This document shows, in pieces, positions 1 through 64,000 of a stretch of DNA of 64,000 bases; positions within the stretch are counted from its first letter, which is position 1, and the number at the start of each line of letters is the position of its first letter. The notes beneath the pieces are model-generated. The model was not told where the DNA came from and ran no database searches. It saw only the letters and a list, made by a program, of their open reading frames with translations. The translations under genes were made by a program, and so were the position numbers. This DNA comes from Candidatus Gastranaerophilales bacterium (GTDB lineage: Bacteria; Cyanobacteriota; Vampirovibrionia; Gastranaerophilales; Gastranaerophilaceae), in assembly GCA_944324365.1 (NCBI GenBank), contig CALUWA010000001.1:186001-250000 (forward strand), in the 5' to 3' direction.

Positions 1-287
1 CAGATGCAAAAGATTTAAGAAACAAAGAATCCGACAGAATTACAGTTACCGTTAATGCCCTAAAAAAACTCGGTGCAAATATTGAGGAACTCGATGACGG
101 ATTTGTAATTCAGGGTAAAACACAGCTTCGAGGCGGAGTTTCTCTTGAAACTTTCCATGACCACAGAATAGCAATGAGCTTATTCGTTGCTGGACTTATC
201 TGCCCTCAAGAAATTCTTATCGAAGGATTTGAATGGGCGGGCATATCATTTCCTGAATTTGAAGAGCTATTTAACTCGCTTATGTAA
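1..287 (+). CDS. aroA: 3-phosphoshikimate 1-carboxyvinyltransferase (EPSP synthase), C-terminal part
   Basis: Only the last ~94 codons are in the window; the reading frame starts at base 3 and the 5' end lies upstream. The fragment carries the NKESDRI motif and, ~45 residues later, HDHRIAMS, both typical of the AroA phosphoenolpyruvate/shikimate-3-phosphate site. It ends near the family's usual C-terminal 'FPxFxxLF' sequence. The enzyme makes EPSP from shikimate-3-phosphate and PEP in the cytoplasmic route to chorismate. No other aro gene is visible. Confidence 0.9.
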   Translation, partial: DAKDLRNKESDRITVTVNALKKLGANIEELDDGFVIQGKTQLRGGVSLETFHDHRIAMSLFVAGLICPQEILIEGFEWAGISFPEFEELFNSLM

Positions 288-382
288 CAATCTTGTAATA
301 TTTTACTCGTGGCTCGCAATTTAACACCTGAAAAAAACTTTATAGGAATATAAGGTTAGGTAATAATTGGAAAGGTAGTATT

Positions 383-1432
383 ATGTCAGGAGAAAATGTA
401 AGTTTAGGCAATATGGGCTATAATAATCCATATCTAATGCAGCAGTATGATGTATCAAATGACGATTTAATGGCAAATCTTCATTTCAAAGCAATTGAAC
501 AAAGCGGAAAAATTCCGGGATTAACTGAAACCGCAGGGTCGACCTCATTCAGAGGAAATCCGGAAACTGATACATTTGAAAAATCATCAGGAGGCCCCGG
601 ACTTCTCGGCACAACTGCACTTGCAGGCGGCGGAGCATTAGCGGGCGGCGCTGGCGGATATTATTTAATGAACAATCCTATAAAAGATTTAAAAAACCAA
701 ACTTTAAATCCGGCTTTTTACAAAACAATTGATAAAGCAGATTTGGCAGAACAAATAAAAGTAAAACAAAATGCTCTCAAAAACAGCAAAGGCTACAACC
801 TTGCTCAACTTGCAAAAGCTGAAAGTTTTGATACACTTCCGGATGAAGTAAAAACGTTTTTAAAGAACAACAAACTGGACAAACTCAGCCCGGAAGAGGC
901 AAAAGGGCTGATTGAAGCTGCCGGGAAAAAGGTAGAAGATTTTGACCTTAACAAAGTTGCACAAAATGTAACTGAAAAATTCAAAGGAACGCAGTACTAC
1001 AACAATATCATCAAAACAAGTACTGACAATCATATTCTCGCAGCAATAGATAAAACAAAAAATGCTGATGAGCTGAAAGCTTTAATCTTAAAACACAAAG
1101 ACTTCTTTGGACTAAGCGGCACAGAAACAGAAATTGCGCAAAGTGCAGAAACTCTTGCAGCAAGAGGCAAAAATGAAGTTACATCTCTAGCAAACAATAT
1201 AATTACAAAAGCCGAAGATTATGTAATTGCTAGAAAGAACAAAATATTTGCTAATATAGGCAAAGACGGCAAATTGCTCGAGAATGCAGATGATGCAACA
1301 AAAGCATTATTCAAAGATTTCAAATGGCAGCAAGCTAAAAAATACGGCAAATGGGGTGCTGCAATAGCGGCAGCAGGAGCCCTGTTATACGGATTATTCA
1401 GCGGCGGCAAAAAACAAGACCCAAACATATAA
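383..1432 (+). CDS. lineage-specific protein with two membrane-active segments
   Basis: I do not recognise a named family. The 349-residue protein has a polar N-terminus with a TSFRGNPE motif resembling the TFKG/TFSG tags of other proteins here. A Gly/Ala-rich hydrophobic stretch follows (about residues 75-95, LAGGGALAGGAGG), then a ~200-residue Lys/Asn-rich helical region and a C-terminal hydrophobic segment (GAAIAAAGALLYGLF) before a basic tail. It has no signal peptide. The two hydrophobic ends around a charged helical middle suggest a membrane-anchored or membrane-inserting protein, but this is inference. It stands alone and ends at a strong bidirectional terminator. Confidence 0.7.
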   Translation: MSGENVSLGNMGYNNPYLMQQYDVSNDDLMANLHFKAIEQSGKIPGLTETAGSTSFRGNPETDTFEKSSGGPGLLGTTALAGGGALAGGAGGYYLMNNPIKDLKNQTLNPAFYKTIDKADLAEQIKVKQNALKNSKGYNLAQLAKAESFDTLPDEVKTFLKNNKLDKLSPEEAKGLIEAAGKKVEDFDLNKVAQNVTEKFKGTQYYNNIIKTSTDNHILAAIDKTKNADELKALILKHKDFFGLSGTETEIAQSAETLAARGKNEVTSLANNIITKAEDYVIARKNKIFANIGKDGKLLENADDATKALFKDFKWQQAKKYGKWGAAIAAAGALLYGLFSGGKKQDPNI

Positions 1433-1466
1433 TTTACCCCTTTAACCCTTTCTAATTAACTAAAAC

Positions 1467-1497
1467 AACGGCCTTCAGAAATATCTGAAGGCCGTTT
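1467..1497. terminator. bidirectional intrinsic terminator
   Basis: A perfect 13-bp inverted repeat (AACGGCCTTCAGA / TCTGAAGGCCGTT) with a 4-base AATA loop lies between two convergent genes. Both outer flanks are A/T-rich, so it can serve both strands. Confidence 0.85.
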
Positions 1498-1503
1498 CAA
1501 AAT

Positions 1504-2871
1504 TTATTTACCCGCAATTACTATTGTAAAATCGGAAGTTCCGCACAAATAGTTATTCGGGTCATACACAAATTGATAGCCTGTTATAGAAGGCGCCTGC
1601 TTTTTCAAATAATTGTAATACTCATTTGTAACCTGAGAAGAATGAGCTATAAATTGTGAATGAGCACGCGAAATATGGGATTTGCAAGTTACATTAATAT
1701 TTGCAGCCGCCAATTCATCAAGGATAATCTGCGCTTCTGCTGAATTTTGCTCGGAATAGACAACCGATGCTGTCATTTGAACAGCCTCATCCGGCTGAAC
1801 TTTTTCTCTATATATCAATCTGTCAATAACTTCCTGAGTTTTTTCAGGGTCAAGAATCCAATAGCTTATGTGTCCTTTCTTATTTGGAGCACCTGGCAAT
1901 GTTGCGATTTCAACTTTATCCATATCAAGATGCTTAGACATCATAGCAAACTGTGTCAACTCATAAAAAGACATATTTGTTTTAACATACTGTTTTGCAA
2001 CATTTACAATTTCCGGAATTTTTGTAATAGTTTCTGGCTTTTTAAGTTCGTTCAAAACTCCGCGTAAAAACCATTGCTGGCGCTGAGTTCTGCCGATATC
2101 ACCCAGAGGATCATGTCTGAATCTTAAATATCCAACAGCCTCCGACGGAGAAAGATGGTGTGTACCCTTAGTTAAATGAATATGTAATTTGCCGGAATAA
2201 TCGTCATAATTCATGTTCTTCTCAACATAAACATCGACTCCGCCCAGTGCTTCAACAATACTCTTTACTGCATTGTCATGAACCATTATATATCTGTCAA
2301 CTTTAATACCTAAAGTATCTTCAACAGTTTTAATAGTCATACCGATACCGCCTATAGCATGAGCCGCGTTAATCTTTTGGATACCATGATTTCCAGGAAG
2401 ATAAACCTTGCTGTCACGCGGGATAGATATTGCATTGACAGATTTTGTACGCGGATCAATATTTACAAGAATTATAGTATCCGTTCTTGTACCTGTCCAC
2501 AAATCATCAGGGTTATCACTGGCATCAACACCTAAAAGCAATACATTTTGACGTCTTGGCCCAAACGGCAGAGTAAACTCCGCTTCTGATTTTTTAGCAT
2601 TGTCATTCGCCATTTTATTAAAGAATTTAGTTATTGCAGCATCTTCGCCAAAATGCTTGTTGCAAAAATCTGTATTAACCCCGACATAAAAAAGAGCTAC
2701 CAGCATAATTAGTACAAATAATATTACTGTAATAAACATCCTGATAATAACAGCCTGCCGCTGCTGCTGCCTTTTTATTTCGTTCAGATAAGCTTTGTTT
2801 TTATCTTTGCGGGGAGCAGGCTTTTTCGCGCCTCTGTTATTCGGATTATTTATTTGTCTATATGTTGTCAT
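1504..2871 (-). CDS. LytR-CpsA-Psr (LCP) family glycopolymer transferase
   Basis: LCP enzymes move undecaprenyl-linked glycopolymers onto cell-envelope acceptors outside the membrane. The 455-residue protein has a strongly basic cytoplasmic head (residues 1-43), one transmembrane helix (about 44-64), then the LCP domain (about 108-275). Visible LCP motifs are NVLLLGVD, the Arg/Asp-rich GTRTDTIILVNID, SIPRDS and the YLRFRHDPLGDIGRTQRQQ block with its lipid-phosphate-binding arginines. The region after ~360 (MTASVVYSEQNSAEA...) fits the LytR_C domain. It is a single-gene unit convergent with the upstream gene. The polymer it attaches cannot be told, but the large polysaccharide cluster at 17-30 kb is an obvious candidate source. 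Confidence 0.9.
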   Translation of the reverse strand: MTTYRQINNPNNRGAKKPAPRKDKNKAYLNEIKRQQQRQAVIIRMFITVILFVLIMLVALFYVGVNTDFCNKHFGEDAAITKFFNKMANDNAKKSEAEFTLPFGPRRQNVLLLGVDASDNPDDLWTGTRTDTIILVNIDPRTKSVNAISIPRDSKVYLPGNHGIQKINAAHAIGGIGMTIKTVEDTLGIKVDRYIMVHDNAVKSIVEALGGVDVYVEKNMNYDDYSGKLHIHLTKGTHHLSPSEAVGYLRFRHDPLGDIGRTQRQQWFLRGVLNELKKPETITKIPEIVNVAKQYVKTNMSFYELTQFAMMSKHLDMDKVEIATLPGAPNKKGHISYWILDPEKTQEVIDRLIYREKVQPDEAVQMTASVVYSEQNSAEAQIILDELAAANINVTCKSHISRAHSQFIAHSSQVTNEYYNYLKKQAPSITGYQFVYDPNNYLCGTSDFTIVIAGK

Positions 2872-2972
2872 ATCTCTCTTTACCTATTTTACCTAAACCA
2901 GCTATAATATTTTAACTTAAAAAAATCAATTTAACAAAAGCTCAATAAAAATACACTATTTTACCGAGATTA

Positions 2973-4337
2973 TCAAAAGACATGAACAAGGTATATTGTT
3001 ACGAGCGTAAAGTAAACTGCCAGCCCGACAACATCAATAGTTGTTGCAATAACAGGACCTGAAGCAACAGCAGGGTCAACTTTTAAAGCTTTAAGTGCAA
3101 AAGGTGTAAATGTTCCTATTGCGGTAGCCATCATCATATTTATAGCCATAGCGGAGCCTACAACAATACCTAACCCGGCATTATGCTGCCATCCCCAAGT
3201 AACAGCCATAACAAGTGCACCGAATAAAATACCGATAGAAGCACCTATAGCCGATTCTCTTAAGATATAATGCATGGCAGAACTCAACGTAACCTGTCCG
3301 GTTGAAAGTCCGCGAACCATAAGAGTAATACTCTGAGTTCCGATATTTCCGCCCAAACCTGCCAGCAAAGGCATAAATGTAGCAACAATCGGAAGCAAAG
3401 TGAACGTATGGTCAAATCTGTGAGCAACATTTACTGCAACAAATTCTCCCAGAAGTGTTATAAAAAGCCACGGAGTTCTTGCACGTATTGCATTGATAAT
3501 ATTCCCGGAAAGAATTTCATCTTCATCTACAACTTCTGTTGAAATACCGGATGACTGGTAAATTTCTTCGGTTGTTTCTTCTTCGAACAAATCATGAACA
3601 TCATCCCAGGTAATCATTCCTTTCAACCTGTTATACAAATCGACAACCGGAAGAGCGTTATATTGATATTTCATAAATTCATCAATAATAAAGTCGCTGT
3701 AATCATCAACATGAAGCTTGACGATATCGGAAATCATTATATCTTCAACCTTTTGGGTAATCGGAGAAGTCAAAAGTTTTCTCAAAGAAACAACTCCAAG
3801 CAGGTGATTTTGTTTATCAACAACATAGACATAGTATAGTTCCATGTTATCTTCTTCCGCTTTTATTCTGATGTGATTTAAAACATCCTGAACACTCATG
3901 TCGGAATTAACAGTTAAGACTACCGGGTTCATAATACCGCCCGCGGTATCTTCGTTATAAGTAAGAAGTTCCCTTACCTCTTCTGAAAATTTATGAGGAA
4001 GTTTATCAAGATAAGTTTCACTCTCATCCTCTTCCATATCGCCCAAAACATCGGCAGCAGCATCGTGAGGCAAACGGGTCAAAATTCTCGATGCCATTTC
4101 TTCGTCGATATCACCGAGAAGCTCAACCTGAATTTGAGGAGACAAATATTCCATCAAATCAGCAGCTTTTTCTATATCAAGCAGCTTAAAACATTGCAAA
4201 CGTTCTTCTGGTTTTAATTCCTGAAAAATATCCGCCAAATCAGCTTCATGATAACTGTTCAACTCTTCTTTCAACTGAACAAGAGTCTCATCATCCATTA
4301 TTTCTCTGATACGTTCAACAATATTCTGGGTATTCAT
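2973..4337 (-). CDS. mgtE: MgtE-family magnesium transporter
   Basis: This is an inner-membrane Mg2+ channel gated by cytoplasmic Mg2+. The order matches the family: an N-terminal acidic superhelical domain (1-130; HEADLADIFQELKPEER, LLGDIDEEMASRILTRLP), a CBS pair (about 135-255) with many acidic residues that bind Mg2+, and five C-terminal membrane helices (about 285-454) including the pore motif PLLAGLGGNIGTQS. At 454 residues it has the usual length. It is transcribed alone. The upstream gap is too short and plain for an M-box riboswitch. Confidence 0.95.
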   Translation of the reverse strand: MNTQNIVERIREIMDDETLVQLKEELNSYHEADLADIFQELKPEERLQCFKLLDIEKAADLMEYLSPQIQVELLGDIDEEMASRILTRLPHDAAADVLGDMEEDESETYLDKLPHKFSEEVRELLTYNEDTAGGIMNPVVLTVNSDMSVQDVLNHIRIKAEEDNMELYYVYVVDKQNHLLGVVSLRKLLTSPITQKVEDIMISDIVKLHVDDYSDFIIDEFMKYQYNALPVVDLYNRLKGMITWDDVHDLFEEETTEEIYQSSGISTEVVDEDEILSGNIINAIRARTPWLFITLLGEFVAVNVAHRFDHTFTLLPIVATFMPLLAGLGGNIGTQSITLMVRGLSTGQVTLSSAMHYILRESAIGASIGILFGALVMAVTWGWQHNAGLGIVVGSAMAINMMMATAIGTFTPFALKALKVDPAVASGPVIATTIDVVGLAVYFTLVTIYLVHVF

Positions 4338-4379
4338 AACAAAATAATTATATTACAAACAAACCAAAAAACATCCCAC

Positions 4380-4407
4380 TTGAATTTTATAAAAAAACAT
4401 TTATAAT
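4380..4407 (+). promoter_or_regulatory. promoter of the G-tract prepilin gene
   Basis: TTGAAT, a 16-base spacer and a perfect TATAAT lie 45 bases before the ATG at 4452, which has the strong Shine-Dalgarno sequence AAGGAGG. Confidence 0.65.
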
Positions 4408-4451
4408 GTGTATATAAATTTATTTTAAATGTACGAGTTGAAGGAGGACAT

Positions 4452-5243
4452 ATGAAAAGGACGGATATAGCTAAATCCCAGGGGGGGGGGGGGGTAAATT
4501 CCTTATATAACAAGGGTTTTGGCCAATTATTAAATTATCAAAATTTTGGATTTACATTAGCGGAAGTTTTAATTACATTGGGGATTATTGGAATTATTGC
4601 GGCGCTTACACTTCCTACACTGCTAGGCAAAGTTCAGGATAAAATATTGGAAGCGCAGGTTAATAAGGCAAAATCAGTAGTTGTAAATGGCTACAAACTA
4701 ATGATGGCGCACTATGAAATATTTAAAGTCGAAAATATCCCGTTTTTAGCCAAATGCAACTCCATGGATGACATAGAATGCGTATCAAAAGAGCATAAAG
4801 AAGCTTTTCAAATTTTGACAGACAGTGCTGATGGATTGTCAGCAGATATAATGCCTGAACAATATGCTGTTGAAGGAAAAAACTTGCCGTCACCATTTAA
4901 GTGGACTGATACCAAATATATGTATAGAACAGGTGACGGAATGGTATTTGGAGTTATTCCAAATGACACCTTCACAAGTTTTGATATAATTGTTGATGTT
5001 AATGCTAAAAGCAATCCAAACACAGCAACCAAAGACTTAAGAAAATTCAGATTTTCAAGTGATGGCGGCCAATTATATGATGTAAGCGAAGAGCTTACGA
5101 AAGTAACAGAATGCAGTTTTGAAAATATTGCAGGTTGTACAACCGAAGAAGAATGCCGCTCAATTGAAGCTCCGTCGACTGATGTTGGACATTGGGAAAT
5201 TCGCTGGTACGACGGAGCCTGCCATGCAGATTACAATTTATAA
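4452..5243 (+). CDS. type IV prepilin / pseudopilin-like protein with a phase-variable G14 tract
   Basis: The 263-residue protein has an N-terminal methylation motif: GFTLAEVL followed by a ~20-residue hydrophobic helix (about residues 33-55). Prepilin peptidase should cut after this Gly, and Glu+5 is present. The rest is a globular domain with several cysteines near the C-terminus (ECSFENIAGCTTEEEC). The leader before the cleavage site is unusually long, ~32 residues, and holds a run of 14 G in the coding strand encoding GGGG. With 14 G the gene is open. With 13 G the frame reads TAA directly after the tract, and with 15 G it stops five codons later, so the gene should flip ON/OFF. A Wzy-like gene follows after a terminator. 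Confidence 0.85.
   Translation: MKRTDIAKSQGGGGVNSLYNKGFGQLLNYQNFGFTLAEVLITLGIIGIIAALTLPTLLGKVQDKILEAQVNKAKSVVVNGYKLMMAHYEIFKVENIPFLAKCNSMDDIECVSKEHKEAFQILTDSADGLSADIMPEQYAVEGKNLPSPFKWTDTKYMYRTGDGMVFGVIPNDTFTSFDIIVDVNAKSNPNTATKDLRKFRFSSDGGQLYDVSEELTKVTECSFENIAGCTTEEECRSIEAPSTDVGHWEIRWYDGACHADYNL
4481..4494 (+). repeat. poly-G tract (14 G) in the prepilin gene
   Basis: Fourteen consecutive G lie at codons 10-15 of the prepilin gene. The translated state is in frame; loss or gain of one base gives an immediate or near-immediate stop. Such a run is not expected by chance in AT-rich DNA. Confidence 0.95.
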
Positions 5244-5251
5244 TAGCAATA

Positions 5252-5288
5252 AACACCAAGCCGATTTAAAAATAATCGGCTTGGTGTT
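5252..5288 (+). terminator. hairpin terminator after the prepilin gene
   Basis: A perfect 15-bp stem (AACACCAAGCCGATT / AATCGGCTTGGTGTT) with a 7-base A-rich loop begins 8 bases after the stop codon. The following T-tract is short, so partial read-through to the next gene is possible. Confidence 0.7.
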
Positions 5289-5296
5289 CTAAGACA

Positions 5297-6418
5297 ATGC
5301 AAAATTCAATAAGCAACAAGTACGCAACATATCTATTTACAGCTTTATATTCAGCAGGAGCAATTTTCTGCATATTTTTAACAAGTGTCTACATTATGGA
5401 TATTTATCAATATATGGACACTCAAAGAATTATATTAAAAATCCTATATGCAGTAGGTATAGCGTTTAACATTTTTGTATTTAAAACATATAATTTTAAA
5501 AAATATATTATTCATTTTCTCATAACCATACTAATTTTAATCGCTGCAACACAATCAAATTCCTATTACAAGATAAGTTATTTATGGTTTTTTCTGCTTG
5601 CAATTCCGCCAATCAGCCTGAAACAAATATCCAAAGCAGTACTTACAATCACAACTGTATCAATTATTAGCGTTATCTTAATCACCGCATTCGGAGGCGG
5701 AGAAAACATCTCTTTTATCCGTCCCGGAACTAATTTTATAAGGTATTCATACGGATTTTTAAATCCAAATCTATTTGCGGCGTATCTATTCCAGATTTGC
5801 ATCACATTTGCATATATAAGATGGAAAACCTGGAATTCAAAAGATAACATACTTATGTTTTCAATACTCTGCCTGGCTTTTTTCTTTACAAATTCCAGAA
5901 CAACTTCAATACTTATATTACTACTATTCTTGGCCGTCAACATAAGTAATCATATTAAGATAAAACATGTAATTAAAATTCCGCAAAGTTTACTGCTGAT
6001 ATGTCCGGCATTTACTATAATCACAAGCAAATTATATTGTATGAGCAGCACGTTTGCCTACTTTCTTGATGAAATATTCTCATATAGGTTTAGAAATGCC
6101 TGTTATTCAATGGCAAGTTATCCAATTAGTTTTTGGGGCAATAATATAAAAATAACACACGATATGCTTTTAATTGATAATATTTACGCAAACTTACTTA
6201 TACATTATGGAATATGCATAAGTCTTTTATTTTTTACAGGATACTGGATAATGTTAAAAAAAGCATTCAAAAATAATAATATACCGCTACTCGTAATATT
6301 AACACTAACTATCCTCCAAGGTATAACAGAAAGTATTCCTCTGATATATTATTTAAATTTCTCTATTCTAACATTTTCCGCTCTCTTAAACAATACAAAA
6401 TTATTTAACGAAACTTAG
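5297..6418 (+). CDS. Wzy-like O-antigen/capsule polymerase (putative)
   Basis: The 373-residue protein is almost entirely membrane-embedded, with about 10-11 helices by eye. Two features fit polysaccharide polymerases/ligases of the Wzy/WaaL group: the GFLNPNLFAAYLFQI segment (about residues 152-167, like the G-x-x-(N/H)-P-N motif) and TNSRTTSILILL (about 197-208, like the conserved SR(T/G) motif). Wzy enzymes join undecaprenyl-linked repeat units on the periplasmic face. It sits between a prepilin gene and argS, away from the glycan cluster at 17-30 kb. The start overlaps the terminator region by only a few bases, and the ribosome-binding site is poor. The function is a family-level inference. 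Confidence 0.55.
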   Translation: MQNSISNKYATYLFTALYSAGAIFCIFLTSVYIMDIYQYMDTQRIILKILYAVGIAFNIFVFKTYNFKKYIIHFLITILILIAATQSNSYYKISYLWFFLLAIPPISLKQISKAVLTITTVSIISVILITAFGGGENISFIRPGTNFIRYSYGFLNPNLFAAYLFQICITFAYIRWKTWNSKDNILMFSILCLAFFFTNSRTTSILILLLFLAVNISNHIKIKHVIKIPQSLLLICPAFTIITSKLYCMSSTFAYFLDEIFSYRFRNACYSMASYPISFWGNNIKITHDMLLIDNIYANLLIHYGICISLLFFTGYWIMLKKAFKNNNIPLLVILTLTILQGITESIPLIYYLNFSILTFSALLNNTKLFNET

Positions 6419-6468
6419 AAACAACCAGCTGTATGTTTATGCTAAAATAAGACTACAGGAGAGAAAAA

Positions 6469-8181
6469 ATGATTAAAGATTACTTTTTGAATAATATAGA
6501 AAACGCAATAGAAAAGGCTGCCGCCGAAAATAAACTTGGTGAAATGAAAGAATACACAAAAGGTACACTGACAACAGAACGCCCTAAAAACAGTGATTTC
6601 GGTGATTTTGCAGTTAATGTATCTTCACTTGCAAGATATGCAAGAATGGCTCCCCCTCAGATTGCGAACACAATAATTTCATACATTGATAAGGATGACA
6701 ACGAATATACTGTAATCGGCGGCTTTATAAACTTTAAGGCCGGAAAAAATTTATTAAAACAAACCGTAAAAGAAATATTTGACAAAGATAAAAATTACGG
6801 AAAACCGGAAAACGTAAAAACCGAAAAAATTATTCTTGAATACGTATCGGCAAACCCTACCGGCCCTTTCCATATCGGTCATGGCAGATGGGCTGCAATG
6901 GGTTCCGTTCTTGCAAATCTTTTAAAATTCTACGGACACGATGTTTACCAGGAATTTTATATCAATGACGCCGGCTCCCAAATTCAAAAATTAGGAAATT
7001 CACTTGCAATAAGAATCCGCCAGGAATTAGGAGAAGATGTAGATTTTCCGACAGATGAACTTGAAAGAAAAAATTACTATCCGGGTGATTACTTAATTCC
7101 TGTAGCTAAAAAATATCTTGAAACCCATAAAGGACTTCCTGAAGATATTCAGGAACTTTGCGATTTCGCAAAAGAGTATGAAGAACGGGTTCAAAGAGAA
7201 CTGCTCGAAAAATTCCGTGTTCACTTTGATAATTTTTATTCTGAACTTACTCTTCACAAATCAGGTAAAGTTGATGAATGTGTTCAAAAACTCAAAAACA
7301 GCGGAAAAATTTATCAAAAAGACGGTGCAGATTGGTTCAAATCGTCTGATTTTGGAGATGATCAAGATAGAGTTATTAAAAAAGCAGACGGCTCAAATAC
7401 CTATCTGACAGCCGATATTGCTTATCATATTGACAAACTTGAACGCGGATTTGACAGAATGATTAATATCTGGGGTGCAGATCACCACGGATACGTTGCC
7501 CGCGTAAAAGCATCTATTGAAGCTCTCGGATATAACCCTGATAAATTAGAAATTCTGTTGGGTCAGCTTGTTAACCTTGTTGTCGACGGAAACGAAGTTC
7601 GCATGGGCAAGAGAAAAAATATGGTAACTCTTGATGATTTAATTGATGAAGTCGGAGTTGACGCAACACGTTTCTGGATGAGTATGAGAAATATTGATAC
7701 AACTCTGGATTTTGATATTGAACTTGCCAAAAAGAACAGTGACGAAAACCCTGTATTTTATGTTCAATATGCACATGCAAGAGCCTGCTCAATACTCAGA
7801 AATGCGGTCGAAGAAAAAATCAATACGGAAACCGGGGAAAAGACACCGGCACCGCTTAGCAAAACGGAATTGGATGAACTCATTAATTCATACACCGCAG
7901 ATACAATTATACCAACCATTGAGAGTGGGAAAAAATTAATTCTTAAACTTGAAGAATACAAATCAATGATTAAAACTTCGGCTGAAACAAGACAGGTATA
8001 CACAATCTGCCGTTATGTTCAAGAGCTTGCAAGCGAATTTCACTCATTCTACAATGCAAACCGTGTAATATCAGAAGATAAAGAATTAATGAAATCACGC
8101 CTGGCACTTGTTATAGCAGTGAAAAAGGTTCTGAACAACGCTCTTGACCTGCTTGGAGTATCAGCTCCGGAGAGAATGTAA
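6469..8181 (+). CDS. argS: arginyl-tRNA synthetase
   Basis: This class I synthetase charges tRNA-Arg. The 570-residue length is normal. The N-terminal additional domain (1-110) precedes the catalytic Rossmann domain with HIGH at about 135-138 inside SANPTGPFHIGHGRW. The KMSK-equivalent loop appears as RMGKRKNMVTLDDL (~380), and the C-terminal DALR anticodon-binding domain contains VQYAHARACSILR. The AGGAGAG ribosome-binding site is well spaced. The stop codon directly abuts the stop of the convergent small gene. Confidence 0.97.
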   Translation: MIKDYFLNNIENAIEKAAAENKLGEMKEYTKGTLTTERPKNSDFGDFAVNVSSLARYARMAPPQIANTIISYIDKDDNEYTVIGGFINFKAGKNLLKQTVKEIFDKDKNYGKPENVKTEKIILEYVSANPTGPFHIGHGRWAAMGSVLANLLKFYGHDVYQEFYINDAGSQIQKLGNSLAIRIRQELGEDVDFPTDELERKNYYPGDYLIPVAKKYLETHKGLPEDIQELCDFAKEYEERVQRELLEKFRVHFDNFYSELTLHKSGKVDECVQKLKNSGKIYQKDGADWFKSSDFGDDQDRVIKKADGSNTYLTADIAYHIDKLERGFDRMINIWGADHHGYVARVKASIEALGYNPDKLEILLGQLVNLVVDGNEVRMGKRKNMVTLDDLIDEVGVDATRFWMSMRNIDTTLDFDIELAKKNSDENPVFYVQYAHARACSILRNAVEEKINTETGEKTPAPLSKTELDELINSYTADTIIPTIESGKKLILKLEEYKSMIKTSAETRQVYTICRYVQELASEFHSFYNANRVISEDKELMKSRLALVIAVKKVLNNALDLLGVSAPERM

Positions 8182-8520
8182 TTAGCTCAAATTTCCGAGA
8201 GCATTAATAAAAACAGCTTTAATCGCGTCATCTTTGCTCACCTCATGGTGGCGAACTTTGTCATATATAGAATAGTAAGAATAAAACGGAACATTTGAAA
8301 GTGCATAGGAACGAACAGCCTTTGCAGCTCCAATCTCTCCTCTCGCAAACTTATCAAGATAGTAATAAGGAGCAGTATTTGAATGAGTACTTAAAATAAG
8401 CTCATTAACAGAAGCCGGTCTTATTAATTTTGTTGACTGCTGGCGGTTATCTTGGTTTTCCGCATTAGCATGCCTCGTATGGGGATATAATGTAAATCTA
8501 TACTTGTGAAGATTAATCAC
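8182..8520 (-). CDS. small hypothetical protein, GTG start
   Basis: The 112-residue protein has no family I recognise. It begins with GTG, preceded at 9 bases by a clear GGAGG, which fixes the start. It is basic and Tyr/His-rich at the N-terminus, with a helical second half (AAKAVRSYALSNVPFYSYYSIYDKVRHHEVSKDDAIKAVF). There is no signal peptide or membrane helix. It converges with argS without a gap and is divergent from the attenuator-controlled gene. Confidence 0.65.
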   Translation of the reverse strand: MINLHKYRFTLYPHTRHANAENQDNRQQSTKLIRPASVNELILSTHSNTAPYYYLDKFARGEIGAAKAVRSYALSNVPFYSYYSIYDKVRHHEVSKDDAIKAVFINALGNLS

Positions 8521-8609
8521 TAAATAAAACCTCCGCTTGTATATAATACCCGAAGCATAAAAAATTTTGATAATGTGTAAAAAGATTTTTACAAATAAAA
8601 AAATAACAC

Positions 8610-8638
8610 TTGAAAAATATTTTTTTTATTGTTATATT
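8610..8638 (+). promoter_or_regulatory. promoter of the His-attenuated transcript
   Basis: TTGAAA, 17 bases, TATATT. The expected transcription start (about 8645) lies only a few bases before the leader-peptide ATG at 8648, so the leader would be translated as a nearly leaderless message. Confidence 0.7.
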
Positions 8639-8647
8639 GACACTACA

Positions 8648-8710
8648 ATGAAAAACATAGTTAGCAGACAATTCCATCATCATCACCATAGCAACCTGAA
8701 AAGGCTGTAG
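8648..8710 (+). CDS. histidine-rich attenuation leader peptide
   Basis: This is a 20-codon reading frame whose codons 10-14 are all histidine (CAT CAT CAT CAC CAT), followed by SNLKRL and TAG. It resembles the his operon leader peptides of enterobacteria in design. Its last codons and stop overlap the first arm of the antiterminator. A ribosome that stalls at the His codons leaves that arm free; one that reaches the stop covers it. The peptide itself probably has no function. Confidence 0.85.
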   Translation: MKNIVSRQFHHHHHSNLKRL

Positions 8711-8788
8711 GGATTGATGGTGCTCAAATAATATTCAATTCTAAGAAGTAGCCTTTTCGGGAAAACAGAGCAAAAGGTTACTTTTTTT
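8698..8788 (+). promoter_or_regulatory. histidine-responsive transcription attenuator
   Basis: Three mutually exclusive arms are visible. Arm 2 is 8698-8708 (GAAAAGGCT plus two wobbles). Arm 3 is 8746-8758 (AAGTAGCCTTTTC). Arm 4 is 8772-8784 (AAAAGGTTACTT). Arms 3:4 give a 12-bp stem with one G-U pair followed by seven T (8782-8788), an intrinsic terminator. Arms 2:3 give nine Watson-Crick pairs plus two wobbles, an antiterminator. In addition CACCAT in the His codons can pair with ATGGTG just downstream (arm 1). Low His-tRNA charging should favour 2:3 and read-through. Confidence 0.8.
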
Positions 8789-8811
8789 ATGGAATTGGAG
8801 ATTACAAAAAC

Positions 8812-10221
8812 ATGGCAATAATAAACAGCATAATTTCGGCAATAGGAAATAACAACAGCATTTACCCGCTCTTAGTCAGAGACTGCGGAATTGAAAATCC
8901 TATTAAAGTATATAAAACATACAATCAAAATAAAGATGACAATGAAATCGCATATCTCGCAACAAGAGAACGTCTGATTGATGAATACGCAACATCAGCA
9001 GTATGGCTTGGCGGCATACCGTTAATTGACAAAATTTCGAACTATTTTATTAGAAAAAAAGCGTTTTCTCCGGATATAAATATTAAATTATATAAGGAAG
9101 AAGCAGGCATCCAAGGCTTACAGTACAATATCAATAAATTCAAAAACATAAAAGGCGCTGAAGAAGCCGTAAAAGATCTTGAATACGTTCTTGCTAACAA
9201 AAACCAATATAAAAAATTACAAGGATACAAATTTTTATCAGCAATGGTATTTCCTATTGCGCTAATGGGCTTTGTAATTCCAAAAGCAATCTTTGCGCTT
9301 ACTGCAAATACCAGAGCCAAAAAGGCGGCACTGGAAAAACAGAATTCACTTTCCCAACCAGTGAAGCAAAACATTGCATTCTCAGGCTATGATGTTTTTG
9401 ACAAATTCATACTAAATAATCCTAAACAAATTACATTTAAAGGCGGATTTGCAGGAGCGGTATGCAATTTAAGCACTGTTGATAAAATGGCAATAACAGA
9501 CGGCGGCTATGCTCTGGGCAGAATTGCAACAGCAAGAAAGAAAAACGAAAGAATTGATCTTGGTTTTAAAATGCTTGGAATGATGTATCTTAACTTTGTT
9601 GCTCCAAAACAAATAGACAAGTTGTTAACGAACCTGACACAAAAGATATTTAATATGGACGTTAACCTGGATCCGACAATTCTTGGCGATAAAAGATTAA
9701 AAGACGCAGTAGTAAATAATACGCTAAAATTGCCGGCCAGCAATTCAGCCAAAGATTTATTGGACTTTGTTGACAACTTAGACAATTCAAAAGGGCTATT
9801 TATAGAATATGCACAAAAATTTAACAAAATAAAAATGCTTGATTGCGGGGTACGCGACCCAAGAGCATATGTCGATATCAAAGAATTAGGTAAATTTCGT
9901 GATGATCTGGCTAAATTTACAGAAAAATTGAAAGAAATCGAAAAAGAACGGATAGAAAATATTAAACAGTACACCCAGAAAATTAAAGAAAATCCTGCAT
10001 TAAAAGAAGAACTAAACACATATATAAAGAAAAATCCTGTCCTCAAATACATAAAAACAGCAAAAGCCGCAAAAACATTCAATATACTTGCAAATGTAGG
10101 ACTTAGCAGCTACCTGTTGGCATGTGTATTGCCGGAAGCTCAATTTGCATTCCGCGAGTGGGTGACCGGGTCAAAGCTTGAACCTGGCTTGATTATCGAC
10201 GATAAAAAGAAGAAAAATTAA
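8812..10221 (+). CDS. protein of unknown function under a His attenuator
   Basis: The 469-residue protein matches no family I know and is clearly not a histidine-biosynthesis enzyme. It has a hydrophobic segment at about 142-162 (FLSAMVFPIALMGFVIPKAIFAL), an ITFKGG motif near 205-210 and a second hydrophobic segment near 435-452. A Lys/Glu-rich coiled-coil-like stretch (about 355-415) and a basic KKKKN tail are also visible. It has no signal peptide. It is the first and only gene after the attenuator, so its synthesis should rise when charged tRNA-His is scarce. It overlaps the stop of convergent kdsD by four bases. Confidence 0.75.
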   Translation: MAIINSIISAIGNNNSIYPLLVRDCGIENPIKVYKTYNQNKDDNEIAYLATRERLIDEYATSAVWLGGIPLIDKISNYFIRKKAFSPDINIKLYKEEAGIQGLQYNINKFKNIKGAEEAVKDLEYVLANKNQYKKLQGYKFLSAMVFPIALMGFVIPKAIFALTANTRAKKAALEKQNSLSQPVKQNIAFSGYDVFDKFILNNPKQITFKGGFAGAVCNLSTVDKMAITDGGYALGRIATARKKNERIDLGFKMLGMMYLNFVAPKQIDKLLTNLTQKIFNMDVNLDPTILGDKRLKDAVVNNTLKLPASNSAKDLLDFVDNLDNSKGLFIEYAQKFNKIKMLDCGVRDPRAYVDIKELGKFRDDLAKFTEKLKEIEKERIENIKQYTQKIKENPALKEELNTYIKKNPVLKYIKTAKAAKTFNILANVGLSSYLLACVLPEAQFAFREWVTGSKLEPGLIIDDKKKKN

Positions 10222-11216
10222 ACAACTCCGCTGTTAAGGCAGTCATGAATATGGATTACTCCGACAGGTTTGCCGTCTTCAACTGCAAACAGATTGGTAA
10301 TTTTCTTTTCGTGCATCAATTTTACGGCCTCACTAGCCATTGCGGAAGGAGAAATTACTTTAGGATTTTTTGTCATAACATCAATACCAGTTTTGTTAAG
10401 TATGTCATTTGATAAACAACGTCTTAAATCACCGTCTGTCAAAATCCCGGTTAACTTACCGCTGCCATCCGTAAACCCAACGCAGCCAAGACGTTTTGAT
10501 GTCATTTCAAGAAGAACATCGTGCATATTGGCATCTTCCGTTAACAAAGGCATTTCATCTCCGCTATGCATCAAATCAGATACTTTTTGAAGTACGGAAC
10601 CCAATTTCCCTCCGGGATGTCTTTGATTGAATTGATTTTTGGTAAAACCATTTCTTTCAATCATTGCAACAGTTAAAACATCCCCCAAAACAAGTGTTGC
10701 AGTTGTAGAAGATGTCGGTGCAAGTCCCAAAGGGCAAGCTTCACCGTTATCAGGAAGTCTTAAAACTACATCCCCGGCTTTACCCAAAGAAGATTGAGGA
10801 TTTTTAGTTATTGCTATTAAAGGAATACCAAATCTCTTTGAATAATTCAATATATCCACAAGTTCCTTTGACTCGCCGCTATTTGAAATTGCTATAACAA
10901 CATCGTCCTCTGTAATCATACCCAAATCGCCGTGACTTGCTTCTGCCGGGTGAACAAAAAATGACGGAGTTCCGGTTGATGCCAAAGAGGCTGCAATTTT
11001 TTTAGCAATATGTCCGGATTTTCCCATACCGGTTAATATGACGCGCCCCTTAGCATTTTGCATCATATCAAGAGCTTTGGTTAACGACTCATCTAAATCT
11101 TGCTCCAAAACTCGTAAAGTATCAATTTCTTTATCTATTGTATTTCTTGCAGAAATTAAATCCCTGTTTGAGAGCTTGTTAATATCACCTGATATAGAAT
11201 TTGTCGTAGTCATCAT
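10218..11216 (-). CDS. kdsD: arabinose-5-phosphate isomerase (KdsD/GutQ type)
   Basis: The enzyme converts ribulose-5-P to arabinose-5-P, the first step to Kdo for LPS. An N-terminal SIS domain (about 40-185) carries GMGKSGHIAKKIAASLASTGTPSFFVHPAEASHGDLGM and ISNSGES. Two C-terminal CBS domains follow (MHSGDEMPLL..., DVMTKNPKVI...). The start at 11216 is chosen over an in-frame ATG 12 codons upstream because AGGAGG lies 9 bases before it. It supports an LPS-type outer membrane. It is a monocistronic unit between two unrelated genes. Confidence 0.92.
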   Translation of the reverse strand: MMTTTNSISGDINKLSNRDLISARNTIDKEIDTLRVLEQDLDESLTKALDMMQNAKGRVILTGMGKSGHIAKKIAASLASTGTPSFFVHPAEASHGDLGMITEDDVVIAISNSGESKELVDILNYSKRFGIPLIAITKNPQSSLGKAGDVVLRLPDNGEACPLGLAPTSSTTATLVLGDVLTVAMIERNGFTKNQFNQRHPGGKLGSVLQKVSDLMHSGDEMPLLTEDANMHDVLLEMTSKRLGCVGFTDGSGKLTGILTDGDLRRCLSNDILNKTGIDVMTKNPKVISPSAMASEAVKLMHEKKITNLFAVEDGKPVGVIHIHDCLNSGVV

Positions 11217-11290
11217 ATAAATTGCCTCCTGGTATTTACTATAATTTAGCACAAAAACGCGTGATATAAGCGATTATTAAGTAAAATTAA

Positions 11291-12412
11291 CTAGTCGAGT
11301 TTATAAAAATATTTATATCCTTCAACATAACCATCAGTCACCATTTTTGCGAATTTTTTCGGATGGTTCATATAAGAAAGATGCGCTCCTACAAAGGTTG
11401 CAGGACTTTTTACATCCGATTTTGAATAGAAAAACCCTCTGCCTTCATTAAGGAAAGACACATCTACGTACTCTTTCAAATCATCTATATTCATATTATC
11501 TGCAATCGGAAATCCCATAGGATCCTCCGCGAAATTAACAGTAAGCATAAAAACATCATGTTTTTTCATATATTCAAATAAATATGCGTTATACTTGTTT
11601 ATCTCAAGCGAATGATTTGTTCTGTCAGAATAAAACAATGCCAAAGGACTTGCATAATTTATTACACCTAATACGGTACCCTCCGGAGCACACTGCTCTT
11701 CAGTATATTTATCAAGATTTCGGAACAGAGATTTTAACATGTTCTGATCGGGATTTTCAAAGAATTCTCCGTTAGCACTGTAAACAGCCATTCCGGATGC
11801 CGTAACCGCATCCAAACAGGTTGGCTTTAATTTAACCTTATCTTCATTAAGCCAAACACTATTCAAATCCATTGCAGGCATTTTATGGATTAAATACTCA
11901 TAAGTAATAAAACTGCCAGCACTGTAACCGAGCATAACAACTTTTTCACCTTTGCGATGTGCACTCAAAACAGACTTATGTAATTCATTAATTACACGTT
12001 GCATATTGTAACTTTTCTGAACCCAAATAGCATCATGCATACAGTGAGAAATAAAACTTCTCACAGTTTGAGCAAGACGCGGACTAAAAACAGACATCCA
12101 ATTAAGGCTTTCATCCATAGAATTTAAATCTTGTGAAGAATCATACCCCCAGAAAAAACTCTCCGGCTTTTCTGATATAGTCAAAGTTCCATCATAGAGC
12201 ATATTTTTCCGGACAAAGTCCGAAGCTTCCAAATAACTTTTTATATACGGATGAACCTTTTCAACGCCTTTTACAAAATCTTTTTCACTATCAGTTGTAT
12301 TCGTATTTGAACCATTTAGATATATGAACTTTACAGGAGTGACAGCATCATCTGCATACACCTGAATAGAAAATACACATAAAATCCACAGTAGTAATAA
12401 AAATCTTTTCAT
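11291..12412 (-). CDS. secreted alpha/beta-hydrolase (esterase/lipase-like)
   Basis: The 373-residue protein starts with a clear Sec signal peptide (MKRFLLLLWILCVFSIQVYA, cut before DD). It has a nucleophile elbow GYSAGS with Ser ~164, preceded by a beta-strand (EKVVMLGYSAG), as in alpha/beta-hydrolases. A late HLSYMNH (~345) may supply the catalytic His. Lipase-like proteins of the PGAP1 type have similar elbows. The substrate is unknown. It should act in the periplasm or outside. It lies between kdsD and the GT39 gene on the same strand, with gaps of 50-75 bases. Confidence 0.65.
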   Translation of the reverse strand: MKRFLLLLWILCVFSIQVYADDAVTPVKFIYLNGSNTNTTDSEKDFVKGVEKVHPYIKSYLEASDFVRKNMLYDGTLTISEKPESFFWGYDSSQDLNSMDESLNWMSVFSPRLAQTVRSFISHCMHDAIWVQKSYNMQRVINELHKSVLSAHRKGEKVVMLGYSAGSFITYEYLIHKMPAMDLNSVWLNEDKVKLKPTCLDAVTASGMAVYSANGEFFENPDQNMLKSLFRNLDKYTEEQCAPEGTVLGVINYASPLALFYSDRTNHSLEINKYNAYLFEYMKKHDVFMLTVNFAEDPMGFPIADNMNIDDLKEYVDVSFLNEGRGFFYSKSDVKSPATFVGAHLSYMNHPKKFAKMVTDGYVEGYKYFYKLD

Positions 12413-12466
12413 ACGCTACTCTTCTCCATGAAAACAGTTTAGCATATAAAAAGAGATTTACAACAA

Positions 12467-14098
12467 TCACTGCTGTTTTACAAGAGAATATTTAACCCCT
12501 CTTTCAATAACATCAAATGTCAAAGATTTACTTACAGATTCCATATCCTTATTTCTGATAACAAGAACATATCCTGCCTTAAGATAAGGAATAACAGCCT
12601 TCGCATCCGTACCGTCAAAAATAAGTACATTAGAATCAGAATAGTAATTCAAACTGTATTTGATGCCAACATTCAACGACACAAGATTTAAATCATTCTC
12701 TTTTGCATATAAAGCAAATTTTTTCAAATCATTTTGACCGAATTTATAATCAATATTAAATAAATGGTATGCTCCAAATGCCGAAAATAAAACCATAAAT
12801 GCTACATATGAAGCAAATAATTTTATTTTATCCTGTTTGTATATGAAATAAAAAGTTAACACCCCGACAAGTGTAAAAAAGATACAAGTGAAAAGCTGAA
12901 CTTCTTTAACAAAATCATACAAAAACGGAGGCATAAAGAACTGTATAAAAGCTCCGCCTACACCAACAAACAAAATCAATGAGCTTAAAAGAATTGAAGA
13001 TACTTTTAAACCTCTTGAAAAACCATTTTTACTCCAATAATCGGCAAGCAATACTGCCATAAAAGGATATACAGGCAATATATATGTTACAAGTTTCGAA
13101 GATGATGCTGAATAGAAAATCAGCGTAAACAAAAGACCGATAATATTAAAGACAACAAATTTTTCCTGATTTGAATACAATTTATTGAAATTAACGAATT
13201 CGAACTCCTTAAATTTCTTTATAACAGCCGGTATAAACGAAAATATCCAAGGGAAAAATCCCCAAATAATAACCGGAAGATAATAATAGAACGGTCTGTT
13301 TTTATTTAATATATCAGAACCGACAAATCTTGCAAAATGATGAAGTATAATATACTCATGGAAAAATGCGTATTTATACTTTAAAAGCATCGCTATATGC
13401 CAAGGAAGAACAATTGCAAAAAACAGTACAAAACCGACCGCACAATACTTCGGTTTAAAATATTCCTTAAGCGATTTTGTATACAATCCCACAAAAAACA
13501 TCACACCAAACGGTACAACAAATGCAGGAATACCTTTAGCAAGTATACCGAGAGCTGAAAAGATATAAAATGCCCACCACCAGTATTTTTTAAATCTTTC
13601 TTCAACAAAGAAAGTCATAAATCCTGAAAAAACGGAAATTGTAATACATGATGTCAAAAGCGAATCCAAAATTGCGACTTTAGCCAAGATTAAAAATTCA
13701 AGAACTGTAGCTGATATAGCAGCAGCAATTAAACCGAATTTTTTCGAAACAGCCTTAGCCGATACTGCATAGACCGCCAAGCAGCCCAAAAAGGCCTGAA
13801 TAGCTATAGGAATACGCGCTATACCCTCGCTAACTCTACCGCCAAACAAAGTAAAAGTAAGAGTTTCTATCCAAAAATATAACGGTGGTTTTTCAAAAAA
13901 ATATCCGCCGTTTAAGTGAAGAGTCAAATAATCCTTTGTCCTCATCATATAACGGGACATATCTACATACCTTGTTTCATCAACATCCATAAGGTCATAT
14001 GCCCACATGTTATGGAAAAACAAGAGGTAAATAGTAATAATACAAAATAAAACCAAGAACACTTTATTGTTCTTTAACGCGTTCAATATACTTCTCAT
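12467..14098 (-). CDS. ArnT-like GT39 lipid-linked sugar transferase
   Basis: This polytopic inner-membrane GT-C glycosyltransferase belongs to the ArnT/PMT group. It has about 11-13 hydrophobic helices and the signature first periplasmic loop: DVDETRYVDMSRYMM followed by GGYFFEKPPLYFWIETLTF, containing the acidic catalytic pair and the 'xPPLYxW' motif. Family members move a sugar from undecaprenyl phosphate to lipid A or other acceptors. The ATG at 14098 is preferred over a TTG seven codons upstream, though no clear ribosome-binding site is present for either. It follows a response regulator and histidine kinase on the same strand (57-base gap), recalling regulated lipid A modification. Confidence 0.85.
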   Translation of the reverse strand: MRSILNALKNNKVFLVLFCIITIYLLFFHNMWAYDLMDVDETRYVDMSRYMMRTKDYLTLHLNGGYFFEKPPLYFWIETLTFTLFGGRVSEGIARIPIAIQAFLGCLAVYAVSAKAVSKKFGLIAAAISATVLEFLILAKVAILDSLLTSCITISVFSGFMTFFVEERFKKYWWWAFYIFSALGILAKGIPAFVVPFGVMFFVGLYTKSLKEYFKPKYCAVGFVLFFAIVLPWHIAMLLKYKYAFFHEYIILHHFARFVGSDILNKNRPFYYYLPVIIWGFFPWIFSFIPAVIKKFKEFEFVNFNKLYSNQEKFVVFNIIGLLFTLIFYSASSSKLVTYILPVYPFMAVLLADYWSKNGFSRGLKVSSILLSSLILFVGVGGAFIQFFMPPFLYDFVKEVQLFTCIFFTLVGVLTFYFIYKQDKIKLFASYVAFMVLFSAFGAYHLFNIDYKFGQNDLKKFALYAKENDLNLVSLNVGIKYSLNYYSDSNVLIFDGTDAKAVIPYLKAGYVLVIRNKDMESVSKSLTFDVIERGVKYSLVKQQ

Positions 14099-14155
14099 AT
14101 TTTTAATTATCAGCAAATAATGTTAATTTAATATTAATAAATTGTTTATTTCATA

Positions 14156-15553
14156 TTAATCAACAGCACAAGGCAAAGAAACAGAAAAACTGCACCCTTT
14201 ACCTAATTCGCTATCAAGTTTTATAGTACCATTATGAAGTAACACGATATTCTTCACGATAGCAAGCCCCAAACCGGTTCCGCCAAGTTCTCTGCTTCGC
14301 GCCTTATCTGCCCTGTAAAATCTATCAAAAATATGCTCAACATGGGAACTATCAATTCCGATACCATAATCCTTTATCTGAATTTCGGCCATATCATCCG
14401 ATTTAATTAACTTTATATCAATAATAGGGCTTTTACTATACTTTACCGCATTAACAATTAAATTCGATATAACCTGCTCAATTAGAAGAATATCTCCCAT
14501 AATTTCGACTGACTCTGCAAGCTCTAAATTAACCTTTATTCCGGACTCAATAATAAGTCCCTTACATGAAATAATGACATTTTCAATGGCTGTTTTTAAA
14601 TCAAATTTTATAAAATTCTTATCTTTAAGCATGCTTAAATCTTCTATATTCGCAAGGCTCAAAATCTGCTTAATCAAATTATTCAGACGGTTAGCATTAT
14701 TATCCAAAATATCAATACATCTTTTTATGTGTGCCGGCGCCGGAAACTCTTTATCAAAATCTTTCAACAAGCCCAAAGATGACAATATTCCCGTAAGCGG
14801 AGTTTTTACTTCATGAGAAATATCTTCAATAAAACTTTTACGGAAATCATCATTTTTTCTCAAATCTTCAATTTGTGATTTGAGTCTTTCAGCCATTTTG
14901 TGAATTGTCAATGATAACGGTACAAACGGTCCGTCAGCAGGAACAAATATCTCACTTGAAAAGTCACCGTTTGAAATTTTCACAGCACTCCATTGTAATT
15001 TTATAAAAGGATTTCGAACTTTAAAAAACATATACAGAGAAAGAACAAATACAATCAAAAAACCAACAATAAATGTTATAAAAATATTTCTCTCGGTTCG
15101 ATTCAGCAAATCAGCCATCTCATCAATAGGCATTGAAGTTTTTAAATAATAAGTTCTACCATTTATATTAACTTGCCGTGATTCATTAACTCGTTTTGCA
15201 TTAACAACATTAATATGATAAATTAAGCTGTTAATATAAGGTTCTTCATCTTTATAAACATCCAAAGGACTTATATTAGAAGCCAACAGCTTCTTATTTT
15301 CATCAAAAATTGATATTCCGACATTTAATGTTTTAAGAATACTATTTACATCCGAATAGTCTTTCCCAACTATTAAAGAAGAAGAGGATTTGATAAATTC
15401 ATCAACTGCTTCCTGCAACTCATGCTGCTCTTCCAGGATATAAGAATGTGTAAATGCAAACATCTGATGCATAAGAAGAATAACACAGGCGACAACCGTC
15501 AATCCGATAAGACATGGAATAAAAAATAAAAACCTTACATCAGTACGCTTCAT
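14156..15553 (-). CDS. membrane sensor histidine kinase
   Basis: The 465-residue classic EnvZ-type kinase has transmembrane helices at about 8-30 and 156-177 flanking a ~125-residue periplasmic sensor. A HAMP domain follows (about 178-232), then a HisKA domain with H247 in SFIEDISHEVKTPLTG. The ATPase domain has N (NLIVNAVKYS), G1 (DYGIGID), F and G2 (GGTGLGLAI) boxes. The start lies 5 bases after the response regulator stop, with a weak AAGG site inside the regulator's end. It should phosphorylate the upstream-encoded regulator. The gene order suggests envelope sensing. Confidence 0.95.
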   Translation of the reverse strand: MKRTDVRFLFFIPCLIGLTVVACVILLMHQMFAFTHSYILEEQHELQEAVDEFIKSSSSLIVGKDYSDVNSILKTLNVGISIFDENKKLLASNISPLDVYKDEEPYINSLIYHINVVNAKRVNESRQVNINGRTYYLKTSMPIDEMADLLNRTERNIFITFIVGFLIVFVLSLYMFFKVRNPFIKLQWSAVKISNGDFSSEIFVPADGPFVPLSLTIHKMAERLKSQIEDLRKNDDFRKSFIEDISHEVKTPLTGILSSLGLLKDFDKEFPAPAHIKRCIDILDNNANRLNNLIKQILSLANIEDLSMLKDKNFIKFDLKTAIENVIISCKGLIIESGIKVNLELAESVEIMGDILLIEQVISNLIVNAVKYSKSPIIDIKLIKSDDMAEIQIKDYGIGIDSSHVEHIFDRFYRADKARSRELGGTGLGLAIVKNIVLLHNGTIKLDSELGKGCSFSVSLPCAVD

Positions 15554-15558
15554 ACTTA

Positions 15559-16269
15559 TTATACCTTTTCAGAAGCATTAAGCTGCTGCATTCTATAGCC
15601 AACACCACGGATTGTTTCAATATTTTCTGCAAACTCACCAAGTTTACGCCTTAAATTCAGAATCTGGACATCAATTGTCCTATCAGCAATATCAGTATAT
15701 TCGCCATTTTTTAAAATCGAAATTATCTGAGCTCTTGTATAAACTCTACCCGGAGATTTAATTAAAAGCAGCAAAATATCAAATTCAGTCTTCGTTAAAT
15801 CAAGAATTACTCCGTCAAGCTCCGCACGAAATTCATCTTCATTAACATAAAGAGATTTATACCGTATCACCTTTGACAAAGGTAAATCATTTACAGACTG
15901 GCGAAGCTGATTCCGTATTCTGGCAACAAGAACCTGGTTATTAAAAGGTTTTGTTATATAGTCACTAGCTCCAAGCTCCAAACCTACAACAATGTCTGTC
16001 GGAGTGTCTTTTGCAGTTAACATGATTATCGGAATATCGGCAGTCATTGGATTGTTCTTAAGCGTTTTACAAACATTTAAACCGTCAATTTCCGGTAACA
16101 TTAAATCAAGCAAAATTAAATCCGGAAGCCAAAATTCAGCAGCATTAATACCGCTTCTGCCGTCTTTAGCAATACGGATCTGGGAAAATCCGCTCATTTC
16201 AAGCGTCATTTGAATTAACTCACATATTTCGGTTTCATCATCAATTATTAAAATCTTTTTTGAATTCAT
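15559..16269 (-). CDS. OmpR/PhoB-family response regulator
   Basis: The receiver domain begins KKILIIDDETE, with the phospho-acceptor Asp in LPDLILLDLMLPEIDG, Thr in IIMLTAKD and Lys in DYITKPF. The C-terminal winged helix (about 140-236) contains LTKTEFDILLLLIKSPGRVYTRAQI and TIRGVGYRM. The start at 16269 (MNSKKILI) is chosen because AAGGAAG precedes it at 7-8 bases; the longer frame would add 16 hydrophobic residues unlike any regulator. It is the first gene of the regulator-kinase-GT39 unit. Confidence 0.95.
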   Translation of the reverse strand: MNSKKILIIDDETEICELIQMTLEMSGFSQIRIAKDGRSGINAAEFWLPDLILLDLMLPEIDGLNVCKTLKNNPMTADIPIIMLTAKDTPTDIVVGLELGASDYITKPFNNQVLVARIRNQLRQSVNDLPLSKVIRYKSLYVNEDEFRAELDGVILDLTKTEFDILLLLIKSPGRVYTRAQIISILKNGEYTDIADRTIDVQILNLRRKLGEFAENIETIRGVGYRMQQLNASEKV

Positions 16270-16344
16270 AACCGCTTCCTTAAATATAATTATGATAAAA
16301 GCATACTTTATTTTCAAGACTGAAACGAAAAATTATAATATAAC

Positions 16345-16373
16345 TTGAAAATCAAACTTCACCGTTGTAAAAT
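16345..16373 (+). promoter_or_regulatory. promoter of tRNA-Glu
   Basis: TTGAAA, 17 bases, TAAAAT; transcription would start about 8 bases before the tRNA. Confidence 0.65.
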
Positions 16374-16387
16374 TAAATTAATTGGAT

Positions 16388-16462
16388 AGCGGTATCGTCT
16401 AGTGGTTAGGACGGGAGATTCTCATTCTCCAAACAGGGGTTCAATTCCCCTTACCGCCGCCA
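16388..16462 (+). tRNA. tRNA-Glu (anticodon CTC)
   Basis: A cloverleaf is readable: acceptor GCGGTA pairs with TACCGC, the D arm is TCGTCTAGTGGTTAGGAC, the anticodon stem GGAGA/TCTCC encloses TTCTCAT (anticodon CTC), and the T arm is AGGGG-TTCAATT-CCCCT. The gene encodes its own GCCA end. Position 1 is A opposite C72, a mismatch (or the first pair is not formed), and the T loop is TTCAATT rather than TTCGAAT/TTCAAAT. Its 3' twenty bases recur twice downstream. Confidence 0.9.
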
Positions 16463-16836
16463 TTTTGTTCTATTTCATGCGTCTTTTATATTTTTTTGGC
16501 GGTTGGGCAATTGAATCATATAATTTTTGTCTCAAAAATTATATGGGTTAGCTGCAGCATACTAAGCTGTATTGTTCGCATTTCACATGCTCACAAACAC
16601 CTTAGCAAATTCCCCTTACCGCCGCCATTTTGTTCTATTTCATGCGTCTTTTATATTTTTTTGGCGGTTGGGCAATTGAATCATATAATTTTTGTCTCAA
16701 AAATTATATGGGTTAGCTGCAGCATACTAAGCTGTATTGTTCGCATTTCACATGCTCACAAACACCTTAGCAAATTCCCCTTACCGCCGCCATTTTGTTC
16801 TATTTCATGCGTCTTTTATATTTTTATGGGCGGTTA
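16443..16836. repeat. 165-bp tandem repeat carrying the tRNA-Glu 3' end (~2.4 copies)
   Basis: Copies begin at 16443, 16608 and 16773 (period 165, apparently identical over copies 1-2). The third breaks off near 16826. Each copy starts with the tRNA 3' end (AATTCCCCTTACCGCCGCCA). Copies 1 and 2 each contain a perfect palindrome: CATATAATTTTT, GTCTC loop, AAAAATTATATG. No gene is visible inside. The copies of a tRNA 3' end look like attachment-site or duplication remnants. Confidence 0.9.
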
Positions 16837-16842
16837 AAGAAT

Positions 16843-17529
16843 TTAAATAAGAGAAACATATTTTTTCTGATAATGCTCAAAAAGTATTTGTGCTACCTCA
16901 AATTCAGTCAAATTGTTTATATCGACTAAAGGTTTACTCGTATCGTATAAATATGGATTCCTGCCAATTTGATAATATGTCTCGTTCAACATAGATCGGC
17001 TCATTATAAAAGCCGACCAAGTAACCTCATATAGCAATGGTAAATCCTGAGAGATTTTATGCCAGTAGCCAAAATTAAAATTTATAGGATTTCCGTTTTG
17101 ATCTAATATATGATGTGAAATTTTCTTGACGACAGCAAGCGAATCATATTCCTCTGATAAATTTTCCCACAAATCTACTATCCTATCAAACTCATCAAAT
17201 AATGGCTGAGTAACCTGTACCCACATAACATCACATGTTTTATCTTCGATTGCATCTACAATGGTTTTTACAATTTGATTTTCCCTGGCAGATGATTTGG
17301 TTAAAGCTATGTCTCTCAAATGAAATTTAAATCCATAATGCTTGACTAAATTTTCGACTTTGGGATTTTCACTAGAAACCAAAACATCATGCGGCTGAAA
17401 CACTTTTAAAAGCTGTTTTGCTTTAACGTCAAATAAGCTTTCCTCATTATAAAATGGACGTAAATTCTTATTTGGTACCCGTTCCGAATTCGTTTTTAAC
17501 GGAATAGCAACTTTTATATTTTTTTTCAT
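16843..17529 (-). CDS. CMP-sugar synthetase-like cytidylyltransferase
   Basis: The 228-residue protein fits the acylneuraminate cytidylyltransferase family. It opens with VAIPLKTNSERVPNKNLRPF, the family's nucleotide-binding signature (x-R/K-x-x-S-x-R-x-P-x-K-N), and continues with VTQPLFDEFDRI, matching the conserved LxxTxPL region. Such enzymes make CMP-Neu5Ac, CMP-Kdo or CMP-pseudaminic/legionaminic acids. The substrate cannot be decided. It is the last gene of the polysaccharide operon and shares one base with the upstream GT42/DUF115-like gene, which suggests that the latter uses its product. Confidence 0.7.
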   Translation of the reverse strand: MKKNIKVAIPLKTNSERVPNKNLRPFYNEESLFDVKAKQLLKVFQPHDVLVSSENPKVENLVKHYGFKFHLRDIALTKSSARENQIVKTIVDAIEDKTCDVMWVQVTQPLFDEFDRIVDLWENLSEEYDSLAVVKKISHHILDQNGNPINFNFGYWHKISQDLPLLYEVTWSAFIMSRSMLNETYYQIGRNPYLYDTSKPLVDINNLTEFEVAQILFEHYQKKYVSLI

Positions 17530-18425
17530 TATTTCACCTCTTTAGTAGTATATATATCTTCAAATATGCCCTTCAACCCAACAGGATTAACGGAAATTAT
17601 CTGTACATCAGGGTAATAATCTTTTATAAATTGTTTTAACAGTAACCAATGAGCGACTTGCCCTCGTGAGTCACTTTCAGCATTACTAAAAAAGTAACCG
17701 CAACTACAATCACAGCCAACCAAATATATTTTTTTTGGATGTGTATATAAAACAAACTGCATGGCTGAAAACACAGTTCCACCAAAATCCCCTACTGGCT
17801 CATTTGCCAAGTCATACGTAAATGATTTACTGTAAATATCATCCAAATAATATCTGGAAATATTTGAAGAACAAATATCAGATTCTGGAATATTCTTTAT
17901 ACCGGGATATAATTCACTCAACCTATTATCCGGAATTATCCCATAAAATTTTTTACAGTTATTAGCATTATATTCATTTACAACTTTATTTTTGGAACTA
18001 TCTTTGTGCAGTTCTTGTAAAAATATATAATCAAATTTTACTTTATTGCACAAACAAGAATTATTTATGCCACAATAAAAGGAATCCTCAATTGGAACAA
18101 AATCATTTACAGAAGGACCCGATGCAATTATAGTGACAACTTCTCCAACATGCCGATTCTTATAGCTGCCAAATGTAGCCGGATGAACTCTCGCTGCCTT
18201 TATCCGCACAGCTAAACTCGAAGTGCTACTATATAACTTAGATACGCATATCTTAAGCTCAGAGATTTCAGCCTTTAATTCCAAATTCTGTTGTAATACT
18301 TGATTCACCTGTAACATTAAACGCTCGGTGTTTTTTATTTTAAATTTTAATTTTACTCCAAGTATTGTTAAAACATAATGATTTCCAAATGTTTTTACAG
18401 AAAATATACTATGAATTATTTTCAT
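17529..18425 (-). CDS. GT42/DUF115-like glycosyltransferase (putative)
   Basis: The 298-residue protein has an N-terminal segment resembling the short FGxxVYK tails of neighbouring glycosyltransferases (LTILGVKLKFK), then a coiled coil (about 33-75). The main domain begins VVTIIASGPSVNDF and includes YCGINNS and KIYLVGCDCS. The GPS motif after a beta-strand and the 'IYLxGxDxS' strand are shared by family GT42 sialyltransferases and DUF115 proteins. Overlap by one base with a CMP-sugar synthetase gene favours transfer of a CMP-activated acidic sugar. This is an inference. It overlaps the upstream GT8-GT2 gene by four bases. Confidence 0.5.
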   Translation of the reverse strand: MKIIHSIFSVKTFGNHYVLTILGVKLKFKIKNTERLMLQVNQVLQQNLELKAEISELKICVSKLYSSTSSLAVRIKAARVHPATFGSYKNRHVGEVVTIIASGPSVNDFVPIEDSFYCGINNSCLCNKVKFDYIFLQELHKDSSKNKVVNEYNANNCKKFYGIIPDNRLSELYPGIKNIPESDICSSNISRYYLDDIYSKSFTYDLANEPVGDFGGTVFSAMQFVLYTHPKKIYLVGCDCSCGYFFSNAESDSRGQVAHWLLLKQFIKDYYPDVQIISVNPVGLKGIFEDIYTTKEVK

Positions 18426-20500
18426 TTATCAACCCTCTTTATATTTTTTCTAAATCTTATGAAACCTAAAATTTTATAATCTTTATACAAATCAACTTTA
18501 ATTCTTCTATAGACGCTAATGCCAAACAATCGGCACTTTTTCTCAGAAACATTTTCTTCTACATAGAATAATATTTTTTTTAACTTAAAACCAAAATAAG
18601 AATTATTCTTAACAGTCTTAAAAAATCTATAGTAACCAATTAATTTTAAATTAGACTTTGAATATATTGCCACATCACAATTTTGAAAATATTCGTGCAT
18701 TCTTTCATAAAAATCTTTTTTATTTGACTTTGCTGTCAATCTAAAATTTAAGGTAAGAATATCCATGTTTACTTTTATAATGTAAGGGATAATCTCCGGC
18801 TTGACATTATATTTTTTAATAAAATCATCAATTATGCCACAGAATGAAAAGACTTGATAATACAATTTTTCACCTTTTTGGGATAATTTTGCCATTACAT
18901 TATCCGGCAAATTTACCCGATAGTAGTATAATGCTTCATTCAAATAATTTATTCTGTCAGCAATTATATAACTTTTCAAAGATAAGCATACGTCTGGAGC
19001 AGCAATACTCAAACGCGTATCAAAGCACAAATCATTTTTCTGCAAAAATTCCCGTCTAAATATTTTATTCCACACTGTCATATATAAATTCAATATCCAA
19101 CTTGAAGCTGGAGAAAGGACAAATGAAGACTCGTCAAGAGTATAATTTTGAATTATAGTAGAAGTCATCGTATTATTCTTGCAATCTTTTACATAATTTG
19201 CAAAAATTAATACATCCAAATTATCTTTGACTGCTCTATTATAGGCCTTTTCACACGCATCAGATGCAATATAGTCATCACTGTCAACAATAAAGACATA
19301 TTCACCGGATGCAATTTCTAAGCCTTTGTTGCAAGCTTTGGCAAACCCGCAATTTTTATCAAATTTAAAAACTTTTATACGGGAATCAAGACTTGCAAAT
19401 CTTTTTATAATATCCGAATTATTACCTGTTGATTCATTATCAATCAATATAATCTCTATATCTCTCAGGGTTTGATTTAATAAGGAATACAAACAATAAG
19501 TAAAATATTCCTCAGGCGGATTGTATACAGGAACTATTATAGAAATTTTTGGCGTTCCATACCGTACAGCAGAATACTTCTTATCTTGGATGGTTGATTC
19601 ATAACCTTTTGAAATACCTTCATAGAATGGTGTTAACTTTGCAAAAAACCAAAATTCATTGAAATTTTGAATTAAAGTTCCGCTCCAATCCTCATTTGCC
19701 ACCATCCAGGGTTTCGCATTTGCAAAGTGTCTTATTACGGCATCGCGTTCAGCTTTTTTGAATATTTCTGAAGATATATTGAAGTTTCTTTGGTCTAACT
19801 GCCCTTGTGTAGGCTGATAAATAAACTGGAACTTCAAATCTAAAGATTTGAAACCACCATTTTGAAATAACCTGTTCAATATATCTTGATCGCACGATGG
19901 GAAAAATTCTGACTTTGCAAGCTGAAAATATTTTTCAATAACATTGTTTTCTCTGAATTTTTTAGAATTAACAAGTAATACCCCGGCGCAAAAATACTTG
20001 CCAAAAGAAGCAAAATCAATATTTTTGTTAACAGAAGCTCCAGATTGCGTAACAAATAGAGGAACAACAATATCAGGAGCTGTTGCGAGATAAAAATCTT
20101 CAATATCCTGTTCATAAAACTCCTTTATATCCTTCAGCAAAATAACATCAGAATCAAGATATATAAATTTATCAATATTTGGTTTCAACAATGGCATAAA
20201 AGGAGTTGCAAAAGCATGAATACTCTGCCACGGTCTGCCCGCAAGATTATGTTCCAATCCGGAAAAATACTCTTTTCTAAAAATATCATTATATTCAAAG
20301 CGAATCCACTCTATTGAAAAATTTGAAAACTGCTCCTTCAAACTCTCAATACGTTTTTTATTAAAATCAGAAATTCCGTCTTCTATTATATAAAATTCAA
20401 TAAAAGATTTTGTATTATATAAAATACTACACATAGTAACAGCCATATACGGACAAAATTCATTACTGCTATGTAAAAATACTGGAATATTATTCAACAC
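18422..20500 (-). CDS. GT8-GT2 fusion glycosyltransferase
   Basis: The 692-residue two-domain enzyme has an N-terminal GT8 domain (about 1-290) with the metal-binding DSD at 116-118 (KFIYLDSDVILL), CAGVLLVNS and RHFANAKPWM. The GT2 domain (about 318-540) has KISIIVPVYNPP and VDSDDY (DSDD at 406-409). A C-terminal tail CRLFGISVYRR resembles tails in neighbouring enzymes. It could add two sugars in sequence to a lipid-linked repeat unit. The start is GTG, fixed by AAAGGAGG six bases upstream. It follows an internal hairpin, so expression depends on read-through or a hidden promoter. Confidence 0.88.
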   Translation of the reverse strand: MLNNIPVFLHSSNEFCPYMAVTMCSILYNTKSFIEFYIIEDGISDFNKKRIESLKEQFSNFSIEWIRFEYNDIFRKEYFSGLEHNLAGRPWQSIHAFATPFMPLLKPNIDKFIYLDSDVILLKDIKEFYEQDIEDFYLATAPDIVVPLFVTQSGASVNKNIDFASFGKYFCAGVLLVNSKKFRENNVIEKYFQLAKSEFFPSCDQDILNRLFQNGGFKSLDLKFQFIYQPTQGQLDQRNFNISSEIFKKAERDAVIRHFANAKPWMVANEDWSGTLIQNFNEFWFFAKLTPFYEGISKGYESTIQDKKYSAVRYGTPKISIIVPVYNPPEEYFTYCLYSLLNQTLRDIEIILIDNESTGNNSDIIKRFASLDSRIKVFKFDKNCGFAKACNKGLEIASGEYVFIVDSDDYIASDACEKAYNRAVKDNLDVLIFANYVKDCKNNTMTSTIIQNYTLDESSFVLSPASSWILNLYMTVWNKIFRREFLQKNDLCFDTRLSIAAPDVCLSLKSYIIADRINYLNEALYYYRVNLPDNVMAKLSQKGEKLYYQVFSFCGIIDDFIKKYNVKPEIIPYIIKVNMDILTLNFRLTAKSNKKDFYERMHEYFQNCDVAIYSKSNLKLIGYYRFFKTVKNNSYFGFKLKKILFYVEENVSEKKCRLFGISVYRRIKVDLYKDYKILGFIRFRKNIKRVDK

Positions 20501-20543
20501 ACCTAACCTCCTTTAAAGTTTGACAAAATAGCTACGATAAAAA

Positions 20544-20593
20544 CCAGCCGCATGCTGAATAACATCAAATAATGCCATTGAGCATACGGCTGG
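20544..20593 (-). terminator. internal hairpin of the polysaccharide operon (second)
   Basis: On the minus strand, CCAGCCG-T-ATGCT pairs with AGCAT-G-CGGCTGG (12 pairs, one mismatch) with a 24-base loop, followed by five T. It closely resembles the hairpin at 23147-23196. It lies between two same-strand glycosyltransferase genes and so could attenuate transcription. Confidence 0.6.
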
Positions 20594-20651
20594 CTTAAAT
20601 ACAAAAAGGTGTCTGAAATTTACAGGATAATAAATAGCAGTTAAAAGCTCT

Positions 20652-21950
20652 CTAAGAGCTATGAGGAAGCCCCCCCCCCCCCGAAATAGGCGCTATAGCA
20701 GGCTTTACAGCCATTTGTTCATCATATATTGTTTGTTGCAATTCTGTAGTCTTGAAATCTATATAATCATACAAATCAGAACGCAACTGTAACAATTGAT
20801 AATTCAATATCCCATTAAAATCTACTGTCTTTATTTTGAAAATTTTAAAGAAAGATTTACACAAATAACCCTTTGAATAATATTTTTTATATACAGTAAA
20901 ACCAAACACTCTGATAAGGGTTTCGGACTTGTCTGCTTTATGGAAAAATAAAAATTTATTCAATTTAAAAAGCAAATAAGGAACTTTTTTTATAATTTTG
21001 TAATCACTATATTCAGGCAACTCTTTTAAATTTTCTTCGGAATAATAGCGTTCATCAGCACTTAATATAAAATCTCGCAATTTGTCAAAAAAGCGTTTAC
21101 GCTGTGAACGATGTGCTAAATGCATATATCCAAACAAATGATCTACTACAATTTGAACGACATATTTAGCACACTCAGGAGTTAAAGATTTATACATGAA
21201 TTTACTTAAAACTTCGGCAAACATAAATGGGTCATCAAAATAAGGACAATCCGACTTTGAATACCCCTTAACCACACTCGAGGAAATATTTACACGATAT
21301 GAATGCAGCCTATCATTTATAACAAATATTTTATCCGCATTTACCATATTCTTAATACTGTAAACAACATCCGGCAGTACACATTTTATACTTTCATCAA
21401 ATTTGTTATCTTTATCAAAAACTAATTCACGTTTTACAAACTTATTCCAATCTTGCAATGGAGTAGACATAATCAACCATTTATCCAAATCATTGAAATT
21501 AAAACATTTATTGCGATATTGCTTTGGAAAAGTAGAAAATCTATAATGAAAACTATTTACATACTCTTGCTTTTGTTGGTCGTACTCATCAGAGCCAAAT
21601 AAAATTAAATCTGCAGAAGTTTCAATTGCCTTATTATACAAAATTTCAACTGCATTTTCTTCCAGCCAATCATCGGAATCCAACAATTGAATATAATCTC
21701 CGGTAGTAGCCTCAAGAGCAGCATTTGCCGCTTTTGCAAATCCCTGATTTTTATTAAATTTTATCAATTTAATCTGCGGATAATTTTTACTATAATTTTC
21801 TAAAATTTCTGAATTATTACCTGTAGCACCGTTATCCACAAGAATAAATTCTATATCTTTAAAAGTTTGATTAAGCACACTCTCTATGCAAACTTTTAAA
21901 AATTCTTCTTTTGGATTATACACTAATGTAATTATTGACACTTTTGCCAT
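20652..21950 (-). CDS. GT2 family glycosyltransferase with 3'-end poly-G tract
   Basis: The 432-residue protein has a GT-A fold GT2 domain (about 1-230) with VSIITLVYNPKEEF, FILVDNGATGNN, GFAKAANAAL and QLLDSDDWLEENA (DSDD near 92-95). A C-terminal region carries the RVFGFTVYKKYY tail shared with neighbours. Codons ~424-428 are a run of 13 G giving SGGGG before the final LPHSS. With 14 G the protein ends ASS. With 12 G it gains ~50 residues and reads through the downstream hairpin to a stop at the next gene's ribosome-binding site. The start ATG has AGGAG upstream. Confidence 0.88.
   Translation of the reverse strand: MAKVSIITLVYNPKEEFLKVCIESVLNQTFKDIEFILVDNGATGNNSEILENYSKNYPQIKLIKFNKNQGFAKAANAALEATTGDYIQLLDSDDWLEENAVEILYNKAIETSADLILFGSDEYDQQKQEYVNSFHYRFSTFPKQYRNKCFNFNDLDKWLIMSTPLQDWNKFVKRELVFDKDNKFDESIKCVLPDVVYSIKNMVNADKIFVINDRLHSYRVNISSSVVKGYSKSDCPYFDDPFMFAEVLSKFMYKSLTPECAKYVVQIVVDHLFGYMHLAHRSQRKRFFDKLRDFILSADERYYSEENLKELPEYSDYKIIKKVPYLLFKLNKFLFFHKADKSETLIRVFGFTVYKKYYSKGYLCKSFFKIFKIKTVDFNGILNYQLLQLRSDLYDYIDFKTTELQQTIYDEQMAVKPAIAPISGGGGLPHSS
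20670..20682 (-). repeat. poly-G tract (13 G on coding strand), 3' end of GT2 gene
   Basis: A run of 13 C on the given strand lies eight codons from the stop of the GT2 gene. It is preceded on the coding strand by ATTTC, as in the tract at 23273-23284. Confidence 0.95.
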
Positions 21951-21953
21951 TAT

Positions 21954-23099
21954 TTATTTCTCCTTAAACTTGATACATTTCAAATAAGTTCGCACTTTTT
22001 TATTCCCTTCCTTACTTGATTTATAAATTGTTAAATTACAGATTTTAATTTTTTTACAATCTGCTGATATCTGCTTTTTATATAGAAAATCTTTAATTTT
22101 TCCAAATACATAATTATACTTTTGTACTTTTCTGATTTTTTCTCTCAAGGATTCATTTAAGATACTTAATCTAACAGGTGTATAAATCTCAGGATTTAAA
22201 GATTTTAAAACTTTACGCATTTCAGTATAATATTTTCGCCTGTTTGATTTATGAATCATTCCATAAAATAAAAATAAATGTTCAAAATTTATTTCTATGA
22301 AAGGAAGCGCCAATTCATCATCTAAATTTTTTGACAAAATTAAATTATCAATATTTTTAAATAATTGCATATTCATCAAAAAATCCCTGGAGCCCTTTGT
22401 CCTGAGAGTATTTACGACCCCCCCCCCCGTGTTAACCCTGTAATTATAAAGCTTTTCACGAACAACACCTATTCGCTTTGCATTCAAATAATTATAAAAT
22501 GTGAATAATGCATCCGCACCTGCAGACCCCTGCTCTTCATTTACAAAGTTATTATTGTCTATGATAAATTTTCTACGATAAAATTTATTCCAAGCCTGCG
22601 TAGGAAAATGTAAAATAAAATCTTTTACATCTTTAAAAGTAAAATACGAATTATCATATTTTGTAGGAATTTCAAAAAAAGTGTAAGCAGGCTCATCCGT
22701 AAAATTCTGAATCAATTCATCATAAGTTCTTGCACAGAAAATAGTCATATCCAAATCGGTATTATCCAATTTAGCCGCCAAAATCTCTATTGCATTATCT
22801 TCAATCCAGTCATCAGAATCAATTATTGCGATATAATCTCCTTTTGCTGCACGCAAACCTGCATTTACAGCTCCGGCAAAACCTTTATTTTTCTCAAATA
22901 CTATTAAATTTATTCTGTCATCTTTTGCGGCATAATCTTTCAATATTTTCGGATTATCGCCAGTTGACTCGTTGTCAACTAAAATTATATCGAGATTTTT
23001 GTATGTTTGATTTCGTATGCTATCAATACACTTTTTTAAATAATCTTCCGGCGGGTTATATACCGGAACTATAACTGATACCTGTGATTTTTCTTTCAT
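21954..23099 (-). CDS. GT2 family glycosyltransferase with mid-gene poly-G tract
   Basis: This ~381-residue GT2 enzyme has VSVIVPVYNPPEDYLKKC, IILVDNESTGDN, GFAGAVNAGL and IIDSDDWIEDNA. The start at 23099 is preferred over an ATG eight codons upstream because AGGAG lies 8 bases before it. A run of 11 G encodes TGGGV in the loop after YNYRVN, where sister enzymes have YRVNISSSVV, so the tract replaces ordinary sequence. In the present frame the gene is complete. With 10 G it stops at once (TCG TAA); with 12 G it stops within about 20 codons. Its C-terminal tail, KICNLTIYK, matches its neighbours. Confidence 0.88.
   Translation of the reverse strand: MKEKSQVSVIVPVYNPPEDYLKKCIDSIRNQTYKNLDIILVDNESTGDNPKILKDYAAKDDRINLIVFEKNKGFAGAVNAGLRAAKGDYIAIIDSDDWIEDNAIEILAAKLDNTDLDMTIFCARTYDELIQNFTDEPAYTFFEIPTKYDNSYFTFKDVKDFILHFPTQAWNKFYRRKFIIDNNNFVNEEQGSAGADALFTFYNYLNAKRIGVVREKLYNYRVNTGGGVVNTLRTKGSRDFLMNMQLFKNIDNLILSKNLDDELALPFIEINFEHLFLFYGMIHKSNRRKYYTEMRKVLKSLNPEIYTPVRLSILNESLREKIRKVQKYNYVFGKIKDFLYKKQISADCKKIKICNLTIYKSSKEGNKKVRTYLKCIKFKEK
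22418..22428 (-). repeat. poly-G tract (11 G on coding strand) inside GT2 gene
   Basis: Eleven C on the given strand are placed in the middle of a glycosyltransferase gene. The present length keeps the gene open. Confidence 0.95.
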
Positions 23100-23146
23100 T
23101 ATGTTTCTCCTGTGAATATTCATTTATTTTATATTAAGCTGCAAAA

Positions 23147-23196
23147 CAGCCGCATGTTAAATGACACTCATACAAATATCATTTAAGATGCGGCTG
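23147..23196 (-). terminator. internal hairpin of the polysaccharide operon (first)
   Basis: Two stacked stems of nine (CAGCCGCAT/ATGCGGCTG) and eight pairs (TTAAATGA/TCATTTAA) are separated by one G-G mismatch, with a 14-base loop; on the minus strand TTTT follows. The stop codon of the preceding GT8 gene (in its 12-G frame) lies inside the hairpin. Confidence 0.7.
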
Positions 23197-24310
23197 CATT
23201 GCATATTGAATATATTTTCGAATTGTAAGGTAGCTTTCCTCCGAAAAGTCTTAATCCAGCAGGGAAAATCAGCCCCCCCCCCCCGAAATGAGCTTTACGA
23301 GAGGCTTTGCCGGCTCTTATACATTGTTTTATCAAATTCCTTTTATTTAGCAATTTGTCTTTTCTTTTACCAGAAACAAAATTTGAGATAAATTTATAGA
23401 ACCAATATCTTAATACATTTTTTCTGTAATAAATTTTACTTGTTAAATAGTATAGCTCTAATTTATCCCTGTTTTTCATCATACGCTCTAATATCAATTC
23501 ATAAAAAGAAAGTCTTCTTGCATAATTCCACCAGATTGAACTAAATGTACAATCCTCTGCATATAACCATGGTTTCTTTTCAGACGCATAATGAATTAAA
23601 CCTGAGCCGTTTTTAGCATCTTTAAAGGCTTCTTCTTTTTCATCCTCATGAGTATATGGTACATTTGAATACACATTCCACTTTTGAGGGAGATAAACTG
23701 TTTCAAGGTAGAATGTTCTGTTAAAAATATCCTGATCCGGAAAAATTAATTTTGAACCATATTTTTTAATATTTTCAAACATTTTTTGCTCATAATTCTT
23801 TTTGCGCCACAGCTCAAGATTTGCCAGAAACATACCCGTATTGCAGTAGCGATATTTTTTAGGAATATCAAAAATTTCCTGAAATTCTTCACACCATGGA
23901 TCTTTTACTGCCGCAAATGCTGATTCACCCATATCATGATCAAATAGTTCCCTCAATGAACTTTGTACTATCATATCAACCTCAAGTACAAGAGCTTTTT
24001 TGATATCTTTAAATATTGAAGCAATTTTCATTTTATAATTACACAAATTATTTATAAAAAATGCCTTACACACAGGAACATCCTTAATATCATCCGGATT
24101 CATTTCGACATATTCTATATCAAAATCTCCAAATTTTCTTACTTCTTCAAGACGCACCTTATCCGCTTCTGTTATATCCTCACTCATAATATGAAAATAT
24201 AACTTGTCTTCATCATTTTTGTTACATAAAATAGATGTTAATAAAACAGCTAAATACGGAACATAATGCGAAGAAGAAGGAATGATAACATGCATTACAT
24301 CATCAATCAT
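23183..24310 (-). CDS. GT8 family glycosyltransferase with 3'-end poly-G tract
   Basis: The 375-residue GT8 (LgtC/glycogenin-like) enzyme has an N-terminal HVIIPSSSHYVPYLAVLLTSIL, metal site KALVLEVDMIV (E-x-D in place of the usual D-x-D), YCNTGMFLANLELW, FPDQDIFN and LIHYASEKKPW. A run of 12 G near codon 343 gives HFGGGGL and then a 27-residue tail running into the downstream hairpin. With 11 G the protein would end right after the tract; with 13 G it would get a different ~35-residue tail. The ATG overlaps the end of the upstream epimerase gene. Confidence 0.85.
   Translation of the reverse strand: MIDDVMHVIIPSSSHYVPYLAVLLTSILCNKNDEDKLYFHIMSEDITEADKVRLEEVRKFGDFDIEYVEMNPDDIKDVPVCKAFFINNLCNYKMKIASIFKDIKKALVLEVDMIVQSSLRELFDHDMGESAFAAVKDPWCEEFQEIFDIPKKYRYCNTGMFLANLELWRKKNYEQKMFENIKKYGSKLIFPDQDIFNRTFYLETVYLPQKWNVYSNVPYTHEDEKEEAFKDAKNGSGLIHYASEKKPWLYAEDCTFSSIWWNYARRLSFYELILERMMKNRDKLELYYLTSKIYYRKNVLRYWFYKFISNFVSGKRKDKLLNKRNLIKQCIRAGKASRKAHFGGGGLIFPAGLRLFGGKLPYNSKIYSICNAAAS
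23273..23284 (-). repeat. poly-G tract (12 G on coding strand), 3' end of GT8 gene
   Basis: Twelve C on the given strand. The coding-strand 5' flank is CATTTC, similar to the tract at 20670-20682. Confidence 0.95.
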
Positions 24311-25178
24311 TTAAAACCTCCTTTAGCCCTTCCTCTATAGTATATTTTGGAACAAATCCGACTTCTTTTGTCAATCTGGTGTTATCACCCACAACTCGTA
24401 CCTGCTGAGGACTTGCCTGTTCTCTAAATACAACAAGTTCTTTTTTACCCATTAAACCCGCAAGAATCATTACATAATCATGAATTGATGTTTCTATACC
24501 TGTACAAATATTCACAACACCTTCTACATCACTGTCAAGAAATGCAGAGAAAGCTGCTGCAATATCTTTTGTATAAATATAATCTCTTACCAGACTGCCG
24601 CTTCTTATAACAACTTCTTCACCTGTGCTCAAATGATTTATAACATCAGATGTCAAACGCCTCGGGTCAGTTTCCTTTCCATAAGCTGAAAATATTCTTC
24701 CCCACCCGAACGACATATCGTTATTTTTACAATACGCTTCTGAAATTTTATGTACAAAATCCTTGCATTGGCTGTAAATATTGATTGGCTCTGCCGGCAT
24801 ATCTTCTTTCAGGGTTTCATTATGGTAACCGTATTCAGCGTAAGTTCCAGCCATAACAACTCTTTTCCCGCCATACTTATGAAAAGCTTTTAACAAATCA
24901 ATTGAAGATGTTAAAAAATCAAAATTCATATTATCATTAAACAAGCCTGTGCTTAACCAAGCATAATGAAGCATATATTCAGGCTTTATTTCAGATAAAA
25001 TTTTATCTATTTCCTCTTTATCGAATAAATTTGCCTTGATATACTTGACATCTTTAGTATCTGCCTCATCGCCTATAGTTAATGCATATATATCAAATCC
25101 ATGCTGCTTTAAAAACGGAATTGTTTCTTTGCCAATTAAACCTGTACCGCCTGTTAAAAATACCTTTTTATTTTGCAT
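24303..25178 (-). CDS. NAD-dependent epimerase/dehydratase (SDR)
   Basis: This 291-residue extended SDR has VFLTGGTGLIGKETIPFL (Rossmann GxxGxxG), the YSQCK (YxxxK) catalytic pair near 139-143 preceded by AGTYAEYG, and the WGRIFSAYG region. It should reduce or epimerise a nucleotide-activated 4-keto sugar. It shares clear similarity with the second SDR of the cluster at 27547-28440 (same TYAEYG/SISEYD and RIFxxYG blocks). The likely substrate is the CDP-4-keto-6-deoxyglucose made by RfbG, which is an inference from position. It overlaps both neighbours. Confidence 0.75.
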   Translation of the reverse strand: MQNKKVFLTGGTGLIGKETIPFLKQHGFDIYALTIGDEADTKDVKYIKANLFDKEEIDKILSEIKPEYMLHYAWLSTGLFNDNMNFDFLTSSIDLLKAFHKYGGKRVVMAGTYAEYGYHNETLKEDMPAEPINIYSQCKDFVHKISEAYCKNNDMSFGWGRIFSAYGKETDPRRLTSDVINHLSTGEEVVIRSGSLVRDYIYTKDIAAAFSAFLDSDVEGVVNICTGIETSIHDYVMILAGLMGKKELVVFREQASPQQVRVVGDNTRLTKEVGFVPKYTIEEGLKEVLND

Positions 25179-26457
25179 TTGCTAAAGCTCCTTTTACTAC
25201 ACTCATGCCATCTGCATAAGCCTGATGTGTCCACATATATTCCCATTTTCCAAATCGGCCGATACTGTTTATACCAAGCGATTTGACATACTCAAGAACA
25301 ATCTCCCTGTTTTTATAAATATCTTTATCAAATATTACATTTGCGTATTTTTCAAAACGAATATCCTTTACAACAATATCTTCCGGTTTGCAAACTTGCA
25401 TTTCAACTAACTTATCAACAGTATTCTTTAAAACAAGCTCTTTATCAGGGATAGCAGAACCATTTGCAAAGAAAATCTCTGCTTGCAATGAACTGCATCC
25501 TTTCGGAACATTATCCGCGGATTTCAAATTCGGGCTGTAAACTCTGGAAGCCAGAATATCTTCATCATAAATATAAAACCACAAATATTTTGCAATATCA
25601 GGTTTATTAAATCCGAGAGACACCATATAACCCGAGGTATATTTTAAATCTTGTGCTGCACGCAATACCTCATCCGGCACATCATCCAGCATCTTTACAA
25701 TTTCAGGCAGAGGTAGGGTTGAAATTAAATTATCATATTCAGCCATTGTTCCATCAGCAAATGAAACAATTTTAGCCTTCGTATCTATTTTAACAACAGA
25801 CTTATTTAATCTTATATCAAGCCCTTCCCTTGAAGTATTCAATATTGCTCTAAATCCGCCCTTTTTAGGGTATTTCATAACTTTTGCATAGTAAAAACAC
25901 TCATCCTGGGTTTCAAATGCACCGTTTAAGACTTGTCTTAAATCAGGAGTATACATTCTGTTGCCGACCCATTTTGTTTCCAGTTCTTCCGGCTCAACAC
26001 CCCAATATTTTCTTGTATATCTGAATGGAAAATTTTCAGCAAAATAATTACCATACTGACATCTCAACCATTCAGCATAATCTTTAATTTCTGAAACATC
26101 TTTTACCTCACGGTTTACAAAATCATATATAATATCCGTCTTTTCATTTGAACTCAAAGGTGCAAGATTGTTTTGAGCAGGATGACGGAGCCAAACTCCT
26201 TTATAGTAGTTACTTGGAAAAGGTACGTGTTCATACATATCCACAGAATTTCTAAATGTATTTACTACATATTCATCCTGCGCAAATGAAAAGTGAACAA
26301 ACTTATCAAAACGAAAACCACCTATGGTAAAATTACCGCACAAACCGCCCCAGTCGTCATTTTTTTCATACAATACAACATCTTCACTATTTAATCTTAA
26401 ATGATGACCTGCAGAAATCCCGGTGATTCCGGCACCCAAAACCACATTCTTACGCAT
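25168..26457 (-). CDS. FAD-dependent amine-oxidase-like protein of glycan clusters
   Basis: The 429-residue protein has an N-terminal FAD-binding motif (VVLGAGITGISAGHHLRL, then VVLYEKNDDWGGLCG) typical of the protoporphyrinogen oxidase/UDP-galactopyranose mutase-like group. Middle blocks NLISTLPLPEI and C-terminal GINSIGRFGKWEYMWTHQAYADG fit the 'GRxGxWxY' ending seen in LPS-cluster members. It probably acts on a nucleotide sugar or a sugar-related redox step; it is not a true UGM on the visible motifs. It lies between rfbG and an SDR gene (overlap 11 bases with the latter), so co-translation is likely. Confidence 0.7.
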   Translation of the reverse strand: MRKNVVLGAGITGISAGHHLRLNSEDVVLYEKNDDWGGLCGNFTIGGFRFDKFVHFSFAQDEYVVNTFRNSVDMYEHVPFPSNYYKGVWLRHPAQNNLAPLSSNEKTDIIYDFVNREVKDVSEIKDYAEWLRCQYGNYFAENFPFRYTRKYWGVEPEELETKWVGNRMYTPDLRQVLNGAFETQDECFYYAKVMKYPKKGGFRAILNTSREGLDIRLNKSVVKIDTKAKIVSFADGTMAEYDNLISTLPLPEIVKMLDDVPDEVLRAAQDLKYTSGYMVSLGFNKPDIAKYLWFYIYDEDILASRVYSPNLKSADNVPKGCSSLQAEIFFANGSAIPDKELVLKNTVDKLVEMQVCKPEDIVVKDIRFEKYANVIFDKDIYKNREIVLEYVKSLGINSIGRFGKWEYMWTHQAYADGMSVVKGALANAK

Positions 26458-26458
26458 A

Positions 26459-27541
26459 TTACCACTCCTTATCCGAATGAGATTTAATCTGTTTTACACA
26501 AAAATCAAACATGTCCTGTCCTTTAAGAGCCTCTTTATACCAGTCAACAGTATATTCAATAGCCTCTTCAAGAGTTAACTTTGCATGCCAATTCAACATA
26601 CGGTAAGCCTTTGTTACATCAAGACTTAATAAAGTATTTTCATGAACCATATTTGGAGAAGAAGCATCAACAACTTTACCTTTACCATAATATTTAACCA
26701 AATAATCTACAACTTCCCAAACAGTCTTGTTGCACTGTATAGGAGGCCCAAAATTAAAACCGGTCGAATATGTTACAGGATCTTCTATTAATTTTTGACC
26801 AACTCTCAAATAACCGCTTAACGGCTCCAACACATGCTCCCAAGGACGGGTTGCTTTTGGGCTTCTTATTTCTATATCTTTTCCTTCTTCAATGAATCTT
26901 ATACAATCAGGGATCAATCTGTTATCGGACCAATCACCGCCGCCGATTACGTTTCCTGCACGCACTGACGCTATAGCTTTATCATGTTTTGCATAATCTT
27001 TCGGATTAAAATACGAATTTCTGTATGATGAAATCATTAGTTCAGCGCAACCTTTCGAAGATGAATAAGGGTCATAGCCGCCCATTCTGTCAGTTTCTTT
27101 ATAGCCCCAGATTTGTTCTACATTTTCATAACATTTGTCAGAAGTAATCATAACAACGGTCTTGATAAAATCAAACTTTCTAACTGCTTCCATAACATTT
27201 AATGAACCCATTAAATTTGTTTCATAAGTGTATTTTGGTTTTTCATATGCAGTTCTCACAAGTGCCTGCGCTGCCAAATGAAAAATAATTTCAGGCTTAT
27301 ACTTCGCAATTGTTTCTTCTAATTTTTCAGAATCACGTACGTCACCCCTAACATCAGCAAACAAATGTTTATTTAAATTGCTTGCACAGTAATTTCCGCG
27401 ATTTGAATATGGATCCAAAGCATATCCGATAACATTCGCTCCCAATTGCGTAAGCCAAATTGAAAGCCAGCTGCCCTTAAATCCGGTATGCCCAGTCACA
27501 AGAACAGTTTTACCTTTATAAACATTATTGAAATTTTCCAT
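26459..27541 (-). CDS. rfbG: CDP-glucose 4,6-dehydratase
   Basis: The enzyme turns CDP-glucose into CDP-4-keto-6-deoxyglucose. The 360-residue length is usual. Motifs seen are VLVTGHTGFKGSWLSIWL (family-specific NAD motif), FHLAAQALVR, TSDKCYEN, YDPYSSSKGCAELMISSYR (YxxxK) and VRAGNVIGGGDWSDNRLIPD. It is encoded five bases downstream of an SDR that follows rfbF, giving the classical CDP-sugar branch. No RfbH-type 3-dehydrase is in the window. Confidence 0.95.
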   Translation of the reverse strand: MENFNNVYKGKTVLVTGHTGFKGSWLSIWLTQLGANVIGYALDPYSNRGNYCASNLNKHLFADVRGDVRDSEKLEETIAKYKPEIIFHLAAQALVRTAYEKPKYTYETNLMGSLNVMEAVRKFDFIKTVVMITSDKCYENVEQIWGYKETDRMGGYDPYSSSKGCAELMISSYRNSYFNPKDYAKHDKAIASVRAGNVIGGGDWSDNRLIPDCIRFIEEGKDIEIRSPKATRPWEHVLEPLSGYLRVGQKLIEDPVTYSTGFNFGPPIQCNKTVWEVVDYLVKYYGKGKVVDASSPNMVHENTLLSLDVTKAYRMLNWHAKLTLEEAIEYTVDWYKEALKGQDMFDFCVKQIKSHSDKEW

Positions 27542-27546
27542 TTACT

Positions 27547-28440
27547 CTACTCCTTATAAAAATTAACTACATCTCTTAAGCCGTCTTCAAGAGAAAATTT
27601 AGCTTTCCAACCAAGTTTATGAACAAGAATATCATTATTTCCAACAACGATACTATCTTCAAAACTTGTCGGTATTGCGCCCCAGCAAATTTTGCCCTTA
27701 AAATCAGTTATATCTGCTATCATCTCAACAATTTTACGCAACTGAACAGGTTGAGCTGAACAAATATTAACAGCTCCCTGATAACTACTTTCAAATTGCT
27801 GAACAACAGCCATAGCCACATCATAAACATGCAAATAATCCTGAAATTTTTCACATGTCGAAACCTTTACATCTTCACCCTTTAGCATAGAATTTATAAC
27901 TGAAGGCATCAAGCGCTGCGGCCTTTCATATGGACCATACAGATTAAATATACGGGCCCATTTAAAATCTATACCTTCTTGAGCGCAATACTGTTCAAGA
28001 ATATTGAACAATGAGGCCTTGCACTTTCCGTATAAAGATTTATTCTTCAATGGAGTTAAATCTTCTCTAAAGCAACCGTATGCGAAATCATATTCTGAAA
28101 TTGAACCCGCAACAGAAAGCCTCTTGCCGCCGGTAGTTTTAAATAATTTAACTAAATTCAAAGACGCACTAACCCAATCTGCATTTATGGGATGAGAATG
28201 AACTTTACTATCCCCATACCAGGCAAGATGAATGCAGTCATCGAAAAAATTTTTACACAAAAAATCTTTAACAGCTTCAATATCCAACAAATTAAGCTTA
28301 ACACAACGAAGGTTAGTCTTAGGCACTATTTCATGGTCATTATAAATTCCGCAGACAGAATAACCTTTATCCAACAAAATACTAACAACCTGCCTGCCAA
28401 TAAACCCGCTTGCCCCGGTTACTAAGACTTCTTTCTGCAT
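27547..28440 (-). CDS. NAD-dependent epimerase/reductase of the CDP-sugar branch
   Basis: The 297-residue extended SDR has EVLVTGASGFIGRQVVSILL, CIHLAWYGD, AGSISEYDFAYG, the YGKCK catalytic pair and WARIFNLYGPYERPQRLMPSVI. Its position between rfbF and rfbG points to a CDP-4-keto-6-deoxyhexose as substrate, as for CDP-abequose/paratose/tyvelose-type reductases, but without an RfbH partner the product may keep its 3-hydroxyl. It is a paralogue of the SDR at 24303-25178. There are four bases between its start and the rfbF stop. Confidence 0.8.
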   Translation of the reverse strand: MQKEVLVTGASGFIGRQVVSILLDKGYSVCGIYNDHEIVPKTNLRCVKLNLLDIEAVKDFLCKNFFDDCIHLAWYGDSKVHSHPINADWVSASLNLVKLFKTTGGKRLSVAGSISEYDFAYGCFREDLTPLKNKSLYGKCKASLFNILEQYCAQEGIDFKWARIFNLYGPYERPQRLMPSVINSMLKGEDVKVSTCEKFQDYLHVYDVAMAVVQQFESSYQGAVNICSAQPVQLRKIVEMIADITDFKGKICWGAIPTSFEDSIVVGNNDILVHKLGWKAKFSLEDGLRDVVNFYKE

Positions 28441-28443
28441 AAT

Positions 28444-29259
28444 TTACACCTTCCCTGCAAGACTTACATATGCATTTTGTTTATCCCAAACTTTCCATGG
28501 TGCATTATCACTTTCCCACATATCTTCAAGTTCAATCTTATCACGCAAAGTATCCATCGGACGCCAGAAACCTGAATGTTTGTAAGCACTCAGTTGCCCC
28601 GCATTTGCAATACCTTCAAGCGGTCTTCTCTCAAATATTTCTTTCGGATTATTTGCTTCAATAAAGTCAAAAACTTCAGGTTCACATACGAAAAAGCCGC
28701 CATTAATCCAAGCCCCATCACCGGCAGGTTTTTCTTTAAATGAAGTTATTTGATTATCAGAATTTATACTTAACGCTCCAAATCTTCCTGACGGCTGTAC
28801 TGCTGTCATCGTCATTAATCTGCCGGATTTTTTATGAAATTCCACAAGATCCGAAATATTTACATCTGCAACTCCGTCACCATACGTTAGTAGGAAAGGT
28901 TCATTACCAACATAATCCTGAGCCTTTTTAATTCTGCCGCCGGTCATTGTATCCTGTCCGGTATAAAGCATAGTAACATTCCAAGGCTCAGTACGCATTT
29001 TATGAAGCTCAATTGTATTTGTTTTCATATCAATAGTTAAATCCGAATATCTCTGATAATAGTGAACAAAATAATCTTTTATAATATGAGATTTATATCC
29101 GGTTAAAACAACAAAATCGTTATATCCATAATGTGAATAAATTTTCATAATATGCCACAAAATAGGATATCCGCCAATTTCAACCATTGGCTTTGGTTTA
29201 GAAACAGTTTCCTCACCTAATCTTGTACCTAATCCGCCTGCTAAAATCAGAACCTTCAT
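28444..29259 (-). CDS. rfbF: glucose-1-phosphate cytidylyltransferase
   Basis: The enzyme makes CDP-glucose from glucose-1-P and CTP. The 271-residue protein has MKVLILAGGLGTRLGEET (nucleotide-binding loop), SKPKPMVEIGGYPILWHIM, FLLTYGDGVADV (metal-binding Asp), the family-typical NGGFFVCEPEVFDFI and SGFWRPMDTLRDK. It is the entry step of the CDP-sugar branch and is followed by SDR, rfbG, FAD protein and SDR genes in one direction. Confidence 0.95.
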   Translation of the reverse strand: MKVLILAGGLGTRLGEETVSKPKPMVEIGGYPILWHIMKIYSHYGYNDFVVLTGYKSHIIKDYFVHYYQRYSDLTIDMKTNTIELHKMRTEPWNVTMLYTGQDTMTGGRIKKAQDYVGNEPFLLTYGDGVADVNISDLVEFHKKSGRLMTMTAVQPSGRFGALSINSDNQITSFKEKPAGDGAWINGGFFVCEPEVFDFIEANNPKEIFERRPLEGIANAGQLSAYKHSGFWRPMDTLRDKIELEDMWESDNAPWKVWDKQNAYVSLAGKV

Positions 29260-30306
29260 TTATACACTCCTTCCGGTTAATATATACCTATGCCCAAATA
29301 ATCTAATCTCTTTATATTCTTTTGAAATTTTTAAAGAAAATAAATACTTTAAAAATTTTCTAAATTTAAGTTTTAGAATTAATAATACCAAGTTTGAATG
29401 AATTAGTTTGTTATAAAAAGTCATATTTGTATCTAAAACATATTTTGAATCTATTAAATTTAAAAAATCTTTTATATATCCGGCACACAGAAAAATCTGC
29501 GATAACTTAGCTCGTGAAATCATAATATCTATATAAGAAAATTCCCTAAACTGAATATTTTCCCAAACCGCCCGATTTTCAACATTATTTGAATGTAGTA
29601 TATCCACAACTATTTTGGAAATATTAAGAGGAATGTTCAAACCCTCATTAAGACTGGAACTTGAAGATACAAAATCAATATGATAATAGTATAAAGGTAC
29701 GTCTGTATAAATAATTTTTTTAGCCTTTAATAAAGTCTCTATTTGAAAAGGATTATCAACCCAGCCGGTACCCTTTTGTTCAAGAAATTTAATATTATTT
29801 GCAATCAAAAAATCACGTTTGTATATACAAGACCAAATACTCGGATGTACAGCAAATAAAGAAGAATCCTCATTAATAGTGAATGGTTTGTTAACAGGAA
29901 CAGAAATATTCCTGTATCCCGGCTCTGAAAAATTATCGTTATAAGATACAAATGCTGATTTTGCAATATCTGCATCATTTTGAACCGCAATAGAATACAA
30001 AATTTCGTACATGTCAAGTCTTACATAATCATCACTTTCAAGAATTCCTATATAATCAGCGTTTGCGGCAGCAAGTCCCGCATTCATAGCTTTCCCATAT
30101 CCCTGATTTTGGTCAAAAGAAATAAGTTTAACATTCTTTTTATTTATGTAATTTGAAATGATATTTTTAGATACTTCTGAACTTCCATTATCGACAAGAA
30201 TAATTTCCAAGTCAGATAAAGTCTGATTCAAAAGACTATCAAGACATTTATTTAAAAACGACTCTGTTTTATATACTGGAACAATTACTGATACTTTAAA
30301 ACTCAT
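29260..30306 (-). CDS. GT2 family glycosyltransferase, first gene of the polysaccharide operon
   Basis: The 348-residue GT2 enzyme has VSVIVPVYKTESFLNKCLDSLLNQTL, IILVDNGSSE, GYGKAMNAGL and GILESDDYVR (ESDD in place of DSDD). The C-terminal tail IRLFGHRYIL belongs to the tail type shared in this cluster. It has no G-tract, unlike its paralogues. It is the promoter-proximal gene, ~180 bases after a strong promoter, and its stop abuts the rfbF start. Confidence 0.85.
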   Translation of the reverse strand: MSFKVSVIVPVYKTESFLNKCLDSLLNQTLSDLEIILVDNGSSEVSKNIISNYINKKNVKLISFDQNQGYGKAMNAGLAAANADYIGILESDDYVRLDMYEILYSIAVQNDADIAKSAFVSYNDNFSEPGYRNISVPVNKPFTINEDSSLFAVHPSIWSCIYKRDFLIANNIKFLEQKGTGWVDNPFQIETLLKAKKIIYTDVPLYYYHIDFVSSSSSLNEGLNIPLNISKIVVDILHSNNVENRAVWENIQFREFSYIDIMISRAKLSQIFLCAGYIKDFLNLIDSKYVLDTNMTFYNKLIHSNLVLLILKLKFRKFLKYLFSLKISKEYKEIRLFGHRYILTGRSV

Positions 30307-30494
30307 TAAACTCTTAGACTCTACACATTCCTATTTACTACACATATATGCAAACAACAGGTAATCCACATATGCTCAAGCACATGCAAATCCGCAAAAC
30401 TGCGAACATTAATCAATATTCAAACTATACTCAAAAAATCTTGACTTGATTAGCCATTCTTCACATATCTGCAACAGGTGCTGCATTACGTATC
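30307..30494 (-). other. 5' untranslated region of the polysaccharide operon
   Basis: About 180 untranslated bases lie between the predicted start (about 30488) and the first ATG. It has no open reading frame or riboswitch I can name and no clear terminator. Such a long leader before a surface-polysaccharide operon may carry regulation, but I see no JUMPstart-like element. Confidence 0.4.
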
Positions 30495-30523
30495 AATATA
30501 GTATAACCAAAAAATGAAGTCAA
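30495..30523 (-). promoter_or_regulatory. main promoter of the polysaccharide operon
   Basis: On the minus strand: TTGACT, 17 bases, TATATT. It is the best promoter match upstream of the cluster and points at the GT2 gene at 30306. Confidence 0.75.
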
Positions 30524-30551
30524 TATAAATCGGGGAAAGTTAAATTATATT

Positions 30552-30582
30552 AAAAAAGAGCCGCATTTGCTACGACTCTTTT
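30552..30582 (-). terminator. intrinsic terminator after the membrane protein gene
   Basis: On the minus strand, AAAAGAGTCG pairs with CGGCTCTTTT (one G-U) around a 9-base loop, and six T follow. It insulates the polysaccharide operon promoter from the upstream gene. Confidence 0.75.
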
Positions 30583-30605
30583 CCAGAAATATTATTAATA
30601 AATAA

Positions 30606-31343
30606 TTATTCTATACCCATACTTTTAATACGTTCTTTTTCTCGATTTTCTTCGTCTTTTTTCTCCACAAATGTAAAGATCTCATCACTCACCTGAGCCA
30701 TATAATTTGCACCGAGAATACAGTAGAAAACACTTATTACACACACAATATAGGTCCAGATAATATTCTGGAAACCTACAAACAATGAAAACAAATAAGC
30801 AAGAAATCCTACTATAACGACAGACCAAAGTGCAAGTTTTACCAGTAAATAAGAAAAGGACATGAATGTTTCAAAAAATCCTATAAAATATTTACGCATA
30901 TTGAAAGCTTCCAAAGGATTCAATCTTCTGGCATAAACCACATAAGAAGCTAATACAACAGAAACAGACAAAAGCACACTTATTATCTGAAAGGTCTGAT
31001 TCCAAACCGGAGATGGTATTTTAACGAAAGTCAAAAGTGAATAAGCAACAATACCACCGACACCTATATAAGGTAACAATACAAGCATGGCAATTAATCC
31101 GACCAAACCGTATTGCAAAACATTAAACCCGGGCAAAATTCTATCTTCTTTAATTATAATATTATGCGAGCATTGAACAAGATACCCAAAGAACAAAACA
31201 GCAGTTACTATTGCGATTATATTACCCAACGCACTGTTAAACATGGAATATCCCATACACACGGGAACTGCCCAAACAAGAACTTTTATGCCGGCAAAAG
31301 ATTCCTTAATTGTACTATCAAAAGCCTCAATTATTGATGCCAT
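30606..31343 (-). CDS. integral membrane protein (DUF4013-like)
   Basis: The 245-residue protein has about six hydrophobic helices and a charged C-terminal tail (KKDEENREKERIKSMG). The layout (an amphipathic N-terminal segment, paired helices, a NPLEAFNMRKYF loop) resembles DUF4013-type membrane proteins, though I hold this only as a likeness. No catalytic motif or function is apparent. The ribosome-binding site is GGAGG, and it is transcribed as a single gene between two terminators/promoters. Confidence 0.6.
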   Translation of the reverse strand: MASIIEAFDSTIKESFAGIKVLVWAVPVCMGYSMFNSALGNIIAIVTAVLFFGYLVQCSHNIIIKEDRILPGFNVLQYGLVGLIAMLVLLPYIGVGGIVAYSLLTFVKIPSPVWNQTFQIISVLLSVSVVLASYVVYARRLNPLEAFNMRKYFIGFFETFMSFSYLLVKLALWSVVIVGFLAYLFSLFVGFQNIIWTYIVCVISVFYCILGANYMAQVSDEIFTFVEKKDEENREKERIKSMGIE

Positions 31344-31407
31344 TCCAACCTCCGATAATTAAATAACAATCTATAACAAGTCAATAATACCATATTTTAT
31401 AAAAAAA

Positions 31408-32568
31408 TCAACTTAGAGGGATAGTAATAATAAATTCCGCCCCTTTTCCAATCTGACTTACAACTTTTATTTTGCCATTATGCAAGCTTACGATCTTCTG
31501 CACTATTGTAAGCCCCAGTCCGGTTGAAGGAGAATGCTGTGAAGACACCTGGACAAACTTTTGAAATATTTTTTTGTGGTATTTTGGCGGAATACCTATG
31601 CCGTTATCTTTTACCGATAAAACATAATTATTATCTTTTTGAACAGCTGAAATTTCTATCCTGCCACCAACAGGCACAAATTTAACAGCATTAGAAATAA
31701 GGTTAAAAAATACCTGCTGCAGCTTTTGATAATCGGCAAATATTTCAAAATTATCATCTATATTTAAATCAACAGATATATTCTTTTCCAAAAGCAACGG
31801 TTTTAGAATATTCAAAACTTCACCAACGTTTAATTTTAAACGAAAGTTTTTAGGAAAAAGCTGCATTGACTTGGCTTCAAGCTTAGAAATATCTAAAATC
31901 TCATTAATCATTTCAAGAAGTTTTATTCCGGAAATTTTTATATCGTTAATATACTCTTTCTGAGCTTCAGTTAAAGACCCGGCAACCCCGAGAGAAAGCA
32001 TATCAGAAAAGCCGATAATTGAATTCAGAGGTGAGCGCAGCTGATGAGAAACATTAGCCAAAAATTCATTTTTAATTTTATCGGAATTTAAGATTTTTCT
32101 ATTTTGAGCTTTGATAACTTTATACATATTATTAACTTCATCCATACCCTCTTGCAAAGCTTCAACCTGCATTTTTAGAACAGATGTGAGCTCCATATCC
32201 TTAATTCTGTTGGCAGCAACGGAGGCAATTGCAGAACAAACTTTTCTTTCCTGAGGAGTCAATATGGAATCTGAAACAAGTACAAATTTCGCGAAAGGAA
32301 ATTGTTCAATAAATAAATCAGTGACAAATACATTGTCCTTGGAAAACTTTTTACTAAATTCATCAAAAGACAACACAACCTCGTTTAATTTTGATTTATA
32401 CGAATACTTTAGAGATAAATTATCGGAATTAATAAAGAAAACATAAGCTTCTTTTAGCGGGATAAATTCGGCAGATAAAGCTAAAACCGTTTCTGAAAAA
32501 TTTTCTTCCACGACGGTATCGGCATAAAATTTCGGAACTAAATCAATAAACTTTTCATATATATTCAA
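31408..32568 (-). CDS. soluble sensor histidine kinase
   Basis: The 386-residue kinase has no transmembrane helix. An N-terminal ~125-residue GAF-like sensor region is followed by a coiled coil (about 128-160). The HisKA domain has NEFLANVSHQLRSPLNSIIGFSDML, and the ATPase has NLISNAVKFV, DNGIGIPPKYHKKIFQKF and STGLGLTIV. The start is TTG, supported by GGAG seven bases upstream within the end of hpt. No response regulator is adjacent. It is the last gene of the eight-gene operon that starts at 38328. Confidence 0.9.
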   Translation of the reverse strand: MNIYEKFIDLVPKFYADTVVEENFSETVLALSAEFIPLKEAYVFFINSDNLSLKYSYKSKLNEVVLSFDEFSKKFSKDNVFVTDLFIEQFPFAKFVLVSDSILTPQERKVCSAIASVAANRIKDMELTSVLKMQVEALQEGMDEVNNMYKVIKAQNRKILNSDKIKNEFLANVSHQLRSPLNSIIGFSDMLSLGVAGSLTEAQKEYINDIKISGIKLLEMINEILDISKLEAKSMQLFPKNFRLKLNVGEVLNILKPLLLEKNISVDLNIDDNFEIFADYQKLQQVFFNLISNAVKFVPVGGRIEISAVQKDNNYVLSVKDNGIGIPPKYHKKIFQKFVQVSSQHSPSTGLGLTIVQKIVSLHNGKIKVVSQIGKGAEFIITIPLS

Positions 32569-32573
32569 ATATC

Positions 32574-33119
32574 TTACTCCAGCAGGGATTTATCGGCATA
32601 ACCAATATATCTCAGATTTCTGTAATAACCGTCATAATCCAGTCCGTAACCTATAAGGAATTTATCATCAACATGAAATCCCATATAATCAGGTTCAATT
32701 TCAGTCTGACGGAATATTTTTTTATCAAGAAGGGAGGCAAATTTTACAGACTTGGTTTTGAAATTGCAATGTATAAAATCAAGTAAAAATTTAGCAGTTA
32801 AGCCGGTATCAACAATATCCTCTATAATTAACACATTTTTACCGTTTAAATCCGGCAGCGAAATATCAACTGCGTTAACTTTCCCGCTTGTGGTGGTAGC
32901 GGAACCGTAACTTGAAAGCCTGATAAATTCAAAACGTAACGGCATATTCAAACATTTAACCAAATCTGCAGCGAACATAACTGCACCCTTCAAAACGCAC
33001 ACAGCATAGACTTCTTCACCATTATAAAACTCATTCATTTCAGACGCAATTTCTTTTATACGTTTTTGAATCTGCTCTTCACTAAACAAAACTTTTATAT
33101 CTGACAATTGAACTTTCAT
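32574..33119 (-). CDS. hpt: hypoxanthine phosphoribosyltransferase
   Basis: This purine salvage enzyme makes IMP/GMP from hypoxanthine/guanine and PRPP. The 181-residue protein shows the PRPP motif VLIIEDIVDTGLTAKFLLDF, RFEFIRLSSYGS (flexible loop) and LIGYGLDYDGYYRNLRYIGY at the C-terminus. It follows tilS by three bases, the same tilS-hpt order as in many Gram-positive and cyanobacterial genomes. Confidence 0.95.
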   Translation of the reverse strand: MKVQLSDIKVLFSEEQIQKRIKEIASEMNEFYNGEEVYAVCVLKGAVMFAADLVKCLNMPLRFEFIRLSSYGSATTTSGKVNAVDISLPDLNGKNVLIIEDIVDTGLTAKFLLDFIHCNFKTKSVKFASLLDKKIFRQTEIEPDYMGFHVDDKFLIGYGLDYDGYYRNLRYIGYADKSLLE

Positions 33120-33122
33120 AAT

Positions 33123-34412
33123 TTATCCGCCCTTCTTAATTAATTTTATAACATGACTAACCTTATCCGCAACTTTTATTTTTTCACTTAATCCGACACC
33201 GGCAGCCCATAAAACTTCATTTCCCTCACATAATAAAACTATTTCATCCTTTTTGTAAAACGGCAGTTTTTTTTCATTAAAATACTTTTTCAATTTTTGC
33301 CTGCCGCCCCCACCGAGAGGATATATTATATCGCCGTTGCGCCTTGTGCGAAGAACAAAATCAATATTATTAAAAAAAACATATGCACAATACTCACTAT
33401 CACAAGGAAATACCTCAGGAAGCTCATTACACCGCTCTATACTAAAAATATAATCCCCGAAATCGTATTCCCCTTCCTGTTTTACTTCGACTTCTTCGGT
33501 ATATTTTTTCTTTGCAGCGACCACTTCAAAATATTCACTATTTACAAAAAACCAGATATTATCCCCAAAAGAACATCTTGCTCCCGATTTTGAAGCACTA
33601 TTTTTTATTACAAAATCAGACAAATATTCAATTCTTTCTCTGTCGTAATCAAGATTATTTTGAACCAAAAGTTCCTTTATAATCCGTCCCTGCGTATATC
33701 GCGGCAATAAAACAAACTCCTTTACAGAAGATGTATTATCAGTATTCAGAACCGAAGATACATCATTGGCAATTGATGAAAGAGAATTTAGAGCACTTAC
33801 AACTTCCGGATTAATCTCTTTTAATAACGGAAAAATCTTATGCCTGATAAAATTCCTGTTATATTTTGTATCGGCATTTGAGCTGTCTATATTTGGGGAT
33901 AATTGATTTTCAGCACAATACTTTTCGATATCAGATCTGCGAATATTTAAAAGCGGTCTGTAAAAAAAATCACGCTTGGGTGCAATAGCACATAAACCGT
34001 CAAGTCCGGTTCCTTTTATAATACGATACAAAACCGTTTCTGCATTATCATCAGCGTTATGGGCAGTTAAAATACAATCTGCTTTCAAATTTTTCATTGC
34101 ACGCCTAAAAAATTCATATCGAGCTTCACGAGCCGCGGCTTCCGTATGCGGAACATCATCCGGCAAAACTTCTGAATAAAATCTTATATTCCTTTCAGAA
34201 CAAAAATCGCGGCAATTAATTTCTTCCTGCTGACTTTCTGCTCCGCGCCAATTATGATTAAGATGAGCCGCCGCAACATTACACCGAAGCGAATATAATA
34301 CGTGAAGCAGACACATAGAATCATAACCGCCCGAAAATCCAACACACAAAGTTTTATTTGTCAGATTATATTCTTCCAAAAAAGAAGCAACAGTTTCCGC
34401 AATATTAACCAT
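33123..34412 (-). CDS. tilS: tRNA(Ile)-lysidine synthase
   Basis: TilS changes C34 of tRNA-Ile(CAU) to lysidine so that AUA is read as Ile. The PP-loop is LCVGFSGGYDSMCLLHVL (GGY rather than the common GGxDS with V/A/P), followed by HLNHNWRGAESQQEE and TAHNADDNAETVLYRIIKGTGLDGL. A C-terminal TilS-C domain (RRNGDIIYPLGGGGRQKLKKYFNEKKLPFYKKD) is present. At 429 residues it is typical. It overlaps the upstream Clp-N gene by eight bases. Confidence 0.95.
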   Translation of the reverse strand: MVNIAETVASFLEEYNLTNKTLCVGFSGGYDSMCLLHVLYSLRCNVAAAHLNHNWRGAESQQEEINCRDFCSERNIRFYSEVLPDDVPHTEAAAREARYEFFRRAMKNLKADCILTAHNADDNAETVLYRIIKGTGLDGLCAIAPKRDFFYRPLLNIRRSDIEKYCAENQLSPNIDSSNADTKYNRNFIRHKIFPLLKEINPEVVSALNSLSSIANDVSSVLNTDNTSSVKEFVLLPRYTQGRIIKELLVQNNLDYDRERIEYLSDFVIKNSASKSGARCSFGDNIWFFVNSEYFEVVAAKKKYTEEVEVKQEGEYDFGDYIFSIERCNELPEVFPCDSEYCAYVFFNNIDFVLRTRRNGDIIYPLGGGGRQKLKKYFNEKKLPFYKKDEIVLLCEGNEVLWAAGVGLSEKIKVADKVSHVIKLIKKGG

Positions 34413-35769
34413 TAGAGAATTTTTTTATACCTTCTTTGATTTCAACAGCATCAACACCAAGCTGTTCCAGAGCATGCATTGCAAGAGAAGTCGGCTCGGT
34501 TGTTATTGCCAAAAGCATATCGGAAGATTCTATTCTTGTCTTTTTCTCACTCTTTGCAAGCTCCCAGGCTTTTTCCAGAACACGCTTTGCACGCGTTGTA
34601 AAGACAACCTCTTTGTCATAATACTCATTTCCGAATCCGATAAGGCCTTCAACGACTTTTCTTGCATCTCTGATTGTTATTTCAAGTTCAGCTAAAACCT
34701 GTCCGCCAACACCGGTACCTTCGCCGATTATACCGAGCAAAAACATTTCGGTTCCGACAACATTCCTGCCCAATCTGCGCGCTTCCTCTTTGGCAAGTCT
34801 TAAAATCGTTAATGTTTCGGGCATCTGTTTTTCGATAGGTTTTATAATACTGTGGGCAAGCTCGTCCTCATTGATCTTATACTCTTTCAGAATATCATAT
34901 GCAAGCCCTTTCTTAGCCTTTAAAATCCCTAAAATTATATGATCCGGCAATACAACAGAAGACCCAAGCTCCTTTGCAGTTTGAAGAGCAAGACTCATCA
35001 TTAAAAAGGCGTTCGGAGTGAAAATAATCTGCCGCCCTTCATACTCCGACTTGCGCGATTGAATATTCGCAAGTTTTTGTTCAAAATCATCAGCCGTAAC
35101 CCCGAATTTAGCTAATATCTTAGCTAACGGGGAATCCGAATCTTCTAAAATAGAAGAAAAAATCTGCTCTGTTCCGAGAATTTCATAATTTGAAGCCGAA
35201 AGTTTAGCAACTGCACGCTCAAAAACTTTTTTCGATTCCTCATTGTCGTAAAGCAGCGAATCGGTTTCAGCGCTGCGGTTAACCTGAACAGCTGAATTAT
35301 CTTCAAATTCCGGATGATATAGTTTTTTGGTTTTCTTTTGAACAAGTTTTTCCAAAAGCGCACGCGCTGTCGGCACATCAAAACCAAGTTTTTCAAGCGT
35401 ATGAACATTATTTGAATGTTTGTCATTAATCACGGCAAGAAAAAGATGTTCATACAAAATTGTAGGATTTCCGGACTTCACAGCTAAATCGAGGGTATCT
35501 TTAAGCAAAATTTTTACATGATGACTGAAATTAGGAACATCATCCGCGGACTTTGCAGGCTTAAGCTCAATAACCCGGCTTATTGCATCATATAACTTTT
35601 CATAAGTTATATCATACATCTTAAAAATCTTTAAAGATACACCCTTTGCCTCAGCGCGCAAAGCCAGCAAAAGATGCTCGGACAAAACCTTTTCCGAATG
35701 CATTTCTTTTGCTATTTCCTGAGCCTTGCTCACTGCATTTACTGCTTTTTCCGTAAACCGTTCAAACAA
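34405..35769 (-). CDS. ClpN-only protein: six Clp repeats, no AAA+ domain
   Basis: The 454-residue protein is made only of Clp-N repeats, six in a row (about 1-45, 78-120, 170-220, 248-300, 318-368, 390-445), i.e. three ClpC/ClpA N-domains. The repeats read, for example, FTEKAVNAVSKAQEIAKEMHSEKVLSEHLLLAL and FTTRAKRVLEKAWELAKSEKKTRIESSDMLLAI. There is no Walker A or B, so it cannot unfold proteins itself. N-domains bind adaptors and substrates, so it may be an adaptor, competitor or scaffold for a Clp ATPase. The TTG start abuts the DUF1292 stop, with AGGA eight bases before. Confidence 0.85.
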   Translation of the reverse strand: MFERFTEKAVNAVSKAQEIAKEMHSEKVLSEHLLLALRAEAKGVSLKIFKMYDITYEKLYDAISRVIELKPAKSADDVPNFSHHVKILLKDTLDLAVKSGNPTILYEHLFLAVINDKHSNNVHTLEKLGFDVPTARALLEKLVQKKTKKLYHPEFEDNSAVQVNRSAETDSLLYDNEESKKVFERAVAKLSASNYEILGTEQIFSSILEDSDSPLAKILAKFGVTADDFEQKLANIQSRKSEYEGRQIIFTPNAFLMMSLALQTAKELGSSVVLPDHIILGILKAKKGLAYDILKEYKINEDELAHSIIKPIEKQMPETLTILRLAKEEARRLGRNVVGTEMFLLGIIGEGTGVGGQVLAELEITIRDARKVVEGLIGFGNEYYDKEVVFTTRAKRVLEKAWELAKSEKKTRIESSDMLLAITTEPTSLAMHALEQLGVDAVEIKEGIKKFSNG

Positions 35770-36048
35770 TTATTCTTCCTCGTATTCTTCATCTTCCAAA
35801 CTTTCAACATAAGCTGCAACTTTTTCAAATTCAGCCTCGTCTTCAATCGTTTCGAAAAGATAATCTTCACCGTCTTTTGTCAATCTCATAATCACAAGCT
35901 CAGCCTCATCGCTTTCTTCTTTATCTTCGGAAGGAAGAAGCAGTGCATATTCCTGTTCATCAACTTCAACAATATCGTACAGTTCAAAAGTAATTACATT
36001 ACCTTCTTCATCGACAGTTTCAATTAATTGATTTTCTTCGTTTTCCAT
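35770..36048 (-). CDS. DUF1292 acidic protein (YrzB-like)
   Basis: The 92-residue, very acidic protein has the pattern ITVxDEEGNxxxFEVxDIVEVDxxEYALLxP typical of DUF1292, and E/D-rich ends. Its position directly after ruvX (17-base gap) matches the yrrK-yrzB pairing of Firmicutes. The biochemical role is unknown. It is translated just before the ClpN-only gene. Confidence 0.85.
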   Translation of the reverse strand: MENEENQLIETVDEEGNVITFELYDIVEVDEQEYALLLPSEDKEESDEAELVIMRLTKDGEDYLFETIEDEAEFEKVAAYVESLEDEEYEEE

Positions 36049-36065
36049 TTTATCCTCTTTCTTTT

Positions 36066-36473
36066 TTATTTTGTGACCTTTGCCAAATATTGTTCTAAAA
36101 TCAGACGGGCGCTTTCAATATCAACAAGCCCCTTATCTTTTTTAAAATTAATTTTCATCTCGCGCAAATTTTCTTCTGCAGTATCGGAAGTAAGCCTTTC
36201 ATCCTCATAAACAAGCTCAAATCCGGATATTTTTTTTGAAAATTTTATGCAGTCATCCGCCTGAAATCCTTTTGTATTATCCATATTTAAAGGAACTCCA
36301 ATAACTATGGTTTTTACATTATTTTCGCGCGCAATTGTTTCAATCTGCTTAACAGCATCAGATTCCGGAACCCTTGAAATATAAGAATGCCCGTTTGCAA
36401 GCATAAGAAGGTAATCGCTCAGAGCGATGCCGATACGCTTTGTTCCTATGTCTAACGCCATTACTTTATACAT
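36066..36473 (-). CDS. ruvX: putative pre-16S rRNA nuclease / Holliday-junction resolvase fold protein
   Basis: The 135-residue YqgF/RuvX protein has an RNase H-like fold: MALDIGTKRIGIALSD (first catalytic Asp), TIVIGVPLNMDN, YEDERLTSDTAEENL (second acidic site) and DIESARLILEQYL (third, DxxxA). It is normally involved in maturing the 16S rRNA 5' end. It overlaps the preceding gene by eight bases and is followed by its usual DUF1292 partner. Confidence 0.92.
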   Translation of the reverse strand: MYKVMALDIGTKRIGIALSDYLLMLANGHSYISRVPESDAVKQIETIARENNVKTIVIGVPLNMDNTKGFQADDCIKFSKKISGFELVYEDERLTSDTAEENLREMKINFKKDKGLVDIESARLILEQYLAKVTK

Positions 36474-38055
36474 TTTTTACCCACTTGCCTTCTATGAATG
36501 AAATAATATCATCAAGTTGCTCCAATGTAAATTTATTTTGATTTTCTTCCGTATTAAATTTTAACGAAAAGTAATATTCGTAAATACTTTTTCTTATTAT
36601 ATTGAGCAGAAATTCGCGATACATACATTCATCTGAATATAAAGCGAAAATTTTTGCGGCAGTTTCAGGCTTTTTGTCGCAGAATTTCATATACGCACAA
36701 GTCAAAAGCCTTGCGCGCCAGATATTATATTCTTCATCATAAAAGATTTTTTCAAGACTTGCCTCGACAACCGAATCAATATCAAAATCCCCCGTCAAAA
36801 TATTTGCATCGAGATATGACAAAAACTCCTCAAACTCACTGCTGTATTTTGAATCCAAAAACCAGTGTTCAAAACAATCTTCATTAAAAATACTCTCAAA
36901 ATCAGATTTTGAAAGAACTGCAGGCTTCAATTTTTCAGTTAAAAAATCTATAAAAGAGATATTCTCGGTTTTAACATCCGATAATAAATTTTTCCAGCAC
37001 ACATATTCATAAGGAAGCAGCCAGCCCGAAGAATGCTTTTTGGAAATATTTTCGCCATAGTTAAGCAAAGATTTTAAAACTTCCACAGTTACAGGAATAT
37101 TTTTTTCATCCTTATAAAATCTTTCTATAATTTTATCGCACTCAAACTCCGAAATATCATTAAATCCGAAACAATCACGAATACCGCTGTAATCATTCAT
37201 TACAACCGCAGCAAACTGAACTCTTTTAGAAGGATTTGTTCTTGAAAAAATCAGAGCCTGATTGCCATGTCCGTCCGGATAAGTTGCACAGCAACGATAA
37301 GGGCGGGAACCTGATAAAAGTTCTTGATAAAATTTATCCGAGTTATCTTCTCTTATTCCGGAAAGTTTAAGGGTATTAAGATTTTTCTTTACCAGAGGCT
37401 TAAGCTCGTCATCCAAATAATCATAAGCCGAATTCAGAGCATGATATGCAAGCTGAGAACGTGAGTTACCCAAAAGATTTAAAGCTTCACGTCCGACTTC
37501 CGAATCAGGTTGTGACAAAAATACCGGAATTAAGATATTTGCAAGTGCATCTTCAGAATAATCTTCTCCCAAGGATTTTATCAAAAGGAGCTTATCTTTT
37601 GACTCAACGGAATTTAAAAAATCCAAAAAATCAATTTGAACCTCGGGATTTACAATCGCAGTATTTAAAAGCCTTTTTGTATCATCATCAACAAGCTCAT
37701 CCACAATAGACGGGTCATAATCTTCATATTTCCAATCTGTTTCAAGCTCGCGCAGATAACTTAAAACCATTATTTTCACTTCACTGGAAGTCATACTGTT
37801 TTTCAGAACCCCCCATAACTGCTCTATAAGGCGCTCTTTCGGAACATATCTTTGAAGAAGAAATCTGATTATACCTTCTTTTGAAACTTTTGCATTCAAA
37901 AGCTCTTTAAAAAGAATTTTTTCAATCGGCAAAGTGTCATCCAGCGCATCCAATCTTTTAACACGCTCATTAAGAACAAGCGGATCCGTTTCGTCCGAAC
38001 ACTCGTTAATTATAGAAAAAATCTCGGATTTTATCTCAAAAGGACTTAACTGCAT
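36466..38055 (-). CDS. large helical protein of unknown function (HEAT-like)
   Basis: The 529-residue acidic protein is predicted by eye to be all-alpha, with helix pairs such as LANILIPVFLSQPDSEVGREALNLLG that recall HEAT repeats (about 60-230). A middle domain follows (GSRPYRCCATYPDGHGNQALIFSRTNPSKRVQFAAVVMND), then a further helical half. It has no signal peptide or membrane helix. The 'ATYPDGHGNQALIFSR' block looks like a beta-rich conserved core and could hold an active site. It lies between an orphan ClpX zinc finger and ruvX, with 3-base and overlapping junctions, so it is firmly part of the operon. Confidence 0.75.
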   Translation of the reverse strand: MQLSPFEIKSEIFSIINECSDETDPLVLNERVKRLDALDDTLPIEKILFKELLNAKVSKEGIIRFLLQRYVPKERLIEQLWGVLKNSMTSSEVKIMVLSYLRELETDWKYEDYDPSIVDELVDDDTKRLLNTAIVNPEVQIDFLDFLNSVESKDKLLLIKSLGEDYSEDALANILIPVFLSQPDSEVGREALNLLGNSRSQLAYHALNSAYDYLDDELKPLVKKNLNTLKLSGIREDNSDKFYQELLSGSRPYRCCATYPDGHGNQALIFSRTNPSKRVQFAAVVMNDYSGIRDCFGFNDISEFECDKIIERFYKDEKNIPVTVEVLKSLLNYGENISKKHSSGWLLPYEYVCWKNLLSDVKTENISFIDFLTEKLKPAVLSKSDFESIFNEDCFEHWFLDSKYSSEFEEFLSYLDANILTGDFDIDSVVEASLEKIFYDEEYNIWRARLLTCAYMKFCDKKPETAAKIFALYSDECMYREFLLNIIRKSIYEYYFSLKFNTEENQNKFTLEQLDDIISFIEGKWVKNV

Positions 38056-38058
38056 AAA

Positions 38059-38328
38059 TTACTTTCTCGCTTTACCCCAAAAAGCATCCAAAATCTGCTG
38101 CGCCTCCGCAGAAGGCATTCTGTCATTTAAAATAAGGTATTGAACGGCAATCATAGTACATTCAGAACAAATGTTAACTCCCGGACCTTTAACCATCTTC
38201 AAAACCTGGGTATTAGGACGTTTGCAAAAACTGCAATACACCAATTCATCTGATGAACTCTCATTTTCTCCCTTATGCTGATGCTCTTTTTTCTTTGCCC
38301 CTAACTTAACTACTTTATCTTCTGACAT
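38059..38328 (-). CDS. orphan ClpX-type zinc finger protein
   Basis: The 89-residue protein has a basic/His-rich N-terminus and one zf-C4_ClpX domain: CSFCKRPNTQVLKMVKGPGVNICSEC, with the four Cys in C-x2-C...C-x2-C order and the family's GPGV-I-C core. No AAA+ domain follows (a full ClpX has ~400 residues). In ClpX this domain dimerises and binds adaptors. It is the first gene of the operon, with an AAGGAG ribosome-binding site and a TATAAT box at about 38381-38386 on the minus strand. Confidence 0.85.
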   Translation of the reverse strand: MSEDKVVKLGAKKKEHQHKGENESSSDELVYCSFCKRPNTQVLKMVKGPGVNICSECTMIAVQYLILNDRMPSAEAQQILDAFWGKARK

Positions 38329-38422
38329 ATATTTCTCCTTACTAACGGGATTAAATCTAAGCCCATCATTTTACGCAAATATTATAACACAAAAATTTTA
38401 ATATAAAAGTGTTAACATTATA

Positions 38423-38451
38423 TTGACATTAAAATACTATCGTTGTTTAAT
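38423..38451 (+). promoter_or_regulatory. promoter of the rpsL-rpsG leader
   Basis: Perfect TTGACA, 17 bases, TTTAAT; the start is expected at about 38458. A TATGAT six bases later could also serve. It is divergent from the zinc-finger operon promoter. Confidence 0.6.
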
Positions 38452-38463
38452 TATGATACACTT

Positions 38464-38520
38464 ATGCCGAAATTTTTCGTGCTGGATATATTCGGCAAAA
38501 GCGGGCAGGACAGGACGTAA
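38464..38520 (+). CDS. possible 18-codon upstream reading frame in the rpsL leader
   Basis: An ATG about six bases after the predicted transcript start opens an 18-residue frame (begins MPKFFVLDIFGK). It runs through a hairpin (TGCCGAA 38465-38471 / TTCGGCA 38491-38497) and ends just inside the larger folded element. No ribosome-binding site is present, so it could be chance. Confidence 0.3.
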   Translation: MPKFFVLDIFGKSGQDRT

Positions 38521-38602
38521 AGGCCGGCAGCACCTGTTGTGATACAGCCTGTAGTTCAGTCATTACCGGAATGCGTAAGGGTTTCAGGTTAATGATCCTG
38601 CC
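38504..38602 (+). ncRNA. structured 5' leader element of rpsL-rpsG, class unknown
   Basis: A ~99-base element is closed by GGCAGGA (38504-38510) and TCCTGCC (38596-38602). It has an inner stem TCATTA-CC (38560-38567) / GG-T-TAATGA (38587-38595, one bulge) and a 5' part in which ACAGG can pair with either of two CCTGT copies. It is not AT-rich like its surroundings, a sign of a conserved RNA. It may bind a ribosomal protein or another ligand; it does not match the riboswitch consensus sequences I know. Confidence 0.55.
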
Positions 38603-38631
38603 AAAGAAGTAGAAAATATAAGGAGAAAACA

Positions 38632-39018
38632 ATGCCTACAATTAACCAGCTTGTACGTTCAGAACGTAAAAAGCTTACAGACAAAACTAAATCTCCGGCT
38701 TTGATGAATTGTCCTCAAAGACGCGGAGTATGCACAAGGGTTTACACAACAACCCCTAAAAAACCAAACTCTGCACTCAGAAAAGTTGCAAGGGTAAGAT
38801 TAACTAACGGATTTGAAGTTACTTCATATATTCCGGGTATCGGCCACAACCTTCAGGAACACAGTGTTGTTCTTATAAGAGGCGGAAGGGTAAAAGACCT
38901 TCCTGGTGTTCGTTACCACATTGTTAGAGGTACTTTGGATACTGCAGGTGTTGCAAACCGTACACAAAGCAGATCTAAATACGGTGCCAAGAAAAATGCC
39001 AAAGGAGGTAAGAAGTAA
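38632..39018 (+). CDS. rpsL: 30S ribosomal protein S12
   Basis: The 128-residue protein has the nearly invariant PTINQLVR start, [31 protein letters not shown], the [28 protein letters not shown] block and a basic C-terminus. The Lys of TPKKPN (streptomycin site) is the sensitive-type residue. The ribosome-binding site AAGGAG is well placed. It is the first gene of the str operon. Confidence 0.99.
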
Positions 39019-39488
39019 TGTCAAGACGTTCTAAACCGGCTAAACGTATACCTTTAGCTGATCCGGTATATAACAGCGTTGATATATCAAAATTTATTAA
39101 CCGTATTATGAGACGCGGTAAAAAATCATTAGCTGAAAAAATCTTTTACGCAACATTAACAAGAATAGAAGAAAGAACTAACGAAAAAGCTCTTGATGTA
39201 TTCCAAAAAGCAATGACAAACGCAACACCTTTATTGGAAGTTAAAGCAAGACGTATCGGCGGTTCTACTTATCAGGTACCTATTGAAGTAAAAGCTGACA
39301 GAGGATTTGCTCTTGCTTCTTCTTGGTTAATCGAAGCGGCTAAAAAACGCGGCGGTAAATCATTCATCGATAAACTTACTAACGAAATTATCGATGCTTC
39401 AAACGGTACAGGCGCAGCTTGTAAAAAACGTGAAGATACCCACAAAATGGCTGAAGCTAACAAAGCTTTTGCTCACTACAGATACTAA
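39018..39488 (+). CDS. rpsG: 30S ribosomal protein S7
   Basis: The 156-residue protein is of usual length: [57 protein letters not shown] and a C-terminus KREDTHKMAEANKAFAHYRY. The start codon shares one base with the rpsL stop (TAATG), so the two are translationally coupled. fusA and tuf, which usually follow, are absent; a strong terminator comes instead. Confidence 0.99.
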   Translation: MSRRSKPAKRIPLADPVYNSVDISKFINRIMRRGKKSLAEKIFYATLTRIEERTNEKALDVFQKAMTNATPLLEVKARRIGGSTYQVPIEVKADRGFALASSWLIEAAKKRGGKSFIDKLTNEIIDASNGTGAACKKREDTHKMAEANKAFAHYRY

Positions 39489-39504
39489 TTTGTATTTACA
39501 TAAC

Positions 39505-39537
39505 AAAAGGTTCCGGATAGTCTCCGGAACCTTTTTT
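39505..39537. terminator. bidirectional terminator after rpsG
   Basis: A perfect 13-bp stem (AAAAGGTTCCGGA / TCCGGAACCTTTT) with a 5-base loop ends in six T on the plus strand. The stop codon of the convergent gene overlaps its T-run. Confidence 0.92.
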
Positions 39538-41134
39538 ATTGCAGAATATTTTCTATATCCTCTTTCGGATTTGAAGTGGCCTTAATATTATAAATATCGC
39601 TTAAAGATGACAATACAGCAGGATTAATTATATTTGGCGGACATTGTGTAAGATAAATATTTTTCGCACCGTTTTCTTTTAGATTAATCATATTTGAAAT
39701 TGATGTAATATCACATTTTGTAAGGAAAAAGCTAATTCTATCCGAATCGACCGGAATCAATTCAAAAAATCTGGTTAAAATATCATAGACAATAGGCCTG
39801 TTATTGGCAATATTTATATATAAATAATTATCTCTTTTCGTCCTGTAAGAAAAACTTATAACAAACACATCTGAAGGCAAGCTTTCCACAAACTTATCAA
39901 AATAGGCCTGCTGCGAAGCTTTAGAGGTTCCAAGCCCTAAAACTACGATATGCCGGATTTCTTTTTTATTAAACTTTTCTGCTAAATTATTAATTGTAGC
40001 GGTGAGTTCTTCGGGATTATACCCGATAATTTCTGGAGGTTTACTATGCCCTTTAGCAAACCCCTTTGCATTTTCGGCCGACTTAACAAGAGCGGAAAAA
40101 TCATGGTCTTTAACCGGGATAACACCTTTTGGCAGAATATTTGAGGTAGTAAACAAACGTCCGCGATACAAGTATTCCGTATTAATATTTGAATTTCTTG
40201 TAAGCAGAATAGCCCCCGGAAATGTTGCAAAATCCAAAATACAATTTTCATTACATGACCCGTAATGTCCCTTTAAATTTGCACTGTTTTTAAAGTTTTC
40301 AAACGAATGCGCTATTATAAGTTCATCATGAGTGTAGACATTTATATCCTTATCTTGAACAGCTTCCAAAACATTTTTCAAATCAGGAATACTTTCTCCG
40401 GAAACCAATATCGCCTTACCTTTTACTGTTGAAAGAGAAACCTCAGTCAGGTCAATATTTCCGAAATATTTTTTCTGGTTAACAGCAAGTTTCCTAAGAA
40501 GCCCCATATCAATACCTGCAAGTAACTTTATATATTTTTTTAATTTTTCTATGGGTACTCTTGAATGGTTTAAGATATTAAGCGCATTTAGGATTTGGTT
40601 TACAGCATCACGTGTATCAAATTCATAATCAGATAATTTGGTAACATTAAGAGCTGTACTTTTTATCACTGCAAGCAATATATCAGACATATTTTTTTGC
40701 AAACGCGGTATTTTTTTATACTTAGTTAAAAAAGCCTTTTCACCAAGCGCCATAATCTGTGACAGGTTCATTTGAGGTGTAATATTTAACGTACTTCTCA
40801 AATCTTTACGCTGAACATCATTTTCATCACAAAGGTTAAGATAACGCTGGCGGGATATTACAACATGATAATAAACTTTTGAAACGATATTTAAAAGCTG
40901 CTCGTCATTATAATCTGTTGAGGCAATAACTGTAGATAAGGCTTCTATAATCACACCCTCCTCAACCGAGCAGTCTTGTCCGAAACCGTTTAATTTTAAA
41001 ACATAATATGCCAGCTGCCTAAGACAAATTATAATAACCTCCTGCAAAGCAGAAACACTCGGGGGGATTGAACAGGAACCTTTTGCAGTACATTCATCAT
41101 ATTCAAAATTGTCAGAAAAGAAATTATATAACAT
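39536..41134 (-). CDS. hybrid-cluster protein (Hcp) homologue lacking cluster ligands
   Basis: The 532-residue protein aligns by eye with the C-terminal two thirds of Hcp: GKAILVSGESIPDLKNVLE, INVYTHDELIIAH, LKGHYGSCNENCILDFATFPGAILLT, IRHIVVLGLG and SFSYRTKRDN. In Hcp the 4Fe-2S-2O cluster is held by His, Glu and four Cys plus a late Glu. Here GHP is lost, TSNC reads TRNS, GCDG reads GLGT, ACGKYRF reads SYRTKRD, QCND reads NNRP and WFEQK reads FFLTK; only the Glu of THxE remains. The N-terminus keeps two of four cubane Cys (ECTAKGSC). It is unlikely to reduce hydroxylamine/NO as Hcp does. It is next to a glutaredoxin gene. Confidence 0.75.
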   Translation of the reverse strand: MLYNFFSDNFEYDECTAKGSCSIPPSVSALQEVIIICLRQLAYYVLKLNGFGQDCSVEEGVIIEALSTVIASTDYNDEQLLNIVSKVYYHVVISRQRYLNLCDENDVQRKDLRSTLNITPQMNLSQIMALGEKAFLTKYKKIPRLQKNMSDILLAVIKSTALNVTKLSDYEFDTRDAVNQILNALNILNHSRVPIEKLKKYIKLLAGIDMGLLRKLAVNQKKYFGNIDLTEVSLSTVKGKAILVSGESIPDLKNVLEAVQDKDINVYTHDELIIAHSFENFKNSANLKGHYGSCNENCILDFATFPGAILLTRNSNINTEYLYRGRLFTTSNILPKGVIPVKDHDFSALVKSAENAKGFAKGHSKPPEIIGYNPEELTATINNLAEKFNKKEIRHIVVLGLGTSKASQQAYFDKFVESLPSDVFVISFSYRTKRDNYLYINIANNRPIVYDILTRFFELIPVDSDRISFFLTKCDITSISNMINLKENGAKNIYLTQCPPNIINPAVLSSLSDIYNIKATSNPKEDIENILQ

Positions 41135-41141
41135 AAGCCTC

Positions 41142-41375
41142 CTACAACTTTAAGTTTTTGACATAGTCTATAATACTGTCAGACTCATACATAGATTTAT
41201 GATTACTTGTATCAACAAGAAACGGAACCTGGGCAATTTTTCCAAAAGACATCAAGTCATCATAATTTTTGGTATCCGAAACATCTTTCAGTGTAAAGTC
41301 TATACCGTTTGCGTTAAAGAAATCTATTACTTTTCTGCAATACGGACATGTTGGTGAATAATATAAATTTAACAT
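41142..41375 (-). CDS. glutaredoxin-like protein
   Basis: The 77-residue protein (using the ATG at 41375, with AAGGAGAG eight bases before) has the glutaredoxin active site SPTCPYCRKV, the cis-Pro region QVPFLVD and a C-terminal YESDSIIDYV helix. It should use glutathione, and a gshB gene lies 4 kb away. It is co-transcribed with the Hcp homologue (7-base gap), suggesting a shared redox role. Confidence 0.88.
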   Translation of the reverse strand: MLNLYYSPTCPYCRKVIDFFNANGIDFTLKDVSDTKNYDDLMSFGKIAQVPFLVDTSNHKSMYESDSIIDYVKNLKL

Positions 41376-41493
41376 ATTTAATCTCTCCTTACCTGGAAAG
41401 TATCCAATATAAACAAGTTTTGTCATTACCCAAAATAATAATTTTATATGCTAAAACTTGCAGAACCCTTTTTTTTATAATAAAATTTCGAAT

Positions 41494-42609
41494 ATGAAAA
41501 ATATATTATTCATTTTCGGGACCAGACCAGAGGTCATTAAGCTAGCACCGGTTATTTTGGAATTAAAGAAACATCCGGATAAATATAATGTTATAATTTG
41601 CAATACTGAACAGCAAAAGGAATTATCAAACCAGACCCTTGCTTATTTTAATCTGAAAGCGGATATTAATCTGGATTGCATGCGCCCAAATCAGTCATTG
41701 CTGGAAGTACAGACAAGAATTTTAACAGCACTTAATAAAGTTTTTCTTGAAAACGCAATAGATGCCACTGTTGTTCAAGGCGATACGATGACAGTATTAT
41801 GTGGAGCATTGGCAAGTTTTTACAACAAAATCCCTGTATTTCATGTGGAGGCCGGTTTGCGCTCCTATGATATTTATGAACCGTTTCCGGAAGAAGTTAT
41901 GCGTCAAATGACATCTCGCGTAGCACAACTTAACTTCGCACCGACAGAGGAAAATAGAAAGGCTTTGTTAAAAGAAAATATTGATGACAACAAAATTCAT
42001 GTTGTCGGAAACACGGTTATTGATGCATTATTCTGTTTGTCAGATGAAACATTAGAAAAAGCCGCGGGCTTTTATAAAGAACAAAATATCAACATAGATG
42101 ACAAACTTGTTTTAATAACCGCCCACAGACGGGAAAACCACGGTGAGCGCATAGACAGAATAATAGATGCAATAAAACATCTGGTTGAGAAATATACCGA
42201 TCATACATTTGTTATACCGGTTCATCCTAACCCGAATGTTAAAAATAAAATATACGAAAGGCTGGGAGTTTACAAAAATGTTAAGCTGCTGGCACCTTTG
42301 GATTACCCGTATTTAGTATACTTAATGAAAAATGCAAAACTTATTTTGACGGATTCTGGCGGTATTCAGGAAGAAGCACCGTCATTTGGCTGTCCGACTT
42401 TTGTAATGCGTTATGAAACCGAGCGGAAAGAGGGTATTGAAGCAGGAGTTTCGGTACTTGTCGGGGCTGATTACGACAAAATCGTAAATTTAAGTGAACA
42501 AATACTTTCTGATACAAAGGAAAATACCCGCCTAAAAGCTCAAAATCCATATGGCGACGGAACTTCCGCTAAGAAAATTGAAAGTATTATTGACGAATTT
42601 TTTAGTTAA
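41494..42609 (+). CDS. wecB: UDP-N-acetylglucosamine 2-epimerase (non-hydrolysing)
   Basis: The enzyme makes UDP-ManNAc for surface glycans. Motifs seen are ILFIFGTRPEVIKLAPV, VVQGDTMTVL, FHVEAGLRSYDIYEPFPEEVMRQMTS, ITAHRRENHG, LILTDSGGIQEEAPSFGCPTFVMRYETERKEG. The start (41494) is placed at MKNILFIFGTRPE. A TATAAT lies 12 bases upstream and no ribosome-binding site is seen, so the message may have almost no leader. It is isolated from the polysaccharide cluster. Confidence 0.93.
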   Translation: MKNILFIFGTRPEVIKLAPVILELKKHPDKYNVIICNTEQQKELSNQTLAYFNLKADINLDCMRPNQSLLEVQTRILTALNKVFLENAIDATVVQGDTMTVLCGALASFYNKIPVFHVEAGLRSYDIYEPFPEEVMRQMTSRVAQLNFAPTEENRKALLKENIDDNKIHVVGNTVIDALFCLSDETLEKAAGFYKEQNINIDDKLVLITAHRRENHGERIDRIIDAIKHLVEKYTDHTFVIPVHPNPNVKNKIYERLGVYKNVKLLAPLDYPYLVYLMKNAKLILTDSGGIQEEAPSFGCPTFVMRYETERKEGIEAGVSVLVGADYDKIVNLSEQILSDTKENTRLKAQNPYGDGTSAKKIESIIDEFFS

Positions 42610-42697
42610 ACTTAAACAATTCAATTAGATAAGAAAATCCGCCTCTTAATTGAAGCGGATGATTAAGGATTATTAAGGTTTATAGGTTTATAACAAT

Positions 42698-43546
42698 TTA
42701 TTTTCTTGTAACTGAATCCATTCCAATAAACGGAACTGCGTTACCCATCATATATGTTGGAAGCACTCCGTTCCACTTTTGAACAGCTTCGTACTGTACC
42801 AAGGATTTATTTTTTGCTAGGGCATCAGATCTTATTTTCATAGAACGAGCTTCAGCTTCTGCAGATATTATTTTTTGTTTTGCTTCTTCTTGTATCTGCA
42901 CGGTTCTATTTTTTGCCTTAAGAGCTTCCTGCTCTGCAGTAACTTTACTTTCAATAGCCTGTTCAAAAACTTTTGAGTAATTTATTTCAGTAATCTGGAA
43001 GCCTGTAACATTAATATACTTAGACTCAAGCTGACGTTGCAGCTTAGCTATAATATCACTCGTTGCAGATTCTCTATTTGCAACAAGATCCTGTGCATTC
43101 CATTTCCCGATTACATCCTTAATTGTACCTTCAACAACAGGCATAAGAATTGTATTTGTATAATCCAAACCGACTTCACGATACATTTTATAAGCATTTT
43201 GCGGCTGGAGATTATAGTTTATGACATAAGAAATCCTTGCCTGCTGAATATCCTTTGTGTAAACCTCTGTATCCACATACATTTTTTGTGTTTTGACATC
43301 CATATTTTTAATCTTAGAAATAAATGGAGTTACGAAATGCACACCTTCTGTATAACTCTTAGGAGAAACCTGACCAAGAGTAACCTTAACACCTCTTTCT
43401 CCAACACCTACGATTGCAATAGGATTAAAAATTAGAAGAAACATAACAATTAAAGTTACAACTAACACAGGTGTTGCAAATATTTTCTTATTAAAAGCAA
43501 ATTCATCACTATTATTATTATTACTATTACTATTTTTTTTTGCCAT
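42698..43546 (-). CDS. prohibitin/SPFH-family membrane protein
   Basis: The 282-residue protein has a short Asn-rich N-terminus, one transmembrane helix (about 25-45) and an SPFH domain (about 46-205; GVGERGVKVTLGQVSPKSYTEGVHFVTPF, NYNLQPQNAYKMYREVG). A charged coiled coil follows (about 205-250; EQEALKAKNRTVQIQEEAKQKI), with a C-terminal VQYEAVQKWNGVLPTYM typical of bacterial prohibitins. It forms large membrane rings and often regulates FtsH. It is probably co-transcribed with the small membrane protein just upstream (12-base gap). Confidence 0.9.
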   Translation of the reverse strand: MAKKNSNSNNNNSDEFAFNKKIFATPVLVVTLIVMFLLIFNPIAIVGVGERGVKVTLGQVSPKSYTEGVHFVTPFISKIKNMDVKTQKMYVDTEVYTKDIQQARISYVINYNLQPQNAYKMYREVGLDYTNTILMPVVEGTIKDVIGKWNAQDLVANRESATSDIIAKLQRQLESKYINVTGFQITEINYSKVFEQAIESKVTAEQEALKAKNRTVQIQEEAKQKIISAEAEARSMKIRSDALAKNKSLVQYEAVQKWNGVLPTYMMGNAVPFIGMDSVTRK

Positions 43547-43558
43547 AAAATTTTCTCC

Positions 43559-43750
43559 TTATACTAGTCCAACTATAGACACAACCACATAAACGATAAC
43601 AATTAAAAGGATCAAAATACCAAAAGCATTCATTATTGCTTTTCCGTGTTTCTTGTATAAATTAACATTAAATAGAAAACTCACAATAATAATTACCAGA
43701 TTTGTACATATAAATATAGATAATAACAATAATAATACTCTAATCGCCAT
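43559..43750 (-). CDS. small two-helix membrane protein
   Basis: The 63-residue protein consists of two hydrophobic helices (about 4-27 and 40-62) joined by a basic loop (NLYKKHGKAIM). It is placed directly before the prohibitin-like gene on the same strand, so it may be a partner. No family is recognised. Confidence 0.6.
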   Translation of the reverse strand: MAIRVLLLLLSIFICTNLVIIIVSFLFNVNLYKKHGKAIMNAFGILILLIVIVYVVVSIVGLV

Positions 43751-43785
43751 CTTTTACCACTTTCCAATTTCTGCTTGAATTCTGA

Positions 43786-44439
43786 TTATCCTTTATTAGA
43801 CACCCTTTGTAAGTGTCTGATAGTATCAGCTCTTCTGATTGCCTGCTTCATACGAGGGTTCTTAACTTTATAATCAATACTCGGAATAGTAAGCATTTCA
43901 CGTCTGTAATTTTTATACATAGCGATTTCTCTGTCGCGCATGTTCTTTTGAACGGCTTCTTTCGCCTTAACACGCGGATCTGTTTTTATATCACGGGATT
44001 TTGCAAACAGAATACAAATTCCAATCCCGGCAAGTATACTCCAGCAAATAGTCTTGGTAGAAACCTTATCAGTAACTACAATCGGAGAAGATGCAGGGGT
44101 ATCAAATATAATATCGGCATGCGATATATTCTTACCCTGAACATATATCTTTATCGCATTAGAACCGACATTTTCAACAATCACTCCGTTTGCGGCTGAA
44201 GTATTTTTATAAACCGTAGATATATTATCAGAAGACGTCAAACCTTTTATATCTAATACTATCTTGTTATCACTTTCGACAATTCTCTTGACGGAAGCAA
44301 CGGCATCAGAACGAAGAACAATATTATATCCTGCATCAGTACCTTCCAATATTACAGCGTTCAAATAGTTATCTGCAGCAAAAGCCGAACTAAATGCCGT
44401 AAATAAAATTGTCATAACTAGTAAAAATATTTTTCTCAT
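43786..44439 (-). CDS. exported AMIN-like protein with C-terminal membrane anchor
   Basis: The start at 44439 (MRKIFLLVMTILF) gives a good signal peptide (cut after FAA); the longer frame would begin with GTG and no ribosome-binding site. The periplasmic part (about 23-125) resembles AMIN domains of secretins and amidases: SVKRIVESDNKIVLDIKGLTSSDN, then ANGVIVENVGSNAIKIYVQGKN. A membrane helix (ICWSILAGIGICILF, about 140) and a basic cytoplasmic tail follow. It may link the envelope to a cytoplasmic partner. The family call is tentative. Confidence 0.55.
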   Translation of the reverse strand: MRKIFLLVMTILFTAFSSAFAADNYLNAVILEGTDAGYNIVLRSDAVASVKRIVESDNKIVLDIKGLTSSDNISTVYKNTSAANGVIVENVGSNAIKIYVQGKNISHADIIFDTPASSPIVVTDKVSTKTICWSILAGIGICILFAKSRDIKTDPRVKAKEAVQKNMRDREIAMYKNYRREMLTIPSIDYKVKNPRMKQAIRRADTIRHLQRVSNKG

Positions 44440-44499
44440 CTCTCTAATTTCCCTAATCCTTTTCACACTTTAAGTTTATCGGTTTAAAACACGAATAAC

Positions 44500-44539
44500 A
44501 TCAATCAACAGGACTGATTTTATAGTCCTATAGATTGAT
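44500..44539. promoter_or_regulatory. two-part inverted repeat, possible operator or hairpin
   Basis: ATCAATC...GATTGAT (seven pairs) encloses AGGACT...AGTCCT (six pairs) with a 3x3 internal loop and an 8-base apex. It lies between divergent genes (43786-44439 and 44689-45066). No T-run follows on either side, so a binding site is more likely than a terminator. Confidence 0.4.
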
Positions 44540-44688
44540 ATTTTTTCAATTAACTAAACAAACTAAGCATGCCAAGGGGCTTTAAAAAATATGTTAACAA
44601 ATGTTACAAAAAAAACGCATGCTGAAATTGAGTAAAAAAAAAATCCTTTATATAAGTGTAGACACGAGATGATATTAAGGAGCTTGAT

Positions 44689-45066
44689 ATGAACGGCATT
44701 AGTACAAATGAATCAGGTAATTTAACAAAAACAGCAGCAAATGCAAAAAAAGAATCTGTAGAAACAGCAGGTTCCCTGGCGATGAACAATACCCCTCTAT
44801 TTGCTGTACCGGTTTACAATTACGATATGTTCATTCCGACAAACCCGTTCTCATTAAATATAGATTTCAGCAGCTACTCTGCAGAAGGACAGGAAAACCT
44901 GGCAAGCAATACCGGATTCTTACAAGGATTTGCAAATGCAATGGCAACCCTTGGCGGCTTCAACGGCGGAGGTTCTTATGCAGGAGGCGGAGCTGCAACT
45001 GTAGCATCAGCAGGATGCGGCGGAGGTTCTTGCTCGATTGGCGGAGGTTTCACTTCTGTTGGCTAA
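44689..45066 (+). CDS. small Gly/Cys-rich C-terminal protein
   Basis: The 125-residue protein has a strong ribosome-binding site (AAGGAG). The N-terminal half is Asn/Ser/Ala-rich and polar; the C-terminus is GGGSYAGGGAATVASA then GCGGGSCSIGGGFTSVG, with only two Cys in the protein, both in this tail. There is no signal peptide. The function is unknown. Similar Gly/Cys tails occur in some modified-peptide precursors, but no modification enzyme is adjacent. It ends with its own terminator. Confidence 0.6.
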   Translation: MNGISTNESGNLTKTAANAKKESVETAGSLAMNNTPLFAVPVYNYDMFIPTNPFSLNIDFSSYSAEGQENLASNTGFLQGFANAMATLGGFNGGGSYAGGGAATVASAGCGGGSCSIGGGFTSVG

Positions 45067-45112
45067 TCAGCACATCGTGATAAGAGAAATAAAAGTTTCG
45101 GAGAAATAAGAT

Positions 45113-45136
45113 TAGGCGGAAAATCCGCCTATTTTG
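45113..45136 (+). terminator. terminator after the Gly/Cys-rich gene
   Basis: An eight-pair GC-rich stem (TAGGCGGA / TCCGCCTA) with a three-base loop and a following TTTTG tract. Confidence 0.75.
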
Positions 45137-45151
45137 TTATATAATTTCTAT

Positions 45152-45406
45152 GTGGAAAAGAGTTTTTATGTTTATATTTTATTAACGGAAGATAACACAC
45201 TTTATTGCGGATATACCGATGATATTGAACGCCGGTTCAAACTGCACTGTGAAGGAAAAGGTGCTAAATATACCCGTTCGCACAAACCGGTTAAAATAGT
45301 TTACACAAAAGAATTCACCACTAAAATTGAAGCCCAAAAAGAAGAATACAGAATAAAACACCTGCCTAAAAAAGAAAAACTAAAACTTATTAATGAAAAT
45401 AATTAA
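45152..45406 (+). CDS. GIY-YIG domain protein (UPF0213-like)
   Basis: This ~84-residue single-domain protein has YVYILLTEDNTLYCGYTDDIERRFKLHCEGKGAKYTRSHKPVKIVYTKEF and a C-terminal EAQKEEYRIKHLPKKEKLKLI. In UPF0213 members the GIY-YIG motif has this YxYIL...YxGYT form; the usual first Gly is replaced by Val/Tyr. A GTG at 45152 matches the usual N-terminal length. A TTG 18 bases upstream is less likely because it sits just after a terminator. It is thought to act on nucleic acid; the role is unknown. Confidence 0.8.
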   Translation: MEKSFYVYILLTEDNTLYCGYTDDIERRFKLHCEGKGAKYTRSHKPVKIVYTKEFTTKIEAQKEEYRIKHLPKKEKLKLINENN

Positions 45407-45486
45407 ACAAACAAGTCATAACTGAAAGGTTATTGCGGGAAAAATTCATTAGTGCTATAATTTTCCCGCAAATATAGGGGATATTT

Positions 45487-46464
45487 ATGAATATTTTATT
45501 TATTATTGACAGAATTGAATTAAAATACTTTGAATTTAATAACCTTGTTACCAACTTTTGGCTTATAAGAGAATTTCTGAATGAACACCATAACGTTTAT
45601 ATAACAACAATAAACGGCCTAGGGGTAAAAAAAGGGAAAGCTTTTACGCACTGTTTTGAAGCCTTTGAGAAAAACGGTAATATTTTTTATGATAAATCAG
45701 ATATGCTTAAAAACATAGAAGATTTCGCCCTTGTAATGTTCAGACAGGATCCTCCTGTAGATATGGATTACATTAACTCTACTTATGTATTCGACTTTGT
45801 AGACGAAAGTAAAACTCTTGTAATAAACAAACCATCCGCAATCAGGGATTTCAATGAAAAATTACATACTATGAAATTTTTAGACTTGATGCCTGAAAAT
45901 ATCGTAACATCATCAAAAGCTGATATAGTAGAATTTTTAAATGAATATGGTGAAATTGTTTTAAAACCACTAAACAGATGCTTCGGGGCAGGAGTTATGA
46001 CCCTAAAAAAAGGTGATAAAAATACTGCCGTAATAATAAATTCAATGACAAACAACGGTTCTACACTATGTATGGTACAAAAATACATTCCGCAAGGCAT
46101 AGCAGGTGATAAAAGAGTCCTTTTTCTAGGCGACAAGGTTCTTCCGTACTGCGTACAAAAACTGCCTAGCAATGACGATTTTAAATTTAATGAACATTGT
46201 GATGCCAATATTATTAAGGCAGAACTTTCGGAAGATGAACTGAAAAAATTCACACCTGTAGCAAAAGAATTAAATTCAATGGGAATTCCTCTTGTAGGAC
46301 TTGATGTTATAGGCGGACAGATTATAGAAATTAATGTTACAAGCCCATGTTATTTTATAAAGGAAATTAATGCACATTTTGGCTGCGCACTCGAAAAAGA
46401 AATTACAAATTTCATCTTAACTTCAGCTGCACAAAAGCAAGAGTTCTCGCTTATTGCGGATTAA
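45487..46464 (+). CDS. gshB: glutathione synthetase
   Basis: The ATP-grasp enzyme joins gamma-Glu-Cys and Gly. The 325-residue protein has FVMFRQDPPVDMDYINSTYVFD-type substrate blocks, GEIVLKPLNRCFGAGVM (ATP loop), GDKRVLFLGDKVLPYCV and LVGLDVIGGQIIEINVTSPCYFIKEI (metal and glutathione-binding end). The second half of the final motif reads SPCYFIKEI rather than the usual SPTGIRE, a mild deviation. No gshA gene is in the window. It overlaps the stop of the convergent 955-residue gene by 14 bases. Confidence 0.88.
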   Translation: MNILFIIDRIELKYFEFNNLVTNFWLIREFLNEHHNVYITTINGLGVKKGKAFTHCFEAFEKNGNIFYDKSDMLKNIEDFALVMFRQDPPVDMDYINSTYVFDFVDESKTLVINKPSAIRDFNEKLHTMKFLDLMPENIVTSSKADIVEFLNEYGEIVLKPLNRCFGAGVMTLKKGDKNTAVIINSMTNNGSTLCMVQKYIPQGIAGDKRVLFLGDKVLPYCVQKLPSNDDFKFNEHCDANIIKAELSEDELKKFTPVAKELNSMGIPLVGLDVIGGQIIEINVTSPCYFIKEINAHFGCALEKEITNFILTSAAQKQEFSLIAD

Positions 46465-49312
46465 AGTTATACAATTTTATTCTTTTTCTTGTTGCATCAT
46501 CAATTTCAGGTTTTGTTTCATCAGGATTAAGTATGCACACTAAATCTTCCAAAGTTCCGGTACCTTCTTTAACATCCGAGTTAATCCAATCAATTATTTC
46601 ATTTAGATAATCAATGTACGCTTTCCTCAAACCGGACATATTAAGACGTTTTTTTGCTGAAATTTCAATTACTTCGTTATCGCATAATGAATAAAATTTT
46701 CGAGGTTCAGACGGAAACTTCTTAACAAGATTAAAGACTTCAAAGTGATCACATAATTCTTCAAATTGAAGTTTATACACATCAGTATTGCCAGTTACAT
46801 CATAAAGAATATCGGCCATTGCTTGTTCCATTGCAAGTGTTCTTATTGAATTTTTGGCATTAAATTCATCTTTGGATAAGACAGCAAGTTTTTTAACGTC
46901 ATATACAGACGTTCGTTTTTGACAAGCAAGTTCATATTGTGAAAAATGTGAATGATCTTTTTTACCACGAATTAATTTACCAAGTTCCACCATATAATTA
47001 TCTAAATATATATCAGGAATAAAACTAAAACGCTTTCCAAGCATATATTTTATATGTTTTATTCTCTCTTCCGATTCAAAAACATCATCAATATTACTAT
47101 CATAATTAATCTTTGAAAACAAGGTACAGCGAGTATTCTTCGCCAAGTTGTTTGGCATGTTTGTAAGGATTTTATACAACATATATGTTTTAACTTTATT
47201 TGGATATACACTCTTATCTGAAAATACAAGATTCAAAGAAGTAGCATATGTTTTAAGATAATTTCTTAATTCGTCGGCATACTGTGGTGGATATTTAAAA
47301 TATTCATATAGTATGTCATCAATGGCATCATCACTCAATGGCTCTTTATATCTGTGATACAAGGCTGATATGCGATTTTTATCAATTCTTCTTTTTATAA
47401 TATTAAATTCAAAAAACTGATTTAATTTTTTAGAGCCGATACTTATAATATCCTGTCCTCGATCAATCTGGGCGATTGCAACCTTCAAGTCAGAGTGAGA
47501 AAGACGGTAAACTTCCGGATTTTTAGTGCATTCATAAACAGTATCTGCTAATGTAGCTTCAAGCGCCCGATTTATATATGCTCCGTCTTTTGGCTCAGTT
47601 TCGCTGATATATTTCAACATTTCCGCTTCTTTCGGAGTCGCAGGTAAACCTTTTAAGTTGTTTGTCCAGGCCACAATATATTCTTCCGGGAATCCGTTTT
47701 GAATAACTTTAAAGTAATCATTCACATACTCTTGCGGAAGATTTTTTAATTGAGCGCCGAGAACTTTATAGTAAGCATTCTTAAATTCCAGCATATATTC
47801 CGGCAATGCGAAACTTCCCAGACTAGAAGCAGTTTGCTTCTTAATGATATTCAATTCTTTAACTCGCTGATTTTTATCGCGCATAATTTGTTTTTTCAGT
47901 TCCTCAAAGGTTCCCCTTGATATTGCATCCTGAATTTTCTCCTGGGATTTTTGAATATTATCACCAAGACGGGATGCGTATTCCGGATGTTTTGCCCAAA
48001 ATTCCGTCATAACTTTAGACTGAAATTGGCTAAACTCTTGGGTTGAATACAACAAGTCTGCAGGTTTATATATTTGGTTTTCTTTTAGATGAATAGACAA
48101 ATCTCTTATTAAATCTGAGCTGTGATTCCAGGCATCTATCATTGTGTAGCGTAAAGGCTCAGATCCTGATTTCATTTTTGAGATGTAATCAGTTCTCTCT
48201 TCAGGGCTCATATTAGCCCAGCGGGCAGCAAGCCTTTGCATACGCTTTACGTGAAGAGTATCTTTTTCAGCCTCGGAAAGATTTTCTATATATAACTTAA
48301 GATTATTGGAGGCCCAGATGATGAAAAGCTCATCCTGGCTTAGTGCATTTGAACCAACTTTTGTATGCGGCGAGCTGATTGTCCCAGATTCTTTATGAGT
48401 TTCTTTGTTGGCGGTTTTTCCGGAAGTCTTTTGCTCCTTTTTAAATTCTTTCAATAATTCCAATTCAGTTTTTTGATCGGCAATCAAATCAAGAATTTGA
48501 TTTTTTGTAAGGGAACCCCACCATTTTTCGAATTTTTCTACGGATTTTTTAGCACGCGCAGTTCTGTCCTCTTTGGAAAGAGAATTCCAAAAAGCCTTTT
48601 GGGCTTCTGATATTTTATCGCCTACCATATCGGAATATCCGTCGCGGGTATAGCGCAGCGACTGCCTGTACTCAGATTCCGGAGCTTTAATCCCCAGAGA
48701 ATTCAATGTCGAGGTATAAATATATTTTGAGTTTTTGTTGTTAAATTTAAAGTCAGCTTTAAAATCTTCGTCTAAATCCTTATCCAAATCACTGTTAATT
48801 TCTTCTATTGTTTTGTTTTCAAGAAAAATCTTTTTAACAAGATACACAGTTAAGTTGCTTTTATCTTTCAAAACTCCCTGTCCGCCTAATTTTAGAAGTT
48901 CATCATTTTCTTTTACGGACATAAGCAATCCTTTAGTAGCTTTTGAATCTGTTGGATTTTTTAAGTTCGCAAACAGCGGTTCATCCGGATATGCGGATTT
49001 TATATCCTCAATTGTCTGGGCAAGTTCCAGATACTCATAGGCATTTTTCTGTGCCTCCAAAGGAGTTATGCTGCTTTTATCATCAAGATTTTCTATATAA
49101 TCTTTGACAGTAACGGGCATATGCTCCTTATTGGCATCATAAAACCTTTCCAGCCCCTTATCTACTCTGGCTCCAAAATTTATTAAAAAATCATTGTAAT
49201 ACAAATTGGGCAAAGAATAATTGAAATTTCTCTGTTCAGGCCTTTTATTTATATCTGCCGGTTTCTTATTTTGCTGATAAAGCGCAAATGGCTGCAAGGG
49301 GTATATTTTCAT
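46451..49312 (-). CDS. very large lineage-specific protein with W-x2-(L/M)-(S/T) repeats
   Basis: The ~953-residue protein has no recognised family; the start at 49312 has AGGA eight bases upstream. The N-terminus carries a short KIYPLQPFALYQQNKK segment and LINFGARVDKG, resembling the FGxR/TFxG tags of other proteins here. It contains repeats such as FWNSLSKEDRTARAKKSVEKFEKWWGSLTKNQ and RWANMSPEERTDYISKM, suggesting a repeated helical module (about 245-400). The rest is helical and charged. It has no signal peptide or membrane helix. It is convergent with gshB and upstream of nothing on its own strand, so it is probably monocistronic. Confidence 0.75.
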   Translation of the reverse strand: MKIYPLQPFALYQQNKKPADINKRPEQRNFNYSLPNLYYNDFLINFGARVDKGLERFYDANKEHMPVTVKDYIENLDDKSSITPLEAQKNAYEYLELAQTIEDIKSAYPDEPLFANLKNPTDSKATKGLLMSVKENDELLKLGGQGVLKDKSNLTVYLVKKIFLENKTIEEINSDLDKDLDEDFKADFKFNNKNSKYIYTSTLNSLGIKAPESEYRQSLRYTRDGYSDMVGDKISEAQKAFWNSLSKEDRTARAKKSVEKFEKWWGSLTKNQILDLIADQKTELELLKEFKKEQKTSGKTANKETHKESGTISSPHTKVGSNALSQDELFIIWASNNLKLYIENLSEAEKDTLHVKRMQRLAARWANMSPEERTDYISKMKSGSEPLRYTMIDAWNHSSDLIRDLSIHLKENQIYKPADLLYSTQEFSQFQSKVMTEFWAKHPEYASRLGDNIQKSQEKIQDAISRGTFEELKKQIMRDKNQRVKELNIIKKQTASSLGSFALPEYMLEFKNAYYKVLGAQLKNLPQEYVNDYFKVIQNGFPEEYIVAWTNNLKGLPATPKEAEMLKYISETEPKDGAYINRALEATLADTVYECTKNPEVYRLSHSDLKVAIAQIDRGQDIISIGSKKLNQFFEFNIIKRRIDKNRISALYHRYKEPLSDDAIDDILYEYFKYPPQYADELRNYLKTYATSLNLVFSDKSVYPNKVKTYMLYKILTNMPNNLAKNTRCTLFSKINYDSNIDDVFESEERIKHIKYMLGKRFSFIPDIYLDNYMVELGKLIRGKKDHSHFSQYELACQKRTSVYDVKKLAVLSKDEFNAKNSIRTLAMEQAMADILYDVTGNTDVYKLQFEELCDHFEVFNLVKKFPSEPRKFYSLCDNEVIEISAKKRLNMSGLRKAYIDYLNEIIDWINSDVKEGTGTLEDLVCILNPDETKPEIDDATRKRIKLYNFNPQ

Positions 49313-49382
49313 GCACAAAATCCTATATTACACTACACTTATAGTGATATAAAACGCAGGAAAAATAAAAATTGCTAAAAAT

Positions 49383-51029
49383 TTATCTCAATTGTGAAAA
49401 TTTGTGTAAATTTGTTAAGAATAATTCTGAAGCTTCAAACAGGGAAGATTCCGCCCAGGTCAACGGCGTATGTGCTCCAGGCACAAATTTTATTCCGTGC
49501 TTTGTTGTAACGGCTTCGTAAGCTTCCGGAACTTTATATGCCGGACAAGAGTACTTATTGGATTTAACAGCATTCTTAGGAGTAATTCTTGCGTAACTTC
49601 GGTTTATAAATTCCGTTTGCTTTTTCATAGCATAATCAAGAAGCTTTTGAATTTTAGAATTTGTACCATTTTTTTGTATTTCATTCATAAGATTTTCAGC
49701 GACTTTCCCGTAACCTTTGGAAATTTCTGATACGAGGAACCACTCCGCCTCATTTTTATGTTTATTTTGCGTCCATTTATTACTCAAAGTATGGTAATCG
49801 AGATTAAGATACTCATCTTTATTATAACGTAGAGCACCGTTATCACGCACCAAATCTCTTTCAAGCTGTCTCAGCATACCGATTTTTGCAATTGCATCAC
49901 CTGCAGCACTTTTATCATTTAATGTTTCTGTTTGAGGAACAAATGCCATCGCAGCATCTGATTTTCTGCCCAAATTCTTTTCCTCATGCGGCTTAACTTT
50001 TATATGGGCTGTCATTGATTCGTGATAATGGATATCTTCAAGCCGTCTTTCACCGGATCTTAAAAGATCATACAGAGCTTTTTTATCATCAAATACCGCT
50101 CCATATTTCGTATTTTTAAGCGCATCTTTTAATTTAATAATATCAGCACTCGGGTTATCTGAATACAAAAGATTTAAAAGTTTTCTAAATCCCTCATTTA
50201 TGATTGCGGTATCACTTGTCAGGGAATTTATAAACGTATGTTCTTCCCAGGCGCCGCAGCTTCTTGCATGCGGATAATCTATCGTTTTAAGATATTTCAC
50301 ACTATTAGAAATTGTATTAATTACATTCTGCGGAATATCCTCAAAATGTTTATAGCCGTATTCCGCACCTTTGAAACCTTCTCCGATTAAATCAGCAGCA
50401 GTTTGAAGATACATTCCGAGAGATTCAAGCCTTGCACGGCTAAACCAGTGATGATCCGTTTTCGTTTTTGGAATAAAAGCGTGTCCAACACCGACTTTTG
50501 AAGGCTGGAACTCATTTTCAACATATTTTTGCGGATTAGCGATTACATAATCAAAATTTGCCTGCTGTTTATCATACAACCCGGTCAGGGAATTAAACAC
50601 TCTCGTACAGGATTTTGGGTCGGAATGTTTAATTAAAGACATATTATGACAGGTATCTGTCGTCCATATAAGCCCGGACATGAGTTCATTTTCTTTATAA
50701 TTTATCTGCGATGTCTTTACAAAACCGGTTTTAGGATCCAAGGTATAATCAAATACCCCCTTTTTCTTTGCAAAATTGAATAACTCCGAAAAAGTTTCGG
50801 GAGTATATTTTCTTTTTAATTTTTGAGCAATACCCTCATTATGAACGGGGATTTCGTATTCTCCAAAATTAAATTTTAACGGCGAATACCGGGCAAAAGA
50901 TTTATAAGAAAAAAAGTTTTTAATATGTTTAGGACGATAAAAATCCTTAGGTAATCTCCCGCTAAAAGTCGGTTCCAGTCTACTAACATAAGCTGAATTA
51001 TAATTACTGCCGATTTTTTGAACTTGCAT
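49383..51029 (-). CDS. GH15/glucoamylase-like protein (divergent)
   Basis: The 548-residue protein starts MQVQKIG...LEPTFSGRLPKDFY, with the lineage TFSG tag, and has no clear signal peptide. The later part contains HARSCGAWEEHTFINSLTSDTAI and, at the C-terminus, AHTPLTWAESSLFEASELFL, both like the SCGAWEE and TPLxW motifs of cyanobacterial GH15/phosphorylase-kinase-alpha relatives. The Glu pair of AWEEH could be catalytic. If active, it would cleave alpha-glucans; this rests on two motifs. It shares strand and direction with the upstream tsaD (25-base gap). Confidence 0.5.
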   Translation of the reverse strand: MQVQKIGSNYNSAYVSRLEPTFSGRLPKDFYRPKHIKNFFSYKSFARYSPLKFNFGEYEIPVHNEGIAQKLKRKYTPETFSELFNFAKKKGVFDYTLDPKTGFVKTSQINYKENELMSGLIWTTDTCHNMSLIKHSDPKSCTRVFNSLTGLYDKQQANFDYVIANPQKYVENEFQPSKVGVGHAFIPKTKTDHHWFSRARLESLGMYLQTAADLIGEGFKGAEYGYKHFEDIPQNVINTISNSVKYLKTIDYPHARSCGAWEEHTFINSLTSDTAIINEGFRKLLNLLYSDNPSADIIKLKDALKNTKYGAVFDDKKALYDLLRSGERRLEDIHYHESMTAHIKVKPHEEKNLGRKSDAAMAFVPQTETLNDKSAAGDAIAKIGMLRQLERDLVRDNGALRYNKDEYLNLDYHTLSNKWTQNKHKNEAEWFLVSEISKGYGKVAENLMNEIQKNGTNSKIQKLLDYAMKKQTEFINRSYARITPKNAVKSNKYSCPAYKVPEAYEAVTTKHGIKFVPGAHTPLTWAESSLFEASELFLTNLHKFSQLR

Positions 51030-51054
51030 TTATTTAGCTCCTATCCAAATTTTA

Positions 51055-52110
51055 CTATTTAACACGGGAGAAAACTTCCACATTTATATCATCAAATGTA
51101 TTTGTATTGAAATAAGCGCAAGATGCGACCATAGCCGCATTATCCGTACAATATTTCATAGGAGGTGCAAAGACCTTATACCCATCATCTGACAATGCAA
51201 ACATCTTTTTCCTGATTTCGGAATTTGCAGCAACACCGCCCGCTATAACCACCTGATTATACCCGCTTTCCACAAGTGCGGATTTAACCTTTTTAACTAA
51301 TGTAGAAGATACGCATTCCTGAAAACTTGCACATATATCACTAACCGGCAGTTCTTTTCCGTCAAAAGATTTAACAAGCCGCAGCACTGCCGTTTTTAAA
51401 CCGCTGAAACTGAAATCATACTTATCAACTTTTGCCTCCGGCAGTTTGAACGCATGAGGATTTCCCTCCTGCGCCATTTTGTCCAATTTCGGCCCGCCCG
51501 GGTATGGCAGCCCGATTAAACGCGCAACCTTATCATAAGCTTCTCCGACGGCATCATCAATAGTTTCTCCTATTATATTTTGCTCGGAATAAGATTTTAC
51601 ATCAATAATCTGAGTATGACCGCCGCTCACCAAAAGCGCCATAAACGGAGGTTTTAAGTCTGTATCCAAATAATTTCCGCAAAGGTGGGCATTTAAATGA
51701 TTAACTCCGATAAACGGTCTATCATAAACAAGCGCCAGCGTTTTTGCAGCGTTTAATCCGACAAGAAGACAGCCAACGAGGCCGGGGCCCACAGTTCCGG
51801 CAAAAGCAGTAATATCTTCCGGATTAATTCCGGCATTTTCTTTTGCCTGTCTAAAAGCCTCATCTATAACAATATTGATAGAATCCATATGCTCTCTTGC
51901 CGCAATTTCAGGGATAACTCCGCCGAATTGTGCGTGAGTTTTAATCTGGGAGGCCACAACATTTGCAATAACTTCCCTGCCGTTTTTCACTATTGCACAA
52001 GCCGTTTCATCACAGCTTGATTCAATTGCCATAATATAATTATCATATCCGCTATCGGGGCCGATTTCTACCGGCGCATCCGAAAATAATTTCTTTTTTA
52101 TCATTTTCAT
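51055..52110 (-). CDS. tsaD: tRNA N6-adenosine threonylcarbamoyltransferase
   Basis: TsaD adds threonylcarbamoyl to A37 of ANN-reading tRNAs. Motifs: YIMAIESSCDETACAIV, GGVIPEIAAREHMDSI (HxxxH with iron-binding histidines), GLVGCLLVGLNAAKTLA, GVNHLNAHLCGNYL, LLVSGGHTQI, GETIDDAVGEAYDKVARLIGLPYPGGPKLD, CTDNAAMVA. The start at 52110 gives a short N-terminal extension; a TATAAT ends six bases before this ATG and there is no ribosome-binding site, so the message looks leaderless. It is divergent from obg. Confidence 0.95.
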   Translation of the reverse strand: MKMIKKKLFSDAPVEIGPDSGYDNYIMAIESSCDETACAIVKNGREVIANVVASQIKTHAQFGGVIPEIAAREHMDSINIVIDEAFRQAKENAGINPEDITAFAGTVGPGLVGCLLVGLNAAKTLALVYDRPFIGVNHLNAHLCGNYLDTDLKPPFMALLVSGGHTQIIDVKSYSEQNIIGETIDDAVGEAYDKVARLIGLPYPGGPKLDKMAQEGNPHAFKLPEAKVDKYDFSFSGLKTAVLRLVKSFDGKELPVSDICASFQECVSSTLVKKVKSALVESGYNQVVIAGGVAANSEIRKKMFALSDDGYKVFAPPMKYCTDNAAMVASCAYFNTNTFDDINVEVFSRVK

Positions 52111-52147
52111 AGTAAAATTATAACACAAATATTAAAAGGGATATGAA

Positions 52148-53431
52148 ATGCAATTTTTGGATAAAACAAAAATACGAATAGTTTCAGGCAGAGGCGGCAA
52201 CGGTATGGTAGCCTGGCGCCGCGAAAAATATGTTGACAAAGGCGGCCCTGCAGGCGGCGACGGCGGCAAAGGCGGAGATGTATACTTAATTGCTGATGAA
52301 AACATGTCAACTCTAATGGATTTTAAGTACAAATCTGTTTTCAAAGCAGAAAGCGGCGAAAACGGCGGAATTAAAAACTGCCACGGAAAATGGGCAAAAG
52401 ATTTATACATCAAAGTTCCGGTCGGAACAGTCGTAAGAGATGTTAAAACCGGAAATGTTATTGCCGATTTGGTTGAACACGAACAAAAAGTTCTTGTTGC
52501 AAAGGGAGGCCGCGGAGGCAGAGGGAATGCAAGATTTGCAACTGCTCAAAAACGCGCTCCGCAATTTTGCGAACCAGGCGAACCGCCTATTGAGAGAGAA
52601 CTTATTCTTGAACTAAAACTGATTGCAGATGTTGGGCTCCTCGGAATGCCAAATGCCGGCAAATCTACACTTATCAGCCGCATAAGCTCCGCAAAGCCTA
52701 AAATTGCAGATTATCCGTTTACAACCCTTATTCCAAATCTGGGTGTTGTTCATAAGCCATCCGGGGACGGTTTTGTCGTTGCCGATATTCCGGGGCTGAT
52801 TGAAGGCGCCAGCGAAGGAGTCGGGCTTGGACACGATTTTCTAAGGCACGTTGAAAGATGCAGATTTTTAGTGCACGTTATAGATACCACTGCGGAAAAC
52901 CCGCTTGATAACTACGAGAAAATCAATAAGGAATTAGAAAAACATTCGGAAAAACTTGCAAAATTATACCAAATTGTGGCTCTTAATAAAATAGATGCCA
53001 TTGATGAACAGAGGAAACAACAACTTTATAATGAATTTAAACAAAAATCAGAAGATGTATTTTTAATTTCTGCCGTTACCGGCGAGAACATTGATTCCTT
53101 AAAATATTTTATGGGACAAAAGGTTGACGAAATTGAAAAACCTGTATCTGATGTTGTGGTGGCAGAAGACCTTGGCGCAATCAATAACGATGACAGCGCT
53201 TACGAAATTACTAAAGCCGCAAAAGATACTTACATCATTGTAGGCGGCAAAATCAGCAGACTGGCACAGGTTACGGATGAAAGGAACCCAGATCAGGTAA
53301 TACGCTTCCAGAATATCTTAACCGGCATGGGCGTTTTTGAAAAACTTAAGGCTATGGGTGTAAAAGACGGGGACACAATTATTGTTGATCATCTTGAATT
53401 TGCCTATTATTCTGATGAATTCTACGGATAA
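52148..53431 (+). CDS. obgE: GTPase Obg
   Basis: This is a 50S-assembly and stringent-response GTPase. The Gly-rich Obg fold (1-158; VSGRGGNGMVAWRREKYVDKGGPAGGDGGKGGDVYL) precedes the G domain (G1 GMPNAGKSTLI, G3 DIPGLIEGA, G4 NKID). A C-terminal OCT domain follows (about 350-427; YEITKAAKDTYIIVGGKISRLA). At 427 residues it is usual. It is followed at 13 bases by a YjbQ-like gene in an apparent three-gene unit. Confidence 0.97.
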   Translation: MQFLDKTKIRIVSGRGGNGMVAWRREKYVDKGGPAGGDGGKGGDVYLIADENMSTLMDFKYKSVFKAESGENGGIKNCHGKWAKDLYIKVPVGTVVRDVKTGNVIADLVEHEQKVLVAKGGRGGRGNARFATAQKRAPQFCEPGEPPIERELILELKLIADVGLLGMPNAGKSTLISRISSAKPKIADYPFTTLIPNLGVVHKPSGDGFVVADIPGLIEGASEGVGLGHDFLRHVERCRFLVHVIDTTAENPLDNYEKINKELEKHSEKLAKLYQIVALNKIDAIDEQRKQQLYNEFKQKSEDVFLISAVTGENIDSLKYFMGQKVDEIEKPVSDVVVAEDLGAINNDDSAYEITKAAKDTYIIVGGKISRLAQVTDERNPDQVIRFQNILTGMGVFEKLKAMGVKDGDTIIVDHLEFAYYSDEFYG

Positions 53432-53443
53432 AGGAGTATTTAT

Positions 53444-53860
53444 ATGTCAGTTATAAATGAAAAAATAACCGTTCACACAAAAGGGAATACAGATATAATT
53501 GATATAACGAGAATGGTTCAAAATGCGGTATACAAGCATAATCTTGAAAGTGCCGTTGTATACGTGTATGCTGCAGGAAGTACAGTTGCCATAACAAATA
53601 TCGAATTTGAACCCGGCCTGTTGGTGGATTTACCGGAAGCATTGGAAAAAATTGCTCCTGTTGCCTCGGAATATCATCATGATGAAACCTGGCATGACGG
53701 AAACGGTTATGCTCATGTCCGTGCTTCAATTATCGGGAATAACACAATGGTTCCGCTTGTCGACGGAGCACTACAGCTCGGTCAGTGGCAGCAAATTGTG
53801 CTTATAGATTTTGATAACAAAGCAAGAACCAGAAACGTATGGGTTCAAATTGTAGCTTAA
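53444..53860 (+). CDS. UPF0047/YjbQ family protein
   Basis: This 138-residue UPF0047 protein contains GSTVAITNIEFEPG, HHDETWHDGNGYAHVRASIIGNNTMVPLVDGALQLGQWQQIVLIDFDNKARTRNVWVQIV, the conserved metal-site His/Glu/Asp block and C-terminus of the family. Members have weak thiamine-phosphate synthase activity; the real role is open. The ribosome-binding site AAGGAG is good. Confidence 0.9.
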   Translation: MSVINEKITVHTKGNTDIIDITRMVQNAVYKHNLESAVVYVYAAGSTVAITNIEFEPGLLVDLPEALEKIAPVASEYHHDETWHDGNGYAHVRASIIGNNTMVPLVDGALQLGQWQQIVLIDFDNKARTRNVWVQIVA

Positions 53861-53876
53861 GAGAGTGTGTTAATAT

Positions 53877-55013
53877 ATGAAAAAATTATTGTTACTATTA
53901 CTTTTGATATTTGGATTATGTTTACCGGTATTTGCAGACAACACAGGAGAGCTTGAACTGCCGTCTGCCTCCGGAGTTGTTGAAAGTATCCAATATGAGG
54001 ATGTTCCGAACTTACAACAGGGTGACAATAATGTAAAACAAATCGTAAAAATCAAGGTATTATCCGGCAAATATAAAGGTACAGAACGATATGTCGACAA
54101 TATGCTTACGGGAAATCCGGCTTATGACATTCCGCTAAAAAAAGGTGATAAAGTAGTATTACACCTTGAAGCAAACAGCCCGGAAGTATTATCACCAGAT
54201 GATGTTGATTTCTTTATTGCGGATTTAAAGCGAGATAACACACTTATTTTTATAGCCGGAGCTTTCTTTATTCTGCTTGTACTTATCGGCGGGAGAAAAG
54301 GTGCCGCAAGTTTAATTTCTATTGCAGCAACCGTTGCATTGATGTTTTTCGTCCTTATGCCGCTAATTTTACACGGCTTTTGTCCTATCGCATCGGCCGT
54401 TTTTACGGCAATACTATCCTCCGCAATAACAATTTATCTTGTCGGCGGATTTAACTCCAAAAGCAGTGCCGCTATATTAGGGACAGTTTTAAGCCTTATA
54501 ATTGCGGCCGGACTATCCATGGGAGTAATTTATTATGCAAGATTAACGGGATTTGCAGGGGAAGAAAATATGTTTTTGTATTCGGCTCATCCAAATCTTA
54601 ATTTTACCGGAATTTTGTCAGCATCAATGATAATTGCGGCATTGGGCGCTCTAATGGATACTGCCGTTTCTATCGCAAGCACTATTAATGAAATCTATGA
54701 AACGGATAAAACTCTTTCTGTCAAAAAATTGTTTGTTTCAGGAATGAATGTTGGACGCGACATTATCGGAACAATGTCAAATACTCTTATTCTTGTCTAT
54801 CTTGGAAGTTCCCTATCCCTGGTACTTTTATCAAGTAATATAGATTTGCAGAAATTCTTTAATTTAAACCAGGTTGCAACGGAAATATCTTCGGCACTAA
54901 TCGGAAGTATTGCAATATTAGCCTGCGTACCGCTCACGGCATTCATTGCGGCGTTTATGATAAAAAAACAAAAAGACAAGCTGGAATTTGATTTTGAAAA
55001 TAAAGCCAACTAG
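53877..55013 (+). CDS. YibE/F-like membrane protein
   Basis: The 378-residue protein has a signal peptide (KKLLLLLLLIFGLCLPVFA), a periplasmic beta-rich part (about 22-120; VKQIVKIKVLSGKYKGTERYVDNML) and then seven membrane helices. The family core reads FIAGAFFILLVLIGGRKGAASLISIAATVALMFFVLMPLIL, LGALMDTAVSIASTINEI and NTLILVYLGSSL. These match YibE/F proteins, thought to be permeases of unknown substrate. It overlaps the stop of the convergent XRE gene by four bases. Confidence 0.88.
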   Translation: MKKLLLLLLLIFGLCLPVFADNTGELELPSASGVVESIQYEDVPNLQQGDNNVKQIVKIKVLSGKYKGTERYVDNMLTGNPAYDIPLKKGDKVVLHLEANSPEVLSPDDVDFFIADLKRDNTLIFIAGAFFILLVLIGGRKGAASLISIAATVALMFFVLMPLILHGFCPIASAVFTAILSSAITIYLVGGFNSKSSAAILGTVLSLIIAAGLSMGVIYYARLTGFAGEENMFLYSAHPNLNFTGILSASMIIAALGALMDTAVSIASTINEIYETDKTLSVKKLFVSGMNVGRDIIGTMSNTLILVYLGSSLSLVLLSSNIDLQKFFNLNQVATEISSALIGSIAILACVPLTAFIAAFMIKKQKDKLEFDFENKAN

Positions 55014-55354
55014 CTTTTTAAAATATCAATCCCTTTTTGTGCCTGCCTCAAAAGACCATAATAAAATTCCAATTCCTGTTCATTTTTAGCAGCATTTAAA
55101 ATTTGAAGAGATTTTATATAGTAAGGACTTTGGTTTGATTCAATATGATTTAAATCAATCCCGATATCTTCAATACTTATTGAAAGAGCCCCGAGAATTT
55201 TATTCAATGTAGTATAAGTCGGGAAATAAACTCCGGTTTCTATTTTAGACAGATGCTTATCGTCGATGCCGGCCAATTCCGCAAGCTGAGCTTGTGTTAG
55301 ATTTTTTGACTTTCTTATTTGCTGTAGTTTTTTACCGAAATTACTCTTAGCCAT
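55010..55354 (-). CDS. XRE-family transcription regulator
   Basis: The 114-residue protein has an N-terminal helix-turn-helix (about 8-62): GKKLQQIRKSKNLTQAQLAELAGIDDKHLSKIETGVYFPTYTTLNKILGAL, with a C-terminal helical segment. A ribosome-binding site (AAGGAG) and a TATAAA box precede it on the minus strand. It may control the following small membrane peptide or itself; no target is visible. Confidence 0.88.
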   Translation of the reverse strand: MAKSNFGKKLQQIRKSKNLTQAQLAELAGIDDKHLSKIETGVYFPTYTTLNKILGALSISIEDIGIDLNHIESNQSPYYIKSLQILNAAKNEQELEFYYGLLRQAQKGIDILKS

Positions 55355-55540
55355 AAAACTCCTTACATTGTCATTTTATAAGACAAGACTTTTATATAAA
55401 ACGGCGATAACTACTATTTAAAATATTACAATTCGTATACAATAGGATATAATTGTCGTATATGTGCTACAATTATTTTATAATTTAGGATATTACCTGG
55501 TATAGTAGGAGAAACGTACTTGGGGCAAAATGGAAAAAAT

Positions 55541-55639
55541 ATGAATATAATTGATACAGTACTTTTTTTACTATTCTTTATAGTTGCGATACCGCTACTT
55601 CCGATTACATGTGCCCTATCCTTTTTTGATACAAAATAA
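55541..55639 (+). CDS. 32-residue membrane peptide (possible)
   Basis: A short frame with ATG at 55541 encodes one strongly hydrophobic helix (DTVLFLLFFIVAIPLLPITC) ending in SFFDTK. It sits in a 359-base gap otherwise empty of genes, between an XRE regulator and metK. The ribosome-binding site is weak (GGA at six bases). A terminator follows at 55660. It could be a toxin-like or regulatory membrane peptide; evidence is thin. Confidence 0.4.
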   Translation: MNIIDTVLFLLFFIVAIPLLPITCALSFFDTK

Positions 55640-55659
55640 GGAACCTTTTACACTAACAC

Positions 55660-55687
55660 AAAAAGGAGAGCTTTTAACTCTCCTTTT
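55660..55687. terminator. bidirectional terminator before metK stop
   Basis: A ten-pair stem (AAAAGGAGAG / CTCTCCTTTT) with a seven-base loop; T-rich flank on both sides. Confidence 0.85.
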
Positions 55688-55713
55688 CCTTTTATTCAAA
55701 TTATTATATTTTC

Positions 55714-56991
55714 TTACTTAGATGAGCAGCCGCAGGCACAAACCTGTGATTTTAAGCTGTCAGCCTTATCTGTTTGTTCCCAAGGAACAACAAGATCTGT
55801 TCTGCCCATATGACCATATGCAGCAAGTCGCTGATAGAATTTACCGCCGTTTTTAGCCGGCAAACCGCGAAGATCAAACTGGCTTATAATTGCAGCCGGT
55901 CTTAAATCAAAGTTTTTAGAAACAAGTTCAGAAATTTCATCATCCGAAATTTTTCCTGTTCCAAATGAATCAACCATAATTGATACAGGTTCAGCAACAC
56001 CTATTGCATATGCCAATTCAATTTCGCATTTTTCAGCCAAACCGGCAGCAACAATATTTTTTGCAACATATCTTGCAGCATAAGCAGCAGATCTGTCAAC
56101 TTTCGTAGGATCCTTTCCTGAAAAAGCACCGCCGCCGTGACGTGAGTATCCGCCGTAAGTATCAACAATAATTTTACGTCCGGTTAATCCCGCATCACCC
56201 TGAGGACCGCCTACAACAAACCTTCCTGACGGGTTAACAAGAATTTTTGTATCTGCGCTTAAAGCGATAGGAGATTCGTTTTCAAATACATAGTCGATAA
56301 CATATTTTTTAATATCGTTTTTGATAATTTCCTGAACTTTAGAATTATCGCTTACGCCGTTTATTTCAGGGTCATGCTGGGTTGAAATAAGAACGGTATT
56401 AATTTTTGAAGGCTTTCCGTCAACATATTCAACTGTAACCTGAGATTTTCCATCCGGTCTTAAGTAAGATAATGTACCGTTCTTTCTTATCTGAGCTAAT
56501 CTGTATGATAATTTATGAGCCAAGCTTATAGGCAAAGGCATCAATTCCGGTGTTTCATTACAAGCGTAACCAAACATTATACCCTGATCCCCAGCGCCGA
56601 TATTTTCGGTTTCGGAAACAGAGGTGTCTGCATTTTCTTTTCTTGATTCAAACGCCTTATTAACACCGCCTGCAATATCACAGGACTGTTCATCAATACT
56701 TGTTAATACGGCACAAGTATCAGCGTCAAATCCGCCGCCGCTTGTTCCGGTATAACCTATATTTTTAATAGTATTTCTTACAATTGACGGGATATCTACA
56801 TAGCAGTCAGATGTAATTTCGCCGCAAACCAGCGCCATACCTGTAGTGACAGTTGTTTCTGCAGCAACTCTTGACTGCGGATATTTCGTTAAAAATTCAT
56901 CCAAAATAGCATCAGATATCTGATCGCATACTTTGTCGGGGTGCCCTTCGGTAACTGATTCCGAAGTAAATAAAAAGTTTCTTGGTGTCAT
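55714..56991 (-). CDS. metK: S-adenosylmethionine synthase
   Basis: It makes SAM from methionine and ATP. The 425-residue protein has [36 protein letters not shown], the flexible-loop block and [26 protein letters not shown]. It ends in a tail [10 protein letters not shown], where three Cys and a CSSK end extend past the usual TWEKTD-like terminus; most MetK proteins do not have this. It is a single gene with GGAG ribosome-binding site and a terminator just downstream. No SAM riboswitch is evident upstream. Confidence 0.96.
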
Positions 56992-57094
56992 TTTTCAATT
57001 TCTCCTTAATTTAATTTTGTACTTGCCGGTAAGTTTTTTAATTCCAACCCGGCCACATCATTAAGAAGAAGTTTACATCAGAAAATCTGTAAAA

Positions 57095-57892
57095 TCAAAT
57101 ATGCCTGAAATTTTTCTTAATAATAGTAACACTTCCGATTATTCCGCATGTAATAAGGATTACAGAAATTATTTTTGCAATCGGAACACCGTAAATATCA
57201 AGCGCACTGTCGACACGCAGACTTTCGATAAGGATACGAACAAATGAATATAAAACAAGATAAATACATAAAGTTAACCCCGGATATTTTGAGGAATATT
57301 TTTTCATAACAACAAGCAATATAAAAAAGATTAAAACATCCGACAAACCTTCATACAAAAAAGTAGGATGAAAATATTCGTATGAAATATACTGTTCAGG
57401 ACGATGGGAAGGCGAAATATAGAGTTTCCAGGGTAAATTTGTAGGAGTGCCAAAAGCCTCCGAATTAAAAAAGTTTCCCCACCTGCCGATAGACTGTGCC
57501 AAGGCAGTACCGCAAACAAATGCATCCAACGTGTTCAAAACAGGAAGTTTATATTTTTTAGAAAGTAATACAAGAGCTATAATTCCTGCAATAATCCCGC
57601 CATGGATAGATAATCCGCCTTCCCTAAAGTTTAAGATTTCCAACGGATTGTAAAAGTAATAAACAGGATTCAGCATGCAATAATACAACCTGGCACCCAG
57701 AAACCCGAAGATTAAAAGATACGCAGCAAAATCCCAAATTTCTTCAAAATTTTTATCCTTGTTAAAACACCTAAAAACTTTATAAGAGGTCCAAACACCG
57801 ATAAAACAGGCAAAAGCCATTATTATCCCGTAATAATATATCGAAAATCCGCCAATTGAAAATACTATATCCCCGGGAGATTGAAATATCAT
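57095..57892 (-). CDS. lgt: phosphatidylglycerol-prolipoprotein diacylglyceryl transferase
   Basis: The 265-residue enzyme has seven membrane helices: GFSIYYYGIIMAFACFIGVW, FGARLYYCMLNP, FREGGLSIHGGIIAGIIAL, and the signature IGRWGNFFNSEAFGTPT with the catalytic Arg. It adds diacylglycerol to the Cys of lipoproteins. It is directly downstream (3 bases) of the TPR protein gene with a lipobox-like sequence, which is a possible substrate. Confidence 0.93.
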   Translation of the reverse strand: MIFQSPGDIVFSIGGFSIYYYGIIMAFACFIGVWTSYKVFRCFNKDKNFEEIWDFAAYLLIFGFLGARLYYCMLNPVYYFYNPLEILNFREGGLSIHGGIIAGIIALVLLSKKYKLPVLNTLDAFVCGTALAQSIGRWGNFFNSEAFGTPTNLPWKLYISPSHRPEQYISYEYFHPTFLYEGLSDVLIFFILLVVMKKYSSKYPGLTLCIYLVLYSFVRILIESLRVDSALDIYGVPIAKIISVILITCGIIGSVTIIKKNFRHI

Positions 57893-57895
57893 AAT

Positions 57896-58471
57896 TTACT
57901 CTTTCAAAGAAGTATTAAGTTTCAACTCAATATCTTTTATGTGGTTTTGAACATCGTCGCTGTCAGGAGCCTGCTCCGCTTTAGCCAAATATTCATTATA
58001 ATTTTTTATTGCATCTTTTAACAATTCATCAACATACGCAGAAGTGCTATCAGGCAGCTTTTCCGGTCTTTCAATTTCTTCCGGCGCAACCTTTTGTAAA
58101 TTTCCGTTATCATCCAAGATAATTAAACCGGAAGTAAGGTCAGATGCAATATTTTCCTCCGCAACCGCAAGCGAATAATACGAATCCGCAAAATCAGGCT
58201 TTAAAGTTATTGCTTTTTGATAAGAATGAAGAGCATTCACGTAATCCTCGGATTTAGTATATGCTACAGCAAGATTATAATGTGATTCAAATATAGAATC
58301 ATCCAAATCAATACTGGATTTTAAACGTTCGATAGCCTCCGGATAATTTTCCTGCTCCATATAAGCCATAGCCTTATTGTTAAGTTCCTGTACCGCAAAG
58401 CTGTTGATACAAGCAGTTGTAATTACGGAAATAGACAAAATACTAACCAATAATAACGCTTTTTTCATCAA
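57896..58471 (-). CDS. TPR-repeat lipoprotein (probable)
   Basis: The 191-residue protein has an N-terminal hydrophobic signal MKKALLLVSILSISVITTAC; the TTAC end is a borderline lipobox (usually L-A/S-G/A-C). Three TPR-like repeats follow at about 28-125 (AMAYMEQENYPEAIERLKSSIDLDDS, HYNLAVAYTKSEDYVNALHSYQKAITLKPD, SYYSLAVAEENI). The C-terminal part is acidic. It probably serves as a scaffold on the inner or outer membrane; specificity unknown. Confidence 0.75.
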   Translation of the reverse strand: MMKKALLLVSILSISVITTACINSFAVQELNNKAMAYMEQENYPEAIERLKSSIDLDDSIFESHYNLAVAYTKSEDYVNALHSYQKAITLKPDFADSYYSLAVAEENIASDLTSGLIILDDNGNLQKVAPEEIERPEKLPDSTSAYVDELLKDAIKNYNEYLAKAEQAPDSDDVQNHIKDIELKLNTSLKE

Positions 58472-58676
58472 TCATCCCTCTCTAAAACTCAAGATTAATG
58501 TGATTGTAATACAATATTTTCTTTTCGTCAATTGCTTAACAAGAGGATAAGGAAAGTTAACGGTCAAAGATTATACTAAATGTAACATTTTGTTAACAAA
58601 ACGCTCAATAAATTAAAGAAATTCAACAAATGAGCCGACATCAGAAGTAAGGAAATAAATATAAAGGAAACTAACT

Positions 58677-60710
58677 ATGGGAATGTCAGCATCACAAGCA
58701 AGGTTACTATACCTCACAGCACAATTAAATAACCTGTCAAGGAAAGGGCAGGCTGTTTCCGATGCCAAAATAAGACTTTCCATGGATACGGAAGAAGCAC
58801 AGGAAAAATACATTAACGCACTAAACGCTACCCGCTTATTTGTTAACACAAATATCTTCTCTTCCAGCGGAACCGTTCAAAACAAGGAATATATTACCCT
58901 TGAAAACTTGAAAGCACAAGGACTTATGGTATCTGACGGTTCAAAGATTTTAGGGTATTCCTACCAAAAAGTTGCAACTGGGGAAACTGAAAGCATATTA
59001 GTAGGATATGAAGACGACCTTACAAAACCTGTCTATCCAACCAAAACTGTACAGACAAACGGTTTGCAGGCTCCTTCTGCTACAGCTTCCGGAGATGCAA
59101 CTAAAATGCAGGCAATAGTAGATGCAACCGGTCTTGGAACGGATGATCTTGAAGTTCAATCCTACACAACAGTTATAAACGGTGAAGAAGTTGAACTTAA
59201 TTCTATCGCAATAAAATCACAAGAAGGCTTTGAAGCCATATATGAAATGATGTTGCGAGAAGCTTCAGCACAACCAGCTGTTATTACAAATACACTTCAA
59301 CAAAATTATGTCTTTGATGCAGATACAATTGATATGTCAAAATATGAAAGCAACGGTATCCCGTTCTTCCAGGGGGTATTTGACGGAAACGGTGTAACTA
59401 TCACAGGTTTAAACGGTACACAAGGATTGTTCCGTGATGTTTACGGTGTAGTTAAAAATGTTAATATCGACGGAGCAAATATTCAAGCAGAATCTGATGC
59501 CATCGGCGGTATTGCAGGATATCTCGGTGACGGCGGATTAATTGAAAACTGTAATGTGACAAACTTAAATATCAGATGCGAATTAGAAAACAAAGAATAC
59601 GCTGAAGGATACGATTCTGAAAGATGCGGCGTCGGCGGTGTTGTCGGCTATAACCAGGGGTCAATCAGAAACACTTCTGCTCAAGGTACAATAACTATTC
59701 CGCATGCAGACGAAAGCTTCGGTTATATCGGCGGCTTTATCGGTGCAAACACCAATTCTGAATACGGCGATGAAGACAACGTAATAGAAAACTGCTATTC
59801 AGATGTAAACCTTGTACTCGGTTCAGGCAAAAATTATTCAAATTCAATCAACGGATTTATCGGTGATGACACTTATGAAACAATAATTAACAACTGTATT
59901 TCATTAGGCAGCATAACGACAATCACCGGTGAAACAATTAACGGATCAGATTTAGCAAACTGGGGTCCTGTAATTGAATCAAATATTAATAATATGATGG
60001 CATTGGATACAAGAAACAACAATGACGTCCTCTATTGGGAAAGTACAACAGACCCGAATTTCGGAAACGGTTCCCGTCAGCAGCCGGATTCATTAAGGGA
60101 TGCCACAGAAACTTTACCGGACGGAACTGAACTACCTATATGGCTTACTCCGGGAACTGCAGGATATGATGATCAAATTCAGGCTAGCGGGAAAAATAAT
60201 AACTTACCTGTATTAAACCTGTCAGGGCTACAGTCAGCAGGATTAAGCACAGGTGAAAAAGAAGTTCCGGATACAGATGCGGATCCGATAGGATATCAAC
60301 AAAAACCTATTTATGAAGAAGTTAATGTTTACGAAACCCAACTTGTTGAAGATCCAAATTTCTCAATTTCTTCAATGGCATTAGAACAAGGTTTGAGAAG
60401 CGGAGCTTACCAGCTTGTTCAACAGGCCTCAGAAGAATCAACCCAAACTGTTTCATTAAACGGCTTATTCTACGAAGTAGTAAGCTTGAGCACCTGCTCC
60501 ACAATAACTGATGAAGCTGAAGAAGCTGCAGCAGATAAAGCGGAAGCTGAATACAACAAAGCTATGCAGGAAATTCAGGCAAAAGACAAACGCTATGAAT
60601 TAGATCAAAAGAAAATTGACACAGAATACAATGCCTACCTGCAGGAAGAAGAAAGTATAAAAACAGTATTACAGAAAAACGTAGACAGATCATTTAAAGC
60701 ATTTGGATAG
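58677..60710 (+). CDS. GLUG-repeat surface protein, MSASQARLL family
   Basis: The 677-residue protein begins GMSASQARLLYLTAQLNNLSRKGQAVSDAKIRLSMDTEEAQEKYINALN, a helical head like needle/flagellin-type heptads, with no Sec signal. A beta-rich middle (about 220-410) holds GLUG-type repeats (IGGIAGYLGDGGLIENCNVTN, VGGVVGYNQGSIRNTSAQGTI, IGGFIGANT...ENCYSDVNL), common in adhesins. The helical C-terminus (AAADKAEAEYNKAMQEIQAKDKRYELDQKKIDTEYNAYLQEEESIK) ends VDRSFKAFG. The same head and tail helices around different middles would suit an unusual export route. The metalloprotease gene follows within six bases. Confidence 0.75.
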   Translation: MGMSASQARLLYLTAQLNNLSRKGQAVSDAKIRLSMDTEEAQEKYINALNATRLFVNTNIFSSSGTVQNKEYITLENLKAQGLMVSDGSKILGYSYQKVATGETESILVGYEDDLTKPVYPTKTVQTNGLQAPSATASGDATKMQAIVDATGLGTDDLEVQSYTTVINGEEVELNSIAIKSQEGFEAIYEMMLREASAQPAVITNTLQQNYVFDADTIDMSKYESNGIPFFQGVFDGNGVTITGLNGTQGLFRDVYGVVKNVNIDGANIQAESDAIGGIAGYLGDGGLIENCNVTNLNIRCELENKEYAEGYDSERCGVGGVVGYNQGSIRNTSAQGTITIPHADESFGYIGGFIGANTNSEYGDEDNVIENCYSDVNLVLGSGKNYSNSINGFIGDDTYETIINNCISLGSITTITGETINGSDLANWGPVIESNINNMMALDTRNNNDVLYWESTTDPNFGNGSRQQPDSLRDATETLPDGTELPIWLTPGTAGYDDQIQASGKNNNLPVLNLSGLQSAGLSTGEKEVPDTDADPIGYQQKPIYEEVNVYETQLVEDPNFSISSMALEQGLRSGAYQLVQQASEESTQTVSLNGLFYEVVSLSTCSTITDEAEEAAADKAEAEYNKAMQEIQAKDKRYELDQKKIDTEYNAYLQEEESIKTVLQKNVDRSFKAFG

Positions 60711-60716
60711 AAAATT

Positions 60717-62105
60717 ATGTCAACAGATATTTCAAAACTACAACTGAATTTATTTAGCACACAGACAGGAATAGACGTTTCCAACGCAATTGTTGAACCT
60801 GATAATATTGGCCCGTCATTTCTGAGTGTCACTAACAATTTTGGTTTATCAAACATTAAAGGGGTAGTCTATGCTGAAGATGTAATTTCAGGAACAGTCC
60901 AGGACGAAATAGATAAAACCCAAAATGAAAACGACACAATCTCATCCATAGTTAATGAAAATACAAATGGCAGCATTCTTGACACTAATACAATATTCAC
61001 AGCCAAAACAATAACATTTGAAAGTTACGCCGACACGCTGGCAAATTCAACATCAAATTCAACTTCAACAGGCTCAACAAGCAGCACAACAACAAGTAAT
61101 GGCACTACTGTTAAGACAACCACCAATCCAACAGCTCTATATCAAAACATACAATACAGCGAAAATTATGATAAAGAGATTCAGCAGAAAATTATTCAGG
61201 GCGGCATTGATATATTAGTAAACTGGCTTGATGACTATATTAATAACTACGAAGAAAAAGTAGCTGAAGGACAAGCCAACGGCGAAACAGAAGTTAAATT
61301 ATCATTTCTTCTTAGATTAAGAAAAGCAATCGAAAACTGCGATTTCCCAATCGGCTTTGGAAATGATGATTACTTTACGGAAGCATCCGGAGACGGGTAT
61401 ATCGTACTTGGGGCATACAGTGCTGCTTATGATACCTCATATTATTTAAATCCGGAAGATCACGCAAATGATAACGTAGGTGCCTTAAACCATTTCAACA
61501 GCAGCATTATCTTAAATGCAGATTTATTCTGCACAAACAGAAAATACACAAGCCAATACCAGGTACAAAAAGCAATTGAACGCGGAGAATTTGACTATTT
61601 ATTTGAAGAAGGCACAACACAGGAACAAATAAACGAAGCCTACACCGATATATTACTGGCATCAGATGAAGTCTATTATAGCTACGCCAGCACATATTTT
61701 GCATCAATCCTGGCACATGAATTAATCCACTCAACACACGTCACGAATGAAGCTGTAACCTATGCAACTTGCGAAATGATTGAAGATGATTTTAGAGATC
61801 AGGTAATATCAACAAACTGGACAGCAGATACCCAAGCAGCAGTCGATACAATATTTGCAAATTTAGATTTGAACAGTATCACATATGACGAACTGTATTT
61901 ACCAATAGGCGGCGGAAGCGGCGTAGGATTCCATGACTTAGGGAACAATGACGATGTTGCTTCTCACGGACACGATGAAAACATGGCTTACAATACAGAT
62001 ACCGTATATGAAGACGGCACTATTGCTTACAAAGCATACACTAACTTCACAACAGGCAATACCCTTGAAGACGACAAAAAAGAACTTATGAACTTTATTG
62101 TATAA
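60717..62105 (+). CDS. HExxH metalloprotease-like protein, partner of the GLUG protein
   Basis: The 462-residue protein has a Ser/Thr-rich linker (about 103-138), then a catalytic domain with HELIHSTHVTNEAV: HExxH with a downstream Glu six residues later, fitting zinc binding, plus FHDLGNNDD and SHGHDENMAYNTD later. No signal peptide is present, as in the preceding gene, six bases away and certainly in the same operon. A role in processing surface proteins is possible. The family is not recognised. Confidence 0.7.
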   Translation: MSTDISKLQLNLFSTQTGIDVSNAIVEPDNIGPSFLSVTNNFGLSNIKGVVYAEDVISGTVQDEIDKTQNENDTISSIVNENTNGSILDTNTIFTAKTITFESYADTLANSTSNSTSTGSTSSTTTSNGTTVKTTTNPTALYQNIQYSENYDKEIQQKIIQGGIDILVNWLDDYINNYEEKVAEGQANGETEVKLSFLLRLRKAIENCDFPIGFGNDDYFTEASGDGYIVLGAYSAAYDTSYYLNPEDHANDNVGALNHFNSSIILNADLFCTNRKYTSQYQVQKAIERGEFDYLFEEGTTQEQINEAYTDILLASDEVYYSYASTYFASILAHELIHSTHVTNEAVTYATCEMIEDDFRDQVISTNWTADTQAAVDTIFANLDLNSITYDELYLPIGGGSGVGFHDLGNNDDVASHGHDENMAYNTDTVYEDGTIAYKAYTNFTTGNTLEDDKKELMNFIV

Positions 62106-62796
62106 TTGCAGCCGGCAGCTTGGCAAGGATTCCGTCAAAATCGTGGAAATCCTTGATTATCTGATTTACTGCAGGTATTTTTTCATAATATTCAACAGGT
62201 TCAAGAGATGCAATTGCAACAATTTTACCTATACCCGCTGCATATGCGGCATTTATTCCGGATAGTGCATCTTCTACTACGATACAATCTTTCGGTTCCA
62301 ACTCTAAATTTTTAGCAGCTTTCAAATAAATATCCGGAGCTGGCTTGCCTTTTACGGAACCATCATCATAAACAATTTTTTCTATATCAAACCACTTTTC
62401 AAGTTTGAATTGCTCTATATAAAAATCTACATTGCTTTTGCCGGACATTGTAGCAATCGTGCGCGGAATATTATTTACTTTCAAATAATCCAAAAATTCA
62501 ACGGCATACGGTGCAAGCCCGCATTTATCACCGTCCTTACGGCATTCCTCGCGATATAATGCCTCTTTTTCTTCTGCTAGTTTTTCAACCAATTCAGACT
62601 CCGGCTCGCGGGATAAAGCATACTTAATTATATCAAAATTTGTTCTTCCAAACATGTATTTGCGCATTTCTTCATCTGAAAAAGGCTCTCCTCGAAGCAG
62701 TTTGGAAAATTCACGCCAGGCATCATAGTGTTTTTTTGAATCAAAGAAAAGTGTACCGTTAAAATCAAAAATAATGCCTCTAAATCTATTATCCAT
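62095..62796 (-). CDS. HAD-superfamily phosphatase (beta-phosphoglucomutase-like)
   Basis: The 233-residue HAD protein has motif I GIIFDFNGTLFFDSKKH (Asn in place of the second Asp, DxN), a helical cap (about 15-85), motif II TIATMSGKSN (Thr/Ser), motif III Lys in GKPAPDIYLKAAKNL and motif IV VVEDALSGINAAYAAG (E-D). Members of this subfamily usually have DxD; the DxN may lower or alter activity. The substrate is unknown. The start of the gene overlaps nothing; its end overlaps the metalloprotease gene by 11 bases. Confidence 0.85.
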   Translation of the reverse strand: MDNRFRGIIFDFNGTLFFDSKKHYDAWREFSKLLRGEPFSDEEMRKYMFGRTNFDIIKYALSREPESELVEKLAEEKEALYREECRKDGDKCGLAPYAVEFLDYLKVNNIPRTIATMSGKSNVDFYIEQFKLEKWFDIEKIVYDDGSVKGKPAPDIYLKAAKNLELEPKDCIVVEDALSGINAAYAAGIGKIVAIASLEPVEYYEKIPAVNQIIKDFHDFDGILAKLPAAIIQ

Positions 62797-62809
62797 ATAT
62801 ATATTAATC

Positions 62810-63388
62810 CTATTTACGCTCGTTAATCAATTTATTATAATAACCGAGATACAGTTGCGCATCTTTCGGCTTATTCAGCATTTTATACACATAGGCAAGG
62901 TTATAATGAAAATCAGGTTCTGTTGATTTAAAATATATGGCATCCAAGAATGCATTTTTCGCCTTTCTGTATTCGCCGATTTTAATATATGCACATCCCA
63001 TGTTGTAATATGCATACGCAAATTCATTATTAACCTTTAATGCTGCTTTATATTTATCAATAGCCATATTTGGCTTGCCGTTAGCCAAATATAAATTTGC
63101 AAGATTATAGCTAGCCTTATAATTTTTAGGATCTGCCGCCAGAGAATGCTCATACATAAATTCGGCATCTCCGGTTTTGCCCATATCCTGCATAATATTA
63201 CCCAGAATAAGCCACTGCTGTGAAGTTCTCTCTTCCTGCGGGATGCTCAGGATTAAATTAAAGACAGCATCAACCTGATTTGCGGCATACATGGAATTTA
63301 TCTGCATATCAATATCGTTTTCTCCTTCAGAGAAAACCGGCACAGCAAAGCATATAAAACATAATCCCAAAAGTAATAATTTCTTCAT
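62810..63388 (-). CDS. exported TPR protein
   Basis: From ATG at 63388 the protein is ~192 residues with a signal peptide (MKKLLLLGLCFICFAVPVFS). TPRs run from about 50 to 185 (WLILGNIMQDMGKTGDAEFMYEHSL, YNLANLYLANGKPNMAIDKYKAALKVN, YNMGCAYIKIGEYRKAKNAFLDAIYF). TATAAT ends six bases before this ATG and TTGGAA lies 18 bases further up, without a ribosome-binding site, so the message looks leaderless. The cluster partner is the HAD gene (13-base gap). Confidence 0.75.
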   Translation of the reverse strand: MKKLLLLGLCFICFAVPVFSEGENDIDMQINSMYAANQVDAVFNLILSIPQEERTSQQWLILGNIMQDMGKTGDAEFMYEHSLAADPKNYKASYNLANLYLANGKPNMAIDKYKAALKVNNEFAYAYYNMGCAYIKIGEYRKAKNAFLDAIYFKSTEPDFHYNLAYVYKMLNKPKDAQLYLGYYNKLINERK

Positions 63389-63434
63389 ATAAAAATTATA
63401 AAATAAATAAATAAAAATTTCCAATACAAAAAAT

Positions 63435-63525
63435 TTGACTTAATAAAAAATACGGTAATAATGTTGGTGATGTCTCTTTTACTGGTTAATCTTCGCTTCT
63501 CCTCCTTGAGGCGAAGATTCTTTTT
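63435..63525 (+). ncRNA. possible small RNA: promoter, short transcript and hairpin with anti-Shine-Dalgarno loop
   Basis: TTGACT (63435-63440), 16 bases, AATAAT predicts a start near 63469. About 20 bases later comes a 12-bp hairpin (AATCTTCGC-TTC / GAG-GCGAAGATT, with one T-G pair) whose 8-base loop is TCCTCCTT, followed by five T. No gene starts or ends here on this strand. A ~55-base RNA with an exposed CCUCC loop could pair with ribosome-binding sites. Confidence 0.45.
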
Positions 63526-63544
63526 ATTCGCAGCCTAACAAAAT

Positions 63545-63572
63545 AAAAAAGGGTTGAAATATTTTCAACCCT
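63545..63572 (-). terminator. terminator of the last partial gene
   Basis: Minus strand: AGGGTTGAAA / TTTCAACCCT, ten pairs with a three-base loop, then six T. Confidence 0.85.
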
Positions 63573-63625
63573 GACACACACATTTTTCTTTCCTATTACA
63601 CACATTATTTGAGAAATTATTATAG

Positions 63626-64000
63626 CTAAGATTTCATTTGACTAACTGCAGGAGCCGCGATTGCACCGCCAATTGCACCGGCAATTGCTGCCCATAAAGG
63701 TTTGCTCTTGAACAGAGGAGCTATCCATTTAACTTTTGACAACAGTGCCAGACCCACCGCACCTATAGTAGCGCCGCCAAGGGCATTACCGGTTTTCTTC
63801 AAAGCGTTTTGTTTTCTACCGACAGGTTGTCCCGTTATCATTGCAACGTTTTCTTCAGCTGAAACTCCATCATATAACCCGAGAGTAACTGTCTGCAAAA
63901 ATCCCTGTTTAAAAGAACCGCTTGAATGATTTAAGATATCTTCCGTTAAATCTTTACCCATATACTGTTTGTATATAGATCTTGCCTTAGCTGCAATCTG
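63626..64000 (-). CDS. partial protein with Gly/Ala-rich membrane segment
   Basis: The frame is open to the window edge (13 codons before the first ATG at 63961 read sensibly, QIAAKARSIYKQY), so the gene probably starts outside. The visible part ends with a Gly/Ala-rich hydrophobic stretch (ALGGATIGAVGLALLSKV, and later AAIAGAIGGAIAAPAV) like the membrane-active segments of the protein at 383-1432. The function is unknown. Confidence 0.6.
   Translation of the reverse strand, partial: QIAAKARSIYKQYMGKDLTEDILNHSSGSFKQGFLQTVTLGLYDGVSAEENVAMITGQPVGRKQNALKKTGNALGGATIGAVGLALLSKVKWIAPLFKSKPLWAAIAGAIGGAIAAPAVSQMKS

Follow-up and report, generated by a model that had tools for sequence, protein, structure and literature searches.

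Neisseria opa genes carry a pentamer repeat in the leader, with roughly 4 to 12 such loci per genome. In the same genus, silent partial pilS copies donate sequence to one expressed pilin locus by recombination. Variable homopolymers of Campylobacter and Helicobacter have mainly glycan, flagellar and outer-membrane genes as their targets. The opa family is multi-copy and bears CTTCT repeats, and pilC, a type IV pilus gene, has its frame switched by a poly-G run of 9 to 20 residues within the ORF (PMC5953494; for the pilC switch, Jonsson 1991 as cited there). Poly-G/C contingency loci of Campylobacter and Helicobacter include an example of C-terminal switching in H. canadensis (PMC2823697). In Listeria, a homopolymer in the 5′ part of inlA leads to reversible inactivation, the interrupted allele A2GA4 locks the frame, and the idea that 5′ homopolymers act as reversible off-switches is a general one (PMC2831843).

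Here, we describe a prepilin gene of a Candidatus Gastranaerophilales bacterium with a poly-G tract between start codon and prepilin processing site. It is located in a stretch of 64,000 nucleotides, which is called the window. The source genome (G000) has a size of 2.05 Mb and is 99.8% complete; counts reported below derive from pattern searches of this genome and from sequence stretches that were read. Coordinates refer to the window unless a locus is named.

Results

A strong Shine-Dalgarno sequence, AAGGAGG (4441-4447, + strand), read directly from the DNA, precedes an ATG at 4452 that opens a prepilin ORF of 263 amino acids (4452-5243, + strand), which is in frame and hence ON at the assembled tract length. 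The tract consists of 14 G residues (4481-4494, + strand) and begins 29 nt after the ATG. Downstream of it lies the prepilin processing motif G/FTLAEVL (4548-4571, + strand), recognized by TIGR02532, whose match spans residues 33-54, and by PF07963. From this motif, removal of a leader of 33 amino acids (M1-G33; 4452-4550, + strand) by prepilin peptidase is predicted, which would leave a mature pilin from F34 onward with the N-terminus F-T-L-A-E (4551-5240, + strand). Enumeration of tract lengths from 9 to 18 G revealed that the full pilin is read only at 11, 14 and 17 G (3n+2), while all other lengths lead to a stop about 20 codons or fewer from the start. The original prediction, made from the same DNA, had stated that the frame is open at G14, that 13 G make TAA the next codon and that 15 G bring a stop five codons on. 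The enumeration agrees with the first statement, reproduces the second exactly and returns K-F-L-I-stop for the third. The tract also sits, as had been proposed, in an unusually long leader 5′ of the predicted cleavage after G33. Because it is placed upstream of the prepilin peptidase site, the mature pilin would be identical in every ON length. A start further downstream was ruled out for the window gene: from the upstream stop at 4404 to the prepilin motif, the pilin frame has ATG 4452 and no other ATG, GTG or TTG. Altogether, the window contains four separate runs of at least nine G, equal to 18 overlapping matches against a shuffle mean of 0.07.

A promoter-like site, TTGAAT-16-TATAAT, is found 45 nt 5′ of the ATG (4380-4407, + strand) and agrees with the consensus at 10 of 12 scanned positions. 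This would be in line with a tract that alters transcription through promoter spacing or RNA structure. The whole stretch contains six such sites when 3.9 are expected, and the site is thus weak evidence. Moreover, the tract is positioned inside the ORF, 74 nt downstream of the promoter-like site, and the 5′ RNA fold is no better than that of shuffled sequences (z +1.2). We regard an effect on transcription as the least credible of the explanations weighed here.

In the window gene, matches to TIGR02532 (22.7 bits, curated cut-off 16.3) and PF07963 (23.4 bits, curated cut-off 21.2) both exceed the respective threshold, and a G/FxxxE processing and methylation motif followed by a hydrophobic helix, the hallmark of the type IV prepilin/pseudopilin superfamily, is present. 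The AlphaFold2 model of the mature pilin (pLDDT 84) comprises a long N-terminal helix (4-55), C-terminal strands and a beta domain. Type IV pilins of Dichelobacter, Pseudomonas and Neisseria occupied the top rows of a structural alignment with modest Z scores of 4.4-5.2. A Foldseek search of the model against the PDB gave no match under E 0.2, and PDB sequence matches to the window pilin were confined to the N-terminal helix. The mature part was aligned with 12 relatives. It is 92% identical to that of the nearest homologue (L036), and a dN of 0.037 compared with a dS of 0.54 indicates strong purifying selection on the mature window pilin. A single prepilin peptidase gene was detected in the genome (PF06750, E 3e-35).

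The window gene is one of dozens of G-tract prepilin genes, a scale missing from the original prediction. Relative to run counts expected from first-order base composition, the genome is strongly enriched in runs of at least nine G (35 versus about 1.3 expected) and of at least 14 G (five versus 0.0004), and 30 of the 35 longer than eight residues lie in prepilin genes, 3′ of a Shine-Dalgarno sequence plus ATG and 5′ of the processing site. The genome total amounts to 60 prepilin motifs above the cut-off; among the others, the leader is short and ordinary in about 15 and long with a degraded run of 6-8 G in several more. At the assembled lengths, which are consensus calls of metagenome assemblies, six of the 30 tract prepilins are ON and 24 are OFF. 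These calls hinge on the correct choice of ATG, with a possible error of one or two genes per genome, and the counts are not independent because related genes share ancestry. Two further tracts, G9 in L017 (G000:C2:201944) and G14 in L021 (G000:C4:69191), lie in genes other than prepilins, and that of L021, at its assembled length, breaks the upstream frame.

The tract genes are dispersed over at least 18 contigs, and each is a full gene with its own Shine-Dalgarno sequence and ATG. Two flank classes dominate, class A with the frame open at 11 G and closed at 12 G, and class B with the frame open at 9 G and closed at 10 G. Paralogues with the same flank (83-87% identical) differ by one G and orthologues differ too, a comparison made between paralogues and between orthologues. 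The nearest tract-bearing paralogue of the window gene in the genome (L024/L121) is 61% identical to it and likewise has G14 in frame. Between dispersed genes the switch module, i.e. the 80 nt around the tract, is 83-87% identical, whereas the mature proteins share 30-33% (class A, L006-L041; class B, L012-L044). It follows that spread or homogenisation of this cassette took place independently of the mature part; start and tract seem to move as a unit of their own, apart from the pilin. The same contrast between flanks and mature proteins could arise if the G-runs were recombination start sites, gene conversion moved pilin sequence between copies and frame effects were secondary. A guanine-quartet motif near gonococcal pilE acts as such a start site. 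Against this speaks that tract lengths one apart set the frame exactly, that the copies are the full genes described above and not promoterless partials, and that the only run of the window gene is a plain G14. We therefore give recombination as the primary role of the tracts very little chance.

Most tract genes being out of frame, here (24 of 30) as in other genomes (77 of 89), one might suppose that the OFF genes are pseudogenes or a silent store, that the window gene is merely one with an in-frame G-run and that switching is irrelevant. The region between tract and motif gives a different picture. Over 2913 codons in the 30 genes, the pilin frame contains seven stops, all of them in L023 and L032, compared with 114 and 230 in the other two frames. 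Since these regions reach 518 nt, with leaders of up to 173 codons, the low number of stops indicates that long leaders are kept translatable, though at the assembled length they are mostly unreachable from the ATG. Of the 95 out-of-frame genes in a wider sample, 35 lack any start codon in frame. The mature domains of the OFF genes are intact (median 235 amino acids). Ten pairs of paralogues that are both OFF were examined, and dN/dS ranged from 0.06 to 0.25 in the nine with estimable dS. Open leaders, intact mature domains and low dN/dS argue that the OFF genes are not ordinary pseudogenes. The extra leader stops in L023 and L032 and the shortened mature part of L020 (111 amino acids) would fit decay, which we consider highly improbable for the repertoire as a whole. 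As judged from the gene sequences, the pattern in the OFF genes is the one predicted for phase variation, unlike that of simple gene decay. The original claim of an expression switch has thus gained support from the frame logic, the recurrence in 30 genes, the one peptidase gene and the OFF copies under selection.

It had also been suggested to check homologues for G-runs at the same place, and here the outcome was divided. Runs were present in L037 (G10, in frame), L038 (G7, out of frame) and L039 (G9, out of frame). They were absent from L118 and L119, both with longish leaders, and in the nearest homologue L036 the tract position is occupied by an interrupted purine run, GAGGGAGGAGGGGGG, locked in frame. 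On account of these differences, the tract has been gained, lost and locked between orthologues. All named homologues are from Candidatus Gastranaerophilales. In L037, the G10 (5041-5050) abuts the processing site (RGGGFTLAE), and the glycine at -1 is encoded by the tract itself.

The layout was searched in other genomes with the pattern SD-ATG-(15-45 nt)-G9 and, as a control, with the reversed pattern. Of the 60 family genomes sampled, 25 have it, and control counts were near 0. In a sample of 194 genomes of the phylum, matches cluster in this family; elsewhere they are few and mostly do not exceed the control, and G206 is the clearest exception outside the family (eight matches versus one in the control). 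Single counting yielded 90 matches in G001 and 86 in G138, which are upper estimates, given that several upstream sites may match a single tract. At 89 of 105 distinct loci sampled in other genomes the tract opens into a prepilin, 12 of them in frame and 77 out of frame. Genomes with at least six tract matches have a median of 59 prepilins compared with nine in those with none (Mann-Whitney p 6e-6), and tract and prepilin counts per genome are correlated (Spearman 0.62). Six genomes (G012, G016, G020, G027, G042 and G053) contain 41-95 prepilin motifs and at most one SD-ATG-tract locus each. The tract is thus an addition to the prepilin repertoire, not its condition.

Among the tract genes, G10 is the dominant length. 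In G000, G022, G058 and others it almost always leaves the gene out of frame, and G11 mostly puts it in frame. The ON fractions of 6/30 and 12/89 are below the one third of a free random walk; this, together with the dominance of the nearly always OFF G10, means that tract lengths are not random. The strong OFF and G10 excess suggests that most members of the repertoire are silent at any time. A fixed length that is kept is also what one would expect if RNA polymerase or the ribosome slipped at the tract, a process that would provide some in-frame product in every cell at a low level and no heritable switch, and purifying selection on the OFF genes is compatible with it. A programmed slippage site, though, should be constant in direction and length. 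The shift that would restore the frame instead differs by lineage, from -1 in classes A and B of G000 (12 to 11 and 10 to 9) to +1 in G022 (10 to 11), and some copies are in frame. Slippage during transcription or translation is therefore unlikely, if less so than the other alternatives.

Loss of mismatch repair was dismissed as a cause. MutS and MutL are intact in the source genome, so that a general repair defect would not explain a high mutability; the tract-rich genomes G001, G022 and G010 have MutL.

Three glycosyltransferase genes of the window, matching PF00535 twice and PF01501, also contain G tracts, all on the - strand. A 13-nt tract (20670-20682) is situated near the 3′ end of a family 2 gene (20652-21950), an 11-nt tract (22418-22428) lies inside a second family 2 gene (21954-23123), in frame as assembled, and a 12-nt tract (23273-23284) is found near the 3′ end of a family 8 gene (23183-24310). 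Because of the position of the two tracts near a 3′ end, a change in length would swap the C-terminus and not switch the gene off; the alternative tails comprise 7, 9 or 55 and 4, 33 or 41 amino acids, respectively. Directly downstream of the pilin gene, a polytopic membrane protein of 373 amino acids is encoded (5297-6418, + strand). It is conserved beside the pilin in the same position and order (tblastn; 93% in L036, 41% in L037), has no Pfam or NCBIfam match, and its structural model is unusable (pLDDT 36). Judging from the stretch RYSYGFLNPN, our guess is that it could be of the O-antigen ligase/polymerase type, which would fit pilin glycosylation.

Translated palindromic repeats (RHSEG..RRISLNKRSFAIAQDD-like) were noticed in long leaders of L016, L019, L030, L032, L033, L045, L088, L093 and others; they recall Rickettsia palindromic elements. 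One sequence, TCCTTCGCNNNNGCTCAGGATGAC, has 13 exact copies in the genome, about eight of them between the tract and the processing site of prepilin genes. Being removable, the leader may tolerate the insertion of such repeats.

Discussion

The findings very probably reflect a large set of prepilins that phase-vary ON/OFF at the level of translation through slipped-strand mispairing. Several features of slipped-strand phase-variable loci are present: homopolymers occur far above chance, gain or loss of a single unit sets the frame, and the OFF copies still have the sequence of functional genes. Replication slippage would add or remove one G in the tract. In the window gene, lengths of 11, 14 or 17 G would join the start codon to the prepilin frame, and all others would end translation early. 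Prepilin peptidase would then remove the leader including the tract, as suggested by the motif, with the result that the mature pilin is present or absent but not altered. If about 30 prepilins, the majority of them OFF as assembled, switch independently, the pilin subset would vary from cell to cell within a clone, and the pilins presumably assemble into a filament. Mutability of the tracts and switching within a population are deduced from sequence. The benefit might be evasion of phage or immunity, for example, or adjustment to changing surfaces.

A broader proposal, to which we give about even chances, extends this reading to the family (Gastranaerophilaceae, as inferred from the names of the relatives). 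Its members would diversify type IV filaments combinatorially: each genome would have between 30 and about 90 prepilin genes that slip independently and are mostly kept OFF at G10, the start-plus-tract cassette would spread apart from the mature pilin, and the removable leader would tolerate the landing of palindromic repeats. Some 30 switch-bearing pilin genes in one genome and up to about 90 loci in relatives point to a large and apparently unreported on/off repertoire of surface filaments. If true, these non-photosynthetic relatives of Cyanobacteria, which live in animal guts, possess a set of type IV pilin contingency loci that is among the larger ones built from a single gene family. Since the assembled tract is out of frame in most of these genes, gene callers miss their true start, and public genomes therefore probably show the repertoire mis-annotated or truncated. 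Whether phage, immunity or surfaces drive pilus diversity in gut bacteria can be tested directly, since long-read metagenomes that already exist give access to tract lengths.

A search of the open-access literature, a scope that leaves out most subscription journals, returned no paper containing both 'Gastranaerophilales' and 'phase variation', and a paper on a termite-gut melainabacterium mentions only the basic type IV pilus gene set. The mechanism is already known from Neisseria opa and pilC; the gene family, the lineage and the scale appear to be unreported.

With respect to logic, opa and pilC of Neisseria are the nearest systems. As in opa, many related surface-protein genes would each be switched alone by a repeat whose length sets the frame. 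The opa product is an outer-membrane adhesin, whereas here the switched protein is a prepilin, and repeat unit, processing enzyme and phylum differ, as does the number of loci (about 30, up to about 90 in relatives). With pilC, the tract prepilins share a poly-G frame switch in a type IV pilus gene. PilC, in contrast, is an accessory pilus protein encoded in one or two copies, and here dozens of prepilin genes themselves bear the tract. The large and divergent pilin set with a conserved N-terminus and silent copies resembles pilE/pilS of Neisseria. Gene conversion of the pilE/pilS type was nonetheless set aside as a class for this repertoire, given that the tract copies are full genes, with Shine-Dalgarno sequence and ATG, on at least 18 contigs. 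Surface-structure genes with G/C homopolymers of nine or more residues are also typical of Campylobacter and Helicobacter, and the glycosyltransferase tracts of the window fit this type; here, the main target is a prepilin family instead. The interrupted run of L036, which locks the frame, is reminiscent of the A2GA4 allele of Listeria inlA, a single gene with a far shorter poly-A of 6-7 residues. In a meningococcal survey, 115 variable genes were confirmed (PMC5084427), and thus the total number of switches found here is no record. The unusual point is their concentration in one prepilin gene family.

Follow-up and report, generated by a model that had tools for sequence, protein, structure and literature searches.

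A probable histidine attenuator upstream of an orphan membrane protein gene in Gastranaerophilaceae lacking histidine biosynthesis

Background

Why should an RNA element with the layout of a histidine operon attenuator stand in front of a gene that is not for histidine synthesis? The question is raised by a locus in a 64,000-nucleotide stretch (hereafter, the window) of the genome of a Candidatus Gastranaerophilales bacterium (GenBank assembly GCA_944324365.1, contig CALUWA010000001.1, positions 186,001 to 250,000). A first-pass annotation, made from the sequence alone, proposed that a gene for a membrane protein of unknown function is preceded by a promoter, a leader of 20 codons, five of them successive His codons, and an antiterminator in competition with a seven-T terminator; the protein would be needed when histidine or charged tRNA-His is scarce. 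In the present study, this proposal was followed up by computation in the genomes of the order. Our results are best read as a histidine-responsive, ribosome-mediated attenuator that probably drives the expression of an orphan membrane protein for histidine acquisition in bacteria without histidine biosynthesis.

Results

Anatomy of the attenuator

The elements of the locus are as follows (window coordinates).

8610 to 8638, plus strand: sigma-70-type promoter (TTGAAA 8610-8615, 17-bp spacer, TATATT 8633-8638; from the sequence)
8648 to 8710, plus strand: leader ORF MKNIVSRQFHHHHHSNLKRL and stop (20 codons; a His-rich ORF lies at the same place in 80/80 relatives examined)
8675 to 8689, plus strand: five regulatory His codons, CAT CAT CAT CAC CAT (leader codons 10-14; from the sequence)
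8663 to 8724, plus strand: A:C stem (1:2), core 8675-8679 with 8715-8719 (helix scan; covariation at 5/5 core pairs, 80 leaders)
8695 to 8761, plus strand: antiterminator or anti-sequestor hairpin (ON; helix scan and masked folds; 202 compensatory cells, 80 leaders)
8695 to 8708 with 8748 to 8761, plus strand: helix B:E of the ON hairpin
8711 to 8717 with 8735 to 8741, plus strand: helix C:D, inside B:E
8745 to 8788, plus strand: intrinsic terminator (OFF), E:E' 8745-8757 with 8772-8784 and T7 8782-8788 (helix scan, covariation)
8735 to 8798, plus strand: Shine-Dalgarno (SD)-sequestering helix D:F, the outer part of the OFF hairpin (8735-8742 with 8791-8798)
8797 to 8800, plus strand: SD sequence GGAG of the controlled gene (from the sequence)
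8812 to 10221, plus strand: controlled gene, for an orphan membrane protein of 469 aa that is helical, internally repeated and free of histidine

Thus, every attenuator part that the first-pass annotation had named is present at 8610-8811, each where it had been placed: the promoter, the 20-codon leader, the five His codons, the antiterminator and the T7 terminator. Its account was incomplete in that it missed the near-leaderless AUG, the sequestration of the SD sequence and the wide conservation of the element. The His codons at 8675-8689 also serve as the 5' strand (A) of the A:C helix, and the terminator hairpin also covers the SD sequence, by the pairing of 8735-8742 with 8791-8798.

The leader AUG lies nine bases past the end of the -10 box, within a few nucleotides of the expected transcription start, from which we infer that translation probably begins at an AUG at or close to the 5' end of the transcript. 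The leaders of close relatives are preceded by similar TTGNAA/TATATT-like boxes; in L002, L003 and L010, as in the window, about nine bases separate the -10 box from the leader ORF, which thus appears to be leaderless. In many relatives, the leaders of other genera have an SD-like GGA motif rather than a leaderless start. Between argS and the leader, the opposite strand carries a 112-aa ORF (8182-8520, minus strand) without a Pfam match.

Conservation and covariation

The window genome (2.05 Mb, 99.8% complete) contains four (CAY)5 runs; three of them are inside long frames, and the only copy in a leader is that of the window. When an alignment of 19 leaders was scanned for helices without any structure being supplied, the top ranks were E:E' (13 bp), D:F (8 bp) and B:E (8+6 bp), and C:D (7 bp) and A:C (5 bp) were also recovered. 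These helices fall into an OFF set (A:C, D:F and E:E') and an ON set (B:E and C:D), which have strands in common and are mutually exclusive.

A covariance model built from these first 19 leaders gathered 80 leaders in all. In the OFF structure, 90.2% of the cells were paired and 221 were double-changed, against 66 in shuffles; the corresponding values for the ON structure were 90.6% and 202, against 68, and neither structure was matched in any of the 500 shuffles (0/500 each). The alignment was fitted to the OFF structure, which introduces a bias for OFF and not for ON, and the relatedness of the sequences may inflate both counts. The condition set beforehand for a refutation, namely that relatives would have lost the His codons or the pairing, was not fulfilled: 80/80 leader peptides keep from 3 to 7 His codons, and both pairings co-vary. 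Histidine accounts for 21.9% of leader residues in a variable arrangement, and CAT for 336/353 His codons. In each of the 80 leaders, an open frame runs from ATG to stop and reads the repeat as CAT; the rest of the peptide varies.

A T run of at least five follows the hairpin in 48/80 relatives. Because the D:F helix is kept (95.1% of its cells are paired in the 80 leaders), the relatives without the run probably act via SD sequestration alone.

The covariance model recovers the element in 165 of the order's 286 genomes; nearly all of these belong to one family (about 160 of its 264 genomes), and a second copy in the same genome is rare. In every match examined, except for two weak ones, the downstream gene is an orthologue of the window gene; this holds for all of the 80 leaders. 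Two weak matches were not accepted as leaders: L119, because it is within a long coding frame, and 54980-55128 of the window (minus strand), because it is antisense to a long ORF.

Folding and the proposed switch

RNA folds were computed with masked ribosome footprints, and they follow the classical logic of attenuation. In RNA extending to 8745 with the leader unmasked, A:C forms (-18.2 kcal/mol). In RNA extending to 8766, the ON hairpin (-24.7 kcal/mol) is what remains when the ribosome is on His codons 1-3, and B and C are masked when it has reached the stop codon. For the complete leader at equilibrium, OFF is preferred in all masked states except that with the ribosome on His codon 3; therefore, the choice must fall during transcription, and co-transcriptional folding is needed.

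An attenuator of this class should have a translated leader, an antiterminator and a terminator or SD sequestor that exclude each other, and a geometry in which a stalled ribosome frees the antiterminator and a ribosome at the stop codon blocks it. The geometry is met on RNA to 8766, and the exclusive structures are met with covariation in both; as for the leader, the His-rich ORF is open in 80/80, and its translation is inferred. There is little doubt that the element at 8610-8811 is a real attenuator.

We propose that the switch would work as follows. With ample His-tRNA, the ribosome would reach the stop codon and cover B and C; after its release, A would pair with C and leave D and E free for the D-[E:E']-F structure, which would terminate transcription and hide the SD sequence. 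At histidine shortage, the ribosome would stall at the first His codons and block A, so that B-[C:D]-E may form and occupy E and D; RNA polymerase would then read on, and the SD sequence would be free. The product, which is built almost without histidine, could be made under histidine starvation. The response to His-tRNA in the cell and the rise of read-through under starvation are inferences.

The controlled gene and its product

The claim that the target is a non-biosynthetic membrane protein held: the protein has no Pfam match, and HisB and HisD are absent from the genome. No significant match was found in Pfam, NCBIfam, PHROGs or PDB sequences, including the known transporter families. Two hydrophobic segments stand out in the protein sequence and others are weaker; AlphaFold2 on 36 family members predicted a confident all-helical model (pLDDT 86). 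A fold search with this model gave no significant match (best Foldseek E 0.8), and a fold comparison (VIA) gave Z 5.8 to the membrane domains of ABC exporters, which is below the meaningful level for helical bundles. Within the family, the N-terminal half is homologous to the C-terminal half, an internal duplication (hhalign probability 94, E 9e-8). Internal repeats are frequent in membrane transporters, though not confined to them.

A search for conserved operon partners found none; the gene stands alone and its surroundings are variable. The commonest neighbour is relA/spoT (8/21 loci: L144, L147-L151, L156 and L157), and a member of the Na/alanine symporter family is encoded near the orthologue in 5/21 loci.

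Distant paralogues of the window gene are preceded by another conserved leader ORF, which contains Arg pairs and ends in a sequence like KLMNLxWGL before the stop (L067 at about 660-1008, from C3 of the window's own genome, and upstream of L018-L030). A second Arg-rich short ORF and a terminator-like hairpin often lie further upstream, and no clear depletion of Arg was seen in the proteins.

Histidine avoidance

The 21 orthologues contain only 7 histidines in 9295 residues (0.08%), and 15 of them contain none. The paralogues without the His leader have 68/7022 (0.97%; p 5e-18 against the orthologues), and histidine averages 1.6% in the long ORFs of the window. In a partly overlapping set of 21 loci, the count was 8/9102, versus 933/56521 (1.65%) in the neighbouring ORFs. 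The p-values for composition are inflated by species relatedness. A bias of amino acid biosynthetic enzymes against their cognate amino acid is known (Alves and Savageau 2005; PMC4209129), and the near-absence of histidine here strengthens the reading that the protein is needed under histidine scarcity.

Exclusion with histidine biosynthesis

HisRS is present in the window genome, and HisB and HisD are absent. Removal of the 22 genomes listed from other families from the 286 of the order left a family set of 264. Among these, 161 have the gene only, 57 have HisD only, 4 have both and 42 have neither (Fisher 9e-26, a p-value inflated by species relatedness). The exclusion is also seen within genera: genus g21 has 9 gene-only genomes, 9 HisB-only and 0 with both; g46 has 4, 17 and 0; and g5 has 7, 6 and 2. 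HisD was found in 22/22 genomes from the other families, and therefore histidine prototrophy was probably the ancestral state.

The exclusion is strong and not absolute, given the four exceptions with both the gene and HisD (G016, G023, G178 and G273) and the genomes with neither, which include four of the window's genus. In G178 (C10), the HisD and HisB scores are far above the rest (HisD E 5e-181, next 5e-155); these scores suggest that the his pathway of G178 was horizontally acquired.

A remotely related family with Ser and Cys leaders

Through a weak RNA match (L118), a further family of orphan membrane proteins came to light. Its genes have, at the same place, leader ORFs that are poly-Ser in 13 loci and poly-Cys in 14, and these are followed by terminator-like hairpins. 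The loci with Ser or Cys leaders are among L182-L212 (for example, L182 upstream of 1154, from G232:C3 near 138600). Proteins behind Ser leaders have 4.85% serine, versus 6.93% behind Cys leaders (p 2e-7); conversely, cysteine is 0.61% in the former and 0.17% in the latter (p 2e-5). Profile comparison shows a remote relationship between the two orphan families if the paralogues are included (hhalign probability 91, E 1e-6); when only the His branch was used, the probability fell to 20%. The model of the Ser/Cys family gave no significant fold match, and rows pointing to glutamate transporters were discarded as evidence, with TM-scores of only about 0.1.

A link of the Cys branch to auxotrophy was sought and not found: cysE is present in 109/116 genomes. 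Therefore, loss of the pathway is no general rule for the leader-controlled families. As for serine auxotrophy, TIGR01364 was above the cut-off in just 9 genomes, too few to inform.

Discussion

What the protein is for

The anatomy of the element, its conservation, the covariation of both states, the depletion of histidine and the near mutual exclusion with HisB/HisD are shown by computation. From the last two, the claim that the protein is needed when charged tRNA-His is scarce gains support, and we hold a role in the response to histidine shortage to be very likely. Histidine acquisition proper, that is, the import of histidine or His-containing peptides or help in importing them, is likely to a lesser degree; transport is inferred and not shown. 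Against it stand the absence of any fold or family match to a transporter, the approximately 42 genomes with neither the gene nor HisD, and the four with both. The first-pass annotation had offered an importer component or a stress protein, and the present data do not decide for either.

One possible alternative is that the attenuator is real and that histidine scarcity induces the protein as a factor of starvation or envelope stress, for survival, scavenging of the cell's own proteins or dormancy, without a role in acquisition. The failure to find a transporter fold, the position of relA/spoT as the commonest neighbour (8/21 loci) and the lack of a tie between the Cys branch and cysE loss are in its favor. 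However, it leaves unexplained both the near mutual exclusion with the His pathway and the amino-acid-specific branches.

A second alternative, which we consider very unlikely, is that the His-codon repeat is kept merely as the RNA strand of A:C and that the switch senses another ligand or a protein without decoding of histidine. The A:C pairs are conserved, and the prevalence of CAT would also be expected from pairing with region C. However, the repeat always keeps to the CAT frame of an open ORF (80/80) whose other residues vary, the controlled protein avoids histidine, and the gene avoids His prototrophs.

That the His-rich peptide is a sensor of metal (Zn/Ni/Cu) and the protein a metal transporter is all but excluded: His and Cys are metal ligands, and poly-His and poly-Cys leaders do precede remotely related proteins, but there are orthologues of the Cys type with a Ser leader in that position, and neither the depletion of the cognate amino acid nor the exclusion with HisD would be explained.

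Returning to acquisition, we infer that acquisition induced by starvation is the simplest common reading across the His, Ser and Cys branches. A bolder reading, for which the evidence does not yet quite suffice, is that Gastranaerophilaceae have an unrecognised superfamily of membrane proteins that scavenge single amino acids; each branch would have its own leader-peptide attenuator (His, Ser or Cys) and be depleted of the amino acid that it serves, and the His branch would replace the lost pathway.

Comparison with known systems

The leader of the proteobacterial his operon (Rfam RF00514, His_leader) shares with the window element the leader peptide with His codons, the alternative antiterminator and terminator, and the logic of the stalled ribosome. 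The Rfam search of the window element gave sub-threshold matches only, RF00514 scoring 17.2 bits (E 1) against a gathering score of 49 bits. Unlike RF00514, the present element belongs to another bacterial group, its outer helix covers the SD sequence, and its target is an orphan membrane protein in genomes without the his pathway; the controlled gene of his operon attenuators is for histidine biosynthesis, which is not the case here.

In Firmicutes, His attenuators and His T-boxes control his operons or the hisXYZ/yuiF transporters, and in His auxotrophs transporters are under His-specific control by T-boxes or HisR (PMC9413887). Histidine-specific RNA control is a point of likeness, and a transporter target in His auxotrophs would be another if the window protein serves import; however, the target in Firmicutes is a recognised transporter, and the family of the window protein has no known relatives. 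A further difference is that T-boxes have no leader ORF and bind the tRNA themselves. Attenuators that sequester the SD sequence are a known form (PMC9413887).

Mycobacterial leaderless poly-Cys short ORFs attenuate the downstream gene according to the amino-acid supply (Canestrari et al. 2020, cited in PMC9031893). A near-leaderless start, homopolymeric codons and attenuation are common to these and the window leader; the mycobacterial ORFs differ in having Cys rather than His codons, operonic genes and another phylum as host, and the parallel is closest to the poly-Cys leaders found here. The biosynthetic enzymes of PMC4209129 resemble the window protein in that a protein made under starvation avoids the scarce amino acid. 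The bias there concerns biosynthetic enzymes; here it is found in a membrane protein of unknown function and is near-total for histidine.

In the literature searched, no paper linked Gastranaerophilales or Melainabacteria to leader-peptide attenuation. Attenuation itself is known. What appears to be new, as far as this literature goes, is the bacterial group in which it occurs, the orphan family that it controls, the near-absence of histidine from that family and the exclusion with the pathway.

Conclusions

The regulation of an orphan gene usually tells little about its function. Here, the leader codons, the composition of the protein and the exclusion with biosynthesis name one nutrient, so that the function of the protein becomes directly testable. 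With this finding, the range of ribosome-mediated His attenuation comes to include a relative of Cyanobacteria that is not photosynthetic, and a remotely related orphan family shows the same layout with codons for Ser and Cys. This opens a route by which unknown membrane proteins of gut bacteria, most of them uncultured, can be assigned substrates by sequence alone.
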